Positions 1 through 64,000 of a DNA stretch of 64,000 nt are shown here, piece after piece; position 1 is the stretch's first letter; every line of letters begins with the position of its first letter. The stretch is from Aquitalea magnusonii (GTDB lineage Bacteria; Pseudomonadota; Gammaproteobacteria; Burkholderiales; Chromobacteriaceae), in NCBI RefSeq assembly GCF_003202035.1, contig NZ_QJKC01000005.1, positions 62,001 to 126,000 on the forward strand, read 5' to 3'. Below the pieces are notes generated by a model. The model was not told the DNA's origin. It ran no database searches and saw only the letters and a program-made list of their open reading frames with translations. Position numbers and translations under genes: made by a program.

Positions 1-234
1 ACTGGACGAGACATTGCCCGGCCAATCGGAACAATCACAACACGGGATAGATGGGCAGTGATCGATGGCGACCGCATGCGTATGCTCACCAAGCACGAAT
101 GCGCAGCCGCCATGGGATTCCGACCCGACTACATCCTTCCAGAGCAACACACTCTTGCAGTCCACATGATCGGCAATGCCGTCTGCCCTGTAGTCATGTG
201 CGACCTGATCAACTCCATCAAGGAGGCAGCATGA
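1..234 (+). CDS. DNA cytosine-5 methyltransferase, C-terminal end (partial)
   Basis: The reading frame is open from the first base and ends in TGA; only the last 77 codons are present. The visible part has the features of the C-terminal end of C5-cytosine methyltransferases: a TTRDRWAVIDGD segment, then RMLTKHECAAAMGF, then MIGNAVCPVV, which matches conserved motif X (GNAV-P) that packs near the cofactor site. The catalytic PC motif would lie left of the window. Its stop overlaps the next start (ATGA). With the excisionase and integrase on the same strand it is probably a phage modification enzyme. The family is clear; the target sequence cannot be read from this fragment. Confidence 0.85.
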   Translation, partial: TGRDIARPIGTITTRDRWAVIDGDRMRMLTKHECAAAMGFRPDYILPEQHTLAVHMIGNAVCPVVMCDLINSIKEAA

Positions 235-491
235 GCGCCGAAAACGAGAACATCCTCCGCAAGATCAAGAAATGCCTAAAGCTGGCTGAGAGCAGCAACG
301 AACATGAGGCTGCCGCAGCTATACGCCAGGCTCAGGCACTGGCCAGGCAGCGCATTCACACCATCTACATTCTCCAAGTTGCCGGCTGCACTTACATGGC
401 GTGGCTTGGAAGGGGCATGCAGCCCCGCTGGGTAAAAGAGTGGGTAGCGAGCGGCGGAACGCTTGAGCAACTAAAAGCCAACATTGAATAG
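231..491 (+). CDS. Small DUF2786 plus H-NS-like C-terminal domain protein
   Basis: 86 residues starting at the ATG that overlaps the methyltransferase stop, with AGGAGG just upstream at 221-226. Residues about 6-40 (ILRKIKKCLKLAESSNEHEA and following) look like DUF2786, a short helical domain seen in phage and plasmid proteins. Residues about 55-83 (AWLGRGMQPRWVKEWVASGG) resemble the AT-hook-like C-terminal DNA-binding motif of H-NS proteins (W-x-G-R-G-x-x-P-x-W). The usual H-NS N-terminal oligomerisation coiled coil is absent. It may be a small phage nucleoid or regulatory protein; that role is inferred from the motif only. A terminator-like hairpin follows directly. Confidence 0.7.
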   Translation: MSAENENILRKIKKCLKLAESSNEHEAAAAIRQAQALARQRIHTIYILQVAGCTYMAWLGRGMQPRWVKEWVASGGTLEQLKANIE

Positions 492-494
492 AAC

Positions 495-522
495 GAGGCC
501 CACGCGATGGGCCTCAATTTTT
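495..522 (+). terminator. Rho-independent terminator-like hairpin
   Basis: GAGGCCC (495-501) pairs with GGGCCTC (509-515) around a 7-base loop, followed by AATTTTT. It lies between the DUF2786/H-NS-like gene and the next gene. This argues that the next gene starts at the ATG at 534, which has GGAG at 523-526, and not at the ATG at 507 inside the hairpin. Confidence 0.65.
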
Positions 523-533
523 GGAGCATTGCA

Positions 534-1304
534 ATGCAAAACCGCATCAATGAAATCGAAGTAGCAGTAGCCACCGGAACCATGAGCGCAAGCCAGTGCT
601 TTACCCAGATGCGCCAGCTGCTGCCGCCCAACAACCCCTATTTGTCTGAATACCCGATAAAGCTGGTATGCAACGCACTCATTACCATCGTCACCCACTC
701 GGGCGATCCGGAAGGAATGGCCGAAGCCCTCAAGCCATGGCGTACACGCGCCGAGGCGCTGATCATGCCCGGCAAGCAGCAAGCGACCCCTGATGACGAG
801 CAGTCTGCCGTAACTACCAAAGAATGTTGCAGCAACTGCAATACCTTCTTCGGCTGGGATATGGCCCGTGCCAAACCCATGGATCGGATCACATGGGGCA
901 TGGACAAGCAGTCTATCCGCCTGCTAGCAGCAGAGCTTATTCGCGGCGCTGACTGCATAGGCGATGACGAGACGGAATTTGTGCTGGAAGTACGAGCATC
1001 CGGAACGGTGAAAGATGACGATGACAGCCTGAATGCTGGCCCGATACTGGCAATTCTCGACGGCGAATACCCAGAAGAAGGCGTCTACCCGATTGACCCA
1101 CATAACCCGACAGCAGGCCGCGAACCAGAAGCTGCCCCTCAGCAGAAGGGAGATGCAACTGGAGATGCTTTCGCCGCAGCCATAACCGACGAGCTACTGG
1201 ATAAGATCATGGACCATGTGCGCCACCGCAACATGTTCAAGTCTTGCAAGTCAGAGCTGCGCGCACTGCTCGCAGCTGCCACACAACAGAGGGGAAAGGC
1301 ATGA
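534..1304 (+). CDS. Hypothetical phage protein
   Basis: 256 residues. The start at 534 is chosen because GGAG sits 7 bases upstream; the earlier in-frame ATG (507) lies inside the hairpin stem. No known family is recognised. Visible features are a C-C-x-x-C cluster (KECCSNCNTFFGWD, near residue 100), an acidic stretch (DDDDS) near the middle, and a helical C-terminus ending RALLAAATQQRGKA. The stop overlaps the next start by four bases (ATGA), so the two are probably translated together. Context in the integrase-proximal block suggests an accessory phage or element gene; no function is proposed. Confidence 0.6.
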   Translation: MQNRINEIEVAVATGTMSASQCFTQMRQLLPPNNPYLSEYPIKLVCNALITIVTHSGDPEGMAEALKPWRTRAEALIMPGKQQATPDDEQSAVTTKECCSNCNTFFGWDMARAKPMDRITWGMDKQSIRLLAAELIRGADCIGDDETEFVLEVRASGTVKDDDDSLNAGPILAILDGEYPEEGVYPIDPHNPTAGREPEAAPQQKGDATGDAFAAAITDELLDKIMDHVRHRNMFKSCKSELRALLAAATQQRGKA

Positions 1305-1561
1305 TGCGCTGGCTGGCATGGAAGTTGAAATGGGCATTTGCACGCCGCGAGCTTAACCGCCTACACCATCTTCAATCTGACCTGATGTTATGTCGCCGCT
1401 GGCTTGCCGAGTTCGATGATGTAGCACTGATGCTGGATGTACTGGCAAAACACCACGGGCTGCCCGCCGGCGGCTTTGATGACGTACCAAACATCAGCAT
1501 CCAAGAACTTCGCCACAAAATGCGCCAGCTTCGGACAAAGGAGATCACCCGCCATGACTGA
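1301..1561 (+). CDS. Hypothetical small phage protein
   Basis: 86 residues beginning at the ATG that overlaps the upstream stop (ATGATG at 1301). The N-terminus is Trp- and Arg-rich (MMRWLAWKLKWAFARRELNR), followed by predicted helices; there is no signal peptide or clear membrane span. It overlaps the next gene by 8 bases. The chain of overlaps (534-1304, 1301-1561, 1554-2009) indicates a single transcript typical of phage gene clusters. The family is not recognised. Confidence 0.55.
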   Translation: MMRWLAWKLKWAFARRELNRLHHLQSDLMLCRRWLAEFDDVALMLDVLAKHHGLPAGGFDDVPNISIQELRHKMRQLRTKEITRHD

Positions 1562-2009
1562 ACGGACCTACGGAAAATATGGCGTGACGCTCGATCAAGT
1601 CCGGGCAGCCATCCCGACCATGGGCATTCCATTTCAAACGGCCCTGGCTGAGATCCTGCTGGAGCTGGAAGAGAAGCAAGCCGGACTGCTGGCCCGGAAA
1701 GCCGCCCAGTCGGTTATTCAGCAAACTATCTGGGCGCTGCAGTCCATCGACGCAAGCCAGCGCTGCATCAATCGGCTGGAAGCGCTGGCCAGCCGGCTAC
1801 GGCAGCACGGCATACCCGCCACACCCCGGACCAACTCTTATGGCAGCGACCTGACAATCATTGTTCATGGCCCGCTGCGCGATGCCGTGCAGCTGATCAA
1901 GCTGGATCACCAAGTGACCGGCAATCCAGAACAATGGCCACTTATTCACTGCGATCTATATCCGAACGCCATGCCGATCACATTGATAGCAGATCCAGCA
2001 ATGCAATAA
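1554..2009 (+). CDS. Hypothetical phage protein
   Basis: 151 residues. The ATG at 1554 has AAAGGAG at 1537-1543, a good ribosome site with about 10 bases of spacing, and overlaps the upstream gene by 8 bases. The middle is helical (LLELEEKQAGLLARKAAQSV), and the C-terminal third looks more beta-rich (DLTIIVHGPLRDAVQLIKLD). No family is recognised. A short inverted repeat (AACGCACGG...CCGTGCGTT, 2036-2059) lies after it without a clear T run, so it may weakly separate this block from the excisionase. Confidence 0.55.
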   Translation: MTERTYGKYGVTLDQVRAAIPTMGIPFQTALAEILLELEEKQAGLLARKAAQSVIQQTIWALQSIDASQRCINRLEALASRLRQHGIPATPRTNSYGSDLTIIVHGPLRDAVQLIKLDHQVTGNPEQWPLIHCDLYPNAMPITLIADPAMQ

Positions 2010-2082
2010 CTCCGCATAGCGGGCAGCACCCTTACAACGCACGGCACTGACCGTGCGTTGCCTATTTCATGAAGGAACACGC

Positions 2083-2367
2083 ATGAAACAGTCACTGGAA
2101 GAATGGGCAAAAAACCAATTCGGCAAGCATACCCCTTGCCTAGCAACGCTCAGAAGATGGGCGCGTGATGGCTATATCCTACCGGAGCCACTCAAGGTCG
2201 GTCGCAAATGGCTCGTCAATGCTGATGCCTCATATGTACCACCAGGCCGATTACAGCCTAGCCGGCCGACAATGGAACAAATAAGCAGAAACCCACTGAT
2301 CCGCAGAATTATGGAGAACAACAATGGGACGCCGCAGAACCGCAGCAAATCGAGGGCTACCGCCTAA
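2083..2367 (+). CDS. xis: Excisionase-like protein (recombination directionality factor)
   Basis: 94 residues. The N-terminal 50 residues have the winged-helix excisionase pattern: EEWAKNQFGKHTPCLATLRR, then WARDGYILPEPLKVGRKWLV and NADASYV. Such proteins bind arm sites and bias integrase toward excision. GAAGGA at 2071-2076 serves the ATG at 2083. The 3' end overlaps the integrase gene by 44 bases, the classic xis-int arrangement in lambdoid elements, so the two are coupled. Assignment rests on motif pattern and position. Confidence 0.8.
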   Translation: MKQSLEEWAKNQFGKHTPCLATLRRWARDGYILPEPLKVGRKWLVNADASYVPPGRLQPSRPTMEQISRNPLIRRIMENNNGTPQNRSKSRATA

Positions 2368-3439
2368 TCTGTATCAACGTCGCGGGTATTACGCCTGGCG
2401 CGATCCGAGAGACGGAAAAGAATACGGGCTTGGCCTTGATAAAAAATCTGCCATCAGCCAGGCCATCGAAGCCAACCTACTGGTCACCGGCCACTACAAC
2501 CATCACCGACTGATTGACCGCGTGACTGGTGCAGCAGACAGAACATGCATCGACTGGCATCAACGCTACATGCACATACTGGAAGCAAGAGACGTAAAGC
2601 CCCGCAGTATCGTTTCGGCCAAAGATCAGCTACGGGCAGCAATGAAGAAATGGGGAAACAAACCGCTTGAACACATCACTGTGCTGGATGTTGCGGATCT
2701 GCTGAAAACATGGACGGATGCCGGGAAAATTCGCATGGCCAGCAGCGTGCGCAGCCGGCTTGTTGATTTTTTCCGTGAAGCCATAGCGGCTGGCTGGACA
2801 ATATCAAATCCAGCCGATGCAACAAAAATTCACGGGCTTAAAACAAAGCGGGGGCGGCTGGGGCTGGATGGCTTCAAGGCGATTCTGGCATCAGCAGAGA
2901 AGGATACAAAACGGAAGTGGGCTGGAACAGCGATAAAGCTGGCAATTCTGACCGGACAGCGCCGGGATGACATTAGCAATTTCAAACCGACTGATGTCTA
3001 TGATGGCTACTTGCACATCATCCAGGAAAAGACCCAGACGAGGCTGAGATTGTCTCTCAGCCTGAAACTGAAGGAATTTCCCTGGACGCTGGGCGATGTT
3101 ATTGACGAGTGCATGAAAAGCGGAGTTAAAAACCCTGAAACACTGATTCACGCTAGGCAGTTTGCCTACCGGATTAGCGCGGGGTCAAAGCTGCGGCCTG
3201 AACTACTAACTCGGGTATTTGCCGACCATCGTGATACCGCTGGACTAGGAGATGGCCCCAATCCGCCGACATTCCATGAAATACGGTCACTATCTGGCCG
3301 GCTGTATGAGGAGGCATACGGCGAACGCTTTGCGCAGCAGATACTTGGACACCGCAGGGCCAGCACAACAGCTATCTACCTTGATACTCGCGGATCAGAA
3401 TGGACTACGGTTTCCCCACCCAACCAGTCAGCAAAATGA
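2324..3439 (+). CDS. int: Lambda-type tyrosine integrase
   Basis: 371 residues, close to lambda Int in length. Residues 1-60 (GLPPNLYQRRGYYAWRDPRD) form the arm-type DNA-binding domain, about 70-165 the core-binding SAM-like domain, and 175-360 the catalytic domain. All six catalytic positions are visible: R213 (TGQRRDDI), K236 (QEKTQTR), H318 and R321 (FHEIRS), H343 (LGHRRAS) and the nucleophile Y352 (AIYLD). It should therefore be active. It integrates and excises the element that extends left of the window. It begins inside xis and is followed at once by a strong terminator, as expected for an integrase next to an attachment site. Confidence 0.95.
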   Translation: MGRRRTAANRGLPPNLYQRRGYYAWRDPRDGKEYGLGLDKKSAISQAIEANLLVTGHYNHHRLIDRVTGAADRTCIDWHQRYMHILEARDVKPRSIVSAKDQLRAAMKKWGNKPLEHITVLDVADLLKTWTDAGKIRMASSVRSRLVDFFREAIAAGWTISNPADATKIHGLKTKRGRLGLDGFKAILASAEKDTKRKWAGTAIKLAILTGQRRDDISNFKPTDVYDGYLHIIQEKTQTRLRLSLSLKLKEFPWTLGDVIDECMKSGVKNPETLIHARQFAYRISAGSKLRPELLTRVFADHRDTAGLGDGPNPPTFHEIRSLSGRLYEEAYGERFAQQILGHRRASTTAIYLDTRGSEWTTVSPPNQSAK

Positions 3440-3441
3440 CA

Positions 3442-3466
3442 AACCCCGCCTTGCGGGGTTTTTTTT
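3442..3466 (+). terminator. Strong rho-independent terminator after int
   Basis: AACCCCGC pairs with GCGGGGTT around a CTT loop, followed by an unbroken run of Ts to 3466. It ends the xis-int transcript and probably marks the edge of the mobile element. Confidence 0.9.
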
Positions 3467-3945
3467 CATCCATTCACTTTGCTCATGCTGACATGGCTAG
3501 ACTGATATGTGCTTTTCGGGAAAGTATAGGGATTATTTTGTGATGCGAGTGCAAGAGCGCCGCAAACAAAGGCTCTCAGCCCGACGCGGGCATATGGATG
3601 TTGTAAGTCGTTACGTGCAGAGGTTTCATGACTCTATCCATAGCCTACTCAGGCAGGGCAGCGCCAGCCCCCAGCGCAGATGAAGTGAAAAAAACCGCTG
3701 ACAGCGCTTTAGCCGGTGCAACAGCTGGTCAGCGCATGCCTCGTAACAGGGCATTCCCGCACCCAAACAGGGCGGGCCATCCAGAATGGTGCAATAAAAC
3801 CGGCATATTGAATACAATATCTTTCAAATCAATCGATTCTGTGTAATTCAACACTTTAATTTCTTGCACCACAGGCATGCATCTTGCATCACGCAGGGGG
3901 AAAGTTTGTCGGGCTTGCTGCCCATCACCCCATCTGGAGATGTCC
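3467..3945. other. Element/chromosome junction, no supported gene
   Basis: About 480 bases between the integrase terminator and the chemoreceptor. The attachment site of the element should lie here, but with the other end outside the window the core repeat cannot be identified. No tRNA 3' end is visible. A 72-codon frame at 3628-3846 has an AGAGG six bases upstream but no recognisable product, so it is not called. The last 120 bases are AT-rich and probably hold the promoter of the chemoreceptor gene. Confidence 0.5.
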
Positions 3946-6105
3946 ATGAGTCTGATCAGCCATCGCATGGCCCTGAGTGCGGCAGAAAAACGCTGGCTAC
4001 CCTGGCTGGGCCCCAGCGGCAAACTGGCCATGGGCCTGGCCTGTGCCTATAACCGTGACCGCTACCCGGCGCTGGAAAGCATTTTTGACAACTTTGGGCG
4101 CTTGCGGGTGCTGATACTGCAGCAATGGGCGGAGCAGCAATGGCGGCAGCTGGAAGGTCTGGCCATGCGGCTGGGCAGCATGGCGCCGGAACAGCTGGCG
4201 AGCGAACTGGCGTCACGCCTGTCCGAGCTGCCGGATGTCACCGAGCTGTTCATCCTGCTTCCGGACAACCGGGTGCTGGCCTCCAGTGCCGGCAGCCGCG
4301 CCTGCACGCAGGGACCACATGCGGCGGCGCTGGCACAGGGCTTGCAGCAAGCCTTTCTCTATGGTCCCTACCGCGACCCGCAAACCCTGCAGCTGGGCCC
4401 GCGCAGCTCCAGCTTTCACGATGCCGTCACCTTGCTGTTCATGCGTCCCTTGCGCCTGAACGGACAGCAACAGGCCTGCCTGTGCGCGCGGGTGCCCAAC
4501 GATGTGGTGGGCGACCTGATCCAGCGCGAAGCCGGCCATATTTTCCATGAGTCCGGCGACAATTATCTGTTCATGGTGCAGTCCCGCTTCGACCCTGGCA
4601 TTGCGCCGGGCACGGCCTTGTCGCGCTCGCGCTTTGAAGACCGTACCTTCAGCGGCGGCGACAATCTGAAAGACGGGGTCAAGACGGCCTACGGCGTGGT
4701 GAAGGTTGCCCAGCACACCGAGCTGGAACTGGTGTTCAATGATCCGGCCACCGGCCAGTTGCACCCCGGCGTGCGTGAAACCATACGTCACGGGGAAAAC
4801 CTGTTCGTCACCTATCCGGGCTATTCCGACTACCGTCACATCCCGGTGATCGGCAAGGGCATCCGCTTCCAGATGCCCGGCTCTGCGGATGTGTGGGGCA
4901 TGATGTGCGAGGCCGATCTGGCGGAAGTCTACCGCTATCGCTCGGTCAGCCAGCGACTGATGCGTGGCTTTGTCGGGGTGCAGCTGCTGCTGCTCGGCGT
5001 GGGCTATGCGGTGCAGACCCTGCTCGCCCCGCCGGCCGGCCTGCAGCTCTTGCTGAACCTGCTATTGCTGGTGGCGGGGGCCGTGGTGTTTCGCCAGGCC
5101 TTTACCCGGCCGCTGGCCTTACGACTGCGCGGCATGAGCGGCATGATACGCAATATTGCCGAAGGCGATGGCAACCTCACCCTGCGGCTGGACCGCAGCC
5201 AGCTCAGGTCGGACGAAACCGGGGTGATGGCACAATGGGTCAACAGCCTGATCGACCAGTTCGACCGCACGCTGGGTCAGGTGATACGGCTGAGCCAGTC
5301 GCTGCAGCAGCGCAACCACGACATGGCCGCGCACAATATGGCCACGGTGACGGCTGCCAGCCAGGTATTGAGCACGGTACAACGCACCCAGGACGGGCTG
5401 AGCCGGCAGCAGGAAACACTCGACACCGCCAATCACAACGCCAACGGCATGGAACTGGCCATGCAGCAGCAACAGTTGCTGGCCCGCCAGCAACTGGACA
5501 CGGTCAGCCAGAGTACGCTGGGCATCCGCGAGACGGTCGGACACTCGGCACAGACCATTGCCCAGCTCAGCGACAGCACCCGCGAAATCGAACAGGTGGT
5601 CAGCCTGATTCAGGAAATTGCCAAGCAGACCAATCTGCTGGCGCTCAATGCCGCCATCGAAGCGGCACGGGCCGGGGAAAGCGGCCGTGGCTTTGCCGTG
5701 GTGGCCGACGAAGTGCGCAAGCTGGCGGAACGCACCAGCAAGTCGACGCTGGAAATCGACGGCATGATCCAGCGGGTGCAGCACCAGGCGAGCGAGGCGG
5801 TGAATACCATGCAAAGCGGCATGCAGCACCTGGAACAGGGCTTGCAGCTGGCCGAGGCATCGGCCGGAGAAAACATCGAAGTACAGCGCATTGTCAGCAG
5901 CCTGCTTGGCACCATCGGCCAGCTTACCGATTCCGGCCAGGCCCATGCCAGTGCCACGGCAGAGATCGGTACCGTGGCCAGCTCCATGCACCTGGCACAG
6001 CAAAGCCTGTCCGACTGCGTGGAACAGACCCGTCACACCATCGGCCTGCTGGGTTTGCTGGCCGGACGTTTCCGGGTCAGCGAGGCCATGGGCAAAGGCC
6101 GCTGA
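3946..6105 (+). CDS. Methyl-accepting chemotaxis protein with N-terminal sensor and late membrane hairpin
   Basis: 719 residues; the ATG at 3946 follows CTGGAGA. Residues 1-335 form a large sensor region with no N-terminal membrane segment. Two hydrophobic spans follow at about 341-360 and 364-383, then a HAMP region (about 385-440) and the signalling domain. The conserved cytoplasmic tip is at 557-597 ([35 protein letters not shown]), which docks CheA and CheW. No CheR-binding pentapeptide ends the protein. The layout implies that the sensor is cytoplasmic, unlike Tar or Tsr, unless it is exported in an unusual way. The ligand is unknown. Confidence 0.9.
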
Positions 6106-6109
6106 GCGC

Positions 6110-6403
6110 TTATTTCAGGTAAGAACGCACGATCCGCATCACCTGATCCACCTCTTCCTGCCGGGCCGGATGCTGTTCCGGCCCATCTGCGGCAGGCTGC
6201 TGTGTTAGCAGATGCTCACGCAGATGGCCTTCCAGCACCTCGGCCATCAGTCCGTTCACCGCCCCGCGAATGGCGGCGATCTGCTGCAACACCGCCATGC
6301 ATTCCTGCCCTTCCTCCAGCGCACGCTCGATGGCCGCGGCCTGGCCCTTGATGCGCCGGACCCTGGCCAGTAAAGGCTTCTGACCCTTCATGGTATGTCC
6401 CAT
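6110..6403 (-). CDS. rcnR: Nickel/cobalt-responsive repressor RcnR
   Basis: 97 residues of the CsoR/RcnR/FrmR all-helical family. With the start MGHTMKGQ the four ligands known for E. coli RcnR fall at the same positions: H3, C35, H60 and H64. The core AAVLQQIAAIRGAVNGLM-like segment (here MAVLQQIAAIRGAVNGLMAE) is nearly identical to RcnR. This H3/C35/H60/H64 set separates RcnR from CsoR (Cu) and FrmR (formaldehyde). Apo-RcnR represses rcnA; Ni(II) or Co(II) releases it. It is divergent from rcnA, and an exact operator lies between them. An earlier in-frame start would add a 17-residue tail and displace H3, so it is rejected. Confidence 0.93.
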   Translation of the reverse strand: MGHTMKGQKPLLARVRRIKGQAAAIERALEEGQECMAVLQQIAAIRGAVNGLMAEVLEGHLREHLLTQQPAADGPEQHPARQEEVDQVMRIVRSYLK

Positions 6404-6427
6404 GCTGCTATTTTCCTTCTCCAAACA

Positions 6428-6442
6428 TACTGGGGGGTAGTA
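6428..6442. promoter_or_regulatory. RcnR operator
   Basis: TACTGGGGGGTAGTA lies between rcnR and rcnA. It matches the described RcnR site TACT-G6-N-AGTA exactly. A possible -10 element for rcnA (TATATT, 6441-6446) overlaps its right edge, so a bound repressor would block the promoter. Confidence 0.9.
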
Positions 6443-6477
6443 TATTGCGGGCAATTGCCAACACGAAGTCCGTCATC

Positions 6478-7647
6478 ATGCCAGCTCTTTCCGAACTCAT
6501 ACAGCAAGGCTCGACCAATCTATGGTTGTTCATTCCATCCGCCATCCTGCTCGGTGCGCTGCATGGACTGGAGCCGGGCCACTCCAAGACGCTGATGGCG
6601 TCTTTCATCATCGCCATCCGTGGCAGCATCGCCCAGGCAGTCTTGCTGGGCCTGTGTGCGGCACTGTCGCATTCGCTGGTGGTATGGCTGCTGGCATCCA
6701 CGGCACTGCATTTTGGTAACCAGCTGCTGGTGGAGCAGGCCGCACCTTGGCTGCTGCTGCTGTCCGGCCTGATCGTGCTGGGCATTGCCGGCTGGATGTG
6801 CTGGCGCACGCGGCAGGACAATCTGGCGGCCCGTGCCTGCCAGCATGCACCGCACGGCGGCAAGATCATCAACACCGGCCATGGCCTGGTGGAACTGCTG
6901 ATCAGCCCCGGCCAGCCGGCGCATCTGCAGCTTTACTGCTACAACAACCAGCTGCGCCCGCGACCACCACAGGCCGACGTACGCTACCAGCTGCAGCTGC
7001 GCCGTGATGATGGCCACAGCGAAAGCCATGATTTGCTGCCACATGGCAAGGTCTTGCAATCGGCCCAGCCGGTGGCCGCGCCACACCAGTTTGATGTCAC
7101 GCTGGACATGCGCCACGGCGACCATGGCCACCAGTTTGCCGTGCGCTTCGGCCCGCCGCCGACCCGGCGCTATCGTAGCCAGGCCGCTCCGGCAGCAGGC
7201 GGGCGTGGCCAGTTTGCCGCCAGGCGCCCGCAGCAAGGCCATGCGCAATCGGCAGCCAGTGTCGGCTATCAGGATGCCCACGAACAAGCCCATGCCGATG
7301 AAATTGCCCGCCGCTTTGCCGGCAAGCCGGTGAGCACGGCGCAGATCGCCCTGTTTGGCCTGACTGGCGGGCTGATGCCCTGCCCGGCCTCGGTCACCAT
7401 CCTGTTGCTGTGCCTGCAACTGAAACGGGTGGCGCTGGGCCTGACCCTGGTGGCGTCTTTCAGCCTGGGGCTGGCGCTGTCGCTGGTCAGCGTGGGGGTG
7501 CTTGCCGCCTGGGGTGCCCAGCAACTGGGCCAGCGCCTGGGTAATCTGGATGGCCTGGCGCGGCGGCTGCCCTATCTGTCCAGCCTGCTGATGCTCGTGA
7601 TCGCACTGGTGATGATGGTGCAGGGCTGGCGGCAACTGGCGGCCTGA
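6478..7647 (+). CDS. rcnA: Nickel/cobalt efflux protein RcnA with inserted beta domain
   Basis: 389 residues against about 274 for E. coli RcnA. Residues 1-115 carry the first membrane spans and the H-x4-G-H metal motif (ALHGLEPGHSKTLMASFIIA). Residues 264-389 carry the second half (YQDAHEQAHADEIARRF, FGLTGGLMPCPASVTILL). E. coli RcnA has a His-rich loop between the halves; here about 100 residues (roughly 128-228) form a beta-rich segment (GHGLVELLISPGQPAHLQLY, APHQFDVTLDMRHG). It resembles the N-terminal domain of some CzcB/HlyD-type metal efflux adaptors. The ATG at 6478 fits the family N-terminus, although its ribosome site is weak. The protein exports Ni/Co across the inner membrane under RcnR control. 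Confidence 0.92.
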   Translation: MPALSELIQQGSTNLWLFIPSAILLGALHGLEPGHSKTLMASFIIAIRGSIAQAVLLGLCAALSHSLVVWLLASTALHFGNQLLVEQAAPWLLLLSGLIVLGIAGWMCWRTRQDNLAARACQHAPHGGKIINTGHGLVELLISPGQPAHLQLYCYNNQLRPRPPQADVRYQLQLRRDDGHSESHDLLPHGKVLQSAQPVAAPHQFDVTLDMRHGDHGHQFAVRFGPPPTRRYRSQAAPAAGGRGQFAARRPQQGHAQSAASVGYQDAHEQAHADEIARRFAGKPVSTAQIALFGLTGGLMPCPASVTILLLCLQLKRVALGLTLVASFSLGLALSLVSVGVLAAWGAQQLGQRLGNLDGLARRLPYLSSLLMLVIALVMMVQGWRQLAA

Positions 7648-7659
7648 GCCGGCCCAGAC

Positions 7660-7696
7660 AATAAAAAAACGAGGCCGCAGCCTCGTTTTTTTTATT
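7660..7696. terminator. Bidirectional terminator between rcnA and the PAP2 gene
   Basis: CGAGGC (7670-7675) pairs with GCCTCG (7680-7685) around CGCA. It is flanked by an A run on the left and a T run on the right, which extend the stem and give a U tract on both strands. It serves two convergent genes. Confidence 0.9.
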
Positions 7697-7715
7697 GCTC
7701 CAGCCATCAAAGGCA

Positions 7716-8318
7716 TCAGGCCCTGATCCAGCCCAGCGCGATCGGCTTGGCCAGCAACAGGCGATACGCCTCGTTCAGCGGCGGCAACAGGCGCGCACCA
7801 CAGGCCGGCCAGGCCAGCGCCAGCAGCCAGCAGTACAGCAAGGGCAGCAGCAGGCCGCCCAGGATGTCCAGCGGCCAGTGCACCCCCAGGTAGACCCGCG
7901 ACCAGCCTACCGCCAGCGTCAGCAGCAGCAGGACACGGCCAAGGCGGGCCTTGCCGGCCAACCAGAAGGCATAGGCGGTGGTGGCAAAGATGGTGGTGTG
8001 GTCGCTGGGAAAGGAAGGATCGGCCGCGTGGGCGATAAAGCGGTAGCCCAGACCGATGGCAAAGGGGCGCGGGTGATCCCAGGCCAGGCCGATCAGCTGG
8101 TTGCACAACAAGGCCAGCCCGACACTGAGCAAGACCCGCAAGGCTCGTTCGCGCTGCGCTTGTTCGCCCCACAACCACATGCCCAGCAGCAGCAAGGGAA
8201 TCAGCAGGATCAGGTATTTGGCCAGCACGATGGCCAGCATGATCAGTGGCGCAGGCGAGGCCGGCGTGGCATTGACGAGCAGGAACAGGGCCTGATTGAT
8301 GCTTTCCAGTGCGGACAT
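7716..8318 (-). CDS. PAP2-family phosphatase, probable undecaprenyl-diphosphatase (BcrC/YbjG type)
   Basis: 200 residues, strongly hydrophobic with about five or six membrane spans. The three PAP2 phosphatase motifs are readable: DHPRPFAIGL, PSFPSDHTT and SRVYLGVHWPLDILGG, whose histidines form the catalytic pair. The PSDH variant in the second motif is usual in the BcrC/YbjG group, which recycles undecaprenyl pyrophosphate for wall and surface polymer synthesis and can give bacitracin tolerance. It is transcribed away from chrA and stops against the bidirectional terminator. The substrate is inferred from family resemblance. Confidence 0.85.
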   Translation of the reverse strand: MSALESINQALFLLVNATPASPAPLIMLAIVLAKYLILLIPLLLLGMWLWGEQAQRERALRVLLSVGLALLCNQLIGLAWDHPRPFAIGLGYRFIAHAADPSFPSDHTTIFATTAYAFWLAGKARLGRVLLLLTLAVGWSRVYLGVHWPLDILGGLLLPLLYCWLLALAWPACGARLLPPLNEAYRLLLAKPIALGWIRA

Positions 8319-8472
8319 GACAGTTTGATGACGAAAATAAGAAAACCGGATTGTAACGGGCAGCAGGCGCGCTGTCCTTGCTTGTTTTGTGACGAAGCAT
8401 GTCTTTGCCTGCCCATGGGCCGGACTGCGCTACAGTAGCGCCTTGTCCAGCCACCCAACACGCAGGAGTGCC

Positions 8473-9807
8473 ATGTCTTCCAGTCCGCCCCCAGCGCCCC
8501 CCGCCGCAGTCAGCCTGCGACAAGCCTTCGCCTTCTGGCTCAAGCTGGGCTTTATCAGCTTTGGCGGCCCCGCCGGGCAAATCGCCCTGCTGCATCAGGA
8601 GCTGGTGGAAAAACGCCGCTGGATCTCGGAGCGGCGCTTCTTGCATGCGCTCAATTACTGCATGCTGCTGCCGGGGCCGGAGGCACAACAGCTGGCGACC
8701 TATATCGGCTGGCTGATGCACCGCAGCTGGGGCGGCATCATCGCTGGCGGCCTGTTCGTCCTGCCTTCGCTATTCATCCTGAGCGGGCTGTCCTGGCTGT
8801 ATCTGGCGCTGGGCCAGCTGCCCCTGGTGGCCGGGCTGTTTTACGGCATCAAGCCGGCCATTGTCGCCATCGTGCTGCAGGCCGCGCTGCGCATTGGCCA
8901 GCGCGCCCTGAAAAACCGGCTGCTGTGGTCGCTGGCAGCTGCCTCCTTTGTGGCACTGGCGCTGTTTGGCCTGCCGTTTCCGCTGATCGTGCTCGGTGCC
9001 GCCGCCATCGGTTATCTGGCCGGACAGCGCCATCCGGCGCTGTTTGCCGCCGCCAGCAGCAGCCATGGCCAGCGTGCCACGGCCAGCGGCCCGGCACTGA
9101 TCGACGATGACACCCCCACCCCGGCGCATGCCCGTTTCAGTCTGGCACGCCTGCTGCGGGTGCTGCTGGCCGGCGGCCTGCTATGGGCCGTGCCGCTGCT
9201 GGTGCTGCTCGGCCATTATGGCTGGCAGCATCCGTTTACCCAGATGGGCTGGTTTTTTACCAAGGCAGCCTTGCTGACCTTCGGTGGTGCCTATGCGGTC
9301 CTGCCCTATGTCTATCAGGGCGCGGTCAGCCACTATGGCTGGCTGAGTGCCGGGCAGATGATGGACGGGCTGGCGCTGGGCGAAAGCACGCCCGGGCCGC
9401 TGATCATGGTGGTGGCCTTTGTCGGCTTTGTCGGCGGCTATCAGCATGTGGCTGGCAGCACGCCCTGGCTGACCGGTGTCATGGCCGCCTGCCTGGTCAC
9501 CTGGTTTACCTTCTTGCCGTCTTTTCTGTTCATTCTGGCCGGCGGGCCACTGATCGAGCGCACGCACGGCACGCTGTCGCTCACCGCACCGCTCACCGCC
9601 ATCACGGCGGCCGTGGTCGGTGTCATTGCCAATCTGGCATTGTTCTTCGGCTGGCATGCACTTTGGCCGCAGGGTTGGCAGGCCGGGCCGGACTGGCCGG
9701 CCGTGCTGCTTGCGCTGGCGGCGGCGCTGGCGCTGTTGCGCTACAAGGTGGGGGTGATCCCGGTTCTGGCAGCCGCCGCGCTATGCGGCTGGCTGCTCAG
9801 GCTCTGA
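8473..9807 (+). CDS. chrA: Chromate transporter, two-domain ChrA
   Basis: 444 residues; the ATG at 8473 has AGGAG five bases upstream. It has two homologous halves, as in long-chain CHR proteins: the first (LGFISFGGPAGQIALLHQEL, residues about 24-190) and the second (TKAALLTFGGAYAVLPYVYQ, about 270-440). They are joined by a hydrophilic linker (SSSHGQRATASG and following). The family exports chromate across the inner membrane by proton or sulfate-coupled exchange. No chrB regulator is adjacent. It converges with nudB with only 7 bases between the stops. Substrate assignment rests on the family; some relatives have other roles. Confidence 0.9.
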   Translation: MSSSPPPAPPAAVSLRQAFAFWLKLGFISFGGPAGQIALLHQELVEKRRWISERRFLHALNYCMLLPGPEAQQLATYIGWLMHRSWGGIIAGGLFVLPSLFILSGLSWLYLALGQLPLVAGLFYGIKPAIVAIVLQAALRIGQRALKNRLLWSLAAASFVALALFGLPFPLIVLGAAAIGYLAGQRHPALFAAASSSHGQRATASGPALIDDDTPTPAHARFSLARLLRVLLAGGLLWAVPLLVLLGHYGWQHPFTQMGWFFTKAALLTFGGAYAVLPYVYQGAVSHYGWLSAGQMMDGLALGESTPGPLIMVVAFVGFVGGYQHVAGSTPWLTGVMAACLVTWFTFLPSFLFILAGGPLIERTHGTLSLTAPLTAITAAVVGVIANLALFFGWHALWPQGWQAGPDWPAVLLALAAALALLRYKVGVIPVLAAAALCGWLLRL

Positions 9808-9814
9808 GCAGGGC

Positions 9815-10267
9815 CTAAGCCGATTCGAGGCCGAGGCGGGATGGCAGCAGGCGGATGGCAGCGGCATTGGACGGAGAAAACACCAGCTCGGCTGCCTGCT
9901 GCCAGGGCAGCCACTGCTGGGCGGTGTGTTCGCCGGGGGCCAGCTGCACGCTGAGCGGCTGTGCCAGCTGCAGGCCGAATACGTATTCGTCGTTATGCGT
10001 TACCCCGTCAGGATAACGGTGCCGCCAGTGCGGGTAGATTTCGTAGCGGTTGTGCAGCTGCCAGTCGCTCAATTGATGCTGGCTGGCATCCAGCCCGGTT
10101 TCCTCCAGCAATTCGCGGCAGGCGGTTTCGCGCAGGCTTTCCTCGCCCTCGCGGCTGCCGGTGACCGATTGCCAGTAGCCGGCCTTGTCGGCGCGTTCGA
10201 TCAACAATACCTGGCCGTCGGCAGTGTGAATCACCACCAGTACTGAAACCGGCTGCTTAGTGCCCAT
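9815..10267 (-). CDS. nudB: Dihydroneopterin triphosphate diphosphatase (Nudix)
   Basis: 150 residues from MGTKQPVSVLVVIHT. The Nudix box is complete (GSREGEESLRETACRELLEE followed by TG), and the surrounding ERADKAGYWQSVTGS is typical of NudB, which removes pyrophosphate from dihydroneopterin triphosphate in folate synthesis. The start overlaps the end of the response-regulator gene by 11 bases, so it is translated from the same message. Longer in-frame starts run deep into that gene and are rejected. Confidence 0.87.
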   Translation of the reverse strand: MGTKQPVSVLVVIHTADGQVLLIERADKAGYWQSVTGSREGEESLRETACRELLEETGLDASQHQLSDWQLHNRYEIYPHWRHRYPDGVTHNDEYVFGLQLAQPLSVQLAPGEHTAQQWLPWQQAAELVFSPSNAAAIRLLPSRLGLESA

Positions 10268-10892
10268 CGCCACGACTCCCGCCATGCTCGGACTGGCTGG
10301 CAGCCAGCAGGCCGGCCAGCTCCACCGCCGATTTGACACCCATTTTCTCGAATACCCGCGAGCGGTGTACTTCCACCGTTTTCATGCTGATGGAAAGATC
10401 CTCGGCAATCTGCTTGTTGAGCTTGCCCAGCAGGATCAGCTGCATGACTTCCCTTTCCCGCTCGGTCAGCAAGGCCAGCAAGGCGCTGACGCGCTGGCGG
10501 CGGCCGTGGGCGGCGCGGTTGGCTTCATCCTGGCGCAGCATCTTTTCCACCCGCGCCAGCAGCACCTCGTCATCAAAGGGCTTTTCCATGAAATCCAGCG
10601 CCCCCAGCTTGATGGCCGCCACCGCATGCGGCACATCGCCGTGCGCGGTGAGCATGATGGCCGGCGGGCAATAAGCCAGCTCGGCCAGCCGCTCCAGCAA
10701 CATGATGCCGGACATGCCGGACATGCGCAGGTCGACGATCAGGCCATTGAAACCGGCATCCGGCCCGGTGGCCAGAAACTCCTCGGCACTGTCAAAACCA
10801 CTGACCTGATAACCCTGGCCATCCAGCAGCCAGATTAATGCCTGCCGCACCGCGGCATCGTCATCCACAATCGCCAGTCGTTTGCCGCTCAT
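10257..10892 (-). CDS. FixJ/NarL-type response regulator, no adjacent kinase
   Basis: 211 residues. The receiver domain spans 1-120, with the acidic pocket DDD near residue 10, phospho-acceptor D54 (LIVDLRM), T82 (MLTAHGD) and K104 (MEKPF). The LuxR-type helix-turn-helix spans about 140-205 (LTEREREVMQLILLGKLNKQ, TVEVHRSRVFEKMGV). It therefore belongs to the FixJ/TtrR group of transcription activators. No histidine kinase is next to it. It is linked by a 4-base overlap to the upstream MscS gene and by an 11-base overlap to nudB. Target genes are unknown. Confidence 0.88.
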   Translation of the reverse strand: MSGKRLAIVDDDAAVRQALIWLLDGQGYQVSGFDSAEEFLATGPDAGFNGLIVDLRMSGMSGIMLLERLAELAYCPPAIMLTAHGDVPHAVAAIKLGALDFMEKPFDDEVLLARVEKMLRQDEANRAAHGRRQRVSALLALLTEREREVMQLILLGKLNKQIAEDLSISMKTVEVHRSRVFEKMGVKSAVELAGLLAASQSEHGGSRGDGH

Positions 10893-12196
10893 GCCTGCCC
10901 TCCCCGGCCGGGCAGTGCCCCAGCCACCTCGCTGACAATACGCACATCCCGCTGCGGGTAGGGAATCTCGATGCCGAGCTCCTTGAAGCGCCGCCAGATG
11001 GCCAGATAGATTTCCGATTTCAAGCCCATGAAGCCGTTTTCCGGGTCTTTCACCCAGATGCCCAGTTCCAGATTGATGCCGCTATCGGCAAAGGCCGTGA
11101 CAAAAGCCGCCGGTGCGGGGTCGGTCGGCACCCGTGGGTGCACGGCGGCTTCACGCAGCACGGCCAGCGCCTGCTCCAGATCGGTGGCGTAATCCACCTG
11201 GATGGGCAGGCTGATCCACATGGCCTTGTCCGAATAGGACTGGTTGATCACGGTATTGGAAATCAGTGCATCGTTCGGCACCAGCGCCTCGGAGCCATCG
11301 GCACTTTTCAGCACCACATAGCGCGAGGTGATGCGGGTGACATAGCCCACCCGGTTATCCACCATCAGCCGGTCGCCGATGCGGATGGAGCGGTCCAGCA
11401 GGATGATGAAGCCGGAGACATAATTGCTGGCAATTTTCTGCAAGCCAAACCCCAGACCCACACCCACCGCCCCGCCAAATACCGACAGTACGGTCAGGTC
11501 TATCCCCACCACCGGCAGGGCAATCAGTACCGCCACGACAATCAGCAGGGTGCGCGCCATCTTGGCAAACACGATGCGCAGCGACAGGTCCATGTGCTTG
11601 AGCCCCATCACCCGCGCCTCGATCACCCGGCTGATCCACAAGGCCACCACCACGATGATGGACACCCACAACATGGCATTGAGGATGGTCAGCAGGTCCA
11701 GATGTGTCTTGCCCACGCTGAAAGACACCGACTGCAGCCAGTCCAGCATCACTTCATCGAAACCGATGGCCCAGCTGACAAAACCCAGCCACAGCACAGT
11801 GGCAATGAAATGCTCGGAGTTACGTTCGAACTTGCCTTGCGGCAGGGCCTGACGCATTACCGCGGAAAACAGCCGGATCACCCCCAGCCAGAACAACATG
11901 GCGGTAAACAAGGGCAGCAGGTGCGGACGCGTGTGCAGCACCAGCATCCAGCCCATGATGCAAAACAGCATGGAAAACAGGGAGACCAGCGGCAAGACCA
12001 GGCGGAAGGCGGTGTAGGGAATGAAGCGGTCGTAACGCTCGGGGTGATGCTGGAACCAGCGCCGGAACGCCTGGCGCGCGGCAAACACCCCCAGCAACAG
12101 GCATAGCACGCCCAGCAGCAGCTGGGTCAGCCCGGGGCCGGTCTGCAGCGCTTGCAGTACCACGTCAAAATCCATTTCTTCACGCACAAACAGCAT
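10889..12196 (-). CDS. MscS-family mechanosensitive channel
   Basis: 435 residues; the ATG at 12196 has GGAG upstream. Several N-terminal membrane spans (residues about 20-200) precede the MscS core. The pore-lining helix is Gly/Ala-rich (VFGGAVGVGLGFGLQKIASN), followed by the beta domain (FIILLDRSIRIGDRLMVDNR) and a C-terminal alpha/beta region. Extra spans before the core make it longer than E. coli MscS (286 residues), closer to YbdG or YnaI-like channels. It would open on membrane tension to release osmolytes. The stop overlaps the regulator start (ATGA), and lolD lies 27 bases upstream. Confidence 0.9.
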   Translation of the reverse strand: MLFVREEMDFDVVLQALQTGPGLTQLLLGVLCLLLGVFAARQAFRRWFQHHPERYDRFIPYTAFRLVLPLVSLFSMLFCIMGWMLVLHTRPHLLPLFTAMLFWLGVIRLFSAVMRQALPQGKFERNSEHFIATVLWLGFVSWAIGFDEVMLDWLQSVSFSVGKTHLDLLTILNAMLWVSIIVVVALWISRVIEARVMGLKHMDLSLRIVFAKMARTLLIVVAVLIALPVVGIDLTVLSVFGGAVGVGLGFGLQKIASNYVSGFIILLDRSIRIGDRLMVDNRVGYVTRITSRYVVLKSADGSEALVPNDALISNTVINQSYSDKAMWISLPIQVDYATDLEQALAVLREAAVHPRVPTDPAPAAFVTAFADSGINLELGIWVKDPENGFMGLKSEIYLAIWRRFKELGIEIPYPQRDVRIVSEVAGALPGRGGQA

Positions 12197-12223
12197 TGTT
12201 TTCTCCGTATCGCGCCTGATGGC

Positions 12224-12913
12224 TCAGGCGCTCAGCCCTGCGTCCTGCAAACGGCCTTCCACCAGCCGCAGTGTGCGTTGCGCCCGGCCGGCCAGCTCCA
12301 GATCATGGGTGACGATGATCAGGCTGGTGCCCAGGCCCTCGTTCAGCTCCAGCATCAGGTCGAACACCTGGCGGGCGGTCTGGTAATCCAGATTGCCGGT
12401 CGGCTCATCGGCCAGCAGGCAGGCCGGCTGTGTCACCAGTGCCCGGGCAATGGCTGCACGCTGGCGCTCACCGCCGGACAATTCGCCCGGCTTGTGCTGC
12501 AGGCGTTGTGACAGGCCCACCCGCTCCAGCATGGCAGCCGCCTGCTCGGCAGCCTCCTTGCGCGGCAGGCGGCGAATCAGCAAGGGCATCATCACGTTTT
12601 CCAGTGCCGAAAATTCCGGCAACAGATGATGGAACTGGTAAACAAAACCCAGCGACTGGTTGCGCAGTACGCCCCGTTCGGCCTCGGACAGACTGGCCAG
12701 ATCGCGCCCCAGCACTTCCACCACGCCCTGGCTGGGCGTATCCAGCCCGCCCAACAGGTGCAGCAGCGTGCTTTTGCCCGAACCGGAAGCCCCGACAATG
12801 GCCAGCCGCTCGCCCTTGTCCACCCGGATTGTCACATCCGCCAGCACGGTCAGGTTGAGCCGGCCTTCGCTATAGGTTTTGCCCAAATGGCGGCAGTTCA
12901 GCACATTACTCAT
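12224..12913 (-). CDS. lolD: Lipoprotein-releasing ABC transporter ATPase LolD
   Basis: 229 residues from [14 protein letters not shown]. The Walker A (GASGSGKST), signature (LSGGERQR) and Walker B (CLLADEP) are intact, as is the LolD/MacB-type segment ([20 protein letters not shown]). It powers release of outer-membrane lipoproteins from the inner membrane to LolA. It overlaps the membrane-subunit gene by 8 bases, so expression is coupled. A longer in-frame start would sit inside that gene and is rejected. Confidence 0.95.
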
Positions 12914-14153
12914 AGCGCAGCGCCTCCGCCGGCTGGGTGCGCGCAGCACGCCAGCTGGGATAAATGGTGGCCAGCAAGGCCAGCAACAGGGCAATCACGG
13001 TAATGGTGCTCACGTCGCCCAGCTGCACGTCGGATGGCAGGTAGTCGATCATGTACACCTCGCTGGACAAGAGCTTGGTGCCCAGCACGCGTTCGATCAG
13101 CGGCACGATCACATCCAGGTTCAGCGCCACCAGCACCCCGCCGGCCACGCCGGCCAGGGTGCCGCTGACCCCGGCCACCGAGCCCTGGATCATGAAAATC
13201 TTCATGATGCTGGATGGTGACGCCCCCAGCGTGCGCAGAATGGCAATATCGGCCTGCTTGTCGGTCACCACCATCACCAGGGTGGACACCAGATTGAAGG
13301 CCGCCACCGCCACGATGAGGGTGAGGATGATGGTCATCATGCGCTTTTCGATTTGCACGGCACGGAAGTAATTGGCATTGGTGTCGGTCCAGTCGGTCAC
13401 CTGATCCTGCTGGCCCAGCGCCTGTTGCAGATTGGCCTTGACCAGCGGAGCCAGCATCGGGTCATCCAGCTTCAGGCGCACGCCGCTGACCGTATCGCCC
13501 AGCCGCGACAACACCTGGGCATCCTGCAGATGGATCATGGCCAGCGAGGCGTCGTATTCGAACATGTCCACCTTGAAAATGCCGATCACGGTGAACTGCT
13601 TGTAGCGCGGAATCATTCCCGCCGGGGTGACCGTCCCCTCCGGGGTAAACAGCGTCACCTTGTCACCCATGCCCACATTCAGCTGCCGCGCCAGCTCCAC
13701 CCCCAGCACGATGCCGAACTGGCCGGGCTTGAGCGCCTCCAGCCGGCCCTTCAGCATGTGCTGGCCCACATCCACCACCTTGTCTTCCAGTACCGGCTCG
13801 ATGCCGCGCACCAGGCCACCGCGCACATTGCCATAAGCGGAAAACAGGCCCTGGCCATTGACGAAGGGGGCGGCAGCCAGCACGTGGGCATCGCGCTCGG
13901 CCACCTTGGCCACGCCCTGCCACTGCGGCAGACGACCATCAAAGGCGGAGATTTCCACATGGGAGGCCACGCTGAGGATGCGGCCACGGATTTCCTTCTG
14001 GAAACCGTTCATCACCGACAGCACGATGATCAGTGCCGCCACGCCCAGCGCGATGCCGACAATGGATATCAGGGAAATGAAGGAGATAAAACCATTGCGC
14101 CGTTTGGCGCGCAGATAACGCAGCCCGATCAGGACTTCAAAAGGCCATTGCAT
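12906..14153 (-). CDS. lolC: Lipoprotein-releasing system membrane subunit LolC/LolE (LolF-like)
   Basis: 415 residues with the MacB/LolC topology: a first span near 25-48 ([20 protein letters not shown]), a large periplasmic domain of about 220 residues, and three spans at about 270-400 ending in [20 protein letters not shown]. The periplasmic segment [17 protein letters not shown] sits where LolC has its LolA-binding hook. Only one membrane subunit gene accompanies lolD here, so a homodimeric LolF-type transporter is possible, but a second lolE elsewhere cannot be excluded. Confidence 0.93.
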
Positions 14154-14166
14154 GCCGGTCTGCCTT

Positions 14167-14385
14167 TCAGGGCTGATAGGGGTTGTGCAGGCTTTGCATC
14201 AGCCGCACCAGGAAATCCTTGACCTGCTGTTCGTCACAGCCCATCAGAATGGCATCTTCCAGCGCGTCCTGCGCCATTTGCTGCAATTCCTCCAGGTTTT
14301 CGTTCATTACCTTGATTTTTTCCACACAGGCGACAATGCCGCCCTGCGGATCTTTCCATACCGGAATGTCAATATTCATGGCCAT
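14167..14385 (-). CDS. Conserved small protein of unknown function
   Basis: 72 residues, acidic and helical (KIKVMNENLEELQQMAQDAL, then EDAILMGCDEQQVKDFLVRL), with no signal peptide or membrane span. It lies 13 bases upstream of lolC on the same strand, so it may share that transcript. A second start two codons downstream (MNIDIPVWK) is also possible. The family is not recognised with certainty; codon use and spacing support a real gene. Confidence 0.65.
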   Translation of the reverse strand: MAMNIDIPVWKDPQGGIVACVEKIKVMNENLEELQQMAQDALEDAILMGCDEQQVKDFLVRLMQSLHNPYQP

Positions 14386-14404
14386 GCCTGGCTAATCCTG
14401 AAAA

Positions 14405-14428
14405 CGCAATGCCCGCCAAGGCGGGCAT
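14405..14428 (-). terminator. Terminator of the NlpC/P60 gene
   Basis: GCCCGCC (14411-14417) pairs with GGCGGGC (14420-14426) around AA. On the minus strand the hairpin is followed by TGCGTTTT. It lies just past the stop of the NlpC/P60 gene. Confidence 0.6.
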
Positions 14429-14454
14429 CGTGATGATGGTCAGCCGCCGACGCG

Positions 14455-15243
14455 TCAGTCGGCGACCTTTTTCTTCTTGCCGTGGCCGGACTTGCCGGCG
14501 TGGGCAGGCTTGTCAGCGCGGGCCGATTTGCCACTCTTGCCGGCTTTCTCGGCCTTGCCGCCTTTTTTCTTGCTGGCCGGTGCTTCGGCCACGGCCTTGC
14601 ACTTCCTGCCTTTGCGACATTTTACCTTGGGTGCAGCCGCGGCACTGTTGTCACGCGACTTGGCGGCAACCGCATCGCTGCCCCCCGGCAGCTCGTCCGC
14701 GGCCTGCACATTGGCATTATTGCGGTTGATGCGGCGTGCGCCATTCCAGCGGCTTTGCCAATAGCTCTGGTTCAGGCTCACCACTTCGACATTGCGCCCG
14801 GTGCGCGGCGCATGGATGAACTTGCCGTTGCCCATATACATGCCAACATGGGAATAGGCAAAACCGCGGGTATTGAAGAAGACCAGATCACCGGCGACCA
14901 GTTCACTTTTATCGACAGCCTTGCCGATATGCGCCATCTCGGCCGAGGTTCGCGGCAAATTGACCTTGAGGGATTTCTGGAATACATAACGGACAAAACC
15001 GCTGCAATCCAGACCACTGACCGGCGAATTGCCACCAAAACGGTAGGCCACACCCAGCAGGCTCATGGCCTGCAGCAGCAAATCACCTACAGCATCCTCG
15101 CCGGGCGAGGCATACTTGGCAATGGGGTCTTCCGAGGCCTCGACCTTGGGCCGTGCATCCTGCACATTCTTTTCCGGTGCGGCCTGGGCAAAAACCATGA
15201 CGCCAGCAAGCATCACGGCGAGTAATCGGAGTTGCAATTTCAT
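14455..15243 (-). CDS. Secreted NlpC/P60 peptidoglycan endopeptidase with Lys-rich tail
   Basis: 262 residues. A signal peptide covers about 1-22 (LLAVMLAGVMVFAQAA). The NlpC/P60 domain (about 52-165) has the Cys-His-His catalytic set: C80 (SGLDCSGFVRYVF), H132 (YSHVGMYMGNG) and H144 (FIHAPR). Such enzymes cut the stem peptide of peptidoglycan in the periplasm. The last 80 residues are rich in Lys, Ala and Gly, with K-C-R-K-G-R-K-C and repeated AGKSG-like motifs. This basic tail probably binds the wall or nucleic acid by charge, which is inference. It is transcribed away from ubiB. Confidence 0.9.
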   Translation of the reverse strand: MKLQLRLLAVMLAGVMVFAQAAPEKNVQDARPKVEASEDPIAKYASPGEDAVGDLLLQAMSLLGVAYRFGGNSPVSGLDCSGFVRYVFQKSLKVNLPRTSAEMAHIGKAVDKSELVAGDLVFFNTRGFAYSHVGMYMGNGKFIHAPRTGRNVEVVSLNQSYWQSRWNGARRINRNNANVQAADELPGGSDAVAAKSRDNSAAAAPKVKCRKGRKCKAVAEAPASKKKGGKAEKAGKSGKSARADKPAHAGKSGHGKKKKVAD

Positions 15244-15303
15244 AGGCCGCACTCTATCGGACAGGGCCGGGAGTGTAAAGCCAACTTGGACACCAGATAG
15301 CCC

Positions 15304-16986
15304 ATGCTCAGAGAAACTCTTGTTGCAATGCGCGACCTTCCGCGCCTGAAGGAAATCAGCGGCATCCTCATTCGCCATGGCCTGGGAGAATTCGCCCAGC
15401 GCCTGCGCCTGCCACGCGCCATGGAAAAAGCCGGCGAATGGCTGAACCTGCACCTGCCGGATGCCGATGCCGGCCTGCCCACCCCGGTGCGGGTGCGACT
15501 GGCCTTCGAGGAACTGGGCCCCACCTTTATCAAGCTGGGGCAGATCCTGTCGACGCGGGTGGATGTCTTCCCGGCCGAGTGGATTGCCGAATTCGAAAAA
15601 CTGCAGTCCACCGTGCCGCCGGTCGACCCGGCCTCGGTACGGCTGCTGGTGCAAAAGGCGCTGGGCAAGCCGCCGGAAGAGCTGTTTGCCAGCTTCGAGG
15701 AAAAGCCCATCGGTTCGGCCTCCATTGCCCAGGTGCATTTTGCCACCCTGCACGATGGCAGCCAGGTGGCGGTCAAGCTGCGCCGTCCCGGCATCGTGGA
15801 AAAGGTGGATGCCGACCTGCGCATCCTGGCGCACCTGGCCACGCTGATCGAAATGGAGTTCCCGGATGCGCGGCGCTTCCAGCCGGTGGAAATCGTCAGC
15901 CAGTTTTCCCGCTCACTGAAACGCGAGATGGATCTGGCGGTGGAAGCGCGCAATATGGAACGCTTCGCCCGCGATTTTGCCGATGACCCGCAAGTGGTGG
16001 TACCCAAGGTGTATTGGGACTACACCAATCCTGCAGTGAATGTGCAGCAGCATATCGATGGCGTGCCGGCCAGCCGCCTCGACCAGCTGGCCGCCAGCGG
16101 CCTTGACCCGGTGGAGCTGGCCAGCCGCGGGGCCGACGCGGTGTTGAAGATGATTCTGCTCAACGGTTTTTTCCATGCCGACCCGCACCCCGGCAATGTG
16201 TTCTTCCTGCCGGAACACCGCATCGCCTTTATCGATTTCGGCATGGTGGGCCGCATCAGCCATGGCCGGCGCGACGAGATCGTCGATCTGCTGGCGGCAC
16301 TGGCCGAACGCAACGAACACGCGATGATGGACGTGTTGATCGAGTGGACCGGCAACACCCCGGTGGATGAACAAAAGTTCGCCTACGACATCAGCGAATT
16401 CATGTTCCAGTACGAACATGTACCGCTGAAAGATCTCAACATCAGCCAGCTGATCACCGACATCATGGCGCTGATCCGTGACCACGGCATTTTACTGCCG
16501 CCGGACATGGCCATGCTGTTCAAGGCACTGATCACGCTGGAAGGACTGGGCCGCCAGCTCGATCCGGACTTCCAGCTGGTGGAGCACATCACGCCCTTTG
16601 TGCGCGAACTGCTGCTGGCGCGCTACCACCCGAAAACCCTGCTCAAGCGCGGCAAGCTCACCCTGCAGGAAACGCTGGGCATGCTCACCGGCCTGCCGCG
16701 CGACATCCTGCGGCTGTCCAAGGACATCCGCCAGGGCAAGTTCCGCATCCAGCTGGACCTGCAACGGCTGGACAGCTTCGGCAAACAGCTGGACCGCAGT
16801 ACCAACCGCCTGACCATGGCCATCGTCACCGGCTGCCTGATCATCGGCTCCTCCATCGTGATGACGGTGAACGCCGGGCCCAAGCTGTTCGGCCTGCCCT
16901 TCTTCGGCTTCATCGGTTTCATGATCGCCCTGTTCAACAGCGTGTGGCTGATCTGGTCGATCTGGCGTTCCGGCAAGGAGCTGTAA
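15304..16986 (+). CDS. ubiB: UbiB-family atypical kinase
   Basis: 560 residues of the ABC1/ADCK/UbiB family. The family KxGQ motif is in FIKLGQILSTR. The nucleotide-binding Ala-rich loop is PIGSASIAQVH, the catalytic segment is FFHADPHPGNVFFL, and the metal-binding IDFG is in IAFIDFGMVG. Two C-terminal membrane spans end the protein (about 510-555). UbiB supports ubiquinone synthesis, probably by extracting precursors from the membrane. The usual ubiE-ubiJ neighbours are absent, so this may be the main UbiB or a paralogue. The next gene starts on the base after its stop. Confidence 0.9.
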   Translation: MLRETLVAMRDLPRLKEISGILIRHGLGEFAQRLRLPRAMEKAGEWLNLHLPDADAGLPTPVRVRLAFEELGPTFIKLGQILSTRVDVFPAEWIAEFEKLQSTVPPVDPASVRLLVQKALGKPPEELFASFEEKPIGSASIAQVHFATLHDGSQVAVKLRRPGIVEKVDADLRILAHLATLIEMEFPDARRFQPVEIVSQFSRSLKREMDLAVEARNMERFARDFADDPQVVVPKVYWDYTNPAVNVQQHIDGVPASRLDQLAASGLDPVELASRGADAVLKMILLNGFFHADPHPGNVFFLPEHRIAFIDFGMVGRISHGRRDEIVDLLAALAERNEHAMMDVLIEWTGNTPVDEQKFAYDISEFMFQYEHVPLKDLNISQLITDIMALIRDHGILLPPDMAMLFKALITLEGLGRQLDPDFQLVEHITPFVRELLLARYHPKTLLKRGKLTLQETLGMLTGLPRDILRLSKDIRQGKFRIQLDLQRLDSFGKQLDRSTNRLTMAIVTGCLIIGSSIVMTVNAGPKLFGLPFFGFIGFMIALFNSVWLIWSIWRSGKEL

Positions 16987-17766
16987 ATGCGCTGGCTGTT
17001 ACTGGTGTCGCTATGGCTGGTCAGCATCACTGCCCAGGCTCTGGAAGTGGTCGAACTGAGCTGGCGCGCCCCCAGCGAACTGCAAGCGGCGCTGCAGCCG
17101 CAACTGCGGCTGGATGAGCGGCTCAGCAGCATGGACAACAAGCTGATCATCGACGCCAGCCCGCCACGGGAACAGCAGCTGGCGGCACTGGCCAGGCAGC
17201 TGGATGTGCGCCCACTCAGCCTGCGGCTGGAAGTGAGCCAGTCCGGCAGCAGCCTGCAGAGCCAGTCCGGGGTGCAGCTGCAGGGCGGCATCAGCATTGG
17301 CCGCATCATGCCTGGCCAGCCGGGTAGCAAGCTGGCCTTGTCCGCCGGGCAGGACAGCCGCAGCCAGTCCGGCCAGAGCTTGCAAAGCCTCACCCTGCTG
17401 GACGGGCACAGCGGCTTTATCCAGCTGGTGCAAAGTCGTCCCCTGCCCTGGCTGCTGCTGACAGCACAAGGCAATATCGTGCGCGGCAGCAGCTGGCAGG
17501 AAGCCGTCAGCGGCTTTTATGCCCTCCCCCGGCTGCAGGGTGAACGGGTGCTCATCGAACTGGCAGTCAGCCAGCAGGCATTTGCCGGCAAGCAGCGCGC
17601 GGGCAGCCAGCTTTCCACCACCGTGGCCGGGCGCCTGGGTGAATGGATAGAGGTGGCCAGCATAGGCCGTGACCAGCAAGGCCAGCACAGCTTGCTGCTG
17701 GGCAGTGGCCGCCAGTTGCTGAGCGAGCAGCAGTCGGTACGCATCCGCGTGCAGCTCCTGCCCTAG
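16987..17766 (+). CDS. Secreted protein with secretin N-domain-like start
   Basis: 259 residues beginning directly after the ubiB stop (TAAATG), so it is co-transcribed. A signal peptide covers 1-19 (LLLVSLWLVSITAQA). Residues about 20-85 (ELQAALQPQLRLDERLSSMD, then LAALARQLDVRPLSLRLEVS) resemble the short N-domains of type II/III secretins. No secretin pore domain follows. The middle is Ser/Gln/Gly-rich and the rest beta-rich. It is probably periplasmic or outer-membrane associated. Function is unknown; the resemblance is my reading of the pattern. Confidence 0.65.
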   Translation: MRWLLLVSLWLVSITAQALEVVELSWRAPSELQAALQPQLRLDERLSSMDNKLIIDASPPREQQLAALARQLDVRPLSLRLEVSQSGSSLQSQSGVQLQGGISIGRIMPGQPGSKLALSAGQDSRSQSGQSLQSLTLLDGHSGFIQLVQSRPLPWLLLTAQGNIVRGSSWQEAVSGFYALPRLQGERVLIELAVSQQAFAGKQRAGSQLSTTVAGRLGEWIEVASIGRDQQGQHSLLLGSGRQLLSEQQSVRIRVQLLP

Positions 17767-17816
17767 CCGCTTGCCAGCCGGGCAAATCTGCGCTGAGGGG
17801 TCTTGTCTTTGTAAAT

Positions 17817-17835
17817 AATAATGATTATCATTTGC
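17817..17835. promoter_or_regulatory. Fur box upstream of the DUF2325 gene
   Basis: AATAATGATTATCATTTGC matches the 19-base Fur consensus GATAATGATAATCATTATC at 15 positions by hand count. It ends 24 bases before the ATG, where a bound repressor would block transcription or its start. A fur gene is present in this window (55683-56111). Confidence 0.8.
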
Positions 17836-17859
17836 AAAACATATTGATCAGGAGCTGTC

Positions 17860-18213
17860 ATGAATGCAATGCTGGTAGGCGCGGATACGCTGGGCAATAT
17901 TCCCGAGGTGCTGCAAGAGTTCGGCATCACCATTCACCGCCACCTGAACGGGCGCAACAGCTCGCATCAGCGCAAGAGCGACCGTCTGCCGGCCGGCACC
18001 GATCTGCTCATCCTGTTCACCGATTTTCTCGGCCACAATGTGATGCGCCATTTCCGCGCCCTGGCGGCGGAAGAACAGGTCCGCTTCATCGCCTGCCGCC
18101 GCTCGGTCTGTGCCCTGAAACAGTCGCTGGACTGCGCCGGCCTCTCCAGCAAACAGTGTGGCAGCTGCCCGCAGCGCTGCCAGCCTGCGGCCAGCAGCAA
18201 GAAACGCCATTAA
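17860..18213 (+). CDS. DUF2325 protein, Cys-rich, probably iron-regulated
   Basis: 117 residues; the ATG at 17860 has AGGAG at 17850-17854. Residues 1-80 form the DUF2325 fold (NAMLVGADTLGN, GTDLLILFTDFLGHNVMRHF). The C-terminal part has six cysteines, C79, C84, C92, C100, C103 and C107, spaced as if to hold a metal or an Fe-S cluster. A Fur box immediately upstream implies expression on iron shortage. It stands alone between the ubiB pair and the sigma/anti-sigma block. The biochemical role of DUF2325 is not known to me. Confidence 0.83.
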   Translation: MNAMLVGADTLGNIPEVLQEFGITIHRHLNGRNSSHQRKSDRLPAGTDLLILFTDFLGHNVMRHFRALAAEEQVRFIACRRSVCALKQSLDCAGLSSKQCGSCPQRCQPAASSKKRH

Positions 18214-18217
18214 GCAA

Positions 18218-18242
18218 AAAGCCGGGCATGGACCCGGCTTTG
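18218..18242. terminator. Bidirectional terminator-like hairpin
   Basis: AAAGCCGGG (18218-18226) pairs with CCCGGCTTT (18233-18241) around CATGGA. The A and T edges suit both strands. It separates the DUF2325 gene from the convergent anti-sigma gene. Confidence 0.65.
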
Positions 18243-18262
18243 GCATAACTGCGGCAACAGGC

Positions 18263-18442
18263 TTACTCGCCGCGCCCGGCCTTGCGTGCGGCCTGCTGCA
18301 ACAGCTGCAGTTGATGAGAAAACTGGCGGCAGTTGCCGCACATCCACAAATGCACCCGCAGGCGCACGTATTGCCATTGGTTCAAGGGCTGGTCCAGCCC
18401 CTGTGATATCAGGCGACTGGCCTGCCGGCAATTGATCTTCAT
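18263..18442 (-). CDS. Short cytoplasmic zinc-finger anti-sigma factor
   Basis: 59 residues starting at the ATG that overlaps the sigma-factor stop (ATGA). It carries the anti-sigma zinc-finger pattern H-x3-C-x2-C at H31, C35 and C38 (HLWMCGNC), with C5 near the N-terminus as a possible fourth ligand. There is no membrane span, so it would act in the cytoplasm, probably releasing the sigma factor when its cysteines are oxidised. Its size and position resemble MseR, the partner of the neisserial Ecf/RpoE sigma factor that controls msrAB. The functional match is inferred. Confidence 0.8.
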   Translation of the reverse strand: MKINCRQASRLISQGLDQPLNQWQYVRLRVHLWMCGNCRQFSHQLQLLQQAARKAGRGE

Positions 18443-18999
18443 GCCTTGGCCTCCCCGGTCCAGCGTATTTCGAAACATTCGCGCAAGCTCATGCGGGCGC
18501 GATAGAGCAGTACTGAACAGTTAGTCGCGGTCACATCCAGATTGTTACAGATTTCGGCAATGTCCAGCCCCATCACCTCGCGCATGACAAAAGCCATGGC
18601 AGTGCGGCGCGGCATCACCTCGGAACAGCGCTCGAACACTTCCCAGAACTGACGGGACATCAGCGACTCTTCCGGCCCGCTCCAGGCCTTGATCTTGTCC
18701 TGCCAGTGGCCATCCTTGCTGAACAGGCCGTCAAAGTCGCTGTCATCGGTTTCATCCTCCAGCGATTCGAACAGCACCTCCTTGCCCTTGCGGCGCAGCC
18801 GGTCAATCAGCTTGAAGCGCAGGATGGAAGTCAGCCAGGTCCGCAGACTGGACTTGCCGCTGAAGCTGTCGCCCGACTCCAGCGCGGCCAGCACGGTTTC
18901 CTGCACGATTTCATTGGCCGCATCGCGGTCGCGCAGCTGCGCCAGCGCATAGCGCTGCAGATAGGCCAGTTCGGCTTCCAGATCGGCGTGGGCAATCAT
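18439..18999 (-). CDS. ECF-family RNA polymerase sigma factor
   Basis: 186 residues from MIAHADLEAELAYLQRYALA. GAGGAG lies seven bases before this ATG, which fixes the start two bases after the radA stop. Sigma region 2 (RDRDAANEIVQETVLAALES, SLRTWLTSILRFKLIDRLRR) and region 4 (DIAEICNNLDVTATNCSVLL) are clear. The linker between them is long and acidic (ETDDSDFDG). It is coupled to a zinc-finger anti-sigma gene. By arrangement and pattern it resembles neisserial Ecf, which responds to disulfide or hypochlorite stress. Its regulon is not visible here. Confidence 0.9.
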   Translation of the reverse strand: MIAHADLEAELAYLQRYALAQLRDRDAANEIVQETVLAALESGDSFSGKSSLRTWLTSILRFKLIDRLRRKGKEVLFESLEDETDDSDFDGLFSKDGHWQDKIKAWSGPEESLMSRQFWEVFERCSEVMPRRTAMAFVMREVMGLDIAEICNNLDVTATNCSVLLYRARMSLRECFEIRWTGEAKA

Positions 19000-19001
19000 G
19001 C

Positions 19002-20366
19002 TCAGTCTCCTCGGCAATAATCGACCGCATGTTCCAGCCGGTCGACGGTAATCACTTGCAGCCCTTCGATAGGCTGGCGCGGCTTGTTGGCCGTGGGCAC
19101 GATGGCGCGGCCAAAGCCCAGCTTGGCGGCTTCCTTCAGCCGCTCCTGTCCGCGCGATACCGGGCGCACCTCGCCGGCCAGCCCCACTTCGCCAAACACC
19201 ACCAGCTTTTCCGGCAGGGGCTTGTTACGCAAGGACGATACCATGGCCAGGATCACTGCCAGGTCGGCGGCCGGCTCGCTGATCTTGACCCCGCCCACCG
19301 CATTGAGAAACACGTCCTGATCAAAGCAGGCCACGCCGCCGTGGCGGTGCAGCACGGCCAGCAGCATGGCCAGCCGGTTCTGTTCCAGCCCCACCGCCAG
19401 CCGCTTGGGCTGCATGCCGTGGCAATCGTCCACCAGCGCCTGGATTTCCACCAGCAGTGGCCGGCTGCCCTCCTGGGTGACCAGCACGCAGGAGCCGGCC
19501 ACATCGTCCCGGTAGGACGACAAGAAGATGGCCGAAGGGTTGGACACGCCCTTGAGCCCGGTTTCGGTCATCACGAACACGCCCAGCTCGTTGACGGCGC
19601 CAAAGCGGTTCTTGATGGCGCGGATCATGCGGTAGTTGGAGTGGGCATCGCCCTCGAAATACAGCACGGTGTCCACCATGTGTTCCAGCACGCGCGGACC
19701 GGCCAGCGAGCCTTCCTTGGTGACATGGCCGACCAGCAGGATGGTGGTGCCGGTCTGCTTGGCCATGCGGGTCAGCTGGGCGGCACATTCGCGCACCTGT
19801 GACACCGAGCCGGGGGCCGAGGTCACCTGTTCGGTGTAGAGGGTCTGGATGGAGTCGATCACCGCCACTTCCGGCTGCTCCTGCTTGAGCGTTTCCAGAA
19901 TGGCTTCCAGGCGGATTTCCGCCAGCAGATTGACCTGGCTGGGGTCGACCGCCAGCCGCGAGGCACGCAGGGCGATTTGCTGGGGCGATTCCTCGCCCGA
20001 CACATACAGCACCTTGCGCCGCTTGCCGATCACCGCCAGTGCCTGCAACAACAGGGTGGATTTGCCGATGCCGGGGTCGCCGCCAATCAGGATGACCGCC
20101 CCGCGCACGATGCCGCCGCCCAGTACCCGGTCCAGCTCGTCAATGCCGGAAGGGTCACGCGGGACTTCCTCGGTCTTGACCTCGGACAGCACTTGCACGC
20201 GGGCATTGGTGGTGGACCAGGACTGGAAACGCGGGTTGCTGGCGGCCGGGGTGGCCACGGCTTCCACCAGGGTGTTCCAGGCAGAACAATGGGGACACTG
20301 GCCCTGCCATTTCGGCACTTGGCCGCCGCACTCGGTGCAGCTGAAAACAGTTTTGGTTTTTGCCAT
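19002..20366 (-). CDS. radA: DNA repair protein RadA
   Basis: 454 residues, full length. A zinc finger is at the N-terminus (FSCTECGGQVPKWQGQCPHC). The RecA-like ATPase core follows with Walker A (GGDPGIGKST), and the RadA-specific KNRFG motif (RAIKNRFGAVNELG) is present. The C-terminal Lon protease-like domain lacks proteolysis in this family. RadA helps branch migration and processing of recombination intermediates. It is 21 bases downstream of a lipoprotein gene and 2 bases upstream of the ECF sigma gene, so it appears to share a message with both. Confidence 0.97.
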   Translation of the reverse strand: MAKTKTVFSCTECGGQVPKWQGQCPHCSAWNTLVEAVATPAASNPRFQSWSTTNARVQVLSEVKTEEVPRDPSGIDELDRVLGGGIVRGAVILIGGDPGIGKSTLLLQALAVIGKRRKVLYVSGEESPQQIALRASRLAVDPSQVNLLAEIRLEAILETLKQEQPEVAVIDSIQTLYTEQVTSAPGSVSQVRECAAQLTRMAKQTGTTILLVGHVTKEGSLAGPRVLEHMVDTVLYFEGDAHSNYRMIRAIKNRFGAVNELGVFVMTETGLKGVSNPSAIFLSSYRDDVAGSCVLVTQEGSRPLLVEIQALVDDCHGMQPKRLAVGLEQNRLAMLLAVLHRHGGVACFDQDVFLNAVGGVKISEPAADLAVILAMVSSLRNKPLPEKLVVFGEVGLAGEVRPVSRGQERLKEAAKLGFGRAIVPTANKPRQPIEGLQVITVDRLEHAVDYCRGD

Positions 20367-20387
20367 CAGGAAAAGCGCAGGAAGGAT

Positions 20388-20996
20388 TCAACCGGGATTG
20401 GCGTTATTGGCATTCTCGGCCGGGGGCTGGCCGTTGTCGGCAGGTTTGTTGCCATTGAGTTGCTGGATGATGTTGAGCAGGCGTTTCTGGTCAGGTTCGC
20501 CGGCAGTGGCACCGCCACCGGCCTTGGACTTGGCTTTGTCGCCACCACCATTATGGCGGATGGCGGCCAGTACGGCCGCCACTTGCGGATCGGTCTTGGC
20601 AGCCTTGTCGGCTTCCTCGCTGCTCAGCGGTGGCGGCGCAGCCGGGCCGGGCGCGGCACTGGAGGACTTGCCCTCCGCTGCCGGTGCCGCGGTGGAGGCA
20701 CCTTCACGCGCAGGGGTCGAGCTGTCGGCATGGGCTTTGGGCATGTCACCGGCCGGCGGTTCCATGGTTTCCAGCTTGTTCTTGGCCATGTACTCGTTCA
20801 TCTCGCGCCAGCCGGCGTAAATGGCCGCGGTATCGGCATCCGGATTGCGCTTGAAGCACTCTTCCAGCGAACGGCCGGTCTGGCGGCAGGCAGCGCCCAG
20901 CGCCTTGTGTGCCTCCTTGGACAGGCCGGACACATTATTGACCCAGTTGCAGCCGGCCAGCAGCACCAGCAAGGGCCAGATCCACAGACTCTTCAT
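20388..20996 (-). CDS. Predicted lipoprotein of unknown function
   Basis: 202 residues. The ATG at 20996 follows GGGGGAG and starts a lipoprotein signal (SLWIWPLLVLLAGC, modified Cys at 16). The mature part has a short ordered segment (SKEAHKALGAACRQTGRSLE, ECFKRNPDADTAAIYAGWRE), then a long Ala/Pro/Ser-rich low-complexity stretch, and a short helical end (KRLLNIIQQLNG). A longer upstream frame lacks support. No family is recognised. Its position between the SDR gene and radA suggests co-transcription only. Confidence 0.75.
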   Translation of the reverse strand: MKSLWIWPLLVLLAGCNWVNNVSGLSKEAHKALGAACRQTGRSLEECFKRNPDADTAAIYAGWREMNEYMAKNKLETMEPPAGDMPKAHADSSTPAREGASTAAPAAEGKSSSAAPGPAAPPPLSSEEADKAAKTDPQVAAVLAAIRHNGGGDKAKSKAGGGATAGEPDQKRLLNIIQQLNGNKPADNGQPPAENANNANPG

Positions 20997-21051
20997 GCTC
21001 TCCCCCATAGACCATCTGCCGGCCACCGCATGATGGCCGGCCTTGTGCTGC

Positions 21052-21810
21052 TTATTCGCCCTTGCGGCTGCGCAGGTCCAGCTCGACGATTTCGCCGCTC
21101 TGCCCCTTGCTGGACTCACTCATCCAGTGCAGCAGATAGGGCATCAGCGTGGCCAGATCAGCGCGCTCGCTCTTGGCCTCGCCCGGATGGGTGCGGTTGC
21201 GTTGCGGCGAATTCACCGGCCCCGGAATCAGCAGGTTGACTCGCAGGTTCGGATACACCTCCCACTCGTCGGCGGCCACGCGGGTCAGGTAATTCAGGCC
21301 GGCCTTGGACGCGCCAAAGCCACCCCAGTAGGCGGCCGGGTGCAGCGAGTGGGTTTCTCCCATGAACAAGACCGAGGCGTCCGCCGATTCCTTCAGCAGC
21401 GGCAGGCAGGCGCGGGTCAGCGCAAACGGTGCCACGGTATTGATGCGGTACTGGTTCATCCACTCGTCTATGCCCTGGTTGGACAGTGGCGACAAGGCAT
21501 AAAAATGCGAGGCGCAATGCACGATGCCATCCAGCTGGCCCATCTCGCGCTTGATCTGGAAGGCGGCATTGCTCAATTGTTCGTCAGTGGCCGTCAGCAG
21601 ATCCAGCGGAATGGCGGCCGGCTCTTTGCCACCGGCGGCCACGATTTCATCGTAGACCTTTTCCAGCCCCTTGACGCTGCGCGCCAGCAAGACCACCGCC
21701 GCACCATGCGCGGCAAACGTCAGCGCAGCTTCCCGACCTACCCCCTGCGTGGCCCCCGTCACCAGAATGACGCGGCCAGCCAGACAATCTTTGGCAAATG
21801 TTTGGTTCAT
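21052..21810 (-). CDS. YciK-like short-chain dehydrogenase with altered catalytic Tyr
   Basis: 252 residues with a Rossmann fold: VTGATQGVGREAALTFAAHG binds NAD(P), and the family CASHFYALSP segment follows. The usual YxxxK catalytic pair reads F-G-A-S-K (YWGGFGASKAGLNYLTRVAA), so the proton-donating Tyr is Phe in this gene. A Tyr sits four residues earlier but is out of register. It may be a non-catalytic or altered SDR protein. It is 19 bases downstream of hpnE, so it could take part in hopanoid or squalene metabolism, although YciK relatives in other bacteria have no such link. Confidence 0.85.
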   Translation of the reverse strand: MNQTFAKDCLAGRVILVTGATQGVGREAALTFAAHGAAVVLLARSVKGLEKVYDEIVAAGGKEPAAIPLDLLTATDEQLSNAAFQIKREMGQLDGIVHCASHFYALSPLSNQGIDEWMNQYRINTVAPFALTRACLPLLKESADASVLFMGETHSLHPAAYWGGFGASKAGLNYLTRVAADEWEVYPNLRVNLLIPGPVNSPQRNRTHPGEAKSERADLATLMPYLLHWMSESSKGQSGEIVELDLRSRKGE

Positions 21811-21829
21811 ATTGATTTTCTGCTGTGAG

Positions 21830-23134
21830 TCACCCAGCGGTAACCCGTGATGATGACAAATCCTGCAATAGCTGGCGGGCGGCGGTCACACCGCTTTGCA
21901 CCGCACCTTCCAGCGTGGCGGGGTAGTCCGGGCACAGCCAGTCTCCCGCCAGAAAAACCGATTGTACCCTGCTACGGCAGTGTGGTCTTGTCAGTCCCAC
22001 GGTGGAGGCAAAGGTGGCGCGCTTTTCCACGATCAGCTGCGCGGCGCTGGGCTGCAGACCATTCAAGTCCGGCAGCAGCGCACCGATATCCACCTCGATC
22101 TTGCGCAGCAGCGCTTCGCGGCTCAGCGCCTGCACGGCCAGCGGTGGTGCGCTGATGACGGCGGCCAGCAAGCCACGCTCTCCCGACAAGGCCTGACGGT
22201 CGAACAGCCAGTCCAGCGTGCCGCCCTGCAAACCCATCATCGGCAAGGGCATGGCGATGTCGGCGTCGTAGCGCAGATATGCGGTATATATCGGCCAGTA
22301 CTGGAAAGCCTTGACCTGGGCTTGCAAGCCGGGCTCTTGCAGCAGGGCGGCGGCGTGATAGGGCGCCAGCGCCACGATGGCAGCATCAAACCGCTCCCCT
22401 TCCACCAGCACGCCGTGCGGGACGGCCTGCAACTGCTCCACACGCAGTCCGCCACGCCACTGCACGCCCTGCTCGGTCAGCCAGCGCAAGGCCGGGGCCG
22501 GAAACAGCGCGGACAGGTCCTGCCTGGGCAGCAAGAGGTCGCTGTCGGCACGACGGCCGCCCAGGCTGTCGCGCAGCGTGGTGGCCAGAATCTGCATCGA
22601 CGCCTGCTCCAGCGGGGTATTGAGCGCCGACAGCACCATGGGCCGCCAGAATTGTTGCACCAGCCAGTCCGACTGGGCCTGCTGCCGCAACCATTGCTTG
22701 ACCGTGCAGTCCCTGGCCAGCTGCCAGCCCTGCCGCTTCAGGCTTTGCAAGGCGCGGGCCAAGCGCCACTTGTCCTGCCAGGCCAAGCCCTTGGCCGACA
22801 GCAGGCCGGCCAGCACATGCAGTGGTGCCGGCCAGCGCGGGCAGTGCATGCGTATGCCATCCTGGCGATGCCAGCTCAGGGGCAGGCGCTGCATGGCCTG
22901 CTCGGGGTCGACACCCACCTTGCGCATCAGCCGCAGGCACTGCTGATAGCCGCCGATCAGAATATGCTGGCCGTTATCCAGCTGGCTGTCGCTGGCACTG
23001 ATGCGGCGTGCCCGCCCGCCCGGCTCGCGCCCGGCTTCAAACAGCGTCAGCTCGGCATGGCCAGCCAGCTCGACCGCAGCCGCCAGGCCGGCCCAGCCGG
23101 CGCCGATGATGGCAATGCGTGGAGTGCGCGCCAT
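21830..23134 (-). CDS. hpnE: Hydroxysqualene dehydroxylase HpnE
   Basis: 434 residues of the FAD-dependent amine-oxidase/phytoene-desaturase fold. The dinucleotide motif is at the N-terminus (IAIIGAGWAGLAAAVELAGH) with GGRARR after it. The C-terminal FAD segment reads FLAGDWLCPDYPATLEGAVQ followed by SG. HpnE reduces hydroxysqualene to squalene, the last of the three HpnCDE steps. It lies 7 bases after hpnD. No squalene-hopene cyclase gene is in this window, so the fate of the squalene must be decided elsewhere. Confidence 0.94.
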   Translation of the reverse strand: MARTPRIAIIGAGWAGLAAAVELAGHAELTLFEAGREPGGRARRISASDSQLDNGQHILIGGYQQCLRLMRKVGVDPEQAMQRLPLSWHRQDGIRMHCPRWPAPLHVLAGLLSAKGLAWQDKWRLARALQSLKRQGWQLARDCTVKQWLRQQAQSDWLVQQFWRPMVLSALNTPLEQASMQILATTLRDSLGGRRADSDLLLPRQDLSALFPAPALRWLTEQGVQWRGGLRVEQLQAVPHGVLVEGERFDAAIVALAPYHAAALLQEPGLQAQVKAFQYWPIYTAYLRYDADIAMPLPMMGLQGGTLDWLFDRQALSGERGLLAAVISAPPLAVQALSREALLRKIEVDIGALLPDLNGLQPSAAQLIVEKRATFASTVGLTRPHCRSRVQSVFLAGDWLCPDYPATLEGAVQSGVTAARQLLQDLSSSRVTAG

Positions 23135-23141
23135 GTCGCGA

Positions 23142-24008
23142 TCAGGCCCGGTAGCCCAATACCCAGGTGCGCCAGGCCAGCCACAGCTTGCGCAGCGGCG
23201 TCAGCGACAGGCGCTGGTTGAGCACCTTGGCCGGGCCGTCCAGCTGGATTTCCTCCAGCGTGGCGCGGTAGATGGCCGCCATCAGCAGGCCGGGGCGCTG
23301 GCTCTTGCGGTCCACGGCCGGCAGCAGCTCCCAGGCGCGGCGGTAGTATGCGCGGGCGCGCTCGATCTGGAAGCTCATCAGTGCGGCGAATTCGGGGGTT
23401 TCCCGGTAGCTGCTCAGATCACTGGCCGGGACATTGAAGCGCTGCAACTCTTCCACCGGCAGGTAGATGCGGCCACGGCGCACGTCTTCACCCACGTCAC
23501 GGATGATATTGGTCAGTTGGAAGGCAATGCCCAGTTCGTGGGCGTATTTCAGGGTCTGCCGGTCCTGGTAGCCGAAAATCTGCGCCGCCAGCTGGCCCAC
23601 CACGCCGGCCACCCGGTGGCAGTACAACAGCAAGTCCTGAAAACGCTCGTAGCGGGCGAAGTCCAGGTCCATCTGCATGCCGTCGACGATTTCTTCCAGC
23701 AGGTTTTGTGGCAGGTCGAGCGCTGCCACATGCGGCTTGAGCGCCTGCATCACCGGGTGTTCAGGCTGGCCGTGGTAGAGCTTTGCCACCTCGCCACGCC
23801 ACCAGGCCAGCTTGGCACGGGCCACGCCCTCGTCGTGGCATTCGTCCACCACATCGTCCACTTCACGGCAAAAGGCATACAGCGCGGTAATGGCGTCGCG
23901 GCGGTCGGCCGGCAAAAAGCGGAAACTGTAGTAAAAGCTGGAGCCGCTGCTGGCGGCCTTGTCCTGACAATACTGCTGCGGCGTCACTCGCCTCTCCTCA
24001 TCTGCCAT
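23142..24008 (-). CDS. hpnD: Presqualene diphosphate synthase HpnD
   Basis: 288 residues of the squalene/phytoene synthase family. The first Asp-rich motif is DDVVDECHDE (D51-D55) and the second is in NIIRDVGEDVRRGRIYLP. Tyr/Arg-rich substrate segments lie between them. HpnD joins two farnesyl diphosphates to presqualene diphosphate; HpnC and HpnE finish the route. It lies 51 bases after hpnC. HpnC and HpnD are paralogues, and the assignment follows the usual C-D-E gene order and the DVGED motif. Confidence 0.93.
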   Translation of the reverse strand: MADEERRVTPQQYCQDKAASSGSSFYYSFRFLPADRRDAITALYAFCREVDDVVDECHDEGVARAKLAWWRGEVAKLYHGQPEHPVMQALKPHVAALDLPQNLLEEIVDGMQMDLDFARYERFQDLLLYCHRVAGVVGQLAAQIFGYQDRQTLKYAHELGIAFQLTNIIRDVGEDVRRGRIYLPVEELQRFNVPASDLSSYRETPEFAALMSFQIERARAYYRRAWELLPAVDRKSQRPGLLMAAIYRATLEEIQLDGPAKVLNQRLSLTPLRKLWLAWRTWVLGYRA

Positions 24009-24059
24009 CGGGCCGGCCGGAGCGTCCCGAAGTATGGTTGTTATTGTCTGTACTGGTCA

Positions 24060-24872
24060 TCAGCGGGCGCGCAGCGCACGCCACAACATATAGATCCAGT
24101 CGCGCCAGGTCAGCACCGGGCGCTGGCGGAACACATCGCCGCCACTGTCGTGCAGCTTTTTCAGAATGCGCTCGCCGCCCATGATGACCAGCCGCAATTC
24201 CAGCCCCAGCCGTCCCTTGAGCACCTTGCCCAGCGGCGCACCGGCCTGCAGCATTTTACGGGTGCGCTCGATTTGCGCCAGCATCATCGGCCGCCACAGG
24301 CCGCTGGCATCGCGCCCGGCGATCTGCGACTCGCGAATGCGGAATTTTTCCAGGTCATCCAGCGGGATATAAATGCGGTCCTTGTCCCAGTCGATGGCCA
24401 CGTCCTGCAGGAAGTTGATCAGCTGCAGTGCAGTGCAGATGCCATCGGACATGGCCAGGCTGCGCGGGTCGTTTTCTCCATACAGCGCCAGCATCAGCCG
24501 CCCTACCGGATTGGCCGAACGGCGACAATAATCCACCACTTCGGCAAAATTCTGGTAACGCTTTTTCACCACATCCTGGCTGAAAGCCGACAGCAGATCG
24601 TAAAACGGCTGCATGGGCAGCGCATGGCTGCGAATGGCTGCCGCCAGATTACGCATCAGCGGCATGGCCGGCGTGCCGCCATCGCGGATCACGTCCAGCT
24701 GCTCTTGCAGCTGCGCCAGCTCGCGCAGCCGCTCTTGCGGCTGCTGGTCGCCCTCGTCGGCCACATCATCGGCATAGCGGGCAAAATGGTAGATGGCATG
24801 CACCGCCCGGCGCATGCGGCGGGGCAGCAAAATCGAACCTACCGGGAAGTTTTCATAATGGCCAACCGACAT
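24060..24872 (-). CDS. hpnC: Hydroxysqualene synthase HpnC
   Basis: 270 residues from MSVGHYENFPVGSILLP, the usual N-terminus of HpnC. The first Asp motif is YADDVADE (D35-D39); the second region reads LINFLQDVAIDWDKDRIYIP. It converts presqualene diphosphate to hydroxysqualene. A start two codons earlier (MPM) is possible; starts further upstream overlap the tRNA promoter and are rejected. It is the first gene of a colinear minus-strand block that runs to the anti-sigma gene at 18263. Confidence 0.93.
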   Translation of the reverse strand: MSVGHYENFPVGSILLPRRMRRAVHAIYHFARYADDVADEGDQQPQERLRELAQLQEQLDVIRDGGTPAMPLMRNLAAAIRSHALPMQPFYDLLSAFSQDVVKKRYQNFAEVVDYCRRSANPVGRLMLALYGENDPRSLAMSDGICTALQLINFLQDVAIDWDKDRIYIPLDDLEKFRIRESQIAGRDASGLWRPMMLAQIERTRKMLQAGAPLGKVLKGRLGLELRLVIMGGERILKKLHDSGGDVFRQRPVLTWRDWIYMLWRALRAR

Positions 24873-24948
24873 CGGCATTCCCGCACAGTCATTGCTAAGC
24901 CGTCGATTATAGCGCAGGCCGCGCAGCAAAATTTTTTTCTCAGATCCC

Positions 24949-24977
24949 TTTACAGCCAACGGCAGCCTGTCTATACT
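24949..24977 (+). promoter_or_regulatory. Promoter of the tRNA cluster
   Basis: TTTACA (24949-24954) and TATACT (24972-24977) are 17 bases apart, each one or two bases off the sigma-70 consensus. The GC-rich stretch GCGCCCC after the -10 is typical of stringently controlled stable-RNA promoters. The first tRNA begins 25 bases later. Confidence 0.75.
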
Positions 24978-25002
24978 GCGCCCCACTGTGAACGACACAC
25001 AC

Positions 25003-25078
<76 letters not shown>

Positions 25079-25107
25079 AACCGTTCCAGTCGGATAAAGT
25101 TCTTAGG

Positions 25108-25183
25108 GTCCCCATCGTCTAGTGGCCTAGGACATCGCCCTTTCACGGCGGTAACCGGGGTTCGACTCCCCGTGGGGACGCCA
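25108..25183 (+). tRNA. tRNA-Glu (TTC)
   Basis: 76 bases with encoded CCA. The acceptor stem GTCCCCA pairs with TGGGGAC, and the loop CTTTCAC gives anticodon TTC. It is very close to E. coli tRNA-Glu. It lies between the first and second tRNA-Ala copies. Confidence 0.97.
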
Positions 25184-25205
25184 GAGTACCAGACGTAGTA
25201 CCCGT

Positions 25206-25281
<76 letters not shown>

Positions 25282-25332
25282 CAATTCAGATACTGATGAC
25301 ATCGCCTGACGGGTTTCATCAGTCCAGCATTC

Positions 25333-25408
<76 letters not shown>

Positions 25409-25460
25409 CTACACAGTCAGCTGGCCGATGGCTCCAGACCACGGACAGACAAAGCATCAC

Positions 25461-25536
<76 letters not shown>

Positions 25537-25541
25537 AATCG

Positions 25542-25573
25542 AAAGCCGGAATCTGACGATTCCGGCTTTTTTC
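25542..25573 (+). terminator. Terminator of the tRNA cluster
   Basis: AAAGCCGGAAT (25542-25552) pairs with ATTCCGGCTTT (25559-25569) around CTGACG and runs into further Ts. It also suits the convergent gene at 25584. Confidence 0.9.
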
Positions 25574-25583
25574 ATTGAGCACG

Positions 25584-26246
25584 CTATAAATTGCCCTGCT
25601 CCGGGCCTATCAGCTGGTTGATGCGCAACTCCTGCCCTGCCGCCTGCAGCAACAAGGGATGCTGGGCCATGCCGAAACCGTCGCGCACCAGGGCCATGAC
25701 AAAGCGCATGCCATGCAACACCAGCCGCGCGGCGTGCTGCTCGTCCGGATGCAGCACATTGCCCACCCCCCTGGGCCGCTGCCGCCGCTCACGCCCGGCC
25801 GTCATCAGCCGCAAGCCCTCTGTCGGTGGCGCCTGCCGGCTATACAAGCGATAGGGCAAGGGCCATTCATCCACCACGGGTGGCTGACGCCCGGTCAGCT
25901 CCTGCACCACCTGCTCCAGCTCGCCGGCCAGCCGCAGCAGCACCTCCAGCCCGGCCTTTACCTGGCTGCGCCCGCCCTGCATCATCTGCTCGTGCAGCAA
26001 CAGCACGCGACGGTGCAAAAAGCGCAGCTTGGCCAGCGCCAGCCGCCGTCCTGCGTCGTCCTGCCCTTCCCTGGCCTGCCTGGCCAGATCATCCAGATAG
26101 GCCACCCAGTCCAGATACTCGGCCAATACCTCGCTGCCAGGCTGAAACTCGGCCGCCTGCTCCACGGCAGGGGCTGCACGGTAAGCCGGCGGCGGATTCC
26201 AGGCCGACGCATTCAACAGCACATTCTGCTTGGGTGTGACTTTCAC
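25584..26246 (-). CDS. Hypothetical protein
   Basis: 220 residues with no signal peptide or membrane span. The first half is mostly helical (EYLDWVAYLDDLARQAREGQ, LRFLHRRVLLLHEQMMQGGR). The second half has a basic linker (TAGRERRQRPRGVGN), then a helical region (AARLVLHGMRFVMALVRDGF). The start MKVTPKQNVLLNAS is the first ATG, and an AT-rich stretch just upstream (about 26285-26340) may be its promoter. The N-terminus VLLNAS with Pro-rich spacing and a helical bundle is seen in several unknown cytoplasmic proteins; no family is named. Confidence 0.65.
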   Translation of the reverse strand: MKVTPKQNVLLNASAWNPPPAYRAAPAVEQAAEFQPGSEVLAEYLDWVAYLDDLARQAREGQDDAGRRLALAKLRFLHRRVLLLHEQMMQGGRSQVKAGLEVLLRLAGELEQVVQELTGRQPPVVDEWPLPYRLYSRQAPPTEGLRLMTAGRERRQRPRGVGNVLHPDEQHAARLVLHGMRFVMALVRDGFGMAQHPLLLQAAGQELRINQLIGPEQGNL

Positions 26247-26370
26247 CGTGATTCCTCATCGCCTTGCTTGCCAGCCCCAGGCAATTAAAACCATACGCTT
26301 ATTTTATTTTAAATATATCGACAAATTATGCCCAAACTTTAACCGCCGCCATAGCCCGCGCGGCAGCCAT

Positions 26371-26400
26371 AAAAAATGCCAGAGCAAAAGCTCTGGCATC
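26371..26400 (-). terminator. Terminator of ribA
   Basis: ATGCCAGAGC (26376-26385) pairs with GCTCTGGCAT (26390-26399) around AAAA. On the minus strand it is followed by a T run (complement of 26371-26375). It lies 25 bases past the ribA stop. Confidence 0.85.
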
Positions 26401-26424
26401 GGGGGATGACAAGCAAGCAGCCAC

Positions 26425-27048
26425 TCAGGAAAACAGCATATGCCCCAGCTTGGCCGCCTTGGTATCCAGGTAATGGTCATTGTGCGGATTGCGCCCCACC
26501 ATCAGTGGTACCCGCTCCACCACATCGATACCGGCGTTTTTCAGGGTCTCCAGCTTGCGCGGGTTGTTGGTCATCACCCGCACGCTCTTGATATTCAGCG
26601 CATCCAGCATGTGACGCGCCACGCGGAAATCGCGCATGTCGGCCGGGAAGCCCAGCTGTTCGTTGGCTTCCACGGTATCGGCGCCGCCATCCTGCAGCTT
26701 GTAGGCACGAATCTTGTTGATCAGGCCGATACCGCGCCCTTCCTGTCGCAGGTAGAGCAAGGCACCGCGGCCCTCCTTGGCGATGGCATCCAGCGCCGCC
26801 TCCAGCTGGAAGCCGCAATCGCAGCGCAGCGAAAACAGCGCATCGCCGGTCAGGCATTCCGAATGCAGACGGGCCAGCACCGGCAGACCATCGGCCACAT
26901 CACCCATGGTCAACACCACATGTTCGCGGCGGCTGTCCTGCTCTTCAAAGCCGTGCATGGTGAACACCCCGAACGGCGTAGGCAGCTTGCAACTGGCCAC
27001 GTAATCAACAACGGGTTCAATCTGCGGGTTGGGGTATTGCACGGCCAT
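26425..27048 (-). CDS. ribA: GTP cyclohydrolase II
   Basis: 207 residues from [20 protein letters not shown], with GGAG before the ATG. The zinc ligands C65, C76 and C78 are in [20 protein letters not shown]. The GTP-binding RQEGRGIGL motif and the C-terminal [15 protein letters not shown] are intact. It opens GTP to start riboflavin synthesis. It stands alone, without ribB, ribD or ribH nearby. No FMN riboswitch is seen in the 83 bases upstream. A longer in-frame start (27099) lacks a ribosome site. Confidence 0.96.
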
Positions 27049-27131
27049 GCTTGCTCCGGAATCTGTTCGGGAAACTTCGCGCTTGCTATGCGAAGCCATG
27101 TGGAGGGGAATATTCCCTAACTGAGGGCAAT

Positions 27132-27839
27132 TTACGCCTTTTCAAGCGGCGTCATGGCAGCAAACGGTGCGGCCAGCACAATCGCCAAGGCCGCCAGCCA
27201 TACCAGACGGCTTTCATCGAAGAAACCGGTCTGGCTGGCTTCGGCATCCAGAATACCCAGCACGCGGTCGTGCTCGTCCACCACCGGCAGGCAGACTTCG
27301 CTTTTGACCTTGGGATCGCATTCGTAATAGCCCCCACCTTCGGCACGCCACACAGCCACATCTTCAATCAGCACGCCCCAGCCGGTCAGCCCCACCCGGC
27401 TGTTATTGCTGGTTTCGGCAAAGGCTTCGGTCAGCGGAAACTCGGCCCGGCTGGGCAGGCCCTGATAAGCCAGCTTGACCAGCCGCGCGTCCTTGCCTTC
27501 GCCGGCGCGGCGATAAATGCCCAGCCAGTCGGCACCGATCTTGTGATTGACCGAATCCAGCAGCGCATGCAGATTGGTCAGCAGACTGCGGGCCGGCTCG
27601 CTCTCACCGCCAAACCAGGGCGCCAGGTCGTACGGCTCGTCAGCCAGTTCCTCGATCAGCGAGCAGCTACCGTCCTCGCTCAGCTTGGGCACCGGATAGC
27701 GGAACAGATCGCGCTGCAGCGGCGACTTGTCCACATCCAGCACCGCCTGCAACGTCATCACGGCAATTTGCAGTTCGGTACGATCAAGCTTCAAACCCTG
27801 TTCGCGCACATAATCATTAAGCTGGCGGTTGGGTATCAT
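27132..27839 (-). CDS. GAF-domain protein
   Basis: 235 residues from [20 protein letters not shown] lies six bases before this ATG. Residues about 95-225 form a GAF domain with the segment [20 protein letters not shown], then [10 protein letters not shown]. It resembles free-methionine-R-sulfoxide reductases in the C-D-x-x-x-x-S-E-V core, but the rest of the fRMsr cysteine set is not clearly present. The N-terminal 90 residues are an extra helical region. It could be a reductase relative or a small-molecule sensor; the function is open. Confidence 0.8.
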
Positions 27840-27993
27840 CAACACTCCTGGCATTTGCATAAACTTTTGCCGGCAGCCGCCTGGCCGTCGACAATATCGA
27901 ACCTGCAAGGATACCAAGACCACCGGCAAAAGTCGCCCCGGTCACCAGCGTGGTTTCCCGTCTTTCCCGGATCAGAGCCCCGCGCCGGACATG

Positions 27994-28020
27994 AAAAAAG
28001 CTCCCTCACGGGAGCTTTTG
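27994..28020. terminator. Bidirectional terminator after the PotF-like gene
   Basis: AAAAGCTCCC (27996-28005) pairs with GGGAGCTTTT (28010-28019) around TCAC. On the minus strand the stem continues into six Ts. It lies 25 bases past the stop of the binding-protein gene. Confidence 0.85.
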
Positions 28021-28043
28021 CTGTACGGCATCAAGCAACAGGA

Positions 28044-29135
28044 TCAGCCGGCGCGGCCCAGCTTGAAGTTCTGCCACAGACGCGAGTAAACACGCAGGGT
28101 TTTCGGATCCACCGACTTCATGATGAAGCCTTTTTTCACATCATCCGCCGTCGGGAAGATGCTGCGGTCAGCCAGATATTTCTTTTCCACAAAGGGACGT
28201 GCAGCCAGGCTGCCCGGTGCATAGGTCACCTTGTTGGCATTGGCAGCGGCCACATGCGGGTCCAGCGTGTAGTTGATGAAGGCCAGCGCATTGGCCACAT
28301 TGGCCGAATCCTTCGGAATGGTCATGCTGTCCACCCAGAAAGCCACGCCCGAAGACGGCATCAGTACCTTGATGTTGACGCCGCGCTTGGCTTCTTCGGC
28401 ACGGCGCTTGGCAATGTTCAGGTCGCCGCCATAACCCATGGCCAGGCAGACATCGCCATTGGCAATATCATTGATATAGCCGGAGGAGGAGAACTGGGTG
28501 ATGCTGCTGCGGATCGCAGCCAGCTGCGGGGTAACCGCCTTGTAGTCGGCCTCGTTATTGCTGCCCGGCTGCTTGCCGTAGTAGTGCAGCACCTTGGGCA
28601 GTACGTCGGAAGCGGAATCCAGAATGCTGACGCCGCAGGACTTCAGCTTGGAAACGTATTCCGGCTTGAACAGCAGATCCCATTCATTGGCCGGCAGCTT
28701 GCCGCCCAGCGCCTTTTTCACCTTGTCTTCATTGATGCCCAGGGTGATGACGCCCCAGAAATACGGCACCGCATACTTGTTGCCCGGATCGGATGCTTCC
28801 ATCAGTTTCAGCAGGGCCGGGTCCAGGTTCTTGTAATTGGGGATCTTGCTCTTGTCCAGCGGCTGGAACAGGCCACCCTTGATGCCCACTTCCAGCACAT
28901 TGTTGGATGGTACGGTGATGTCATAGCCGGAATGACCTGTCACCAGCTTGGCATTCAGCGTCTCCATGCTGTCATACACGTCGTAACGCACCTTGATGCC
29001 GGTTTTCTTGCTGAAATCAGGCACCGTGGTCGGTGCTATGTAATCGGACCAGTTGTAAATGTTGACAACCGGTGCGCCAGCCTGAGCAGCCAGTGCAGAT
29101 GCAGCCAGCAGGCCGCCTACAAGCATTTTTTTCAT
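28044..29135 (-). CDS. Polyamine ABC transporter periplasmic binding protein (PotF/PotD type)
   Basis: 363 residues. A signal peptide covers about 1-20 (MLVGGLLAASALAAQA). The mature start VVNIYNWSDYIAPTTVPDFS and later YDITVPSNNVLEVGIKGG and WDLLFKPEYVSKLKSCGVSI are the standard PotD/PotF pattern of spermidine or putrescine binding proteins. AAAGGAG lies upstream of the ATG. No permease or ATPase gene (potG, potH, potI) is nearby, so it must work with components encoded elsewhere or have another role such as sensing. The ligand cannot be decided from sequence alone. Confidence 0.92.
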   Translation of the reverse strand: MKKMLVGGLLAASALAAQAGAPVVNIYNWSDYIAPTTVPDFSKKTGIKVRYDVYDSMETLNAKLVTGHSGYDITVPSNNVLEVGIKGGLFQPLDKSKIPNYKNLDPALLKLMEASDPGNKYAVPYFWGVITLGINEDKVKKALGGKLPANEWDLLFKPEYVSKLKSCGVSILDSASDVLPKVLHYYGKQPGSNNEADYKAVTPQLAAIRSSITQFSSSGYINDIANGDVCLAMGYGGDLNIAKRRAEEAKRGVNIKVLMPSSGVAFWVDSMTIPKDSANVANALAFINYTLDPHVAAANANKVTYAPGSLAARPFVEKKYLADRSIFPTADDVKKGFIMKSVDPKTLRVYSRLWQNFKLGRAG

Positions 29136-29277
29136 TGTTTTCCTACTCCTTTGATACAGGTTTGATGCTGCGTGCCCGTTTAGAATATCAGTACATTTAT
29201 GATCAAATCTACTATTTCCTTAAACAGCCACAATTGCCAGACCCCTCACGGCCTAGCAAAAGCTGCGGCAAAAATGC

Positions 29278-29304
29278 AAAAACCGCCAGAATATGGCGGT
29301 TTTG
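29278..29304 (-). terminator. Terminator of hslO
   Basis: AAACCGCC (29280-29287) pairs with GGCGGTTT (29295-29302) around AGAATAT; A and T runs flank both sides. It lies about 30 bases past the hslO stop. Confidence 0.8.
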
Positions 29305-29331
29305 ACACTGGCAGGCAAGACGGTGCCAGGA

Positions 29332-30213
29332 CTAGTGACGTGCCTCGCGCACGGCAGCGACCAGATCGTAGTCGAACAGCGCATTGGCGTCTTCTTCATC
29401 GAAAACATAATGCTGGTTGCAGTAATCGCAGACGATCTCCACGCTGCCCTGCTCCAGCAGCACTTCGCCCACTTCCTGGCCGCCCAGCATTTTCAGCATA
29501 TTGCCCACGCGCTCCTGACTGCAGTTGCAGGCAAAACTGACACCCTCCGGCTCGAATACCCGCACCGTTTCCTCATGGAACAGCCGGTGCAGGATCTCCC
29601 CTGCCGACAGCTCAAGCAGCTCTTGCGCCTGCAAGGTGCGCCCCAGAATGCTGATGCGCTCCCAGCCCTCCGGCTCGCCGTGGCCTTCCGGCAGGCGCTG
29701 CAACAGCAAGCCGGCAGCCGTGCTGTCGTTACAAGCCAGCACCAGCCGCGTGTCCAGCTGCTCGGAGCGCTGCATGTAGTTTTCCAGCATCTGGCCGATA
29801 GTGTCGCCTTCCAGCGCCACAATGCCTTGCCAGGTTTGCGCCTTGTCATGCCGGGGTTCCAGCGTGATGACAAACTGGCCGCTACCGCCCAGCAGCTGCA
29901 GAATGGCAGCGTCGTCCGCCAGATCGCCATCCCACTTGGCGGTGGCGCGCACCGTGCGGTCGTGGTTGCACTCCACCACGGCCAGGCGCAAGGGGCCGTT
30001 GCCATGCAGCTGCAAGATCAGCGCACCTTCAAACTTGAGGTTGGCGGCCATCAGCTCGGCCGCTGCCATCATTTCGCCCAGAATGGCTTTCAGGGCTGCC
30101 GGATAGGCCCGGCGTGCCAGCACCTGCTGCCATGCGCCATCCAGGCGCACCAGCGCACCGCGTACCGGTGCACCATCAAACAGGAAGCGTTGCAAAGTAT
30201 CGTGTTGGCTCAT
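29332..30213 (-). CDS. hslO: Redox-regulated chaperone Hsp33
   Basis: 293 residues. The C-terminal redox switch has the four zinc cysteines C229, C231 (ACNCSQE), C262 and C265 (VCDYCNQ). The N-terminal domain has the typical FLFDGAPVRGALVRLDGAWQ start. Oxidation releases zinc, unfolds the linker and turns on holdase activity. The ATG overlaps the stop of the upstream proteasome-homologue gene by four bases (ATGA), so both are made from one message. Confidence 0.96.
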   Translation of the reverse strand: MSQHDTLQRFLFDGAPVRGALVRLDGAWQQVLARRAYPAALKAILGEMMAAAELMAANLKFEGALILQLHGNGPLRLAVVECNHDRTVRATAKWDGDLADDAAILQLLGGSGQFVITLEPRHDKAQTWQGIVALEGDTIGQMLENYMQRSEQLDTRLVLACNDSTAAGLLLQRLPEGHGEPEGWERISILGRTLQAQELLELSAGEILHRLFHEETVRVFEPEGVSFACNCSQERVGNMLKMLGGQEVGEVLLEQGSVEIVCDYCNQHYVFDEEDANALFDYDLVAAVREARH

Positions 30214-30806
30214 GCTGTTGTTTCCTTGGCGGCGTCCTCGGCCACTTCTACGGTATAGACGGTCATCGGCAGGCAGGAATTGACATCAAACTCGCAACCG
30301 GCTCGCACGCCGATCTCTGCGATTTCCCGTGCACTCAAATCCTGCTCGTAAGCGGCAAACATCGCTCCCATGGCGAATTTGCGCCCCGAACCTATCGCCC
30401 AGAAACGCGAGAACTGGTAGATCTCGCGCATGGGATAGACACCGAAAATACCGTGGGCATTGGCGATCACCACCATCATCTGACTGGATTCATAGGGATC
30501 TTCCTCGTCCTCTTCCGGACGCAGGTAAAACCCGTCTTTCAATTTGGGATGCAGCTTGCGAAAGGTATCGAAAATACCCTTGCGACTGGTGAGATCCTTC
30601 TTTTTCAGCTCTTTCAGAGCGCCTTGCAATACCAGGTCGTGGGCGGCAGAACCGGAAATGGCCAGATAGCTGTCGCCATGCTGGAAGATCTTGTTATGGA
30701 AACAATCGTAACCGGCCAACAGCTTCTGGTCGTCGCCAAAGGTGGTCTGGCTATCGGCGGCAATAGCAATCTGATTGCCTTTTCTCACTGCCACAATGGT
30801 TGTCAT
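30210..30806 (-). CDS. Betaproteobacterial proteasome homologue (BPH), HslV-like peptidase
   Basis: 198 residues of the Ntn-hydrolase proteasome-beta/HslV fold. The start MTTIVAVRKGNQIAIAADSQ places Thr2 as the N-terminal nucleophile after Met removal, as in HslV. D25 and a basic residue follow, and SGSAAHDLV and AIGSGRKFA segments fit the fold. It differs from true HslV (GDGQ replaced by ADSQ, extra acidic loop EEDEEDPYESS) and has no hslU beside it. It fits the BPH group described in betaproteobacteria, self-compartmentalising rings without a known unfoldase partner. It is coupled to hslO. The ribosome site is weak. Confidence 0.82.
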   Translation of the reverse strand: MTTIVAVRKGNQIAIAADSQTTFGDDQKLLAGYDCFHNKIFQHGDSYLAISGSAAHDLVLQGALKELKKKDLTSRKGIFDTFRKLHPKLKDGFYLRPEEDEEDPYESSQMMVVIANAHGIFGVYPMREIYQFSRFWAIGSGRKFAMGAMFAAYEQDLSAREIAEIGVRAGCEFDVNSCLPMTVYTVEVAEDAAKETTA

Positions 30807-31065
30807 TACTGCGCTGCCTGCTTGCAAGGGAAGGGGCTAATATAGGGCCGCAGCGCAAAAATGCAAGCCTGCGGCCACCACAAGGCAAGCAGCCGGCAGC
30901 AAGCCGGCTGCTGTCCGCCACAGGCTTGCTCCGGCCTGATCGGACAGGGCGCGGCACATGGCATGTTTCACCGCACCAGACACAGCCCCCTGCCCTGCCA
31001 TGGCAGCAGGGCAACACACTTTCCTGGCGGGAAATACGGGAAATAAAAGCAGGACTGCGCCGGCG

Positions 31066-31968
31066 CTACAGCAGCACGGCCGGTTTCTTCGCCGGCTTCA
31101 GCTTGTTGCCAGCCGAATTGTAAGACTGGGCCGCCGGATCTTGCGGCACCGCCTGCTGCTCTACAGGAGCCCCGCCCTTGGGCGGCAAGGACAACCAGCG
31201 CACCGCAGCCAGCTCGCCCGGATTGGCCGTACCGCTCTTGCAGGTCAGGCATACCGGCTTGCCGCTGCGCTCTTTCAGCGCCTGATCGACCCGCTTGCCC
31301 ACCACCGCCACCGCATGGCTACGCTGCCACTCCAGCAGGCTGTCAGCCAGATGGGGGAAGGACGGGTCATCCTGCTTGTAATGATTCTTGTAAGCAGTCA
31401 GCCACAGCTCGCCAGCGCTGTCTTCGTTTAGCAGGACAGTCTGGTAGGCCACGGTAACCGCCGCGCCTTTCTGTATCGTATCGGCCAGGTTCAAGGCATC
31501 CGGATTCTTCAGCCGGATGCAGCCATGGCTACGAAAACCCGGCACCGAGGCCGGCGCATTGGTGCCATGAAAACCCAGCCCCAGTTTGGCCTCGCCAAAG
31601 CGGATGAATACCGGACCCAGCGGATTGTCCGGGCCTGGCGGCACCACGGTCAGCACCGGCTTGCCCTGGTTTTTCTGCTCGTCCTGGATGGATTTGGGAA
31701 CATGCCAGCTGGGATCGCGATACACGCCGGTAATGGCATAGCTGCCAGTCGGCGTCTGGGTCAGCATCTTGCCCACCGCCACCGGATAGATTTTTTGCAG
31801 ACGGCCATCCTGATATAAAAACAGCCGCGCTTGCGGCAGATTCACCACCAGATGCTGGCCGGTCTGACTGATCAGGATATCCGGCTCCGGCATGCTGGCA
31901 GCCTGGCTGATCATGCTGCCCAGCAACAGAACCACACCAGGTACAAGAGTAAAAACCGACTGCTTCAT
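31066..31968 (-). CDS. L,D-transpeptidase (YkuD family)
   Basis: 300 residues from MKQSVFTLVPGVVLLLGSMI. A signal peptide covers about 1-25. The YkuD catalytic segment is complete: HGTNAPASVPG, then RSHGCIRL, with the nucleophilic Cys in SHGCIRL. The N-terminal part (HLVVNLPQARLFLYQDGRLQ) is the standard start of the ErfK/YbiS group, which links Lpp or makes 3-3 crosslinks in peptidoglycan. The C-terminal 120 residues are an extension with a C-x-x-C pair (VCLTCKSG) and a Pro/Lys-rich end. The gene stands alone. Confidence 0.92.
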   Translation of the reverse strand: MKQSVFTLVPGVVLLLGSMISQAASMPEPDILISQTGQHLVVNLPQARLFLYQDGRLQKIYPVAVGKMLTQTPTGSYAITGVYRDPSWHVPKSIQDEQKNQGKPVLTVVPPGPDNPLGPVFIRFGEAKLGLGFHGTNAPASVPGFRSHGCIRLKNPDALNLADTIQKGAAVTVAYQTVLLNEDSAGELWLTAYKNHYKQDDPSFPHLADSLLEWQRSHAVAVVGKRVDQALKERSGKPVCLTCKSGTANPGELAAVRWLSLPPKGGAPVEQQAVPQDPAAQSYNSAGNKLKPAKKPAVLL

Positions 31969-32106
31969 CGCGCACCAAACCAATAGTTTTTGATTGAAGG
32001 CATCATAACAGAAACCCGATAATCACCGCTCTGGCAAAAATCGCTGCGCAGCGGCGCATATTTTGAGAAAATCACGCTTTTCCGCCTGACTTACCACACG
32101 AATACA

Positions 32107-33696
32107 ATGACTCAGCAACAGACCATTGCTCTGGTCGAATCACTTGACCACGAAGGCCGCGGGGTCGCCCACGTCGACGGCAAAACCATTTTCATCGACG
32201 GCGCACTGCCCTATGAAAAGGTAATATACAGCGCCTATCGCAAAAAGCCCACGTACGAAAACGCCGACACCACCGCCGTGCTGAAGGAAAGCTTCATGCG
32301 CGCCACGCCGTCCTGCCCGCACTTCGGCACCTGTGGCGGCTGTTCCATGCAACACGTCGAATTTACTGCCCAGGTCGCCATCAAGCAGCGCGTTCTGGAA
32401 GACAACCTCAAATTTATCGGCAAGGTGAAGGCCGAGCGCATTCTCACCCCGATTGCCGGCCCGACCTGGCATTACCGTCACCGTGCCCGCCTGTCGGCCC
32501 GCATGGTGCCGAAAAAAGGTGGCGTGCTCGTGGGCTTTCATGAAAAGCACTCCAGCTATATCGCCGAAATGCGCGAATGTCACATCCTGCCCAAGAATAT
32601 TTCCGACCTGATCATGCCGCTGCGCGAGATGATCGCCAAGCTGTCGATCAACAGCCGCATGCCACAAGTGGAAGTGGCGGTGGGAGACAAGGTGGACGTG
32701 CTGGTATTCCGCAATATGGATGCCATCAGCAAGGCCGACGAAAAGCTGCTGCAGCAGTTCGCCGACCAGCACCGCCAGCCGCAGCGACCGCTGCAGATCT
32801 GGCTGCAGCCGGCAGGCCCGGATACCTGTTATCCCATCTATCCGCTGGATGCCCCGCGCCTGAGCTACAGCATCCCGCAATATGGCGTGGAAATGCCCTA
32901 CTACCCCACCGAATTCACCCAGGTGAACCCGCAGATCAATGCGGTGATGGTGGCACGCGCCCTCAGCTTCCTCGATCCGCAACCGGGCGAACGCATTGCC
33001 GACATGTTCTGCGGCATCGGTAACTTCACCCTGCCCATTGCCCGCTCCGGCGCCACGGTTCACGGCATGGAAGGCAGCCAGGCCCTGGTGAAGCGTGCCG
33101 TGGAAAATGCCACCCACAATGGCTTGCAGGACAAGGTGAGCTATGAAATGGCCAACCTGTTCGAAGTCACCCCGGCCAGTTTTGCCGCACTGGGCAAGTT
33201 CGACAAAATGCTGGTAGACCCACCGCGAGATGGTGCCATCCAGCTGCTCAAGGCCATGACCGACGACACCGCACCGCAGCGCATCGTCTATGTGTCCTGT
33301 AATCCGGCCACCCTGGCCCGGGATGCCGGCGTACTGGTCAACACCAAGGGCTACACCCTCAAGGCCGCAGGCATCATTAACATGTTCCCGCACACCGCCC
33401 ACGTCGAGTCCGTTGCCTGGTTCGAAAAAACCGGCCCGGCCAAGAGCCTGAAGGAAGTGGCGGACATGGAAGCAGCGGAAGAAGCCATCCGCGAAGCCAA
33501 ACGTCAGGCCCGCAAGCAGCAGGAAGCCGAGGCAGAAGCCCGTAAACAGGCGGAACTGGCGGAAAAAGCCGCGGCCAAGGAAGCCCGCCGTCAGCACTAT
33601 CTGGCCAACAAGGACTACTACGACGCCCGTAGTGCTGCCCAGCAGCAGGCACGCGATGCCGCAGCCGCTGGTGAGGAAGCTTCCAGCAAGGAATAA
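32107..33696 (+). CDS. rlmD: 23S rRNA (uracil-1939-C5)-methyltransferase RlmD with long C-terminal tail
   Basis: 529 residues; E. coli RlmD has about 433. A TRAM domain (about 1-60) is followed by the Fe-S cysteines C70, C76, C79 ([11 protein letters not shown]) and C158 (MRECHIL). The SAM domain (about 290-440) has [28 protein letters not shown] and the catalytic Cys in [15 protein letters not shown]. After about residue 445 a tail of some 85 residues is rich in Ala, Glu, Lys and Gln ([20 protein letters not shown]), predicted as a coiled coil. The tail is an uncommon addition and may bind RNA or a partner. Confidence 0.93.
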
Positions 33697-33753
33697 GCTG
33701 TTTTAGGTGTTTGCCTGTAGCGTTCGACCCCAGTTGTCACCCCGGAACGAACG

Positions 33754-33894
33754 ATGCAGGCGCACCTGACCGACAGCTATATAGCCAGAATCAAAACCCC
33801 GGATTCACGTGTTGAAGTCAAGGACACGCGGATACCGGGGTTAACTTTGCGCGTGGGAAAGCGCGCCAGGGTGTGGACTTCCACAGCACAGTAA
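33754..33894 (+). pseudogene. N-terminal stub of a DUF4102-type tyrosine integrase
   Basis: 46 codons from ATG to TAA. The product MQAHLTDSYIARIKTPDSRV, then EVKDTRIPGLTLRVGKRARV, has the typical start of P4/SXT-type integrases (LTD-x-x-I...D-T-R-x-P-G-L-x-L-R-V). The frame ends after VWTSTAQ, and no core-binding or catalytic domain (no R-H-R-Y residues) follows. It is therefore a broken leftover of an element insertion next to rlmD, unrelated to the lambda-type integrase at 2324. Confidence 0.78.
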
Positions 33895-34012
33895 GCTCTT
33901 ACCTCTCCAGCCTCAACCGATTGCAAAGTAACGGCACTTGCCACCCCCTGCTTCATCGGTAGAAACCCGGCACACCGGGGAAAGCGGGGTCGGGTTTGCA
34001 GGTAACGGGAAG

Positions 34013-34040
34013 CAGTGCTTAAACAGATAGTTAAGCACTG
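34013..34040. repeat. Perfect 10-base inverted repeat
   Basis: CAGTGCTTAA and TTAAGCACTG are separated by ACAGATAG. There is no T run on either side, so termination is doubtful. It could be a regulator site or a trace of the mobile element whose integrase stub lies 120 bases away. Confidence 0.55.
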
Positions 34041-34071
34041 TAGCGCCAGCGATACATAAGGAAAATCCACA

Positions 34072-34099
34072 TTGCAATACCGGTATTTTCAACTGTAAA
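34072..34099 (+). promoter_or_regulatory. Predicted promoter of the riboswitch transcript
   Basis: TTGCAA (34072-34077) and TGTAAA (34094-34099) are 16 bases apart. A transcript from here would begin near 34106, right where the riboswitch aptamer starts, which supports both calls. Confidence 0.55.
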
Positions 34100-34106
34100 A
34101 TTAGGA

Positions 34107-34223
34107 AACTTATGGCAAAGCCGGTGAAAGCCGGTGACGCAAAACTAAAGGGACTACCGGACGCCTAGCGTTCCCATGTCAGCCAGTTGCCTGCTACCGC
34201 CCGGTAGCTGACAGCGCCTTTAG
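34107..34223 (+). ncRNA. Cyclic-di-GMP-I (GEMM) riboswitch and expression platform
   Basis: The GEMM-I signature is readable: GGCAAAGCCGGT, GAAA tetraloop, then GCCGGTGACGCAAA (34114-34143), ACTAAAGGGACTACCGG, and the second-helix part GTCAGCCAGTTGCC matching consensus GGCAGCCGGGTTGCC. The aptamer covers about 34107-34192. The rest offers mutually exclusive pairings: CTACCGG (34154-34160) or GCTACCG (34193-34199) can each pair with CCGGTAG (34201-34207), and CTAAAGG (34145-34151) can pair with CCTTTAG (34217-34223). It lies directly before the calpain-like gene and should tie its expression to c-di-GMP. Direction of control is not decided. Confidence 0.83.
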
Positions 34224-34251
34224 CTTTGCTTTGGATCCCCAAAGGAAAACG

Positions 34252-37200
34252 ATGAGCGCCTCAAACACTCTCCCCCGTCAGCAAGACAATGTGCTGGCAA
34301 ATGCGACCTCCGCCAAGGCGGCCGACGGTTTGCTGTCTGATGCCGGTTTTCCGGGGCAAAGCAATGTTTCTGCATCACCGACCTTGCCTGTCTATCAGTC
34401 GGCCCTGCCCAACAGCCTGCTGGCCGCTACGGTCAGTGCAACGGCTGCCAGCACGGCAGCGCTGTCCAATACCGCATCCACTACAGCGATCAGCAACAGC
34501 ACGCTGAAGCTGAGCTCGGCCACAACGGCACCATCGTGGATTGCCACGCTGTCCGACTCGGTGTTGAAGGCTGACATGAACGCCATGTCCGGTACCGTGA
34601 CCGAAGCCGGGCTGGCCAAGCTGGTGACTGATTTGTCCGCCGAGCTGACCAGCAACAAGACCACGCTGTCCAGCAGCCAGTTCAATGATCTGAAAAGCAT
34701 TGTCACCAACCTGAATGTTGGTGAAACGGCGTCGTCCTATTCCCAATACACCCTGAATGCGCTGGTCAACGGCAATGCCGCCAATGCCTCCTGGACGGGT
34801 GGCAATGCATCCAGCAGCAGCCTGGGCAATCTGGCTGTCGGCTCCAGCGCTGCCCAATTGAGCAATCTAAACGGCAAGTGGTTGCAGGGTGCGGACCTGC
34901 CCTCGTCCACCGTCACCGTCGATGGCTCCACCTCAAAAATCACCTACAGCACCAGCACTGCTTCCCTGTTTGGCAGCAGCGGCCCGCTGGCCAGCGATAT
35001 CAATCAGGGCAAACTGGGTGACTGCTACTTCCTGTCGTCGATTGCCGAAGTGGCCAGCCAGAACGCCGGCATCATCAAGAACATGATTACGGAGAACGGT
35101 AACGGTAGCTATGGCGTGGCCTTCCACTTCCATGGCAGCACCGAGTACGTCACCGTCAACAATGTGCTGCAAACCGGCTGCAACTCTGGCAGCAATATGT
35201 GGGCGACCCTGCTGGAAAAAGCCTATGCCCAGCTGCAGGCCATCAATGTGACCACCGGCAACAGCTACACCGGCAACAGCTTTACCGCCATCGGCAATGG
35301 CGGCCTGCCGGAATATGCCTTGGAGTCGATTACCGGGGCATCGCAGATCACCGACTTCTGCGCCAGTGGTTCCAGCTGGCTGTGCCGTACCTATAATGCA
35401 TCGCTGTCCGGTACCGGTTCGCAAAATGGCCTGAGCAATGCCACGGTATTAAGCTCACTCAAAACCCATCTCGCGGCCGGGGATGACCTGGTGTTGTCGT
35501 CCAACACCTGGAGCTATGACGCTGGCGGCAAAGTGCAGCTGGTGGCCGGCCATGCCCTGTCGATCTATGGCATCGATGCAGCCAATGGCAATCTGGAAAT
35601 TCGCAATCCCTGGGGCAGCCAGAGCGGTCAATACTGGAACACCACTTTCGAAGTCAGCCTGGCTACCCTGCTGGCCGCCGGCGATACCATCACCGTGGAC
35701 AATGCCGGTGGCACCGTGCCGCTGGTGCCCAAAGCGCCGGTAATCAGTGCCCAGACCGCCAACCAGACCGTTGCCGCCAACCATGCCTTCTCGCTGTCGC
35801 TGGGTAATGTTTTCAGCGACCCGCAAAACCAGACGCTGAGCTACAAGGTAACCCAGGCCAACGGTCAGGCCCTGCCGTCCTGGCTCAGCTTCAATGCCAG
35901 CACCAACACCCTGTCCGGCACCACGCCGCTGACTTCCAGCTCGACGCAGGTGCTGGTAACTGTGACCGATACGTCCGGCCTGTCCGCCAGCGAAACCTTT
36001 TCCATCACCGATACCGCACTGGCACCAACCCTGGCCAAGGCCACGGCAACTCAGCTGGTTACCCCTGGCCATAGCTTCAGCTTTGCCCTGCCGACTGGCA
36101 CCTTTACCGATCCGCAAGGTGAAACCCTCAGCTACAGCGCCAAGCTGGCCAGTGGCGCGGCCCTGCCCTCCTGGCTGAGTTTCAATGCGCAAACCCAGAC
36201 TTTCAGCGGTACGGCACCCAGCGCCAATACCACGCTGGCGCTGCAAGTAGTGGCCACCAACCAGGCTGGCCTCAGCACATCAGAGAACTTCACGCTGAAT
36301 GATGCCTACGCCGCTCCGGTTCTGAAGGCGCAGACCGCCAACCAGACCCTGGCTGCCAACCATGCCTTCTCGCTGTCGCTGGCCAATGCCTTCTCCGATC
36401 CGCAAGGCCAGACCCTCAGCTACAAGGTGACCCAGGCCAATGGCCAGGCCCTGCCGTCCTGGCTCAGCTTCAATGCCAGCACCGACACCCTGTCCGGCAC
36501 CACGCCGCTGAGCTCCAGCTCGACCCAGGTGCTGGTGAAAGTAACCGATACGGCTGGCCTGTCGACCACCGAAACCTTTACCATCAGCGATACTGCCTAC
36601 GCTCCGACGCTGAACAAGGCCACCGCGGCCCAGCAGCTCCCCCCCGGCCACAGCTTCAGCTTTGCCCTGCCGGCTGGCACCTTTACCGATCCGCAAGGTG
36701 AAACCCTCAGCTACAGCGCCAAGCTGGCCAGTGGCGCAGCCCTGCCCTCCTGGCTGAGCTTCAATGCGCAAACCCAGACATTCAGCGGTACGGCGCCCAG
36801 CGCCAATACCACGCTGGCGCTGCAAGTGGTGGCCACCAACCAGGCTGGACTGTCCACCTCGGAAACCTTCAGCCTTAACGATGGCTATGCCGCTCCGACG
36901 CTGCATACCCAGACTGCCAACCAGACCATCAATGCCGGCAAGGCTTTCAGCATCAGCCTGCCCAGCACCACCTTTGTCGATCCGCAAGGCCTGGCGCTCA
37001 CTTACAAGGCCGCGCTGGCCAATGGTCAGGCTTTGCCCAGCTGGCTGAGCTTCAATGCCCAGACCGAAACCTTCTCCGGCACGGCACCGACCACGGCTGG
37101 CACTTTCGGCATTACCCTGACCGCCACCGACAGCGCCGGCCTGTCCGCATCGGAAACCTTCTCCCTCAACGATGTGGCGAGCGTGCTCAAAGCCCCGGTG

Positions 37201-37584
37201 GTGAACCAGCTGCCGCTGGCCATCAGTTTCAATGCCAATGGCACGCTGAACATCAGCGTACCGCAAGGCACTTTTACCGATCCGCAAGGGCAGACGCTGA
37301 CCTACGGTGCCACGCAGTCCAATGGCCAGGCGCTGCCCAGCTGGATTACCTTCAACGCCAAAACCGACAGCTTTGTCGCCACACCGGGCAGCCAGACCGA
37401 ATCGGCCACCATTACCGTCAAGGCCACCGACACCTCCGGCCTGTCGGCCAGCGAAACCTTCTCCTTGTCCTTGGGTGGCACCGGAGCCGGGGCGCACGGC
37501 CTGACTCACGACAGTGCTCCGGCCATCTCGCTGGTGGGTGTCAACCTGTCGGCCGCCGCGCTGGCCGAGCTGCATCTGGCCTAA
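34252..37584 (+). CDS. Calpain-like protease with six Ig-like repeats, probable type I secretion substrate
   Basis: 1110 residues; the ATG at 34252 follows AAAGGA. There is no Sec signal. Residues 1-200 are Ser/Thr/Ala-rich. A calpain (C2) protease domain spans about 230-480 with Q252, C258 (QGKLGDCYFLSS), H434 (VAGHALSIYGID) and N452 (IRNPWGSQ). From residue 495 six cadherin-like/He-PIG Ig repeats of 96-100 residues follow (FTDPQGETLSYSAKLASGAA, LPSWLSFNA). No RTX nonapeptides are seen. The protein ends SAAALAELHLA. The facing PrtD/HlyD/TolC genes are the likely exporter. The c-di-GMP riboswitch points to a biofilm or surface role. Both are inferences. Confidence 0.87.
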   Translation: MSASNTLPRQQDNVLANATSAKAADGLLSDAGFPGQSNVSASPTLPVYQSALPNSLLAATVSATAASTAALSNTASTTAISNSTLKLSSATTAPSWIATLSDSVLKADMNAMSGTVTEAGLAKLVTDLSAELTSNKTTLSSSQFNDLKSIVTNLNVGETASSYSQYTLNALVNGNAANASWTGGNASSSSLGNLAVGSSAAQLSNLNGKWLQGADLPSSTVTVDGSTSKITYSTSTASLFGSSGPLASDINQGKLGDCYFLSSIAEVASQNAGIIKNMITENGNGSYGVAFHFHGSTEYVTVNNVLQTGCNSGSNMWATLLEKAYAQLQAINVTTGNSYTGNSFTAIGNGGLPEYALESITGASQITDFCASGSSWLCRTYNASLSGTGSQNGLSNATVLSSLKTHLAAGDDLVLSSNTWSYDAGGKVQLVAGHALSIYGIDAANGNLEIRNPWGSQSGQYWNTTFEVSLATLLAAGDTITVDNAGGTVPLVPKAPVISAQTANQTVAANHAFSLSLGNVFSDPQNQTLSYKVTQANGQALPSWLSFNASTNTLSGTTPLTSSSTQVLVTVTDTSGLSASETFSITDTALAPTLAKATATQLVTPGHSFSFALPTGTFTDPQGETLSYSAKLASGAALPSWLSFNAQTQTFSGTAPSANTTLALQVVATNQAGLSTSENFTLNDAYAAPVLKAQTANQTLAANHAFSLSLANAFSDPQGQTLSYKVTQANGQALPSWLSFNASTDTLSGTTPLSSSSTQVLVKVTDTAGLSTTETFTISDTAYAPTLNKATAAQQLPPGHSFSFALPAGTFTDPQGETLSYSAKLASGAALPSWLSFNAQTQTFSGTAPSANTTLALQVVATNQAGLSTSETFSLNDGYAAPTLHTQTANQTINAGKAFSISLPSTTFVDPQGLALTYKAALANGQALPSWLSFNAQTETFSGTAPTTAGTFGITLTATDSAGLSASETFSLNDVASVLKAPVVNQLPLAISFNANGTLNISVPQGTFTDPQGQTLTYGATQSNGQALPSWITFNAKTDSFVATPGSQTESATITVKATDTSGLSASETFSLSLGGTGAGAHGLTHDSAPAISLVGVNLSAAALAELHLA
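35734..36891 (+). repeat. Tandem duplication of a 579-base two-domain module
   Basis: 35734-36312 and 36313-36891 are both exactly 579 bases (288 + 291) and highly alike: repeat 1 matches repeat 3 and repeat 2 matches repeat 4 over long runs. Repeats 5 (36892-37191) and 6 (from 37192) are more diverged. This indicates a recent copy of a pair of Ig-like domains. Confidence 0.85.
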
Positions 37585-37600
37585 TTGTTCAGCACAACAC

Positions 37601-37634
37601 AACAGCGCACTGCCTTGACCGGCAGTGCGCTGTT
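37601..37634. terminator. Terminator between the calpain-like gene and the secretion genes
   Basis: AACAGCGCACTGCC (37601-37614) pairs perfectly with GGCAGTGCGCTGTT (37621-37634) around TTGACC. It sits between two convergent genes. The T tract on the plus strand comes only later (TGTTTTTT from about 37645), so efficiency is uncertain. Confidence 0.7.
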
Positions 37635-37691
37635 ATCATTGCTACTGTTTTTTCATTGCGATGGAGCAAACGCCGGCACGGCTGCAAGCGG

Positions 37692-39050
37692 CTAGGGCTG
37701 CCCGGCCTGTGCGGAAAAATTGCGATCCAGCAAAACCATGTCTTCGCCACGCAAGGCCCCGCTGTCGGCACGCAGGGCAATCCAGCTGACCAGCTGGTTG
37801 TATTGTGCCAGCAGCAAATCACGGCGTGCCTGGTATAGCTGCTCCTCGCTATTGAGGACGTCGGTCAGGGTCTTGACGCCGGCCCCCAGCCCCAGCTTGC
37901 TGGCCTTGACCGTTTCCTCGCTGGAGATCACGGCTTTTTTCAGTGCCGCCACCTTGCGCGCACCATTGCTGACACCATAAAACTGCCTGGTCACCTCCAG
38001 CTCTACCTGCGTTCTGGCATTGTCCAGCTCGGCCAGGGCCTGCCGGTGTTGCGCACTGGTTTGCACGATCTGCGCCGAATTATAGCCGCCGTTGAAAATG
38101 GGCAGGCTCAGCTCGATGCCGATCGCATTCTGGGTGATGCGCTGATTGATGGTGGAGACGGAACTGGCGCTGGAGCGGTCCTTGCTGGCGACCAGATCCA
38201 GCGTGGGATAGTTGCTGGCTTTGGCTTTGCGCAGTTCCTGTTCGGCGATCTGCACATTCATCTGCGCCGCGCGGATGTCCGGGCTGTACTGCAAGGCCTT
38301 GTCGCGCCAGTCGGACACCGTACCTTCGGCACCCAGATATTGCCCGATATCACTGCCCGGCTCGGCCAGCCCGGTTGCCGGTGTGCCGGTCACGGCCAGC
38401 AGGCTGCGCTCGGCGATGAGCTGCATATTGCGGGCCTCGATCAACTCCGACTCGGCCAGCGCCATGCGCGCCTCGGCGTCGTGGATGTCGGTCACCGTGC
38501 CATCGCCCTGCTCGAACAGTTTCTGGGCCTGCTGGCGCGCGCTGCTGAGCGCATGCAGCTTGGCCTCGCTCAGCGCGATGTTTTTCTGTGACAGCAACAA
38601 ACCCAGATAGGCCGACAGATAACGCACGGCCAGTTCGTTTTCCTTGCGGGAAAAAACCGCCTCGCTGTAGTCGGCGCGGGCATTGCCCTGCTGGTAGATG
38701 GCCCAGCGTTGCAGATTGAACACCGGCTGGCGCAGCTGGATGGCCGCGTCCTGGCTCATGTACTTGAGCGGCGAGGTGGACAGCGTGCCAAAAAAATCGG
38801 GGGCGGTATCCGAACCGGTGACCTTGCTGCGGTTGAAGCTGGCACTCAGTGTAGGCAGCAACTGCGCCTGCCCCAGCTGGCGGTTGGCGGCGCCGGCTTC
38901 GCGCTCGGCGCTGGCAGACTGGTATTGCGGGTCGTTCTGCCGCGCCAGCTGAAACCCCTCCAGCAAACCATAAGCCTGGGCCAAGGCCGGCAGCAGCAAG
39001 GCCGGAAGGGTGAGCAGCGCATAAAGACGACAAGGCCTGCGTACGGCCAT
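37692..39050 (-). CDS. TolC-family outer membrane channel of the type I secretion system
   Basis: 452 residues. A signal peptide covers about 1-26 (LLTLPALLLPALAQA). The mature part has the two TolC repeats of long helices (ASAEREAGAANRQLGQAQLL, QARRDLLLAQYNQLVSWIAL) and the typical start YGLLEGFQLARQNDPQYQSA. It forms the trimeric outer-membrane duct of a type I exporter. Its ATG follows the adaptor stop with no gap, so the three genes form one operon. Confidence 0.92.
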   Translation of the reverse strand: MAVRRPCRLYALLTLPALLLPALAQAYGLLEGFQLARQNDPQYQSASAEREAGAANRQLGQAQLLPTLSASFNRSKVTGSDTAPDFFGTLSTSPLKYMSQDAAIQLRQPVFNLQRWAIYQQGNARADYSEAVFSRKENELAVRYLSAYLGLLLSQKNIALSEAKLHALSSARQQAQKLFEQGDGTVTDIHDAEARMALAESELIEARNMQLIAERSLLAVTGTPATGLAEPGSDIGQYLGAEGTVSDWRDKALQYSPDIRAAQMNVQIAEQELRKAKASNYPTLDLVASKDRSSASSVSTINQRITQNAIGIELSLPIFNGGYNSAQIVQTSAQHRQALAELDNARTQVELEVTRQFYGVSNGARKVAALKKAVISSEETVKASKLGLGAGVKTLTDVLNSEEQLYQARRDLLLAQYNQLVSWIALRADSGALRGEDMVLLDRNFSAQAGQP

Positions 39051-40424
39051 TCAGCTCTCCTTGAAGGCGAGGTTCATGCGATCCAGGATGGGCTTGAGCA
39101 GATAGCGCAACATGGTGCGCTCGCCGCTCTTGATGACGATGGTGGCCGGCATGCCAGGCTTCACCTGCTGATTGCCCAGCAGCTGCATGCCAGCCGGGGT
39201 GACCTTGATTTGCGCCAGATAATAAGGCGCGCCGGTTTTCTGATCCAGCAAGCGGTCGGCGGAGAAAGTGGCCACCACGCCGGGTATCACCGGGGTGCTC
39301 TGCTGGTTCAGCGCCGGGAAGGTAATGTCGACCGGCAGGCCGGGATGCACCTTGGCGCTCATGGCCGGGTCGACCGTGGCTTCGATCAGCAAGGGCTGAT
39401 GGGTTGGCACGACATCCATCAGGGGCTGACCCGGCTGCACCACGCCACCAACGGTATGCAATTTCAAGCCCACCACCAGTCCGTCAATCGGCGAACGGAT
39501 GATGCTGTTGGCCACGGCATAGCGCTGGGCGGTAAGCCGGTCGCGCAAGGCGTCGGTTTCTTTCTGGATATCCGTCAGCTGCGACTCGACTTCTTTCTGG
39601 TAATCCTGCTGGCGCGCAATGCGGCGCAGCCTGGTTTCGGCAATGCTGTCCTGCACCCGGCCGATACTGGCAATGGTATCCGCCAGTTCGCCCTTGATTT
39701 CCGCCGCCGCCCTTTCCAGCTGGTACAAGCGGTTTTTCGGCACATAGCCACCAGCAGCCAGTTCGCGTATGCCCTCCAGCTCCTTGTCCTGCCACTTGCT
39801 TTGCTCGGCGCGGGCGGCCTTTACCCCCTGGAATCCGCGCAGCTGTTCTTTCAGCCCGTTAATGTTTTCATCCTGGGCCTGCAATTCGTTGTGCAAGGCA
39901 GCGCGGCGGGTATTGAACAGCTGGGTCTGCAGCAATTTGGCCTGCGTCACCCGCGGGTCACTGGCCAGCGCATCCAGCTCGGACGAAAAAACCAGCGTCG
40001 GCTTGCCATCGCGCTCGGCCAGCAGGCGGTCCTCGATGGCACGGGCGCTGATGAACTGCGCCAGGGTGCTGCCCATCTGCGCACGGGCCTCGGTATCGTT
40101 CAGCACAATCAGCGACTGGCCTTTTTTCACCAGCGCCCCCTCGCCTACCAGCAGCTGTTCGATGCTGCCGCCCGTCAGGTGCTGCACGGTCTGGCGATTA
40201 CTGGCCACGGTGACGCTGCCATTGGCCGTGACCCCTTCATCCAGCGGTGCCAGTGCCGCCCACAGCATGAAGCCGCCAAAACCGACCAGCAACAGCTTTA
40301 CCCCGCGCCGGCCTATGCGGCCATCATCGGTATCCACCCGGCCAAACGGCTCGATGCCCGGCTTGGCGGTGTGCTCCGGCGGCGGACGGCGGAGGGCGGC
40401 GGTCAATTTGTGGAACAGATTCAT
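39051..40424 (-). CDS. HlyD-family periplasmic adaptor of the type I secretion system
   Basis: 457 residues. A single N-terminal membrane span is near residues 40-62 (GVKLLLVGFGGFMLWAALAP). It is followed by the lipoyl half (VTVASNRQTVQHLTGGSIEQ), a long coiled-coil hairpin, the second lipoyl half (NSIIRSPIDGLVVGLKLHTV) and the beta-barrel (GMPATIVIKSGERTMLRYLL). This is the PrtE/AprE type of membrane-fusion protein linking the ABC transporter to TolC. It overlaps the upstream ABC gene by four bases. Confidence 0.94.
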   Translation of the reverse strand: MNLFHKLTAALRRPPPEHTAKPGIEPFGRVDTDDGRIGRRGVKLLLVGFGGFMLWAALAPLDEGVTANGSVTVASNRQTVQHLTGGSIEQLLVGEGALVKKGQSLIVLNDTEARAQMGSTLAQFISARAIEDRLLAERDGKPTLVFSSELDALASDPRVTQAKLLQTQLFNTRRAALHNELQAQDENINGLKEQLRGFQGVKAARAEQSKWQDKELEGIRELAAGGYVPKNRLYQLERAAAEIKGELADTIASIGRVQDSIAETRLRRIARQQDYQKEVESQLTDIQKETDALRDRLTAQRYAVANSIIRSPIDGLVVGLKLHTVGGVVQPGQPLMDVVPTHQPLLIEATVDPAMSAKVHPGLPVDITFPALNQQSTPVIPGVVATFSADRLLDQKTGAPYYLAQIKVTPAGMQLLGNQQVKPGMPATIVIKSGERTMLRYLLKPILDRMNLAFKES

Positions 40425-42178
40425 GCCTGGTTCTCGTTGGAAGTGTGGCCGGCCTGGTCCTGGGCGGCTGCCTGCTGTTGTTGCAGCGCCTGCTGGGCGG
40501 CCTGGTTCAGCGCATACAGCACCTGATCGCGCGGGCCGAACAGGTGCAACTGGCCATCGCGCATCACCAGCAGCTTGTCCACCGCATTGAGAATGCTGGT
40601 GCGATGGGTGATCAGCACCACGGTGGTACCGTGTGCTTTCAGGTCCATCACGGTGTGGATCAGTGCCTGTTCGCCAACATCGTCCAGATTGGAATTGGGT
40701 TCATCCAGTACCACGAAAGCCGGGCTGGCGTAGATGGCACGGGCCAGGGCGATACGCTGCTTCTGCCCGCCGGACAGCATGCTGCCGCCATCGCCCAGCC
40801 GGGTATCGTAGCCCTGGGGGAAGCGCAGAATCATCTCGTGCACACCGGCCCTGGTGGCGGCCTCGATCACCAGTTGCGAATCGATATCGCCAAAGCGGGC
40901 GATGTTCTCGGCAATGCTGCCTTCAAACAGCTCGATATCCTGCGGCAGATAGCCGATATGCGGGCCCAATTCGTCCTTGTTCCACTGGAAGATATCCGCG
41001 CCATCCAGCCGCACCTTGCCGGATTGCGCCGGCCAGATCCCGACCAGCAGGCGTGCCAGTGTTGATTTGCCCGCCGCGCTGGGGCCGACAATGCCGACGA
41101 TATCGCCATGCTGCATGGCGCAGCTGATGCCCTTGAGAATGGGCGCATGGCCGCCCGGCGCACCGGCCACCACTGCCTCGACCTGCACATTGCCCTGCGG
41201 CCGTGGCAGGCTCATGCCACTGAGGCGGGCCGGATACTCGGCCAGCAGATCATCCAGCCGTTGATAGGCGCTACGTGCGCCGATGAGTTGCTTCCAGGTG
41301 GCGATGGCCATTTCCACCGGCTGCAGCGCGCGCCCCATCAGGATGGAGCCGGCAATCATCATGCCGGGAGAGATTTCATTCTGGATGGCCAGCAAGGCCC
41401 CGACGGCCAGCACCAGCGACTGCAGCGACAGCCGTACCAGCTTGGAAATCGCCCCGATACGCGCGGCCTTGTCCGATGCCTCGGTCTGTTTTTCCAGCAC
41501 CCGGCTCTGAAACAGGAACCAGCGCTCGCGCAAGGCGGGCAACATGCCCATGGCCTCGATCACTTCGGCATTGCGCAGATTGTTGTTGGCGTAATTGCCA
41601 GCGGCAATCGCCGCCTGATTGGCCTCGGCCAGCGGTTTGCGGGTGGACAGCTCGGTCAGCCAGGCCAGCGCACACAGAATAAGCATGCCCCCCAGCACAA
41701 ACAGACCCAGTATCCAGTGAAACATAAAGGTAACGGCGAGGTAGATGGGCGCCCAGGGGGCATCAAAGAAGGCGAACAGCCCGTTGCCGGTAAGAAACTG
41801 GCGCACGCTGGTCAGATCATGCAGGGCCTGGCCGGCATTGCCGTTGTTCCGGCGCAGATTGCGCTCGAAAGCGGCCGTGAACACACGAAAGTTCAGCTGC
41901 ATGTCCAGACGGTTTCCCACCCGTATCAGTACTGCAGAACGCACCAGCTCCAGCAGCGACATCAGGCCGTACAGGCCCACCACCATCAGCGTCAGCATCA
42001 GCAGCGTGGTTTCGTTGCGGCTGTGCAGCACCCGGTCGTAGATCTGCAGCATGTAGATGGAAGGCAGCAGCATCAGCAGATTGATCACGGCACTGAAGCC
42101 CGCCAGCTGGTAGAAGGTTTGGCGGAAGGTCTGCAAAACCTGGGAAAGTTCGGAACGGGACTGTAACAGTCGTTTCAT
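40421..42178 (-). CDS. Type I secretion ABC transporter/ATPase (PrtD/AprD family)
   Basis: 585 residues from MKRLLQSRSELSQVLQTFRQ. Six membrane spans occupy about 25-310 and the ATPase the rest: Walker A GPSAAGKST, signature LSGGQKQR, Walker B FVVLDEPNSNLDD. There is no N-terminal C39 peptidase or peptidase-like domain, which groups it with PrtD-type exporters of RTX proteases, lipases and hemophores, not with HlyB. The substrate is probably the calpain-like protein encoded across the terminator. A 220-base gap without a gene lies upstream and should hold the operon promoter. Confidence 0.93.
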   Translation of the reverse strand: MKRLLQSRSELSQVLQTFRQTFYQLAGFSAVINLLMLLPSIYMLQIYDRVLHSRNETTLLMLTLMVVGLYGLMSLLELVRSAVLIRVGNRLDMQLNFRVFTAAFERNLRRNNGNAGQALHDLTSVRQFLTGNGLFAFFDAPWAPIYLAVTFMFHWILGLFVLGGMLILCALAWLTELSTRKPLAEANQAAIAAGNYANNNLRNAEVIEAMGMLPALRERWFLFQSRVLEKQTEASDKAARIGAISKLVRLSLQSLVLAVGALLAIQNEISPGMMIAGSILMGRALQPVEMAIATWKQLIGARSAYQRLDDLLAEYPARLSGMSLPRPQGNVQVEAVVAGAPGGHAPILKGISCAMQHGDIVGIVGPSAAGKSTLARLLVGIWPAQSGKVRLDGADIFQWNKDELGPHIGYLPQDIELFEGSIAENIARFGDIDSQLVIEAATRAGVHEMILRFPQGYDTRLGDGGSMLSGGQKQRIALARAIYASPAFVVLDEPNSNLDDVGEQALIHTVMDLKAHGTTVVLITHRTSILNAVDKLLVMRDGQLHLFGPRDQVLYALNQAAQQALQQQQAAAQDQAGHTSNENQA

Positions 42179-42400
42179 CGGCAAAAGGCTCTGGGTGATC
42201 TACATGGAAGCAAGCGCAGCGGGCGACGCAGTTGGCCTCAGCCTGTAAAAATATGTCAGCGATTTTATCACAGCGCCCGGCAGCCATGATGACGTCTTCA
42301 AGCCATGCCGGCACTGCGCTGCAGCGCTTGCCAGCACCCAGGACAGCACGCGGGGCCAGCCACCCACACGGTGAATGGCCCTCAGCCGACCGGGTACTGT

Positions 42401-44020
42401 CTATAGCTGGTACTGGGCGATGATCTGCATCTGGCGCTCGGCCTGACCGCGCAAGTCCTTGGCACTGCCAGCCGTTTGCGAAGCGGCCGAATTGGCCTGC
42501 TCCGACATCTGGGCGATGCGCTCCACCTGCTGGGCAATGCTGTTGCTGGCCAGGCCCTGCTCCTTGATCGCCACCGAGATGTCCGCCACCATGCCGGTGG
42601 TGCTGGCAGCCGCCTCCCCTATGCTCTGTATGGCACGGTCGGCTTCATCGGCGCGGCTGACACCGCCCTCCACCAGCATTTCCGCATTTTTCATCTGCTC
42701 CACCACCGCTGACGAGGCCTGCTGCATGGCCTGCAGGCTGGCGGATATTTCCTGGGTGGAACTGGCCGTGCGCTCGGCCAGCTTGCGCACCTCGTCGGCC
42801 ACCACGGCAAAGCCGCGGCCCATCTCGCCGGCGCGCGCCGCTTCGATGGCGGCATTGAGTGCCAGCAGATTGGTCTGGTCTGCCACATCACGGATCACCT
42901 GCACCACCGACACGATCTGGCTGCTTTGCGCATTCAGCCCGCGCAAGGCGTCGCTGGCACTGGTGATGGCAGCGGAAATATCGCGGATATCGCTAATGGT
43001 CTGACCGATGGTCACCGAGCCGGCTTCGGCCTGGCGGCTGGAGGTTTGCGACAGCAGCTGTGCCTCGTCGGCACGCTCGGCCACATGGTTGACGCTCACC
43101 GTCATCTGCTCGATGGTGGCCGCCACCGCGGCAGAGGACTCGCTCTGCGCCGATGCAGCCTGGTAGATGTCATCGGCCGCTTCATTCATCTTTTGCGAAG
43201 AAGCCATCACATCCTGTGCACCATGGCGCAGTTGCAGCAGGTTTTGCTGCAGGCTGTCCAGCAGGCTGTTGAAGGCAGCGGCGGTGCGCCCCAGCTCATC
43301 CTTGCTGTCACTGCTGACCCGCAGCTTGAAATCACGCTGCTGGCTGACCCGCTCCATGGTGAGCTGCATGTCGGACAGCGAACGGGTGATGGCACGGATC
43401 AGCAAGCAGCCACCGCAGGCCGTGCCCAGCAACACGACAAGGGCCAGCACGGTCTGCAACCATTTGGCCGCATTGTAAGCGCTGTGGTTTGCCTCGTTTT
43501 GCTGGTTGCCCAGCTGATAGTTGTAGCTGATCAGCTTGTTCAGATCGGCCTCCAGCTTGCCGGACAGCTGGAACAGGCTGCCGCTTTCCAGCATGGCGGT
43601 CGCCACCGACATGTAGTTGGAGCGCGAGTTATTGAAAAACTCGTCCATTGCCGCGCGGTATTGCGCCATGTCCGCCTTGGCCTGCTTCACCATCTGGCGG
43701 TCACTGTCATCCACCGCCAGCTCGGTTTCATACAGGCTGACCGCCTTGTCAAACTGTTGCCGGCTGCTTTCGATGGCCTTTTCGTCTTCCAGCTTTTTTT
43801 CCTGCTGCACATGCGACACATGGTTGCGCAGGGCCGCACGCATGCCGTACATGGCGGTTTGGGCGGTTTGCAGGGCTTTCAGACTGGGAAAGGTATTGCT
43901 GCTGATGTATTCGAAACGGCTCTGGGCTGCACTGAGCTGCCACAGACCGACACCGCTGACCACCAGCAAGGCCAGCAAGGCGATGGAGAGCAGCAGTGTA
44001 AACTTGAGCTTGATGGTCAT
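42401..44020 (-). CDS. Methyl-accepting chemotaxis protein (Tar/Tsr-like topology)
   Basis: 539 residues from [26 protein letters not shown] lies just upstream. TM1 is at 7-28, a four-helix-bundle-type periplasmic domain at about 30-185, TM2 at 187-208 and HAMP at about 210-262. The signalling tip reads [20 protein letters not shown] with [15 protein letters not shown]. The protein ends [10 protein letters not shown] and has no CheR-binding pentapeptide. The ligand is unknown. It lies upstream of the secretion operon on the same strand but 220 bases away, so it is probably separate. Confidence 0.93.
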
Positions 44021-44417
44021 CCTCTGACTTCCTATGAGTTTGTTTTTATTGGATGAGCTTCTGGTCTGGTCCTGTCCCGTCTGAAAAATGCGGCGCACCC
44101 ATGGTGGTCACATCTGCGCGGAACTTGCTGTTTTATACATCAAAGCCGCCAGCACGGCCAAGATTGCCGCTTGCCAATGAAAACAACACAGCCCGGCACG
44201 ACAGGGCAACTGTCGGCCGGGCTGCTGCCGGCATGCCGACAGCAAGCCGGCAGGCCAAAAATACCGTTTCAACATCACTCCACCAGCCAGTCCCCCTGCC
44301 CCCGCACGCGGCTGCACCGCTGATGATCATCTCTGCGAAAGCTGCGCCGTACGCTGCCCCCGGGAGGGATTCGCCAATGCAAAAAGCCCAGTCATTGCTG
44401 ACTGGGCTTTGAATGCT
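44021..44417. other. Intergenic region, no gene seen
   Basis: About 400 bases between the chemoreceptor and tRNA-Asn. It contains a strong nested hairpin (AGCCCGGC at 44190-44197 with GCCGGGCT ending near 44223, and GACAG/CTGTC inside), a second Gly/Cys-type GC-rich inverted repeat (GCCGGC...GCCGGC, about 44228-44252), and the tRNA terminator at 44381-44411. No supported reading frame and no sigma-28 promoter were found. Confidence 0.5.
44381..44411 (-). terminator. Terminator of tRNA-Asn
   Basis: AAAGCCCAGTCA (44383-44394) pairs with TGACTGGGCTTT (44399-44410) around TTGC. The minus strand runs on into Ts. It lies 7 bases past the tRNA end. Confidence 0.85.
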
Positions 44418-44493
44418 TGGCTCCCCGAGCAGGGCTCGAACCTGCGACCTGCGGATTAACAGTCCGTCGCTCTACCGACTGAGCTATCAGGGA
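44418..44493 (-). tRNA. tRNA-Asn (GTT)
   Basis: 76 bases with encoded CCA. On the minus strand the acceptor TCCCTGA pairs with TCGGGGA. The loop CTGTTAATC gives anticodon GTT. It lies between the RNase E gene and the chemoreceptor region. Confidence 0.96.
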
Positions 44494-44579
44494 ATTGCCT
44501 TGAGAGAACGCAATTCTATAAAAACCCGACCTGGCCGTCAAGCCCCTGAATTGAATTTTCAGAGGCCCGACGGAATACA

Positions 44580-47500
44580 TCAGTTATTGCGGGTTTCCAC
44601 TTGCTGCAAGGCTACCGCCACCGGCGCTGCCTGCTCGGCAGCCTGACGAACCACATCGCGTCGACGCGGACCGGCCGGCACTTCGATTTGCGGCTGTTCC
44701 TGCTGTACCACGGCCTTGGTGGCCACCATGACCAGACCACCCAGGTCGGCCGGAACTTCCGGCTTGGTTTCCACAGCAGTCACTGCCGGGGCAGCCTGTA
44801 CTTCGGCCACCGGCGCAGCGACCACTTCCACCACTTGCTCGACCACAGCCACCACCGGCTCTGCCGCAACCGGCTCGGCTACTACAGCCACCTCGGCCAC
44901 GGCAGGCTCAATGCTGAGCGGCTGCACTTCGACGACCGTGCTGACTTGCTCCAGCACCACCGCAGCAGCAACCACCTCTACCGGGGCCTCCACCACTGCC
45001 GGGGCTTGTTCGGGCAGTTCCGTTACCGCAACGGGCTCCGGCACAGGCTGCTCGACCGCCACTGCTGCGGCTTCCGCCACCACAGGCTGCGCTTCGGTCT
45101 GGACAGGCGCCTCGGCTGCGACGGCCACCTCGGCTACCACCGGCTCGACCGCAGGCTGTGCCAGCGGCTCTACCGTCACGGCTGCCACTGGCTCGACCGG
45201 CTGCACGGCTTCCGGCTGCGCAGCAGCGTCCACGGCAGCAAGCGCTTCTGCAGCAAGCACACCGCTTGCAGCGGCAGCAAGCACTTCGCCGGCTTCGCCC
45301 AGCGCTGCAGTGTTTTCACCTTCCAGCGGCTCACGACGACGGTCACGACGACCACGACGACGACGACCACGCTCGCCACGCTCTTGCTGTTCAGCCGATT
45401 CGGCGGCAGCTTCCACGCCTTCGGCGCTGTTCAGCTTGAGTTCTTCTGCTGCATTGGCCTGCGGCTTGTCGGCTTCATTGCGCTCGGCTTGCGGCTGACG
45501 ACGACGCGAGGACTTTTCCGCGGCTTGCGGGGCGGACGGCTGCTCGCCACGTTCTTCCGCTTGCGGACGCGCATTCTGCTCACGCGGCTCGCGGTTTTCA
45601 CGCGGTTCGCGTTCACGGCGCTGACGCGGCTCGCGTTGCGGCTGTTCGCCACGCTCGGCACGTTCGCCACGCTCCGGACGTTCGGCGCGCTCGGCACGCT
45701 CTACGCGCTCCGGACGTTCCTGACGATCAGGGCGCTCATTGCGCTGCTGACGGCGGCCATCCTGACGCTCGCCATCCTGGCGGGCTTCGGCCGGGCGTTT
45801 GCCGGCTTCTTCGCCCTGACGACGCTCATGATGGTCACGTCGTGCCTGGCTGCCCGGACGACGTTCGTTATTGCGCTGGCGGTTGCCATTACGCTGACCG
45901 TCACGCGGCTGCGGCGCAGCTGCCGGCTTTTTCTTTTCGGTTTCCTGCGGTGCCGCTTCCGGCTCGGCAAACAGGCTCTTGACCCAGCCGAAGAAACGGC
46001 CGATCACACCCTGCTCGGCCACCACCGGGGCTACCGCTGCCGCGACTTCGGGCTGGCTGGACACCGGAGCCGGCTGTTGCGGCGTGATGCCCTTGACGGC
46101 GGCTTCCTGACGTTCGACCTTGGGCTTTTCCTGACCGAAGTTGGTGATGATGTCTTCTTCCTGCACTTCCACGCGCAGATAGCTCGGGCCATCGCCCAGC
46201 TCGGCCAGATCATCGTGACGCACGCGCACGATCTTGTAGTGCGGGGTTTCCAGATGGATGTTGGGAATCAGCACCACATCCACATCCAGGCGTTCTTCGA
46301 TGGAGTGGATTTCGGCACGCTTCTCGTTCAGCAGGAAGGTGGCCACATCCACCGGCACCTGGGCGTGTACCGCACCGGTGTTTTCCTTCATCGCCTCTTC
46401 CTGGATGATGCGCAGGATGTGCAGGGCGGAGGATTCGGTACCACGGATGAAGCCGATGCCATGGCAGCGCGGGCAAGGCTCGTGGCTGGTTTCACCCAGC
46501 GACGGTTGCAGACGCTGACGCGACAGTTCCAGCAGGCCAAAGCGGGACAGCTTGCCCATTTGCACGCGGGCGCGGTCGTGCTTCAGCACATCGCGCAGCT
46601 TGTTTTCCACTTCGCGCTGGTTTTTCGGGTTTTCCATGTCGATGAAGTCGATCACGATCAGACCGCCCAGGTCGCGCAGACGCAGCTGGCGGGCGATTTC
46701 TTCGGCGGCTTCAACGTTGGTGCGCAGTGCGGTTTCCTCGATGTCGGCACCCTTGGTGGAGCGGGCGGAGTTGACGTCGATGGAGACCAGTGCCTCGGTG
46801 TGGTCGATCACGATGGCACCACCGGACGGCAGCTGCACGCTGCGCGAGAAGGCGGTTTCGATCTGGTGTTCGATCTGAAAGCGCGAGAACAGCGGGACGT
46901 GATCCTTGTACAGCTTCACGCGGTGCACCATATTGGGCATCACGTGGCTCATGAACTGGCGGGCCTGTTCGTAGATTTCGTCGGTGTCGATCAGGATTTC
47001 GCCGATATCCGGATGGTAGTAGTCACGGATGGCGCGAATCACCAGGCTGCCTTCCTGCAGGATCAGGAAAGGCGCATTCTGCGAGCCGGCCGCACCTTCG
47101 ATGGCGCGCCACAGCTGCATCAGGTAACCCATGTCCCATTGCAGTTCTTCCAGATTGCGGCCGATACCGGCGGTACGGGCAATCAGGCTCATGCCATTGG
47201 GGACTTCCAGCTGGGCCAGCAGGTCTTTCAGTTCCTGACGCTCTTCACCCTCGATGCGGCGCGATACGCCACCACCACGCGGGTTATTGGGCATCAGCAC
47301 CAGATAGCGGCCAGCCAGACTGATATAGGTGGTCAGGGCTGCACCCTTGTTGCCGCGCTCGTCCTTTTCGACCTGGACCACCACTTCCATGCCTTCGCGC
47401 AGCACGTCCTGAATGCGCGGACGGCCACCGTCATAGCCCTGGAAATAGGAGCGGGATACTTCCTTGAACGGCAGAAAGCCGTGGCGCTCGGTGCCGTAAT

Positions 47501-47675
47501 CGACAAAGCACGCTTCGAGGGAGGGCTCGATACGGGTGATGATGCCCTTGTAGATGTTCCCTTTGCGTTGTTCTTTGCCAACGGTTTCGATATCGAGGTC
47601 GACCAGCTTTTGCCCGTCGACGATGGCAACGCGCAGCTCTTCAGCCTGCGTTGCATTAAACAACATGCGTTTCAT
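44580..47675 (-). CDS. rne: Ribonuclease E
   Basis: 1031 residues from [27 protein letters not shown] precedes this ATG, and E. coli Rne starts the same way. The S1 domain (about 38-120), RNase H-like and DNase I-like catalytic regions are intact, with metal ligands D300 ([10 protein letters not shown]) and D343 (VIDFIDM) and the zinc link C401/C404 (EPCPRCHG). After residue 500 the protein is disordered: an Arg/Glu-rich RNA-binding part ([20 protein letters not shown]), then a long Ala/Val/Glu/Pro-rich tail ending [15 protein letters not shown]. The tail should scaffold a degradosome; its partners are not readable. Confidence 0.96.
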
Positions 47676-48194
47676 AAACGTTCCCTGCGCGGCACTCACG
47701 CAAGGGATGCAGCCAGTATTTGACGGCCCAGAGGCTATTGATGGGCGCTTTCCGAAAGAAGTGTTGGTATAAAGATCATTACAACCGAGATATCAAGCCT
47801 ACTTCCTGACTAAATTCACACGGGCCCGAGGGTTTGAGCGCATTAGCGCATCGGAAATTTTCTTCCAGCCCGCCATCGCGGGCGAGCTGGACAAACTGGA
47901 GGGCTGCGTGCCGGGTCAAACTTTGCTGCAAGATCTCCTGACTGGCTCTGCATCAGGAAATGGAATACTCGTGAGTGCGTTATGCGACTAAATGCATTAC
48001 CATCGCTGCTTTTTGGTGAGCGAGTTAACCTTGGCTGCGGCCGGTTGACGCGGCATCAGGTCAGGGTCAACACCCTGCCGGCCGGTTCACTTTCCCGCAG
48101 CAGCATCACGCGGCAATACTGCCTGTGACCATGGCTTTCCGGAACGCTGTCATCGCACTGAAATGTGCGGTCGAGCGCACGAAGTATAAGCAAT
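47676..48194. other. rne/rluC divergent intergenic region
   Basis: About 520 bases without a gene between divergent rne and rluC, the same arrangement as in enterobacteria. In E. coli the long rne leader contains hairpins through which RNase E controls its own message; the roughly 300 bases next to rne here probably serve as a comparable leader. No conserved hairpin could be assigned by eye, and promoters were not identified with confidence. Confidence 0.5.
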
Positions 48195-49130
48195 ATGACT
48201 GACATTCGCAAAGACTCCGTCACGTTTCTTGACGTGGACGATGGAGATTCCGGCCAACGGCTGGACAACTTCCTGGTACGCATCCTCAAAGGCGTGCCCA
48301 AAAGCCATATCTATCGCATCTTGCGCTCGGGTGAAGTCCGGGTGAACAAGGGCCGGATCGATGCGTCCTACCGCATCCAGGCGGGCGACCAGATCCGCAT
48401 TCCGCCCATCCGCGTGGCCGAGCGCCCGGTCAATGAGGTGCCGCCTGGCAGCTTCCCGGTGGTATACGAAGACAATGCCTTGCTGGTGATCGACAAGCCG
48501 GCCGGCGTGGCGGTGCATGGCGGCAGCGGCGTGTCCTTTGGCGTGATCGAACAACTGCGCAAGGCCCATCCCGACTGGAAATACCTGGAGCTGGTGCACC
48601 GGCTGGACCGGGAAACCTCCGGCCTGCTGATGCTGGCCAAGAAGCGCTCGGCACTGGTCAAGCTGCACGACATGATGCGTGCCAATGTGCCGGACAAGCG
48701 CTATCTGGCGCTGGGGCTGGGTTCCTGGGACCCGAGCAACAAGAGTGTCAAGCTGCCCTTGTTCAAATTCCACACTGCCGACGGCGAACGTCGCGTCAAG
48801 GTGGCCGAGGGCGACGATGGCCAGTTTGCCCACACCAATTTCAGCGTCATCGAACGCTTTGCCGACTTCACCCTGGTGGAAGCCCATCTGCGTACCGGCC
48901 GTACCCACCAGATCCGCGTGCACATGCAGGCCAGCGGCTGCCCGATTGCCGGTGACGAAAAATATGGCGATTTCGCCTTTAATAAAGAATTGGCCAAGCG
49001 CGGCCTGAAACGCATGTTCCTGCATGCGCGCAGCCTGAGCCTGCCCCACCCGCTCACCGGCGAGCCACTGAAGCTGGAAGCGCCGCTGCCGGCTGAGCTG
49101 GAAGGCTTTCTGAAGAAACTGAGAAACTGA
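48195..49130 (+). CDS. rluC: 23S rRNA pseudouridine synthase RluC
   Basis: 311 residues from MTDIRKDSVTFLDVDDGDSG. An S4 RNA-binding domain (about 20-80, RLDNFLVRILKGVPKSHIYR) precedes the RluA-type catalytic domain with the Asp in LVHRLDRETSGLLMLAK and the conserved RTGRTHQIRVHMQ. RluC makes pseudouridines 955, 2504 and 2580 in 23S rRNA. It is divergent from rne. The stop overlaps the next start by one base (TGATG), beginning a four-gene run. Confidence 0.94.
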   Translation: MTDIRKDSVTFLDVDDGDSGQRLDNFLVRILKGVPKSHIYRILRSGEVRVNKGRIDASYRIQAGDQIRIPPIRVAERPVNEVPPGSFPVVYEDNALLVIDKPAGVAVHGGSGVSFGVIEQLRKAHPDWKYLELVHRLDRETSGLLMLAKKRSALVKLHDMMRANVPDKRYLALGLGSWDPSNKSVKLPLFKFHTADGERRVKVAEGDDGQFAHTNFSVIERFADFTLVEAHLRTGRTHQIRVHMQASGCPIAGDEKYGDFAFNKELAKRGLKRMFLHARSLSLPHPLTGEPLKLEAPLPAELEGFLKKLRN

Positions 49131-49789
49131 TGGCACGCCACTACGACCTGCTGGTATTCGACTGGGATGGCACGCTGATGGACTCCACGGCGCACATCAC
49201 CCATTCCATCCAGAATGCCTGCCGCGAACTGGGCTTGCCGGTGCCGGAGCGCCAGGCCGCCAGCCATGTCATCGGCCTACGGCTGGACCAGGCGCTGCAT
49301 CTGGCCTGCCCCGGCCTTGACGATGCCCAGCACAAGGCACTCACCGAATGTTTTATCCGCCATTACCGCAGCAGCGATGATGGCGTGACGCTGTTCGACG
49401 GCGTGCGCGAGGGCCTGCACGCCCTGCGTGAGCGTGGCGTATTCATGGCGGTGGCCACCGGCAACAGCCGGGTGGGCCTCAATCGCCTGCTGGCGGAAAC
49501 CGGGCTGGGGCCGCTGTTCGACACCACCCGCACCGTGGACGAATGCCATTCCAAACCGCACCCGGCCATGCTGCAGGAAATCAGCGACGAACTGGGCGTG
49601 GAACTGGCGCGCACCGTGATGATTGGCGATACCAGCCACGACCTCAACATGGCACTGAACGCGCGTGCGCATGGTGTTGGTGTGAGTTATGGTGCGCACG
49701 ATGTGCAGCTGCTGCAGGCGTGCCAGCCGCAGGCCATCGTCCACAGCTTTGCGGAGTTGCAGCAATGGCTGCTGACACGGCTAGACTGA
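49130..49789 (+). CDS. HAD-family phosphatase, Gph-like
   Basis: 219 residues. The HAD motifs are present: I DWDGTLMDS, II VATGNSR, III around SKPHP and IV IGDTSHDLNMA. A helical cap lies between motifs I and II, as in phosphoglycolate phosphatase and related enzymes. The substrate cannot be fixed. It is coupled to rluC by TGATG and overlaps the Rieske gene by 25 bases; this rluC-phosphatase-Rieske-sppA order is common in betaproteobacteria as I recall it. Confidence 0.88.
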   Translation: MARHYDLLVFDWDGTLMDSTAHITHSIQNACRELGLPVPERQAASHVIGLRLDQALHLACPGLDDAQHKALTECFIRHYRSSDDGVTLFDGVREGLHALRERGVFMAVATGNSRVGLNRLLAETGLGPLFDTTRTVDECHSKPHPAMLQEISDELGVELARTVMIGDTSHDLNMALNARAHGVGVSYGAHDVQLLQACQPQAIVHSFAELQQWLLTRLD

Positions 49790-50124
49790 TCTGCGCCAGC
49801 GCGGACTTGCAGGATAGCGGCCGCGCCGTGCGCTTCACGCTGGACGGTGCGGATGGCAAGCCGCTGTCCGCCCTGGCGCTGCGCTACCAGGGCCGGGTAT
49901 ATGGCTATATCAATGCCTGCCGCCACATCCCCATCGAGCTGGACTTGCAGGACGGCAATGTATTCGACCTGTCCGGCCAGTATCTGGTGTGCAGCATGCA
50001 CGGCGCGCTCTACCTGCCCAATAATGGCCGCTGCGTTGGCGGCCCCTGCCGCGGCCACGGCCTGCAAGCACTGCCGCTGCATGAAGCAGATGGCCAGGTG
50101 TGGCTGAATGTCATGCCGGCCTGA
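49765..50124 (+). CDS. Small Rieske [2Fe-2S] protein
   Basis: 119 residues from MAADTARLICASADL, starting inside the end of the phosphatase gene. The Rieske ligands are C52 and H54 (ACRHIPIELD), C76 and H79 (LVCSMHGALY). There are no other domains, so it is a stand-alone Rieske ferredoxin-type electron carrier or a cofactor-bearing accessory protein. It has C90 and C95 after the cluster, as in many Rieske folds. Its partner oxidoreductase is unknown; the operon with rluC and sppA gives no direct hint. Confidence 0.9.
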   Translation: MAADTARLICASADLQDSGRAVRFTLDGADGKPLSALALRYQGRVYGYINACRHIPIELDLQDGNVFDLSGQYLVCSMHGALYLPNNGRCVGGPCRGHGLQALPLHEADGQVWLNVMPA

Positions 50125-50165
50125 TTTTTGCTAGACTCCCGACATTCGCACTCAGGGCAAGCACA

Positions 50166-51104
50166 ATGAACGACACACCGAACTGGGAACGCCAGCTGGT
50201 CGAAAAACTGGCCATGGCCGCCGTGGTGGAACAACGCCGCGCCCGCCGCTGGAAAATCTTTTTCCGTCTGGTGTGGCTGGGCATCATCGGCAGCCTGCTG
50301 GCCTTTGCCTTTATGCGCAATGAAGACAAATCGGCCGAGGCCCTCACTGGCAGCGGCCACACCGCCGTCATCAGCCTGGATGGCGTGATCGACAGCGACA
50401 ACAACACCGCCGAAAAACTCAGCGCCGCCCTGGAAGACGCCTACACCGACCGCGGCACCCGCGGCATCATCATCGAAGCCAACAGCCCAGGCGGCAGCCC
50501 GGTGCTGTCCGGCATGGCCTATGATGAAATCCGCCGCCAGAAAAAACTGCACCCGGCCATCCCGGTGTATGTCACGGTGCAGGAAGTGTGCGCCTCCGGC
50601 TGTTACTACATCGCTGCGGCTGCGGACAAGATCTTCGTCGACAAGGCCAGCATCATCGGCTCCATCGGCGTGCTGTCCGACGGCTTTGGCTTTACCGGCC
50701 TGATGGACAAGCTGGGGGTGGAGCGCCGCCTGAAAACCGCCGGTGAAAACAAGGCGATGGGCGACCCCTTCTCCCCCACCAATCCCAAGCAGGAAGCCAT
50801 CCGTCAGCAGTTGCTGGATGACATCCACCAGCAATTCATCAAGGCGGTACGCGATGGCCGCGGCAGTCGGCTGAAAAACGACCCGCAGCTGTTTTCCGGC
50901 ATGGTGTGGATAGGCGAAAAGGGCATTCCGCTGGGACTGGCCGACGGCCTTGGCAATACCCGTTCGGTGGCGCGTGACATCATCAAGGCGGAAAAGACGG
51001 TGGACTACACCCAGCAGGATGACCTGTCCAGCCGTGTGGCGCGCAAGATAGGCGTCGAATTTGCCGGGGGCGTGCGCAGCCTGTTCAATACCCGCCTGTT
51101 CTGA
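50166..51104 (+). CDS. sppA: S49-family signal peptide peptidase (SppA)
   Basis: 312 residues from MNDTPNWERQLVEKLAMAAV. One N-terminal membrane anchor spans about 28-49 (RWKIFFRLVWLGIIGSLLAF). The S49 domain has the oxyanion segment NSPGGSPVLS and the catalytic Ser in EVCASGCYYIAAAADKIF, followed by ASIIGSIGVL. It is the short, single-domain form, about half the length of E. coli SppA. It degrades leftover signal peptides in the membrane. It lies 41 bases after the Rieske gene. Confidence 0.92.
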   Translation: MNDTPNWERQLVEKLAMAAVVEQRRARRWKIFFRLVWLGIIGSLLAFAFMRNEDKSAEALTGSGHTAVISLDGVIDSDNNTAEKLSAALEDAYTDRGTRGIIIEANSPGGSPVLSGMAYDEIRRQKKLHPAIPVYVTVQEVCASGCYYIAAAADKIFVDKASIIGSIGVLSDGFGFTGLMDKLGVERRLKTAGENKAMGDPFSPTNPKQEAIRQQLLDDIHQQFIKAVRDGRGSRLKNDPQLFSGMVWIGEKGIPLGLADGLGNTRSVARDIIKAEKTVDYTQQDDLSSRVARKIGVEFAGGVRSLFNTRLF

Positions 51105-51129
51105 CAACAGCCCTTATCGCGGAGCACAC

Positions 51130-51951
51130 ATGGCAAGCAGACGCCGCCGACAGGAAGAAGAACACGAAAACCATGAACGCTGGCTGGTATCCTATGCCGA
51201 CTTCATCACCCTGCTGTTCGCCTTTTTCGTGGTGATGTACGCCATTTCCTCGGTCAACGAGGGCAAGTACCGGGTACTGTCCTCGGCCATTGTCGATGCC
51301 TTTCGCAGCGGCTCCACCATCAATATCAATACCACCCCGCCTACCGGCGGGGCCAACACCATGATCCAGGTCCCCCAGACCAAACCGATCGCCAAGGCGG
51401 TCACCGGGGATCACCATGTCGAGCCCAATGTCAAACTCGGCTCGCTGGCCGCTGACCTGGCCAAGGTAATGGACCCGCTGGTCAAGGGTGGCCAGGTCAA
51501 CATCACCCAGAGCCCCAAGGGCATTACCGTGGATATTCGTGACACCGCGCTCTTCCCGGTGGGACAGGCCTCGCCCAACGACCAGTCACGGCAGATCATG
51601 GCCGGCATGGCCGCCCTGCTGTCCAAGGTGGACAACCAGATCCGGGTGGAAGGCTTTACCGACAACGTCCCCATCAAGACCGCCACCTATCCTTCCAACT
51701 GGGAACTGTCCGCCGCGCGCGCCGGCAGCGTGGTGCGCCTGTTTCAGGAAAACGGCATCAGCCCGGCCAGGCTGGTTGCGGTAGGACGGGGCGAAAACCT
51801 GCCGGTGGCCGACAACACCACACCGGACGGCCGCGCCACCAATCGCCGCGTGTCCATTACCGTGCTGGCCGAAGACCAGAACGAGGCAGAGGTCCTGCCA
51901 TCACAGCCATCCACCACCCCGGCACCGGCAGCAGCCCCGGCCGGCAAATAG
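51130..51951 (+). CDS. motD: Flagellar motor protein MotD/MotB
   Basis: 273 residues; GGAG precedes the ATG at 51130. A basic N-terminus leads into the single membrane span with the proton-channel Asp ([20 protein letters not shown]). A plug and linker follow, then the OmpA-like peptidoglycan-binding domain ([34 protein letters not shown]). The end is a Pro/Ala-rich tail. This is a stator B subunit of the MotD kind. The matching A subunit gene (motC or motA), normally just upstream, is not here; the upstream gene is sppA. Confidence 0.9.
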
Positions 51952-51986
51952 TCAGACGCCCGCACAATACCAATCAGGAGGAGCCC

Positions 51987-52577
51987 ATGACCACCCCGCT
52001 ATCCGCCACTGCGCTGGAACAGCTGTTTCACAACGCCCGCAGCCACAGCCACTGGCAACAACGTCCGGTGAGCGACGAAACCCTGCATCAGCTGTTTGAC
52101 CTGCTCAAGCTCTGCCCCACCAGCGCCAACTGCTCGCCAGCCCGCTTCGTCTTCCTCAAGACCGCTGCCGCCAAGGAAAAACTGCGGCCCTTCCTGATGG
52201 AAGGCAATGTCGACAAGACCATGGCCGCACCGGTCTGCGTGATCGTGGCGCAGGACATGCAGTTTTATGAGCACCTGCCACGGCTGTTCCCGCATGCCGA
52301 TGCCAGGAGCTGGTTTGAAGGCAACGATGCCGCCATTGCCGCCACCGCCGCGCGCAATAGCAGCTTGCAAGCTGCCTATCTGATCATGGCGGCACGCGCG
52401 CTGGGGCTGGACTGCGGTCCGATGTCGGGTTTTGACAATGCCGGAGTCGACCAGGCCTTCTTTGCCGATGGGCGATTCAAGTCCAATGTGCTGATCAACC
52501 TGGGCTATGGCGAAGCCGGCAAGCTGCATGCCCGCTCGCCGCGCTTCGCTTTTGACGAAGCCTGCCAGATACTCTGA
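51987..52577 (+). CDS. Nitroreductase-family protein, RutE/malonic semialdehyde reductase-like
   Basis: 196 residues; AGGAGG precedes the ATG. The FMN-binding nitroreductase pattern is present: [40 protein letters not shown], and [20 protein letters not shown] with [14 protein letters not shown]. Length and these segments match the RutE/HadB group, which reduces malonic semialdehyde in pyrimidine breakdown. No other rut gene is nearby, so another small aldehyde or quinone substrate is possible. Confidence 0.85.
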
Positions 52578-52670
52578 CACGGCCTGACCGGGGGTGGATT
52601 TGACCGTGAGGCTTCGGCTCCGGGCCATTGCCCGGTTATACTAGCGGGCAAATTCATCCCGGAGACACTC

Positions 52671-53711
52671 ATGCTCTACCCGCTTCTGCGCCCTCTGCTG
52701 TTCAGATTTGACGCAGAAACCGCCCACGAACACACCCTGCAGCTGATGGACAAGGCGCACCAGTTGCGCCTGCTTGGTCTGGCCGCTCCGGCCGTGACCC
52801 GGGCACCGGTCAAGGCCATGGGCCTGACCTTTCCCAATGCGGTTGGCCTGGCCGCCGGCCTGGACAAGAATGGCGATCATATCGACGCACTGGCAGCGCT
52901 GGGCTTCGGCTTTCTGGAAATCGGCACCATCACGCCGCGCCCGCAGGATGGCAACCCCAAACCGCGCCTGTTCCGCGTGCCGGAACACCAGGGCATCATC
53001 AACCGCATGGGTTTCAACAACCGCGGCGTCGATGTCCTGCTCGACAATGTGCGCAACTGCCGCTTCAACGGCGTGCTGGGCATCAATATCGGCAAGAATG
53101 CCGTGACCCCGATTGAAAACGCGGTGGACGACTACCTGAGCTGCCTGGACAAGGTCTATGCCTATGCCAGCTATGTCACGGTCAACATCTCCTCGCCCAA
53201 TACCAAGAACCTGCGCCAGCTGCAGCAGGGTGACGAGCTGTCGCGCCTGCTGGCCGCGCTCAAGACCCGCCAGCAGCAACTGGCCGACCAGCATGGCCGC
53301 CATGTGCCGCTGGCCGTGAAGATTGCCCCGGACCTGGACGACGAACAGATTGCCGACATCGCCCGCCTGCTGACCGTCCACCAGATCGATGGCGTCATCG
53401 CCACCAATACCACGCTGTCGCGTAGCGAGATCGCCGGCCATCCGCTGCAGGACGAAGCCGGCGGCCTGTCCGGCGCACCGGTGCGCGAACGCTCGACGCA
53501 ACTGATCCGCAAACTGGCACGTGAACTAGACGGCAGCCTGCCCATCATAGGGGTAGGCGGCATTCTCAGCGGCGAAGATGCAGTAGAAAAGCTGCAAGCC
53601 GGCGCCACACTGGTGCAGCTGTACAGCGGCCTGATCTATCAGGGACCACCGCTGATCGCCCAGTGCAGCCAGGCGATCGCCCGCCACCTGCAACAACAAA
53701 CCCGCAATTGA
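52671..53711 (+). CDS. pyrD: Dihydroorotate dehydrogenase (quinone), class 2
   Basis: 346 residues. The N-terminal helices that dock on the membrane ([20 protein letters not shown]) mark the class 2, quinone-linked enzyme. FMN and substrate segments follow: [35 protein letters not shown], the catalytic Ser in that loop, and [20 protein letters not shown]. It makes orotate for pyrimidine synthesis. It is a separate gene, 93 bases after the nitroreductase, and 17 bases before the lipoprotein. Confidence 0.96.
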
Positions 53712-53728
53712 CATCCGAGGGAGGATAT

Positions 53729-54196
53729 ATGTTCAACAAGATGACTCGCCTGGTAATGCTGGGCAGCCTGTCGCTGGGCCTGCTCTCCGGCTGCGCCACC
53801 TCCGACTCCGCTGCAGTCTACTCGCAGGGCCAGATGCGCCGCGCCCAAACCGTAGAACTGGGCACCGTGGTTTCGGTGAACAATGTCAAGATGGAAGGCA
53901 AGAACAACGAACTGCTGACCCTGGGCGGGGCCGCCCTGGGTGGCCTGGCTGGCAGTGAGCTGGGCGGTGGCCGCGGTTCTATTGCCGGTGGCATTGTCGG
54001 CGCCCTGGCCGGCGGCTTCGGTGCCAATGCCGCCCAGCGCAGCATTGGAAGCAAGAATGCTCTGGAAGTGACGGTGAAACTGGATGGCAGTGGCCGGATG
54101 ATTTCCATTGTGCAGGACGCCGACATCCCGCTGACTGCCGGTCAGCGCGTTCGCGTACTGACTGGCGGTGGCAACGACCGGGTGGTCCCTTACTGA
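53729..54196 (+). CDS. SlyB/17-kDa-antigen-like outer membrane lipoprotein
   Basis: 155 residues; GAGGGAGG precedes the ATG at 53729. The signal ends in LGLLSGC with the lipid-bearing Cys at 22. The Gly-rich segment LTLGGAALGGLAGSELGGGR, then GIVGALAGGFGANA, is the glycine-zipper of the SlyB/Pcp/17-kDa family, and a small C-terminal beta domain follows (VRVLTGGGNDRVVPY). Members sit in the outer membrane; some stabilise outer-membrane proteins under stress. Regulation is not visible. Confidence 0.9.
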   Translation: MFNKMTRLVMLGSLSLGLLSGCATSDSAAVYSQGQMRRAQTVELGTVVSVNNVKMEGKNNELLTLGGAALGGLAGSELGGGRGSIAGGIVGALAGGFGANAAQRSIGSKNALEVTVKLDGSGRMISIVQDADIPLTAGQRVRVLTGGGNDRVVPY

Positions 54197-54218
54197 TCGC
54201 TGTCTGGCGGCAATACGC

Positions 54219-54248
54219 AAAACAGGCTGACCAGGGTCAGCCTGTTTT
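54219..54248. terminator. Bidirectional terminator between the SlyB-like gene and bpt
   Basis: AAAACAGGCTGAC (54219-54231) pairs with GTCAGCCTGTTTT (54236-54248 region) around CAGG. A and T edges serve both convergent genes. Confidence 0.9.
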
Positions 54249-54263
54249 CATTACCGGCCTGGC

Positions 54264-54995
54264 TTATCCGGCCTGCTCCATTGCCACCCAGCAGCCGTCC
54301 TGCAACTGCTCCAGTGGCCGGTACTGCGACTTGTAGGCCATCTTGCGGCAATCGGCAATCCAGTAGCCCAGATACAGATAAGGCAGCTGCCATGCCCGCG
54401 CCAGCTCCACCTGCCACAGCACATTGAATACGCCATAGCCCGCCTGGGCATCCTGCGGATCATAAAAGGTGTACACCGCCGACAGGCCGTCGGCCAGACG
54501 GTCGATCAGGCTGACCATCTTCAACACACCATCCAGCCGGAACTCCGCCAGCAGGCTGTCCACGCCGCTTTTGAGAATGAACTCGGAATACTGCTGCACA
54601 TTATCCTCGGCCATGCCGCCCCCGGCATGGCGCGACTGCTGATAGTCGCGGTACAGCTGGTAATGATCCTGGCGAAACTGCAAGGGCAGCAGCCGCACTT
54701 CCATGGCCTGCAAGCGCTTCCAGCTGCGGCGCTGACTGCGGTTGGGGGTGAAGCTGGCCACGGGCAGCCGTACCGGCACGCAAGCCTGGCAACTGTCGCA
54801 ATACGGGCGGTAGGTATACAGACCACTGCGCCGGAAACCCAGCCTGACCAGCTGGCTGTAAACCGCGGCATCAATGGCCTCGGCAGGAATCGCCACTTGC
54901 GAGCGCGCCTGGCGTCCGTCCAGATAACTGCAGGTGTAAGGGGCGGTGGCATAAAAATGAATGGCAACCGCCGGTCCGGCATCACGATGGCTCAT
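54264..54995 (-). CDS. bpt: Aspartate/glutamate leucyltransferase Bpt (N-end rule)
   Basis: 243 residues from [20 protein letters not shown]. The N-terminal Cys region ([20 protein letters not shown]) and the GNAT-type C-terminal domain ([44 protein letters not shown]) are typical of ATE-like bacterial transferases. Bpt adds Leu to N-terminal Asp or Glu, marking proteins for ClpS/ClpAP. It overlaps aat by 14 bases, so both N-end-rule transferases are co-translated. Confidence 0.94.
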
Positions 54996-55683
54996 GGTCG
55001 AAACAATAGTTCCACATGCTGTCCGCCTGGGGTTCAAGCGTCTTGTTCTTCAGAGTAGCAATAAATTCGGCTCTTGGAATCAGCGTTGCGCCCAGGCTGG
55101 CCAGATGCGGGGTATACATCTGGCAGTCGATCATGTCCACACCCTGCGCCTGCAAGTGGCGAGCCATGTGGACAAAGGCGATCTTGGAAGCGTCCGTGCG
55201 GCGGGAAAACATCGATTCGCCATAAAACATGCGCCCCAGGGCCACGCCATACAGCCCGCCCACCAGCTCACCATCCATCCAGACCTCGAAAGAATGTGCC
55301 GCTCCGATCTGATGCAGGCGACAGTAGGCTTCCACCATGGGCTGGATGATCCAGGTGCCGGCAGCCCCGGCGCGCGGTGCGGCACAGGCTTCCATCACTT
55401 GCCGGAAAGCGCTGTCCAGCGTTACCCGGTAGCGGCGATTGCGCAGCGTCTTGTCCAGCGAACGGCTGACACGCAGCCTGGATGGAAACAGCACCATGCG
55501 CTGTGCCGGCGACCACCACAGAATGGGTTCACCCTCGGAAAACCACGGGAAAATGCCCTGGGAGTACCCCAGCAGCAGGCGCGCCGGCGACAGGTCGCCA
55601 CCAGCAGCCAACAAACCGTCCGGTTCGGCCAATGCAGTACGAACCGGAGGAAAAACCAGCTCGTGCCCGAGCCAGGGAATCAT
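54982..55683 (-). CDS. aat: Leucyl/phenylalanyl-tRNA-protein transferase Aat
   Basis: 233 residues from [20 protein letters not shown]. The family core is complete: [60 protein letters not shown], and the [16 protein letters not shown] region. It adds Leu or Phe to N-terminal Lys or Arg, creating degradation signals. Its ATG shares a base with the fur stop (TAATG), and it overlaps bpt at its own end. A start 12 codons upstream lies inside fur and is rejected. Confidence 0.95.
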
Positions 55684-56111
55684 TACTTGCTGCCGGTTTT
55701 GCCCTGGCAGCTCAGGCATTCGCCATACAGATACAGCGCGTGTTCGGCAATGCGAAATCCGTGCTGCTCGGCGATGCGGTCCTGCAAGGCCTCGATTTCA
55801 GGATCGAAGAATTCCATCACGCTGCCGCACTTCACGCACACCATGTGGTCGTGGTGACCACCCTGGTTAAGCTCGTACACGGCCTTGCCGGATTCGAAAT
55901 GGTGGCGTACCAGAATGCCGGCCTGCTCGAACTGGGTCAGCACGCGGTAAATGGTGGCCAGACCGATGTCGATATTCTCGGCCAGCAGTTTGCGATAGAC
56001 ATCTTCGGCCGACAGGTGGCGATCATCGGTCATCTCGAACAGGTCGAGAATTTTCAGACGCGGGCCGGTGGCTTTCAGGCCGATATCTTTAAGGTGACTG
56101 GCTTTGCTCAT
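55683..56111 (-). CDS. fur: Ferric uptake regulator Fur
   Basis: 142 residues from [20 protein letters not shown]. The winged helix ([40 protein letters not shown]) precedes the metal-binding dimer domain with [20 protein letters not shown] and a second C-x-x-C near the end (GECLSCQGK), giving the structural zinc set. It represses iron-uptake genes when Fe(II)-bound, and a Fur box lies upstream of the DUF2325 gene in this window. It is divergent from bamE, an arrangement also known from Pseudomonas omlA-fur. No strong ribosome site is seen. Confidence 0.96.
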
Positions 56112-56163
56112 CGTGATATAAATTAGGTCGATTTTTGAAGCATGATAAAGCCTTTTTCCGGCT

Positions 56164-56191
56164 TTGCCTAACACCGCCAGTTAAATATAAT
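56164..56191 (+). promoter_or_regulatory. Predicted bamE promoter
   Basis: TTGCCT (56164-56169) and TATAAT (56186-56191) are 16 bases apart, with the ATG 21 bases beyond the -10. The -10 is a perfect match to the consensus. Confidence 0.6.
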
Positions 56192-56211
56192 CCTCAGCCC
56201 ATCGGAGTCTC

Positions 56212-57422
<1,211 letters not shown>

Positions 57423-57466
57423 GGCCTGCGGGAGCCTGGCCGTCCGGCCGGCTCCCTTTCCCCCTG

Positions 57467-58441
57467 ATGATCCGCCTCTCCCTGCTCTGCCAATGCCTGC
57501 TGGCCGCCCTGCTGCTGACTTGCCTCGGTTCGCTGCTGCACGGCAGTGGCCTGATCGGCCCCATGCTGCACGGCAATCAGCCGCTGCCGGCGCTGCAACT
57601 GCAGCTATTGTTGCAGCTGCGCCTGCCACGCCTGCTGGTCGCCATCTGCAGCGGCATGCTGCTGAGCAGTGCCGGCGCCGCCATCCAGGCCCGCTTTCGC
57701 AATCCGCTGGCCGAACCCGGCCTGCTCGGCATCTATAGCGGGGCTGCCCTGGCCGCCGCGCTGGCGCTCAGCCTGGGCGGCGGCATCCTGCCGGTTTCGC
57801 TGGCCGGCTTTGCCGGCAGCCTGCTGACGCTATGGCTGATACGGCTGCTGGCCTCCCCGAATGGCCAGGGCAGCCGGCTGATCCTGTCCGGCGTGGCCAT
57901 CGCGGCCTTGCTGGGCAGCCTGCTGACCCTGTTGATCACCACCCTGCCCGATGGCGCCCTGCGCAGCATCACCTTCTGGCTGATGGGCAGCTTCGCCAGT
58001 GCCGAATGGCCGCAGGCCTGGCTGTTGCTGCTGGCCACACCGCTGGTCTGGCTGGGCCTGTTTCGCCACTGGCGCTTGCTCAATGCCCTGCAGCTGGGCG
58101 AGGCCACGGCCTTCCATCTGGGTTTTGATCTGCAGCGCGGCGCATGGCTGGTGGTCTGCCTTGCCTCCATTGCGGCCGGCGTGGTGGTGTCCAGCTGCGG
58201 CATGATCGGCTTTGTCGGCTTGCTGGCACCGCACCTGACCCGGCTACTGACCGGCAGTGATGCCCGCCGCCTGCTGCTGGCAGCCCCGCTGCTGGGTGCC
58301 TGGCTGACAGTCAGTGCCGACTGGCTGGCACGCAGCCTGCTGGCGCCCGCGGAGCTGCCGGTTGGCGTCATCACCAGCCTGCTGGGTGCTCCGTTTTTCC
58401 TGTGGCTGCTGCGACGAGAACAGGAGTCACCGCGTGCTTGA
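57467..58441 (+). CDS. FecCD-type ABC importer permease (BtuC/HmuU family)
   Basis: 324 residues from MIRLSLLCQCLLAALLLTCL, with eight to ten membrane spans. The family segments are clear: LQLRLPRLLVAICSGMLLSS, FRNPLAEPGLLGIYSGAALA, and near the end IGFVGLLAPHLTRLLTG and LPVGVITSLLGAPFFLWLLR. It transports cobalamin, heme or a ferric siderophore; the substrate is not readable. It partners with the ATPase whose GTG start overlaps its end. No periplasmic binding protein or TonB receptor is next to it. Confidence 0.9.
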   Translation: MIRLSLLCQCLLAALLLTCLGSLLHGSGLIGPMLHGNQPLPALQLQLLLQLRLPRLLVAICSGMLLSSAGAAIQARFRNPLAEPGLLGIYSGAALAAALALSLGGGILPVSLAGFAGSLLTLWLIRLLASPNGQGSRLILSGVAIAALLGSLLTLLITTLPDGALRSITFWLMGSFASAEWPQAWLLLLATPLVWLGLFRHWRLLNALQLGEATAFHLGFDLQRGAWLVVCLASIAAGVVVSSCGMIGFVGLLAPHLTRLLTGSDARRLLLAAPLLGAWLTVSADWLARSLLAPAELPVGVITSLLGAPFFLWLLRREQESPRA

Positions 58442-59210
58442 GCTGGAACAGGTCTGTTTGCAGCGCGCGGGCAAGCGGCTGCTCTGGCAGGTCTCGCTAC
58501 AGGCGGTGCCTGGCGAGCTGTGCGTCATCCTCGGCCCCAATGGCGCGGGCAAGAGTACCCTGCTGCAAGTGATGTCGGGCTATCTGCGCCCGGACAGTGG
58601 CCGTGTGCGGCTGGGCGGGCAGGATACGGCGGGGCTGAGCCCGGCACGGCTGGCCAGCCTGCGTGCGGTGGTGGAACAACAGGCGGCGACCCCATCCGGC
58701 TGGCGGGTGCAAGAGCTGGTGGCGGCCGGCGCTTACCTTGCCGCTCCCGCACAACAGGCGGCGGCGATGGCGCGGGCACTGGCCCTGACGGACACCAGCA
58801 GGCTGGCCCAACGCCGGCTGGACAGCCTGTCCGGTGGCGAGGCACAGCGCGCCCATCTGGCACGCGCACTCTGCCAGTTGCTGGCATCAACACAGCCGGA
58901 GCGCTATTTATTGCTGGATGAGGCGACGGCGGCGCTGGACTTCGCCATTGCCGACAGCCAGATGGCGCAATGGCGGCAGCTGGCGCAGGACTTGCACATC
59001 GGCGTGGTGGCGGTGCTGCACGACCTGAACCTGGCGCTGCGCCATGCCGACCGTGTCTTACTGCTGCAGGATGGCTGCAGCATCGCTTTTGGCCGCACCG
59101 CCGACATCATGCAGCAAGCGCGGCTGGAGGCCATTTACGGTATCCGTCTGGCGGAATTGATCAGCCCGGATGCCGGCATCCGGGCCTTTGTCCCGCACAC
59201 TCCCCGCTGA
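58434..59210 (+). CDS. ABC importer ATPase (HmuV/BtuD type), GTG start
   Basis: 258 residues. The GTG at 58434 has CAGGAG seven bases upstream and overlaps the permease gene by 8 bases; no ATG fits. Walker A (GPNGAGKST), signature (LSGGEAQR) and Walker B (RYLLLDEATAALDF) are intact; the usual DEPT reads DEAT. The C-terminal AIYGIRLAELISPDAG fits the HmuV heme-importer group best. It converges with spoVR with only 4 bases between the stops. Confidence 0.9.
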   Translation: MLELEQVCLQRAGKRLLWQVSLQAVPGELCVILGPNGAGKSTLLQVMSGYLRPDSGRVRLGGQDTAGLSPARLASLRAVVEQQAATPSGWRVQELVAAGAYLAAPAQQAAAMARALALTDTSRLAQRRLDSLSGGEAQRAHLARALCQLLASTQPERYLLLDEATAALDFAIADSQMAQWRQLAQDLHIGVVAVLHDLNLALRHADRVLLLQDGCSIAFGRTADIMQQARLEAIYGIRLAELISPDAGIRAFVPHTPR

Positions 59211-59214
59211 CCCG

Positions 59215-60729
59215 CTACAGCCGCTGCAAATCCAGGCTGGACTTCACCTCGAAGCGCTGGGTGATGCTGCCATCGCTGTCGGCACTTTCCAGCCGCACAT
59301 CAAAGCCCCACAAGCGCCCGACATGCTTGAGCACCTCCTGCGCACTGCCCTCGTCCAGCGGGCGGCGATTGTGCATGGTATGGCGCAGCGTCAGGCTGCG
59401 ATCCCCCCGCACATTGACCGACCACACCTGGATATTGGGTTCGCGTGAGCCCAGATTGTATTGCTCGGCCAGCTTGCTGCGGATATCGCGATAACCCATT
59501 TCATCGTGGATGGCCGACACTTCCAGCTTGTCTTCATGGTCATCGTCGCGAATGGCAAACAGGCGGAAATCGCGAATCAGCTTGGGCGACAGGTATTGCG
59601 AAATAAAGCTTTCGTCCTTGAAATTCTTCATGGCGAATTCCAGCGAGCTGCGCCAGTCGGTACCGGCCAGGTCGGGAAACCAGGCCCGGTCCTCTTCGGT
59701 GGGGGCTTCGCAAATGCGCTTGATGTCCTGGTACATGGAAAAGCCCAGGGCATACGGGTTGATGCCGTTATACCAGCGTGCCGTCACCGGTGGCTGGTAC
59801 ACCACATTGGTGTGGCTCTGCAAAAACTCCATCATGAAGCCATCGGTCACCAGGCCCTTGTCGTACAGGCGGTTGAGAATGGTGTAGTGCCAGAAAGTGG
59901 CCCAGCCCTCGTTCATCACCTGGGTCTGCCGTTGCGGGTAGAAATACTGCGCCACCTTGCGCACGATGCGTACCAGCTCGCGCTGCCACGGCTCCAGCAG
60001 TGGCGCGGATTTTTCGATGAAATACAGCAGGTTTTCCTGCGGCTCGGCCGGAAAGCGTGCTGGTTCGCGATTGGCATCGTCCTTGTCGCGCTTGGGAATG
60101 GTGCGCCACAGGTCGTTGACCTGCATTTGCAGATATTGCTCGCGCTCCTCCTGCCGTGCCTGCTCCTTGGCCAGCGACAGCTTCTGCGGCCGCTTGTAGC
60201 GGTCCACGCCGTAGTTCATCAGCGCATGGCAGGAGTCCAGCAGCATTTCCACTTCGTCGATGCCATAGCGCTCCTCGCATTTGCTGATGTAGGACTTGGC
60301 AAACACCAGGTAGTCGACAATGGCCGAGGCGTCGGTCCAGGCGCGGAACAGGTAATTGCCCTTGAAAAAGCTGTTGTGGCCATAGGCGGCATGGGCAATC
60401 ACCAGCGCCTGCATGGTCATGGAATTTTCTTCCATCAGGTAGGCAATACAGGGGCTGGAGTTGATGACGATTTCGTAGGCCAGCCCCATCTGGCCGCGCT
60501 TGTAGCTTTTTTCGGTGGCGACAAAGTGCTTGCCGAAGCTCCAGTGATGGTAGTTCACCGGCATGCCCACCGAGGAGTAGGCATCCATCATCTGTTCGGC
60601 GGTAATCACTTCCAGCTGGTTGGGATAGACATCCAGCTGGAATTCATCCACTGCAATCTTGCGGATTGCGCGGTCGTATTCTTCGATCAGGTCGAAGGTC
60701 CATTCGGACCCGGTGGAAATGGGTGTCAT
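59215..60729 (-). CDS. SpoVR/YcgB family protein
   Basis: 504 residues from MTPISTGSEWTFDLIEEYDR, with AAGGGGA before the ATG. The SpoVR pattern is clear: YPNQLEVITAEQMMDAYSSV, HHWSFGKHFVATEKSYKRGQ, MGLAYEIVINSSPCIAYLME, and MNEGWATFWHYTILNRLYDK. The C-terminal domain ends in KSSLDLQRL. Its molecular function is unsettled; it goes with prkA and yeaH in a conserved cluster linked to stationary phase, sporulation in Bacillus, and stress. It lies 32 bases after yeaH. Confidence 0.94.
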   Translation of the reverse strand: MTPISTGSEWTFDLIEEYDRAIRKIAVDEFQLDVYPNQLEVITAEQMMDAYSSVGMPVNYHHWSFGKHFVATEKSYKRGQMGLAYEIVINSSPCIAYLMEENSMTMQALVIAHAAYGHNSFFKGNYLFRAWTDASAIVDYLVFAKSYISKCEERYGIDEVEMLLDSCHALMNYGVDRYKRPQKLSLAKEQARQEEREQYLQMQVNDLWRTIPKRDKDDANREPARFPAEPQENLLYFIEKSAPLLEPWQRELVRIVRKVAQYFYPQRQTQVMNEGWATFWHYTILNRLYDKGLVTDGFMMEFLQSHTNVVYQPPVTARWYNGINPYALGFSMYQDIKRICEAPTEEDRAWFPDLAGTDWRSSLEFAMKNFKDESFISQYLSPKLIRDFRLFAIRDDDHEDKLEVSAIHDEMGYRDIRSKLAEQYNLGSREPNIQVWSVNVRGDRSLTLRHTMHNRRPLDEGSAQEVLKHVGRLWGFDVRLESADSDGSITQRFEVKSSLDLQRL

Positions 60730-60761
60730 GCTGCATTCCCCTTGGCGGCCGGCCCTGGCGC

Positions 60762-62036
60762 TCAGGCGCGCGTGGCTGGCTGGCGTTTGAACAGCTCCCG
60801 GAATACCGGATAAATATCGGAGGCCGAGCGGATTTTCTGCATGGCGAAATGCCGCTGGCGTTCCTTGACCTTGAGGTACTCGTACCAGAGGTTTTGCGGC
60901 TCGCCTTCGGTGATTTCGATGTAGGCGAAATACTGGCAATAGGGCAGCAGTTGTTCGTCCATGATGCGGCCGCAATTGGCCGAGTCGCTATCCCAGTTGT
61001 CGCCATCCGAAGCCTGGGCGGCATAGATATTCCACTCGCTGCCGCTGTAGCGCTTCTTGACGATGTCCGCCATCAGGTTGAGCGCCGAGGACACCACCGT
61101 CCCACCGCTTTCACGCGAATGGAAGAAGTCCTCCTCGTTCACTTCCACCGCACTGGTGTGATGGCGGATGAACACCACTTCGATCTTGTCGTAGTTCCGC
61201 TGCAAGAACAGGTAGAGCAGGATGAAGAAGCGCTTGGCCATGTCCTTTTTCTGCTCGTCCATCGAGCCGGATACGTCCATGATGCAGAACATCACCGCCT
61301 GGCTGGTGGGCTTGGGCTGCTTGATGCGGTTGTTGTAGCGCAGATCAAAGGGGTCGATGAAGGGGATGCTGGCCAGCTTTTCGCGCAGCAGGTGGATGCG
61401 CTTGCGCTGGTCGCGCACTTCCAGCGCGCTTTCCTCATCCGACTCCAGCAACTGGTCCAGGTCTTCCTCGGCCTCGCCCAGGCTGGCCAGGGTCGGCGCG
61501 GCCATGGCCACCCGCCGCGCCAGTGCGCCACGCAGGGAGCGCACGATGCTGATATTGGCCGGGGTGCCGTCATTGGTATAGCCGGCGCGTACCTGCTTGA
61601 GTTCTTCCACCCCCATCAGCTGGGTCTTGATCAGGTTGGGCAGGGCCAGGTCGTCGAAGAACACATTGAGGAATTCTTCGCGCGACAGCTCGAACACGAA
61701 GTCGTCCTCACCTTCGCCATCCTGGCTGGCCTTGCCGCCCCCTCCGCCGCCACCGCCACCTTGCGGGCGTTGAATGCGATCCCCCCGGATGAATTCCTCA
61801 TTGCCCGGATGCACCTGTTCGCGCACGCCGCCCTGGCCGTGGTGAAATACCGGCTCGGAAATATCCTTGACCGGAATGGAGACTTTTTCGCCGCTCTCGA
61901 TATCGGTGATACTGCGCCCCTTCACCGCACGCGAAACGGCTTCCTTGATCTGCGCCTTGAAGCGGCGCAAGAAACGCTCGCGATTGACCGCGGACTTGTT
62001 CTTGCCGTTCAGGCGTCTGTCTATGATGTGGGACAT
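60762..62036 (-). CDS. yeaH: YeaH/YhbH family protein (DUF444, VWA-like)
   Basis: 424 residues. The N-terminal part is basic ([20 protein letters not shown]); a glycine run (nine Gly near residue 95) splits it from the rest. The C-terminal half is a von Willebrand A-like domain with the metal-binding MIDAS motif DVSGSMDE and [10 protein letters not shown]. It is normally encoded between prkA and spoVR, as here, and is thought to work with the PrkA kinase. Biochemical activity is unknown. Confidence 0.94.
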
Positions 62037-62201
62037 GGCAACCTCGCTGTTGTCTCCTGCGGCCCGGCAGGTCGATCGACACGACCACCGCTTTGTCCAC
62101 CCGCAGCCATCCGGGCCAAGCCGGACCCTATCCTTTTAGACAGGCCGGACCAGAATCGGTGCCGGACAGCCGCGTGTCGCCACCCGGCTGCCGGCGCTTG
62201 C

Positions 62202-64000
62202 TCAGGAGGACTTGCGCACCCGCAGATACCATTCGCACAGCAGGCGGACCTGCTTGGCGGTGTAGCCCTTTTCCACCATGCGGTTGACGAAGTCTTCGTG
62301 CTTCTTGGCATCCTCCACGCTGGCCTTGGCATTGAAGGAAATCACCGGCAGCAGCTCTTCGGTATTGGAGAACATCTTCTTCTCGATCACCGTGCGCAGC
62401 TTTTCATAGCTGGTCCAGGTCGGGTTCTTGCCGCCGTTATTGGCCCGGGCGCGCAGCACGAAATTGACGATTTCGTTGCGGAAGTCCTTGGGATTGGAAA
62501 TCCCGGCCGGTTTTTCGATTTTCTCCAGTTCGCCATTGAGCGAGGTGCGGTCGAAGATTTCGCCGGTATCCTGATCGCGGTATTCCTGGTCCTGAATCCA
62601 GTAGTCGGCGAAGGTGACATAGCGGTCGAAAATGTTCTGGCCGTATTCAGAGTAGCTTTCCAGATAGGCGGTCTGGATCTCCTTGCCGATGAACTCGACA
62701 TACTTGGGCGCCAGATACTCTTTCAGGAAGGTCAGGTACTTCTGCTCCTGCTCGGCCGGGAACTGCTCGCGCTCCACCTGCTGTTCCAGCACATACAGCA
62801 GGTGCACCGGGTTGGCCGCCACTTCCTGGTTGTCGAAGTTAAACACCTTGGACAGGATCTTGTAGGCAAAGCGGGTCGACAGGCCATTCATGCCCTCGTC
62901 TACCCCGGCATAATCGCGGTACTCCTGCAGCGACTTGGCCTTGGGATCGGTGTCTTTCAGATTCTCCCCGTCATACACCTGCATCTTGCTGAAGAGGCTG
63001 GAGTTTTCGGTCTCCTTCAGCCGCGACAGAATGGCAAACTGCGCCATCATCTTCAGCGTTCCCGGTGCGCACGGCGCATTGCCCAGGGAAGAGTTGCGGA
63101 TCAGCTTGTCGTAGATCTTGATCTCTTCGGTCACGCGCAGGCAGTACGGCACCTTGACGATATAGATACGGTCGAGGAAGGCCTCGTTGTTCTTGTTGTT
63201 GCGGAACTGCTTCCACTCCGACTCATTGGAGTGGGCCAGCACGATGCCATCAAACGGGATGGCGCCAAAGCCTTCGGTACCCTTGAAATTGCTTTCCTGG
63301 GTGGCGGTCAGCAGCGGGTGCAACACCTTGATGGGGGCCTTGAACATTTCCACGAATTCCAGCAGACCCTGGTTGGCCAGGCAGAGGCCACCGGAGTAGC
63401 TGTAGGCATCCGGGTCGTCCTGGGCGTATTTTTCCAGTTTGCGGATGTCCACCTTGCCCACCAGCGAGCTGATGTCCTGGTTGTTCTCGTCACCCGGCTC
63501 GGTTTTGGCCACGGCAATCTGCCGCAGTACCGACGGGTAGCGTTTCACCACCTTGAACTGGCCGATGTCGCCATTGAATTCGTGCAGCCTTTTCACCGCC
63601 CACGGGCTGGGAATGGTCTTGAGATAACGGCGCGGAATGCCGAATTCCTCTTCCAGAATGGCACCGTCTTCTTCCACATTGAACAGGCCCAGCGGCGACT
63701 CGTTTAGCGGGCTGCCTTTCAGGCAATAGAAGGGCACCTGCTCCATCAGCTCCTTCAGCTTTTCGGCAATCGACGACTTGCCGCCGCCCACCGGCCCCAG
63801 CAGGTAGAGAATCTGTTTCTTTTCTTCCAGCCCCTGGGCGGCATGGCGGAAATAGGCCACCACCTGCTCGATCACTTCCTCGGTGCCGTAAAACTCGCGG
63901 AAGGCGGGATAGACCTTGATGACCTTGTTGGAAAAGATGCGCGACAGACGCTGGTCGTGACGGGTATCCACCAGTTCCGGTTCGCCAATGGCGGCCAGCA
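62202..64000 (-). CDS. prkA: PrkA/YeaG serine protein kinase (partial, start outside window)
   Basis: 599 codons are visible; the frame stays open to the right edge, where it still matches YeaG (AAIGEPELVDTRHDQRLSRI). The start therefore lies beyond 64000, about 45 residues further by comparison with E. coli YeaG. The AAA-like part has Walker A (LLGPVGGGKSSIAEKLKELM), the middle IVLAHSNESEWKQFRNNKNN, and the C-terminal kinase-like domain follows. A GTG near 63971 inside this homology is not the start. It controls stress and nitrogen responses in enterobacteria. yeaH follows after 165 bases. Confidence 0.96.
   Translation of the reverse strand, partial: LAAIGEPELVDTRHDQRLSRIFSNKVIKVYPAFREFYGTEEVIEQVVAYFRHAAQGLEEKKQILYLLGPVGGGKSSIAEKLKELMEQVPFYCLKGSPLNESPLGLFNVEEDGAILEEEFGIPRRYLKTIPSPWAVKRLHEFNGDIGQFKVVKRYPSVLRQIAVAKTEPGDENNQDISSLVGKVDIRKLEKYAQDDPDAYSYSGGLCLANQGLLEFVEMFKAPIKVLHPLLTATQESNFKGTEGFGAIPFDGIVLAHSNESEWKQFRNNKNNEAFLDRIYIVKVPYCLRVTEEIKIYDKLIRNSSLGNAPCAPGTLKMMAQFAILSRLKETENSSLFSKMQVYDGENLKDTDPKAKSLQEYRDYAGVDEGMNGLSTRFAYKILSKVFNFDNQEVAANPVHLLYVLEQQVEREQFPAEQEQKYLTFLKEYLAPKYVEFIGKEIQTAYLESYSEYGQNIFDRYVTFADYWIQDQEYRDQDTGEIFDRTSLNGELEKIEKPAGISNPKDFRNEIVNFVLRARANNGGKNPTWTSYEKLRTVIEKKMFSNTEELLPVISFNAKASVEDAKKHEDFVNRMVEKGYTAKQVRLLCEWYLRVRKSS

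Follow-up and report, generated by a model that had tools for sequence, protein, structure and literature searches.

How a cell leaving the sessile state could turn the fall of a second messenger directly into proteolysis at its surface is the question raised by a locus of Aquitalea magnusonii, in which a leader resembling a c-di-GMP riboswitch stands before a long gene for a calpain-like protein. The locus lies in a 64,000-nucleotide stretch of DNA (the window, to whose positions all coordinates refer), and an earlier sequence-only reading had described it as a riboswitch-controlled surface-protease or adhesin system with its own exporter. The answer proposed here, which we hold at even chances, is that a translational OFF class I c-di-GMP riboswitch controls an Ig-repeat calpain-type cysteine protease that exits via the facing PrtD-type type I exporter. 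What the sequence itself shows is the aptamer, the anti-aptamer element, the catalytic residues of the protease, and the fact that genomes of the genus carry switch, protease, and exporter genes together.

Covariance-model searching placed a c-di-GMP-I (GEMM-I) aptamer, RF01051, at 34104..34194 on the plus strand, covering model positions 1-87 of 87 with 60.5 bits against a gathering score of 35. This bears out the aptamer that the sequence-only reading had proposed and had suggested checking against RF01051, its start being displaced by 3 nt. In Vc2 numbering, the equivalents of the c-di-GMP contacts G20, A47, and C92 (34115, 34142, and 34190) are all present, and these columns show no variation across the 8 leaders found in the genus. 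Binding of c-di-GMP by the leader is a prediction. A promoter scan detected a sigma-70-like promoter, TTGCAA-18-TAAAAT, at 34072..34101 on the plus strand, the sole site in 33690-34300 (shuffles give 0.3, sd 0.5); a TARAAT box starts 8 nt upstream of the aptamer model in all eight leaders. The earlier reading had likewise put the transcription start of such a promoter at the beginning of the aptamer. The 4.4-Mb genome contains 54 GGDEF matches, and no further RF01051 was reported among the 150 of 348 first-look candidates that were scored.

The gene behind this leader (34252..37584, plus strand, ATG at 34252) encodes P0001, a protein of 1110 residues in which the C2 domain and six Ig-like repeats of the initial description were both recovered. 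Peptidase_C2 (PF00648) matched at residues 240-458 (34969..35625) with 60.1 bits against a cut-off of 23.8, within the residues 230-480 singled out beforehand for such a search, and six He_PIG repeats were matched by Pfam at 35734..37470. Alignment with PDB calpain chains assigned the Cys/His/Asn triad to C258 (35023-35025), H434 (35551-35553), and N452 (35605-35607), the His/Asn stretch being weak by itself in those alignments; all three residues are invariant in the eight Aquitalea proteins. Protease activity of the domain is a prediction. Its AlphaFold2 model is poor (mean pLDDT 49.1) and was set aside. The C-terminal tail (37519..37584) carries a conserved ISLVG word and an H near the end in the eight-protein alignment; it matches no recognised secretion signal and is possibly a signal for type I secretion. 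RTX nonapeptide repeats are common in type I secretion substrates, not universal, and no HemolysinCabind was among the Pfam matches of P0001.

Facing the calpain gene on the minus strand are the genes of an exporter, as had been noticed before: a TolC-family outer membrane protein at 37692..39050 (PF02321 and TIGR01844 above cut-off), an HlyD-family type I secretion adaptor at 39051..40424 (TIGR01843 above cut-off), and a PrtD-type type I secretion ABC protein at 40421..42184 (TIGR01842, 782.5 bits, cut-off 510.15). The same arrangement is found in all eight calpain-bearing Aquitalea genomes, with the hlyD gene of A. pelogenes split over two frames. Judged from this gene arrangement, export of P0001 by the facing PrtD-type system is probable.

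Eight of the 10 Aquitalea genomes carry the whole module of riboswitch, protease, and exporter, and RF01051 lies upstream of the calpain gene in each of the eight that have one. All three are missing from the complete genome G009, in which the flanks are conserved; the second genome without the module is an assembly that is 61% complete. Because the module is either there or missing as a unit in the genus, switch, protease domain, Ig repeats, and exporter appear to belong together. This grouping also draws on two calpain-like genes of the same order that bear type I secretion hallmarks: the G265 protein has RTX repeats, and the G036 gene is flanked by a TolC-like gene and ABC/HlyD genes. Matches to calpain-type domains (E<=0.001) were detected in 8 of the 399 genomes sampled from the order, four of these being Aquitalea, and in 6 of the 398 sampled from the phylum, with the genome studied here counted among them, in agreement with the statement that such proteases are uncommon in bacteria. 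None of 14 calpain-like loci outside Aquitalea (5 and 9 further) had RF01051 nearby, a set in which two loci come from one genome and several matches are weak or partial; the 9 further loci average ~3.4 kb, so that leaders of long proteins may fall outside them. A calpain/He_PIG protein of Rhodoblastus sphagnicola, with C2 and two He_PIG repeats, shares 50% identity over 655 aligned residues; neither an RF01051 match nor a facing exporter was found in its 12.9-kb locus, and an E-value search of its leader returned three matches, all far under gathering scores and none of them RF01051.

The direction of control was approached through the leader between aptamer and start codon. A 13-nt element, CCTTTAGCTTTGC (34217..34229, plus strand), is complementary, at 12 of its 13 positions, to the aptamer core strand GCAAAACTAAAGG (34139..34151, plus strand), which holds the ligand-site adenines and the 5' part of P3, and it does so in all eight leaders. 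Over these leaders 96/96 cells of the helix are paired, compared with 18.5-67.7% for slid partners, and among the 63,987 plus-strand 13-mers of the window solely 34217-34229 reaches at least 12/13 pairs with the core; two-sided compensatory change in the helix was not seen across the 8 leaders. The expression platform can therefore form, in this 12-pair anti-aptamer helix, an alternative to the aptamer. Downstream, a hairpin CTTTGG-ATCC-CCAAAG (34229..34244, plus strand) masks the Shine-Dalgarno (SD) sequence of the window's leader in predicted folds; the SD region AAAGGAAAA (34241..34249, plus strand) ends 2 nt upstream of the start codon, with 6 of 7 SD columns invariant in the 8 leaders.

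Predicted exposure of these sites was inconsistent between leaders. SD exposure is 0.21 in both states of the window's leader and higher in the aptamer state in G003 and G004. In four of the eight (G000, G001, G002, and G005) the AUG, too, is more exposed when the aptamer is formed. The opening cost of the whole ribosome site, with a shuffled-spacer control, was therefore used, a measure picked after that result. In predicted folding, opening is 0.9-5.4 kcal/mol dearer in the aptamer state in all eight leaders, the mean difference being 4.1 as against 1.3 with shuffled spacers; the observed difference was reached by 18/40 shuffled spacers in G004 and 10/40 in G003. Whole-leader folding is slightly better than that of shuffles (z -1.77). 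Terminator-based control was rejected: the one terminator-like site in 33690-34300 is on the minus strand (shuffle mean 1.2), and since none was found there on the plus strand, translational control is preferred. A translational OFF switch is thus the likely mechanism, its OFF direction being a prediction from folding, with local SD and AUG exposure mixed.

At low c-di-GMP, the element at 34217-34229 would pair with the aptamer core and break the ligand site, the ribosome site would be easier to open, and the protease would be made. At high c-di-GMP, the aptamer would close and release the element, and local hairpins would mask the ribosome site. With less certainty, the exported protein may be active on the cell surface or within the matrix, anchored by its Ig repeats, and may cut surface or matrix proteins as the cell quits the sessile state. 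The earlier notion of a surface-protease or adhesin system is supported in part, in its grouping of switch, C2 domain, Ig repeats, and exporter, present or absent as a unit; it had named no direction of control. The platform points to repression by c-di-GMP, and a protease made for release or in the motile phase would fit this better than an adhesin for biofilms.

An exported protease could also have foreign targets, namely proteins of a host or of prey or proteins used as nutrients, with c-di-GMP merely confining it to motile cells. This shares the switch and export evidence, and no target protein was identified within the locus; none of the analyses here separates self from foreign targets, and we regard this reading as rather unlikely. 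Still less probable is an ON switch, in which c-di-GMP raises expression and the protein serves sessile cells, chiefly as an Ig-repeat adhesin or as part of the matrix, with its C2 domain acting in processing or release. Ig-like repeats are frequent in adhesins. The exposure values of four leaders for the AUG and two for the SD point this way, and an ON class I switch, Bc2 of Bacillus thuringiensis, is described before the gene of a collagen adhesion protein (PMC6366702); however, by opening cost the anti-aptamer element makes the ribosome site more accessible, not less, in 8/8 leaders, and all three triad residues are invariant. That the facing exporter handles other substrates and does not export the calpain protein is improbable, for although PrtD relatives (67-76% identity) occur without calpain in G037, G050, and G046, P0001 is without RTX repeats, and no exporter of this kind lies in the Rhodoblastus locus, the joint presence in 8/8 genomes, the joint absence in G009, and the G036 and G265 loci, which link calpain domains with type I secretion, all speak against it.

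For the preferred reading, an exported protease under a c-di-GMP OFF switch, partial parallels exist. In LapA/LapG/LapD, c-di-GMP governs surface proteolysis by a cysteine protease, and a large protein is type I-secreted; LapG is a periplasmic enzyme of family C93 under a protein receptor. The likeness lies in c-di-GMP, cysteine protease, and type I secretion, the difference in C93 and the protein receptor. LapG identity was rejected for P0001, PF06035 not being among its Pfam matches, and the genome's one C93 match is on another contig. Bacterial calpain homologues are described as rare, with Peptidase_C2 domains whose catalytic residues are intact, without calcium-binding sites and, in Gloeobacter, with RTX-type repeats (PMC4631099). 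He_PIG repeats and riboswitches do not come up in the section on them, whereas both are matched in the Aquitalea locus. The closest known case is zmpI/PPEP-1 of Clostridioides difficile, an exported protease behind a class I c-di-GMP riboswitch leader that is repressed by c-di-GMP and frees surface adhesins (PMC6366702). A class I c-di-GMP riboswitch before an exported protease, here predicted, is common to both; zmpI/PPEP-1 is a zinc metalloprotease of a Gram-positive bacterium controlled by transcription termination (PMC6366702), whereas in Aquitalea the protease is a calpain-type cysteine enzyme with Ig repeats, its exporter is probably of type I, and its platform is predicted to act on translation. 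PPEP-1/ZmpI membership was discarded, as P0001 matches Peptidase_C2 and no metalloprotease is among its Pfam matches. The impression that nothing of this sort had been described therefore needs qualifying: a riboswitch-controlled secreted protease is known in kind (PMC6366702), and no paper was found in the literature joining a c-di-GMP riboswitch, or Aquitalea, with calpain.

We tentatively propose, with clearly less than even confidence, a Gram-negative counterpart of the PPEP-1 switch, so far in Aquitalea alone, in which c-di-GMP stops translation of a type I-exported, Ig-armed calpain that sheds surface or matrix proteins, and falling c-di-GMP directly aids cell release. If so, this would be, to our knowledge, the first case of a riboswitch governing a calpain. 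Little is known of what calpains do in bacteria; in this locus the switch identifies c-di-GMP as the signal, the neighbouring genes hint at how the protein is exported, and the small size of the module should allow it to be tested within one genus. A bacterial calpain would then gain a testable physiological role, and riboswitch-controlled exported proteolysis would extend from clostridia to Gram-negatives with an unrelated protease, as a convergent logic.

The sequence-only reading had placed a GEMM-I aptamer behind a sigma-70-like promoter and in front of a calpain-type gene (34252–37584, forward strand), and both elements were recovered. The c-di-GMP-I aptamer RF01051 was matched by cmscan over its whole model at 34104–34194 on the forward strand (60.5 bits, gathering threshold 35), and the promoter ends at 34101, directly 5′ of the aptamer start. 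The TARAAT box holds an identical position relative to the aptamer in all eight Aquitalea leaders, i.e., the RF01051-bearing 5′ regions of the calpain gene including that of the window, in which AAAGGAAAA is followed by 2 nt and the start codon at 34252. The encoded protein has the 1110 residues and six Ig-like repeats proposed for it (He_PIG by Pfam, the genome's only matches to this family), as well as the C2 protease domain (Peptidase_C2, residues 240–458, 60.1 bits versus a Pfam cut-off of 23.8), preceded by an N-terminal portion lacking a Pfam match. A PDB search with a profile of the eight Aquitalea C2 domains returned 19 distinct sequences at E ≤ 0.1 (best E 1.4e-10), all by name calpains or calpain-like; the catalytic Cys aligns strongly, with His and Asn falling in a second, weak stretch. 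C258, H434, and N452 are unchanged in all eight proteins. The Ig repeats (35734–37470) alternate two unit types in variable number, the proteins measuring 1106–1110 residues in four genomes and 910–915, about two repeats shorter, in the other four.

Downstream of the aptamer, an element at 34217–34229 can form 12 pairs over its 13 positions with the core of the aptamer (34139–34151), which contains the ligand-site adenine and one P3 strand; the match was spotted by eye and tested afterwards. Across the eight distinct leaders 96 of 96 cells are paired, compared with 18.5–67.7% for slid partners, and only the element itself, among 63,987 13-mers on the forward strand of the window, pairs with the core at 12 or more positions. 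Ten of its 13 columns are invariant, versus 10/31 and 1/11 in the adjoining spacers, the variable three being two that shift to G-U and a single unpaired position. Covariation proper is absent from this helix, since no two-sided compensatory change was seen among the eight leaders.

Folding calculations, which are blind to ligand and tertiary contacts, gave a cost for opening the ribosome site of 6.1–10.7 kcal/mol with the aptamer enforced and 4.2–7.0 with the anti-aptamer enforced, the difference being positive in all eight leaders (0.9 to 5.4). Its mean was 4.1, against 1.3 with shuffled spacers, and between 0 and 18 of 40 shuffles per leader matched or exceeded the observed value, the G004 leader being the worst. 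Ligand-free folding favored the anti-aptamer state in seven leaders, the exception being G006. In the aptamer state, exposure of the Shine-Dalgarno region (34241–34249) was lower in five leaders, equal in that of the window, and higher in G003 and G004, while exposure of the AUG was lower in four and higher in four, including the window's. On balance, an OFF switch, in which c-di-GMP lowers expression, is a prediction of moderate strength.

The exporter said to face the protease was confirmed as TolC-, HlyD-, and PrtD-type genes (37692–42184, reverse strand), each above its own NCBIfam cut-off. Of the genome's 111 ABC matches, just the PrtD-type gene exceeds the cut-off of TIGR01842. Among 61 genomes of the family, RF01051 was found in 11, under stricter filters that may lose weak matches, and Peptidase_C2 in nine. 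Both occur in eight of the ten genus genomes, and the loci of the seven relatives carry the facing TolC, HlyD, and PrtD genes (tblastn) and the riboswitch (cmscan). The two genomes lacking both are G008 (61% complete) and G009 (100% complete), the latter also having no PrtD match at E ≤ 1e-100. G009 still has the flanks, rlmD at one end and MCP, tRNA, and RNase E-like DNA at the opposite end, and nothing in the interval matches the module; genome comparison thus indicates that switch, protease, and exporter are present or missing within the genus as a single unit. In the window, four tRNA-Ala(GGC) genes and one tRNA-Glu(TTC) gene cluster at 25003–25536, and two opposite-strand ORFs of about 1040 aa each overlap at 44580–47723; that on the minus strand belongs to the RNase E/G family, and the plus-strand one, which has no family match, is probably spurious.

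A scan of named genomes found seven calpain-like loci, four in Aquitalea (Aquitalea palustris, A. aquatica, A. pelogenes, Aquitalea sp. LB_tupeE) and the others in Rhodoblastus sphagnicola, a Telmatospirillum MAG, and a Rhodanobacteraceae bacterium. Outside the genus, calpains occur in one family genome (G036) and, some matches being weak, in four of the order sample (n = 399) and five of the phylum sample (n = 398); none of 14 such loci carries RF01051. One genome (G421, 81% complete) has a full-length Peptidase_C2 match of 176 bits with nine in-frame TAA/TAG codons (L055), perhaps eukaryotic contamination with a different genetic code.

The conserved pairing in the genus, together with two loci elsewhere, points to export of the protein by the facing type I system. 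In G036, a 1442-aa ALTTAQ-repeat/C2 protein is flanked by a TolC-like gene on one side and C39-ABC and HlyD-like genes on the other, and in G265, from elsewhere in the order, a C2 protein (944 residues seen, the frame being truncated by the locus end) bears RTX repeats. Against this link, five family genomes outside the genus have PrtD matches (E ≤ 1e-100), three at 67–76% identity (G037, G050, G046), and none has a calpain; the locus of the Rhodoblastus relative (50% identity across 655 aligned residues, with two He_PIG) lacks a TolC/HlyD/PrtD-like exporter; no RTX repeats are among the Pfam matches of the Aquitalea protein; and hlyD of A. pelogenes is split into two matches that differ in frame (L027:11147–12527), reflecting either a broken gene or an assembly error.

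Low c-di-GMP characterizes motile or departing cells. If the switch is indeed OFF, the protease would be made in such cells, and its likeliest role would be cleavage of surface or matrix proteins at cell release; alternatively, it may aim at an outward target or serve as an adhesin. With 54 GGDEF matches and a C93 (LapG-type) match on a different contig, close to a weak GGDEF match, the genome is rich in c-di-GMP signaling. A similar logic is described for C. difficile zmpI/PPEP-1, which c-di-GMP represses through a class I riboswitch and which releases adhesins (PMC6366702), although the Aquitalea module differs in protease family, export route, and platform. Bacterial calpains are rare, one having RTX-type domains (PMC4631099), and in the literature collection searched no paper combines either 'c-di-GMP riboswitch' or 'Aquitalea' with 'calpain'.

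Other RF01051 matches occur in the family. In G044 (L029, ~8245–8328) a 62-bit match has as its nearest long ORF one without a Pfam match. In G059, the aptamer lies ~50 nt 5′ of a 756-aa subtilase (Peptidase_S8) gene (L032:4170–6573), whose N-terminus resembles a signal peptide by eye, so that it looks like a candidate second exported protease behind such a riboswitch. In G046, one aptamer sits in front of a DUF5801 protein, of which only the start is present before the contig ends (L031:1–1665), and an RTX-match protein on a separate contig directly precedes a PrtD relative (L077:2288–5876); the two may belong to a single large gene for a type I-secreted adhesin, each being one end of it. A second G046 aptamer (87 bits) lies ahead of a gene for a CHASE/histidine kinase/response regulator protein (L030:4211–7739). 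Given the G059 subtilase and the G046 DUF5801 and CHASE histidine kinase genes, control of exported proteins by RF01051 may recur in this bacterial family.
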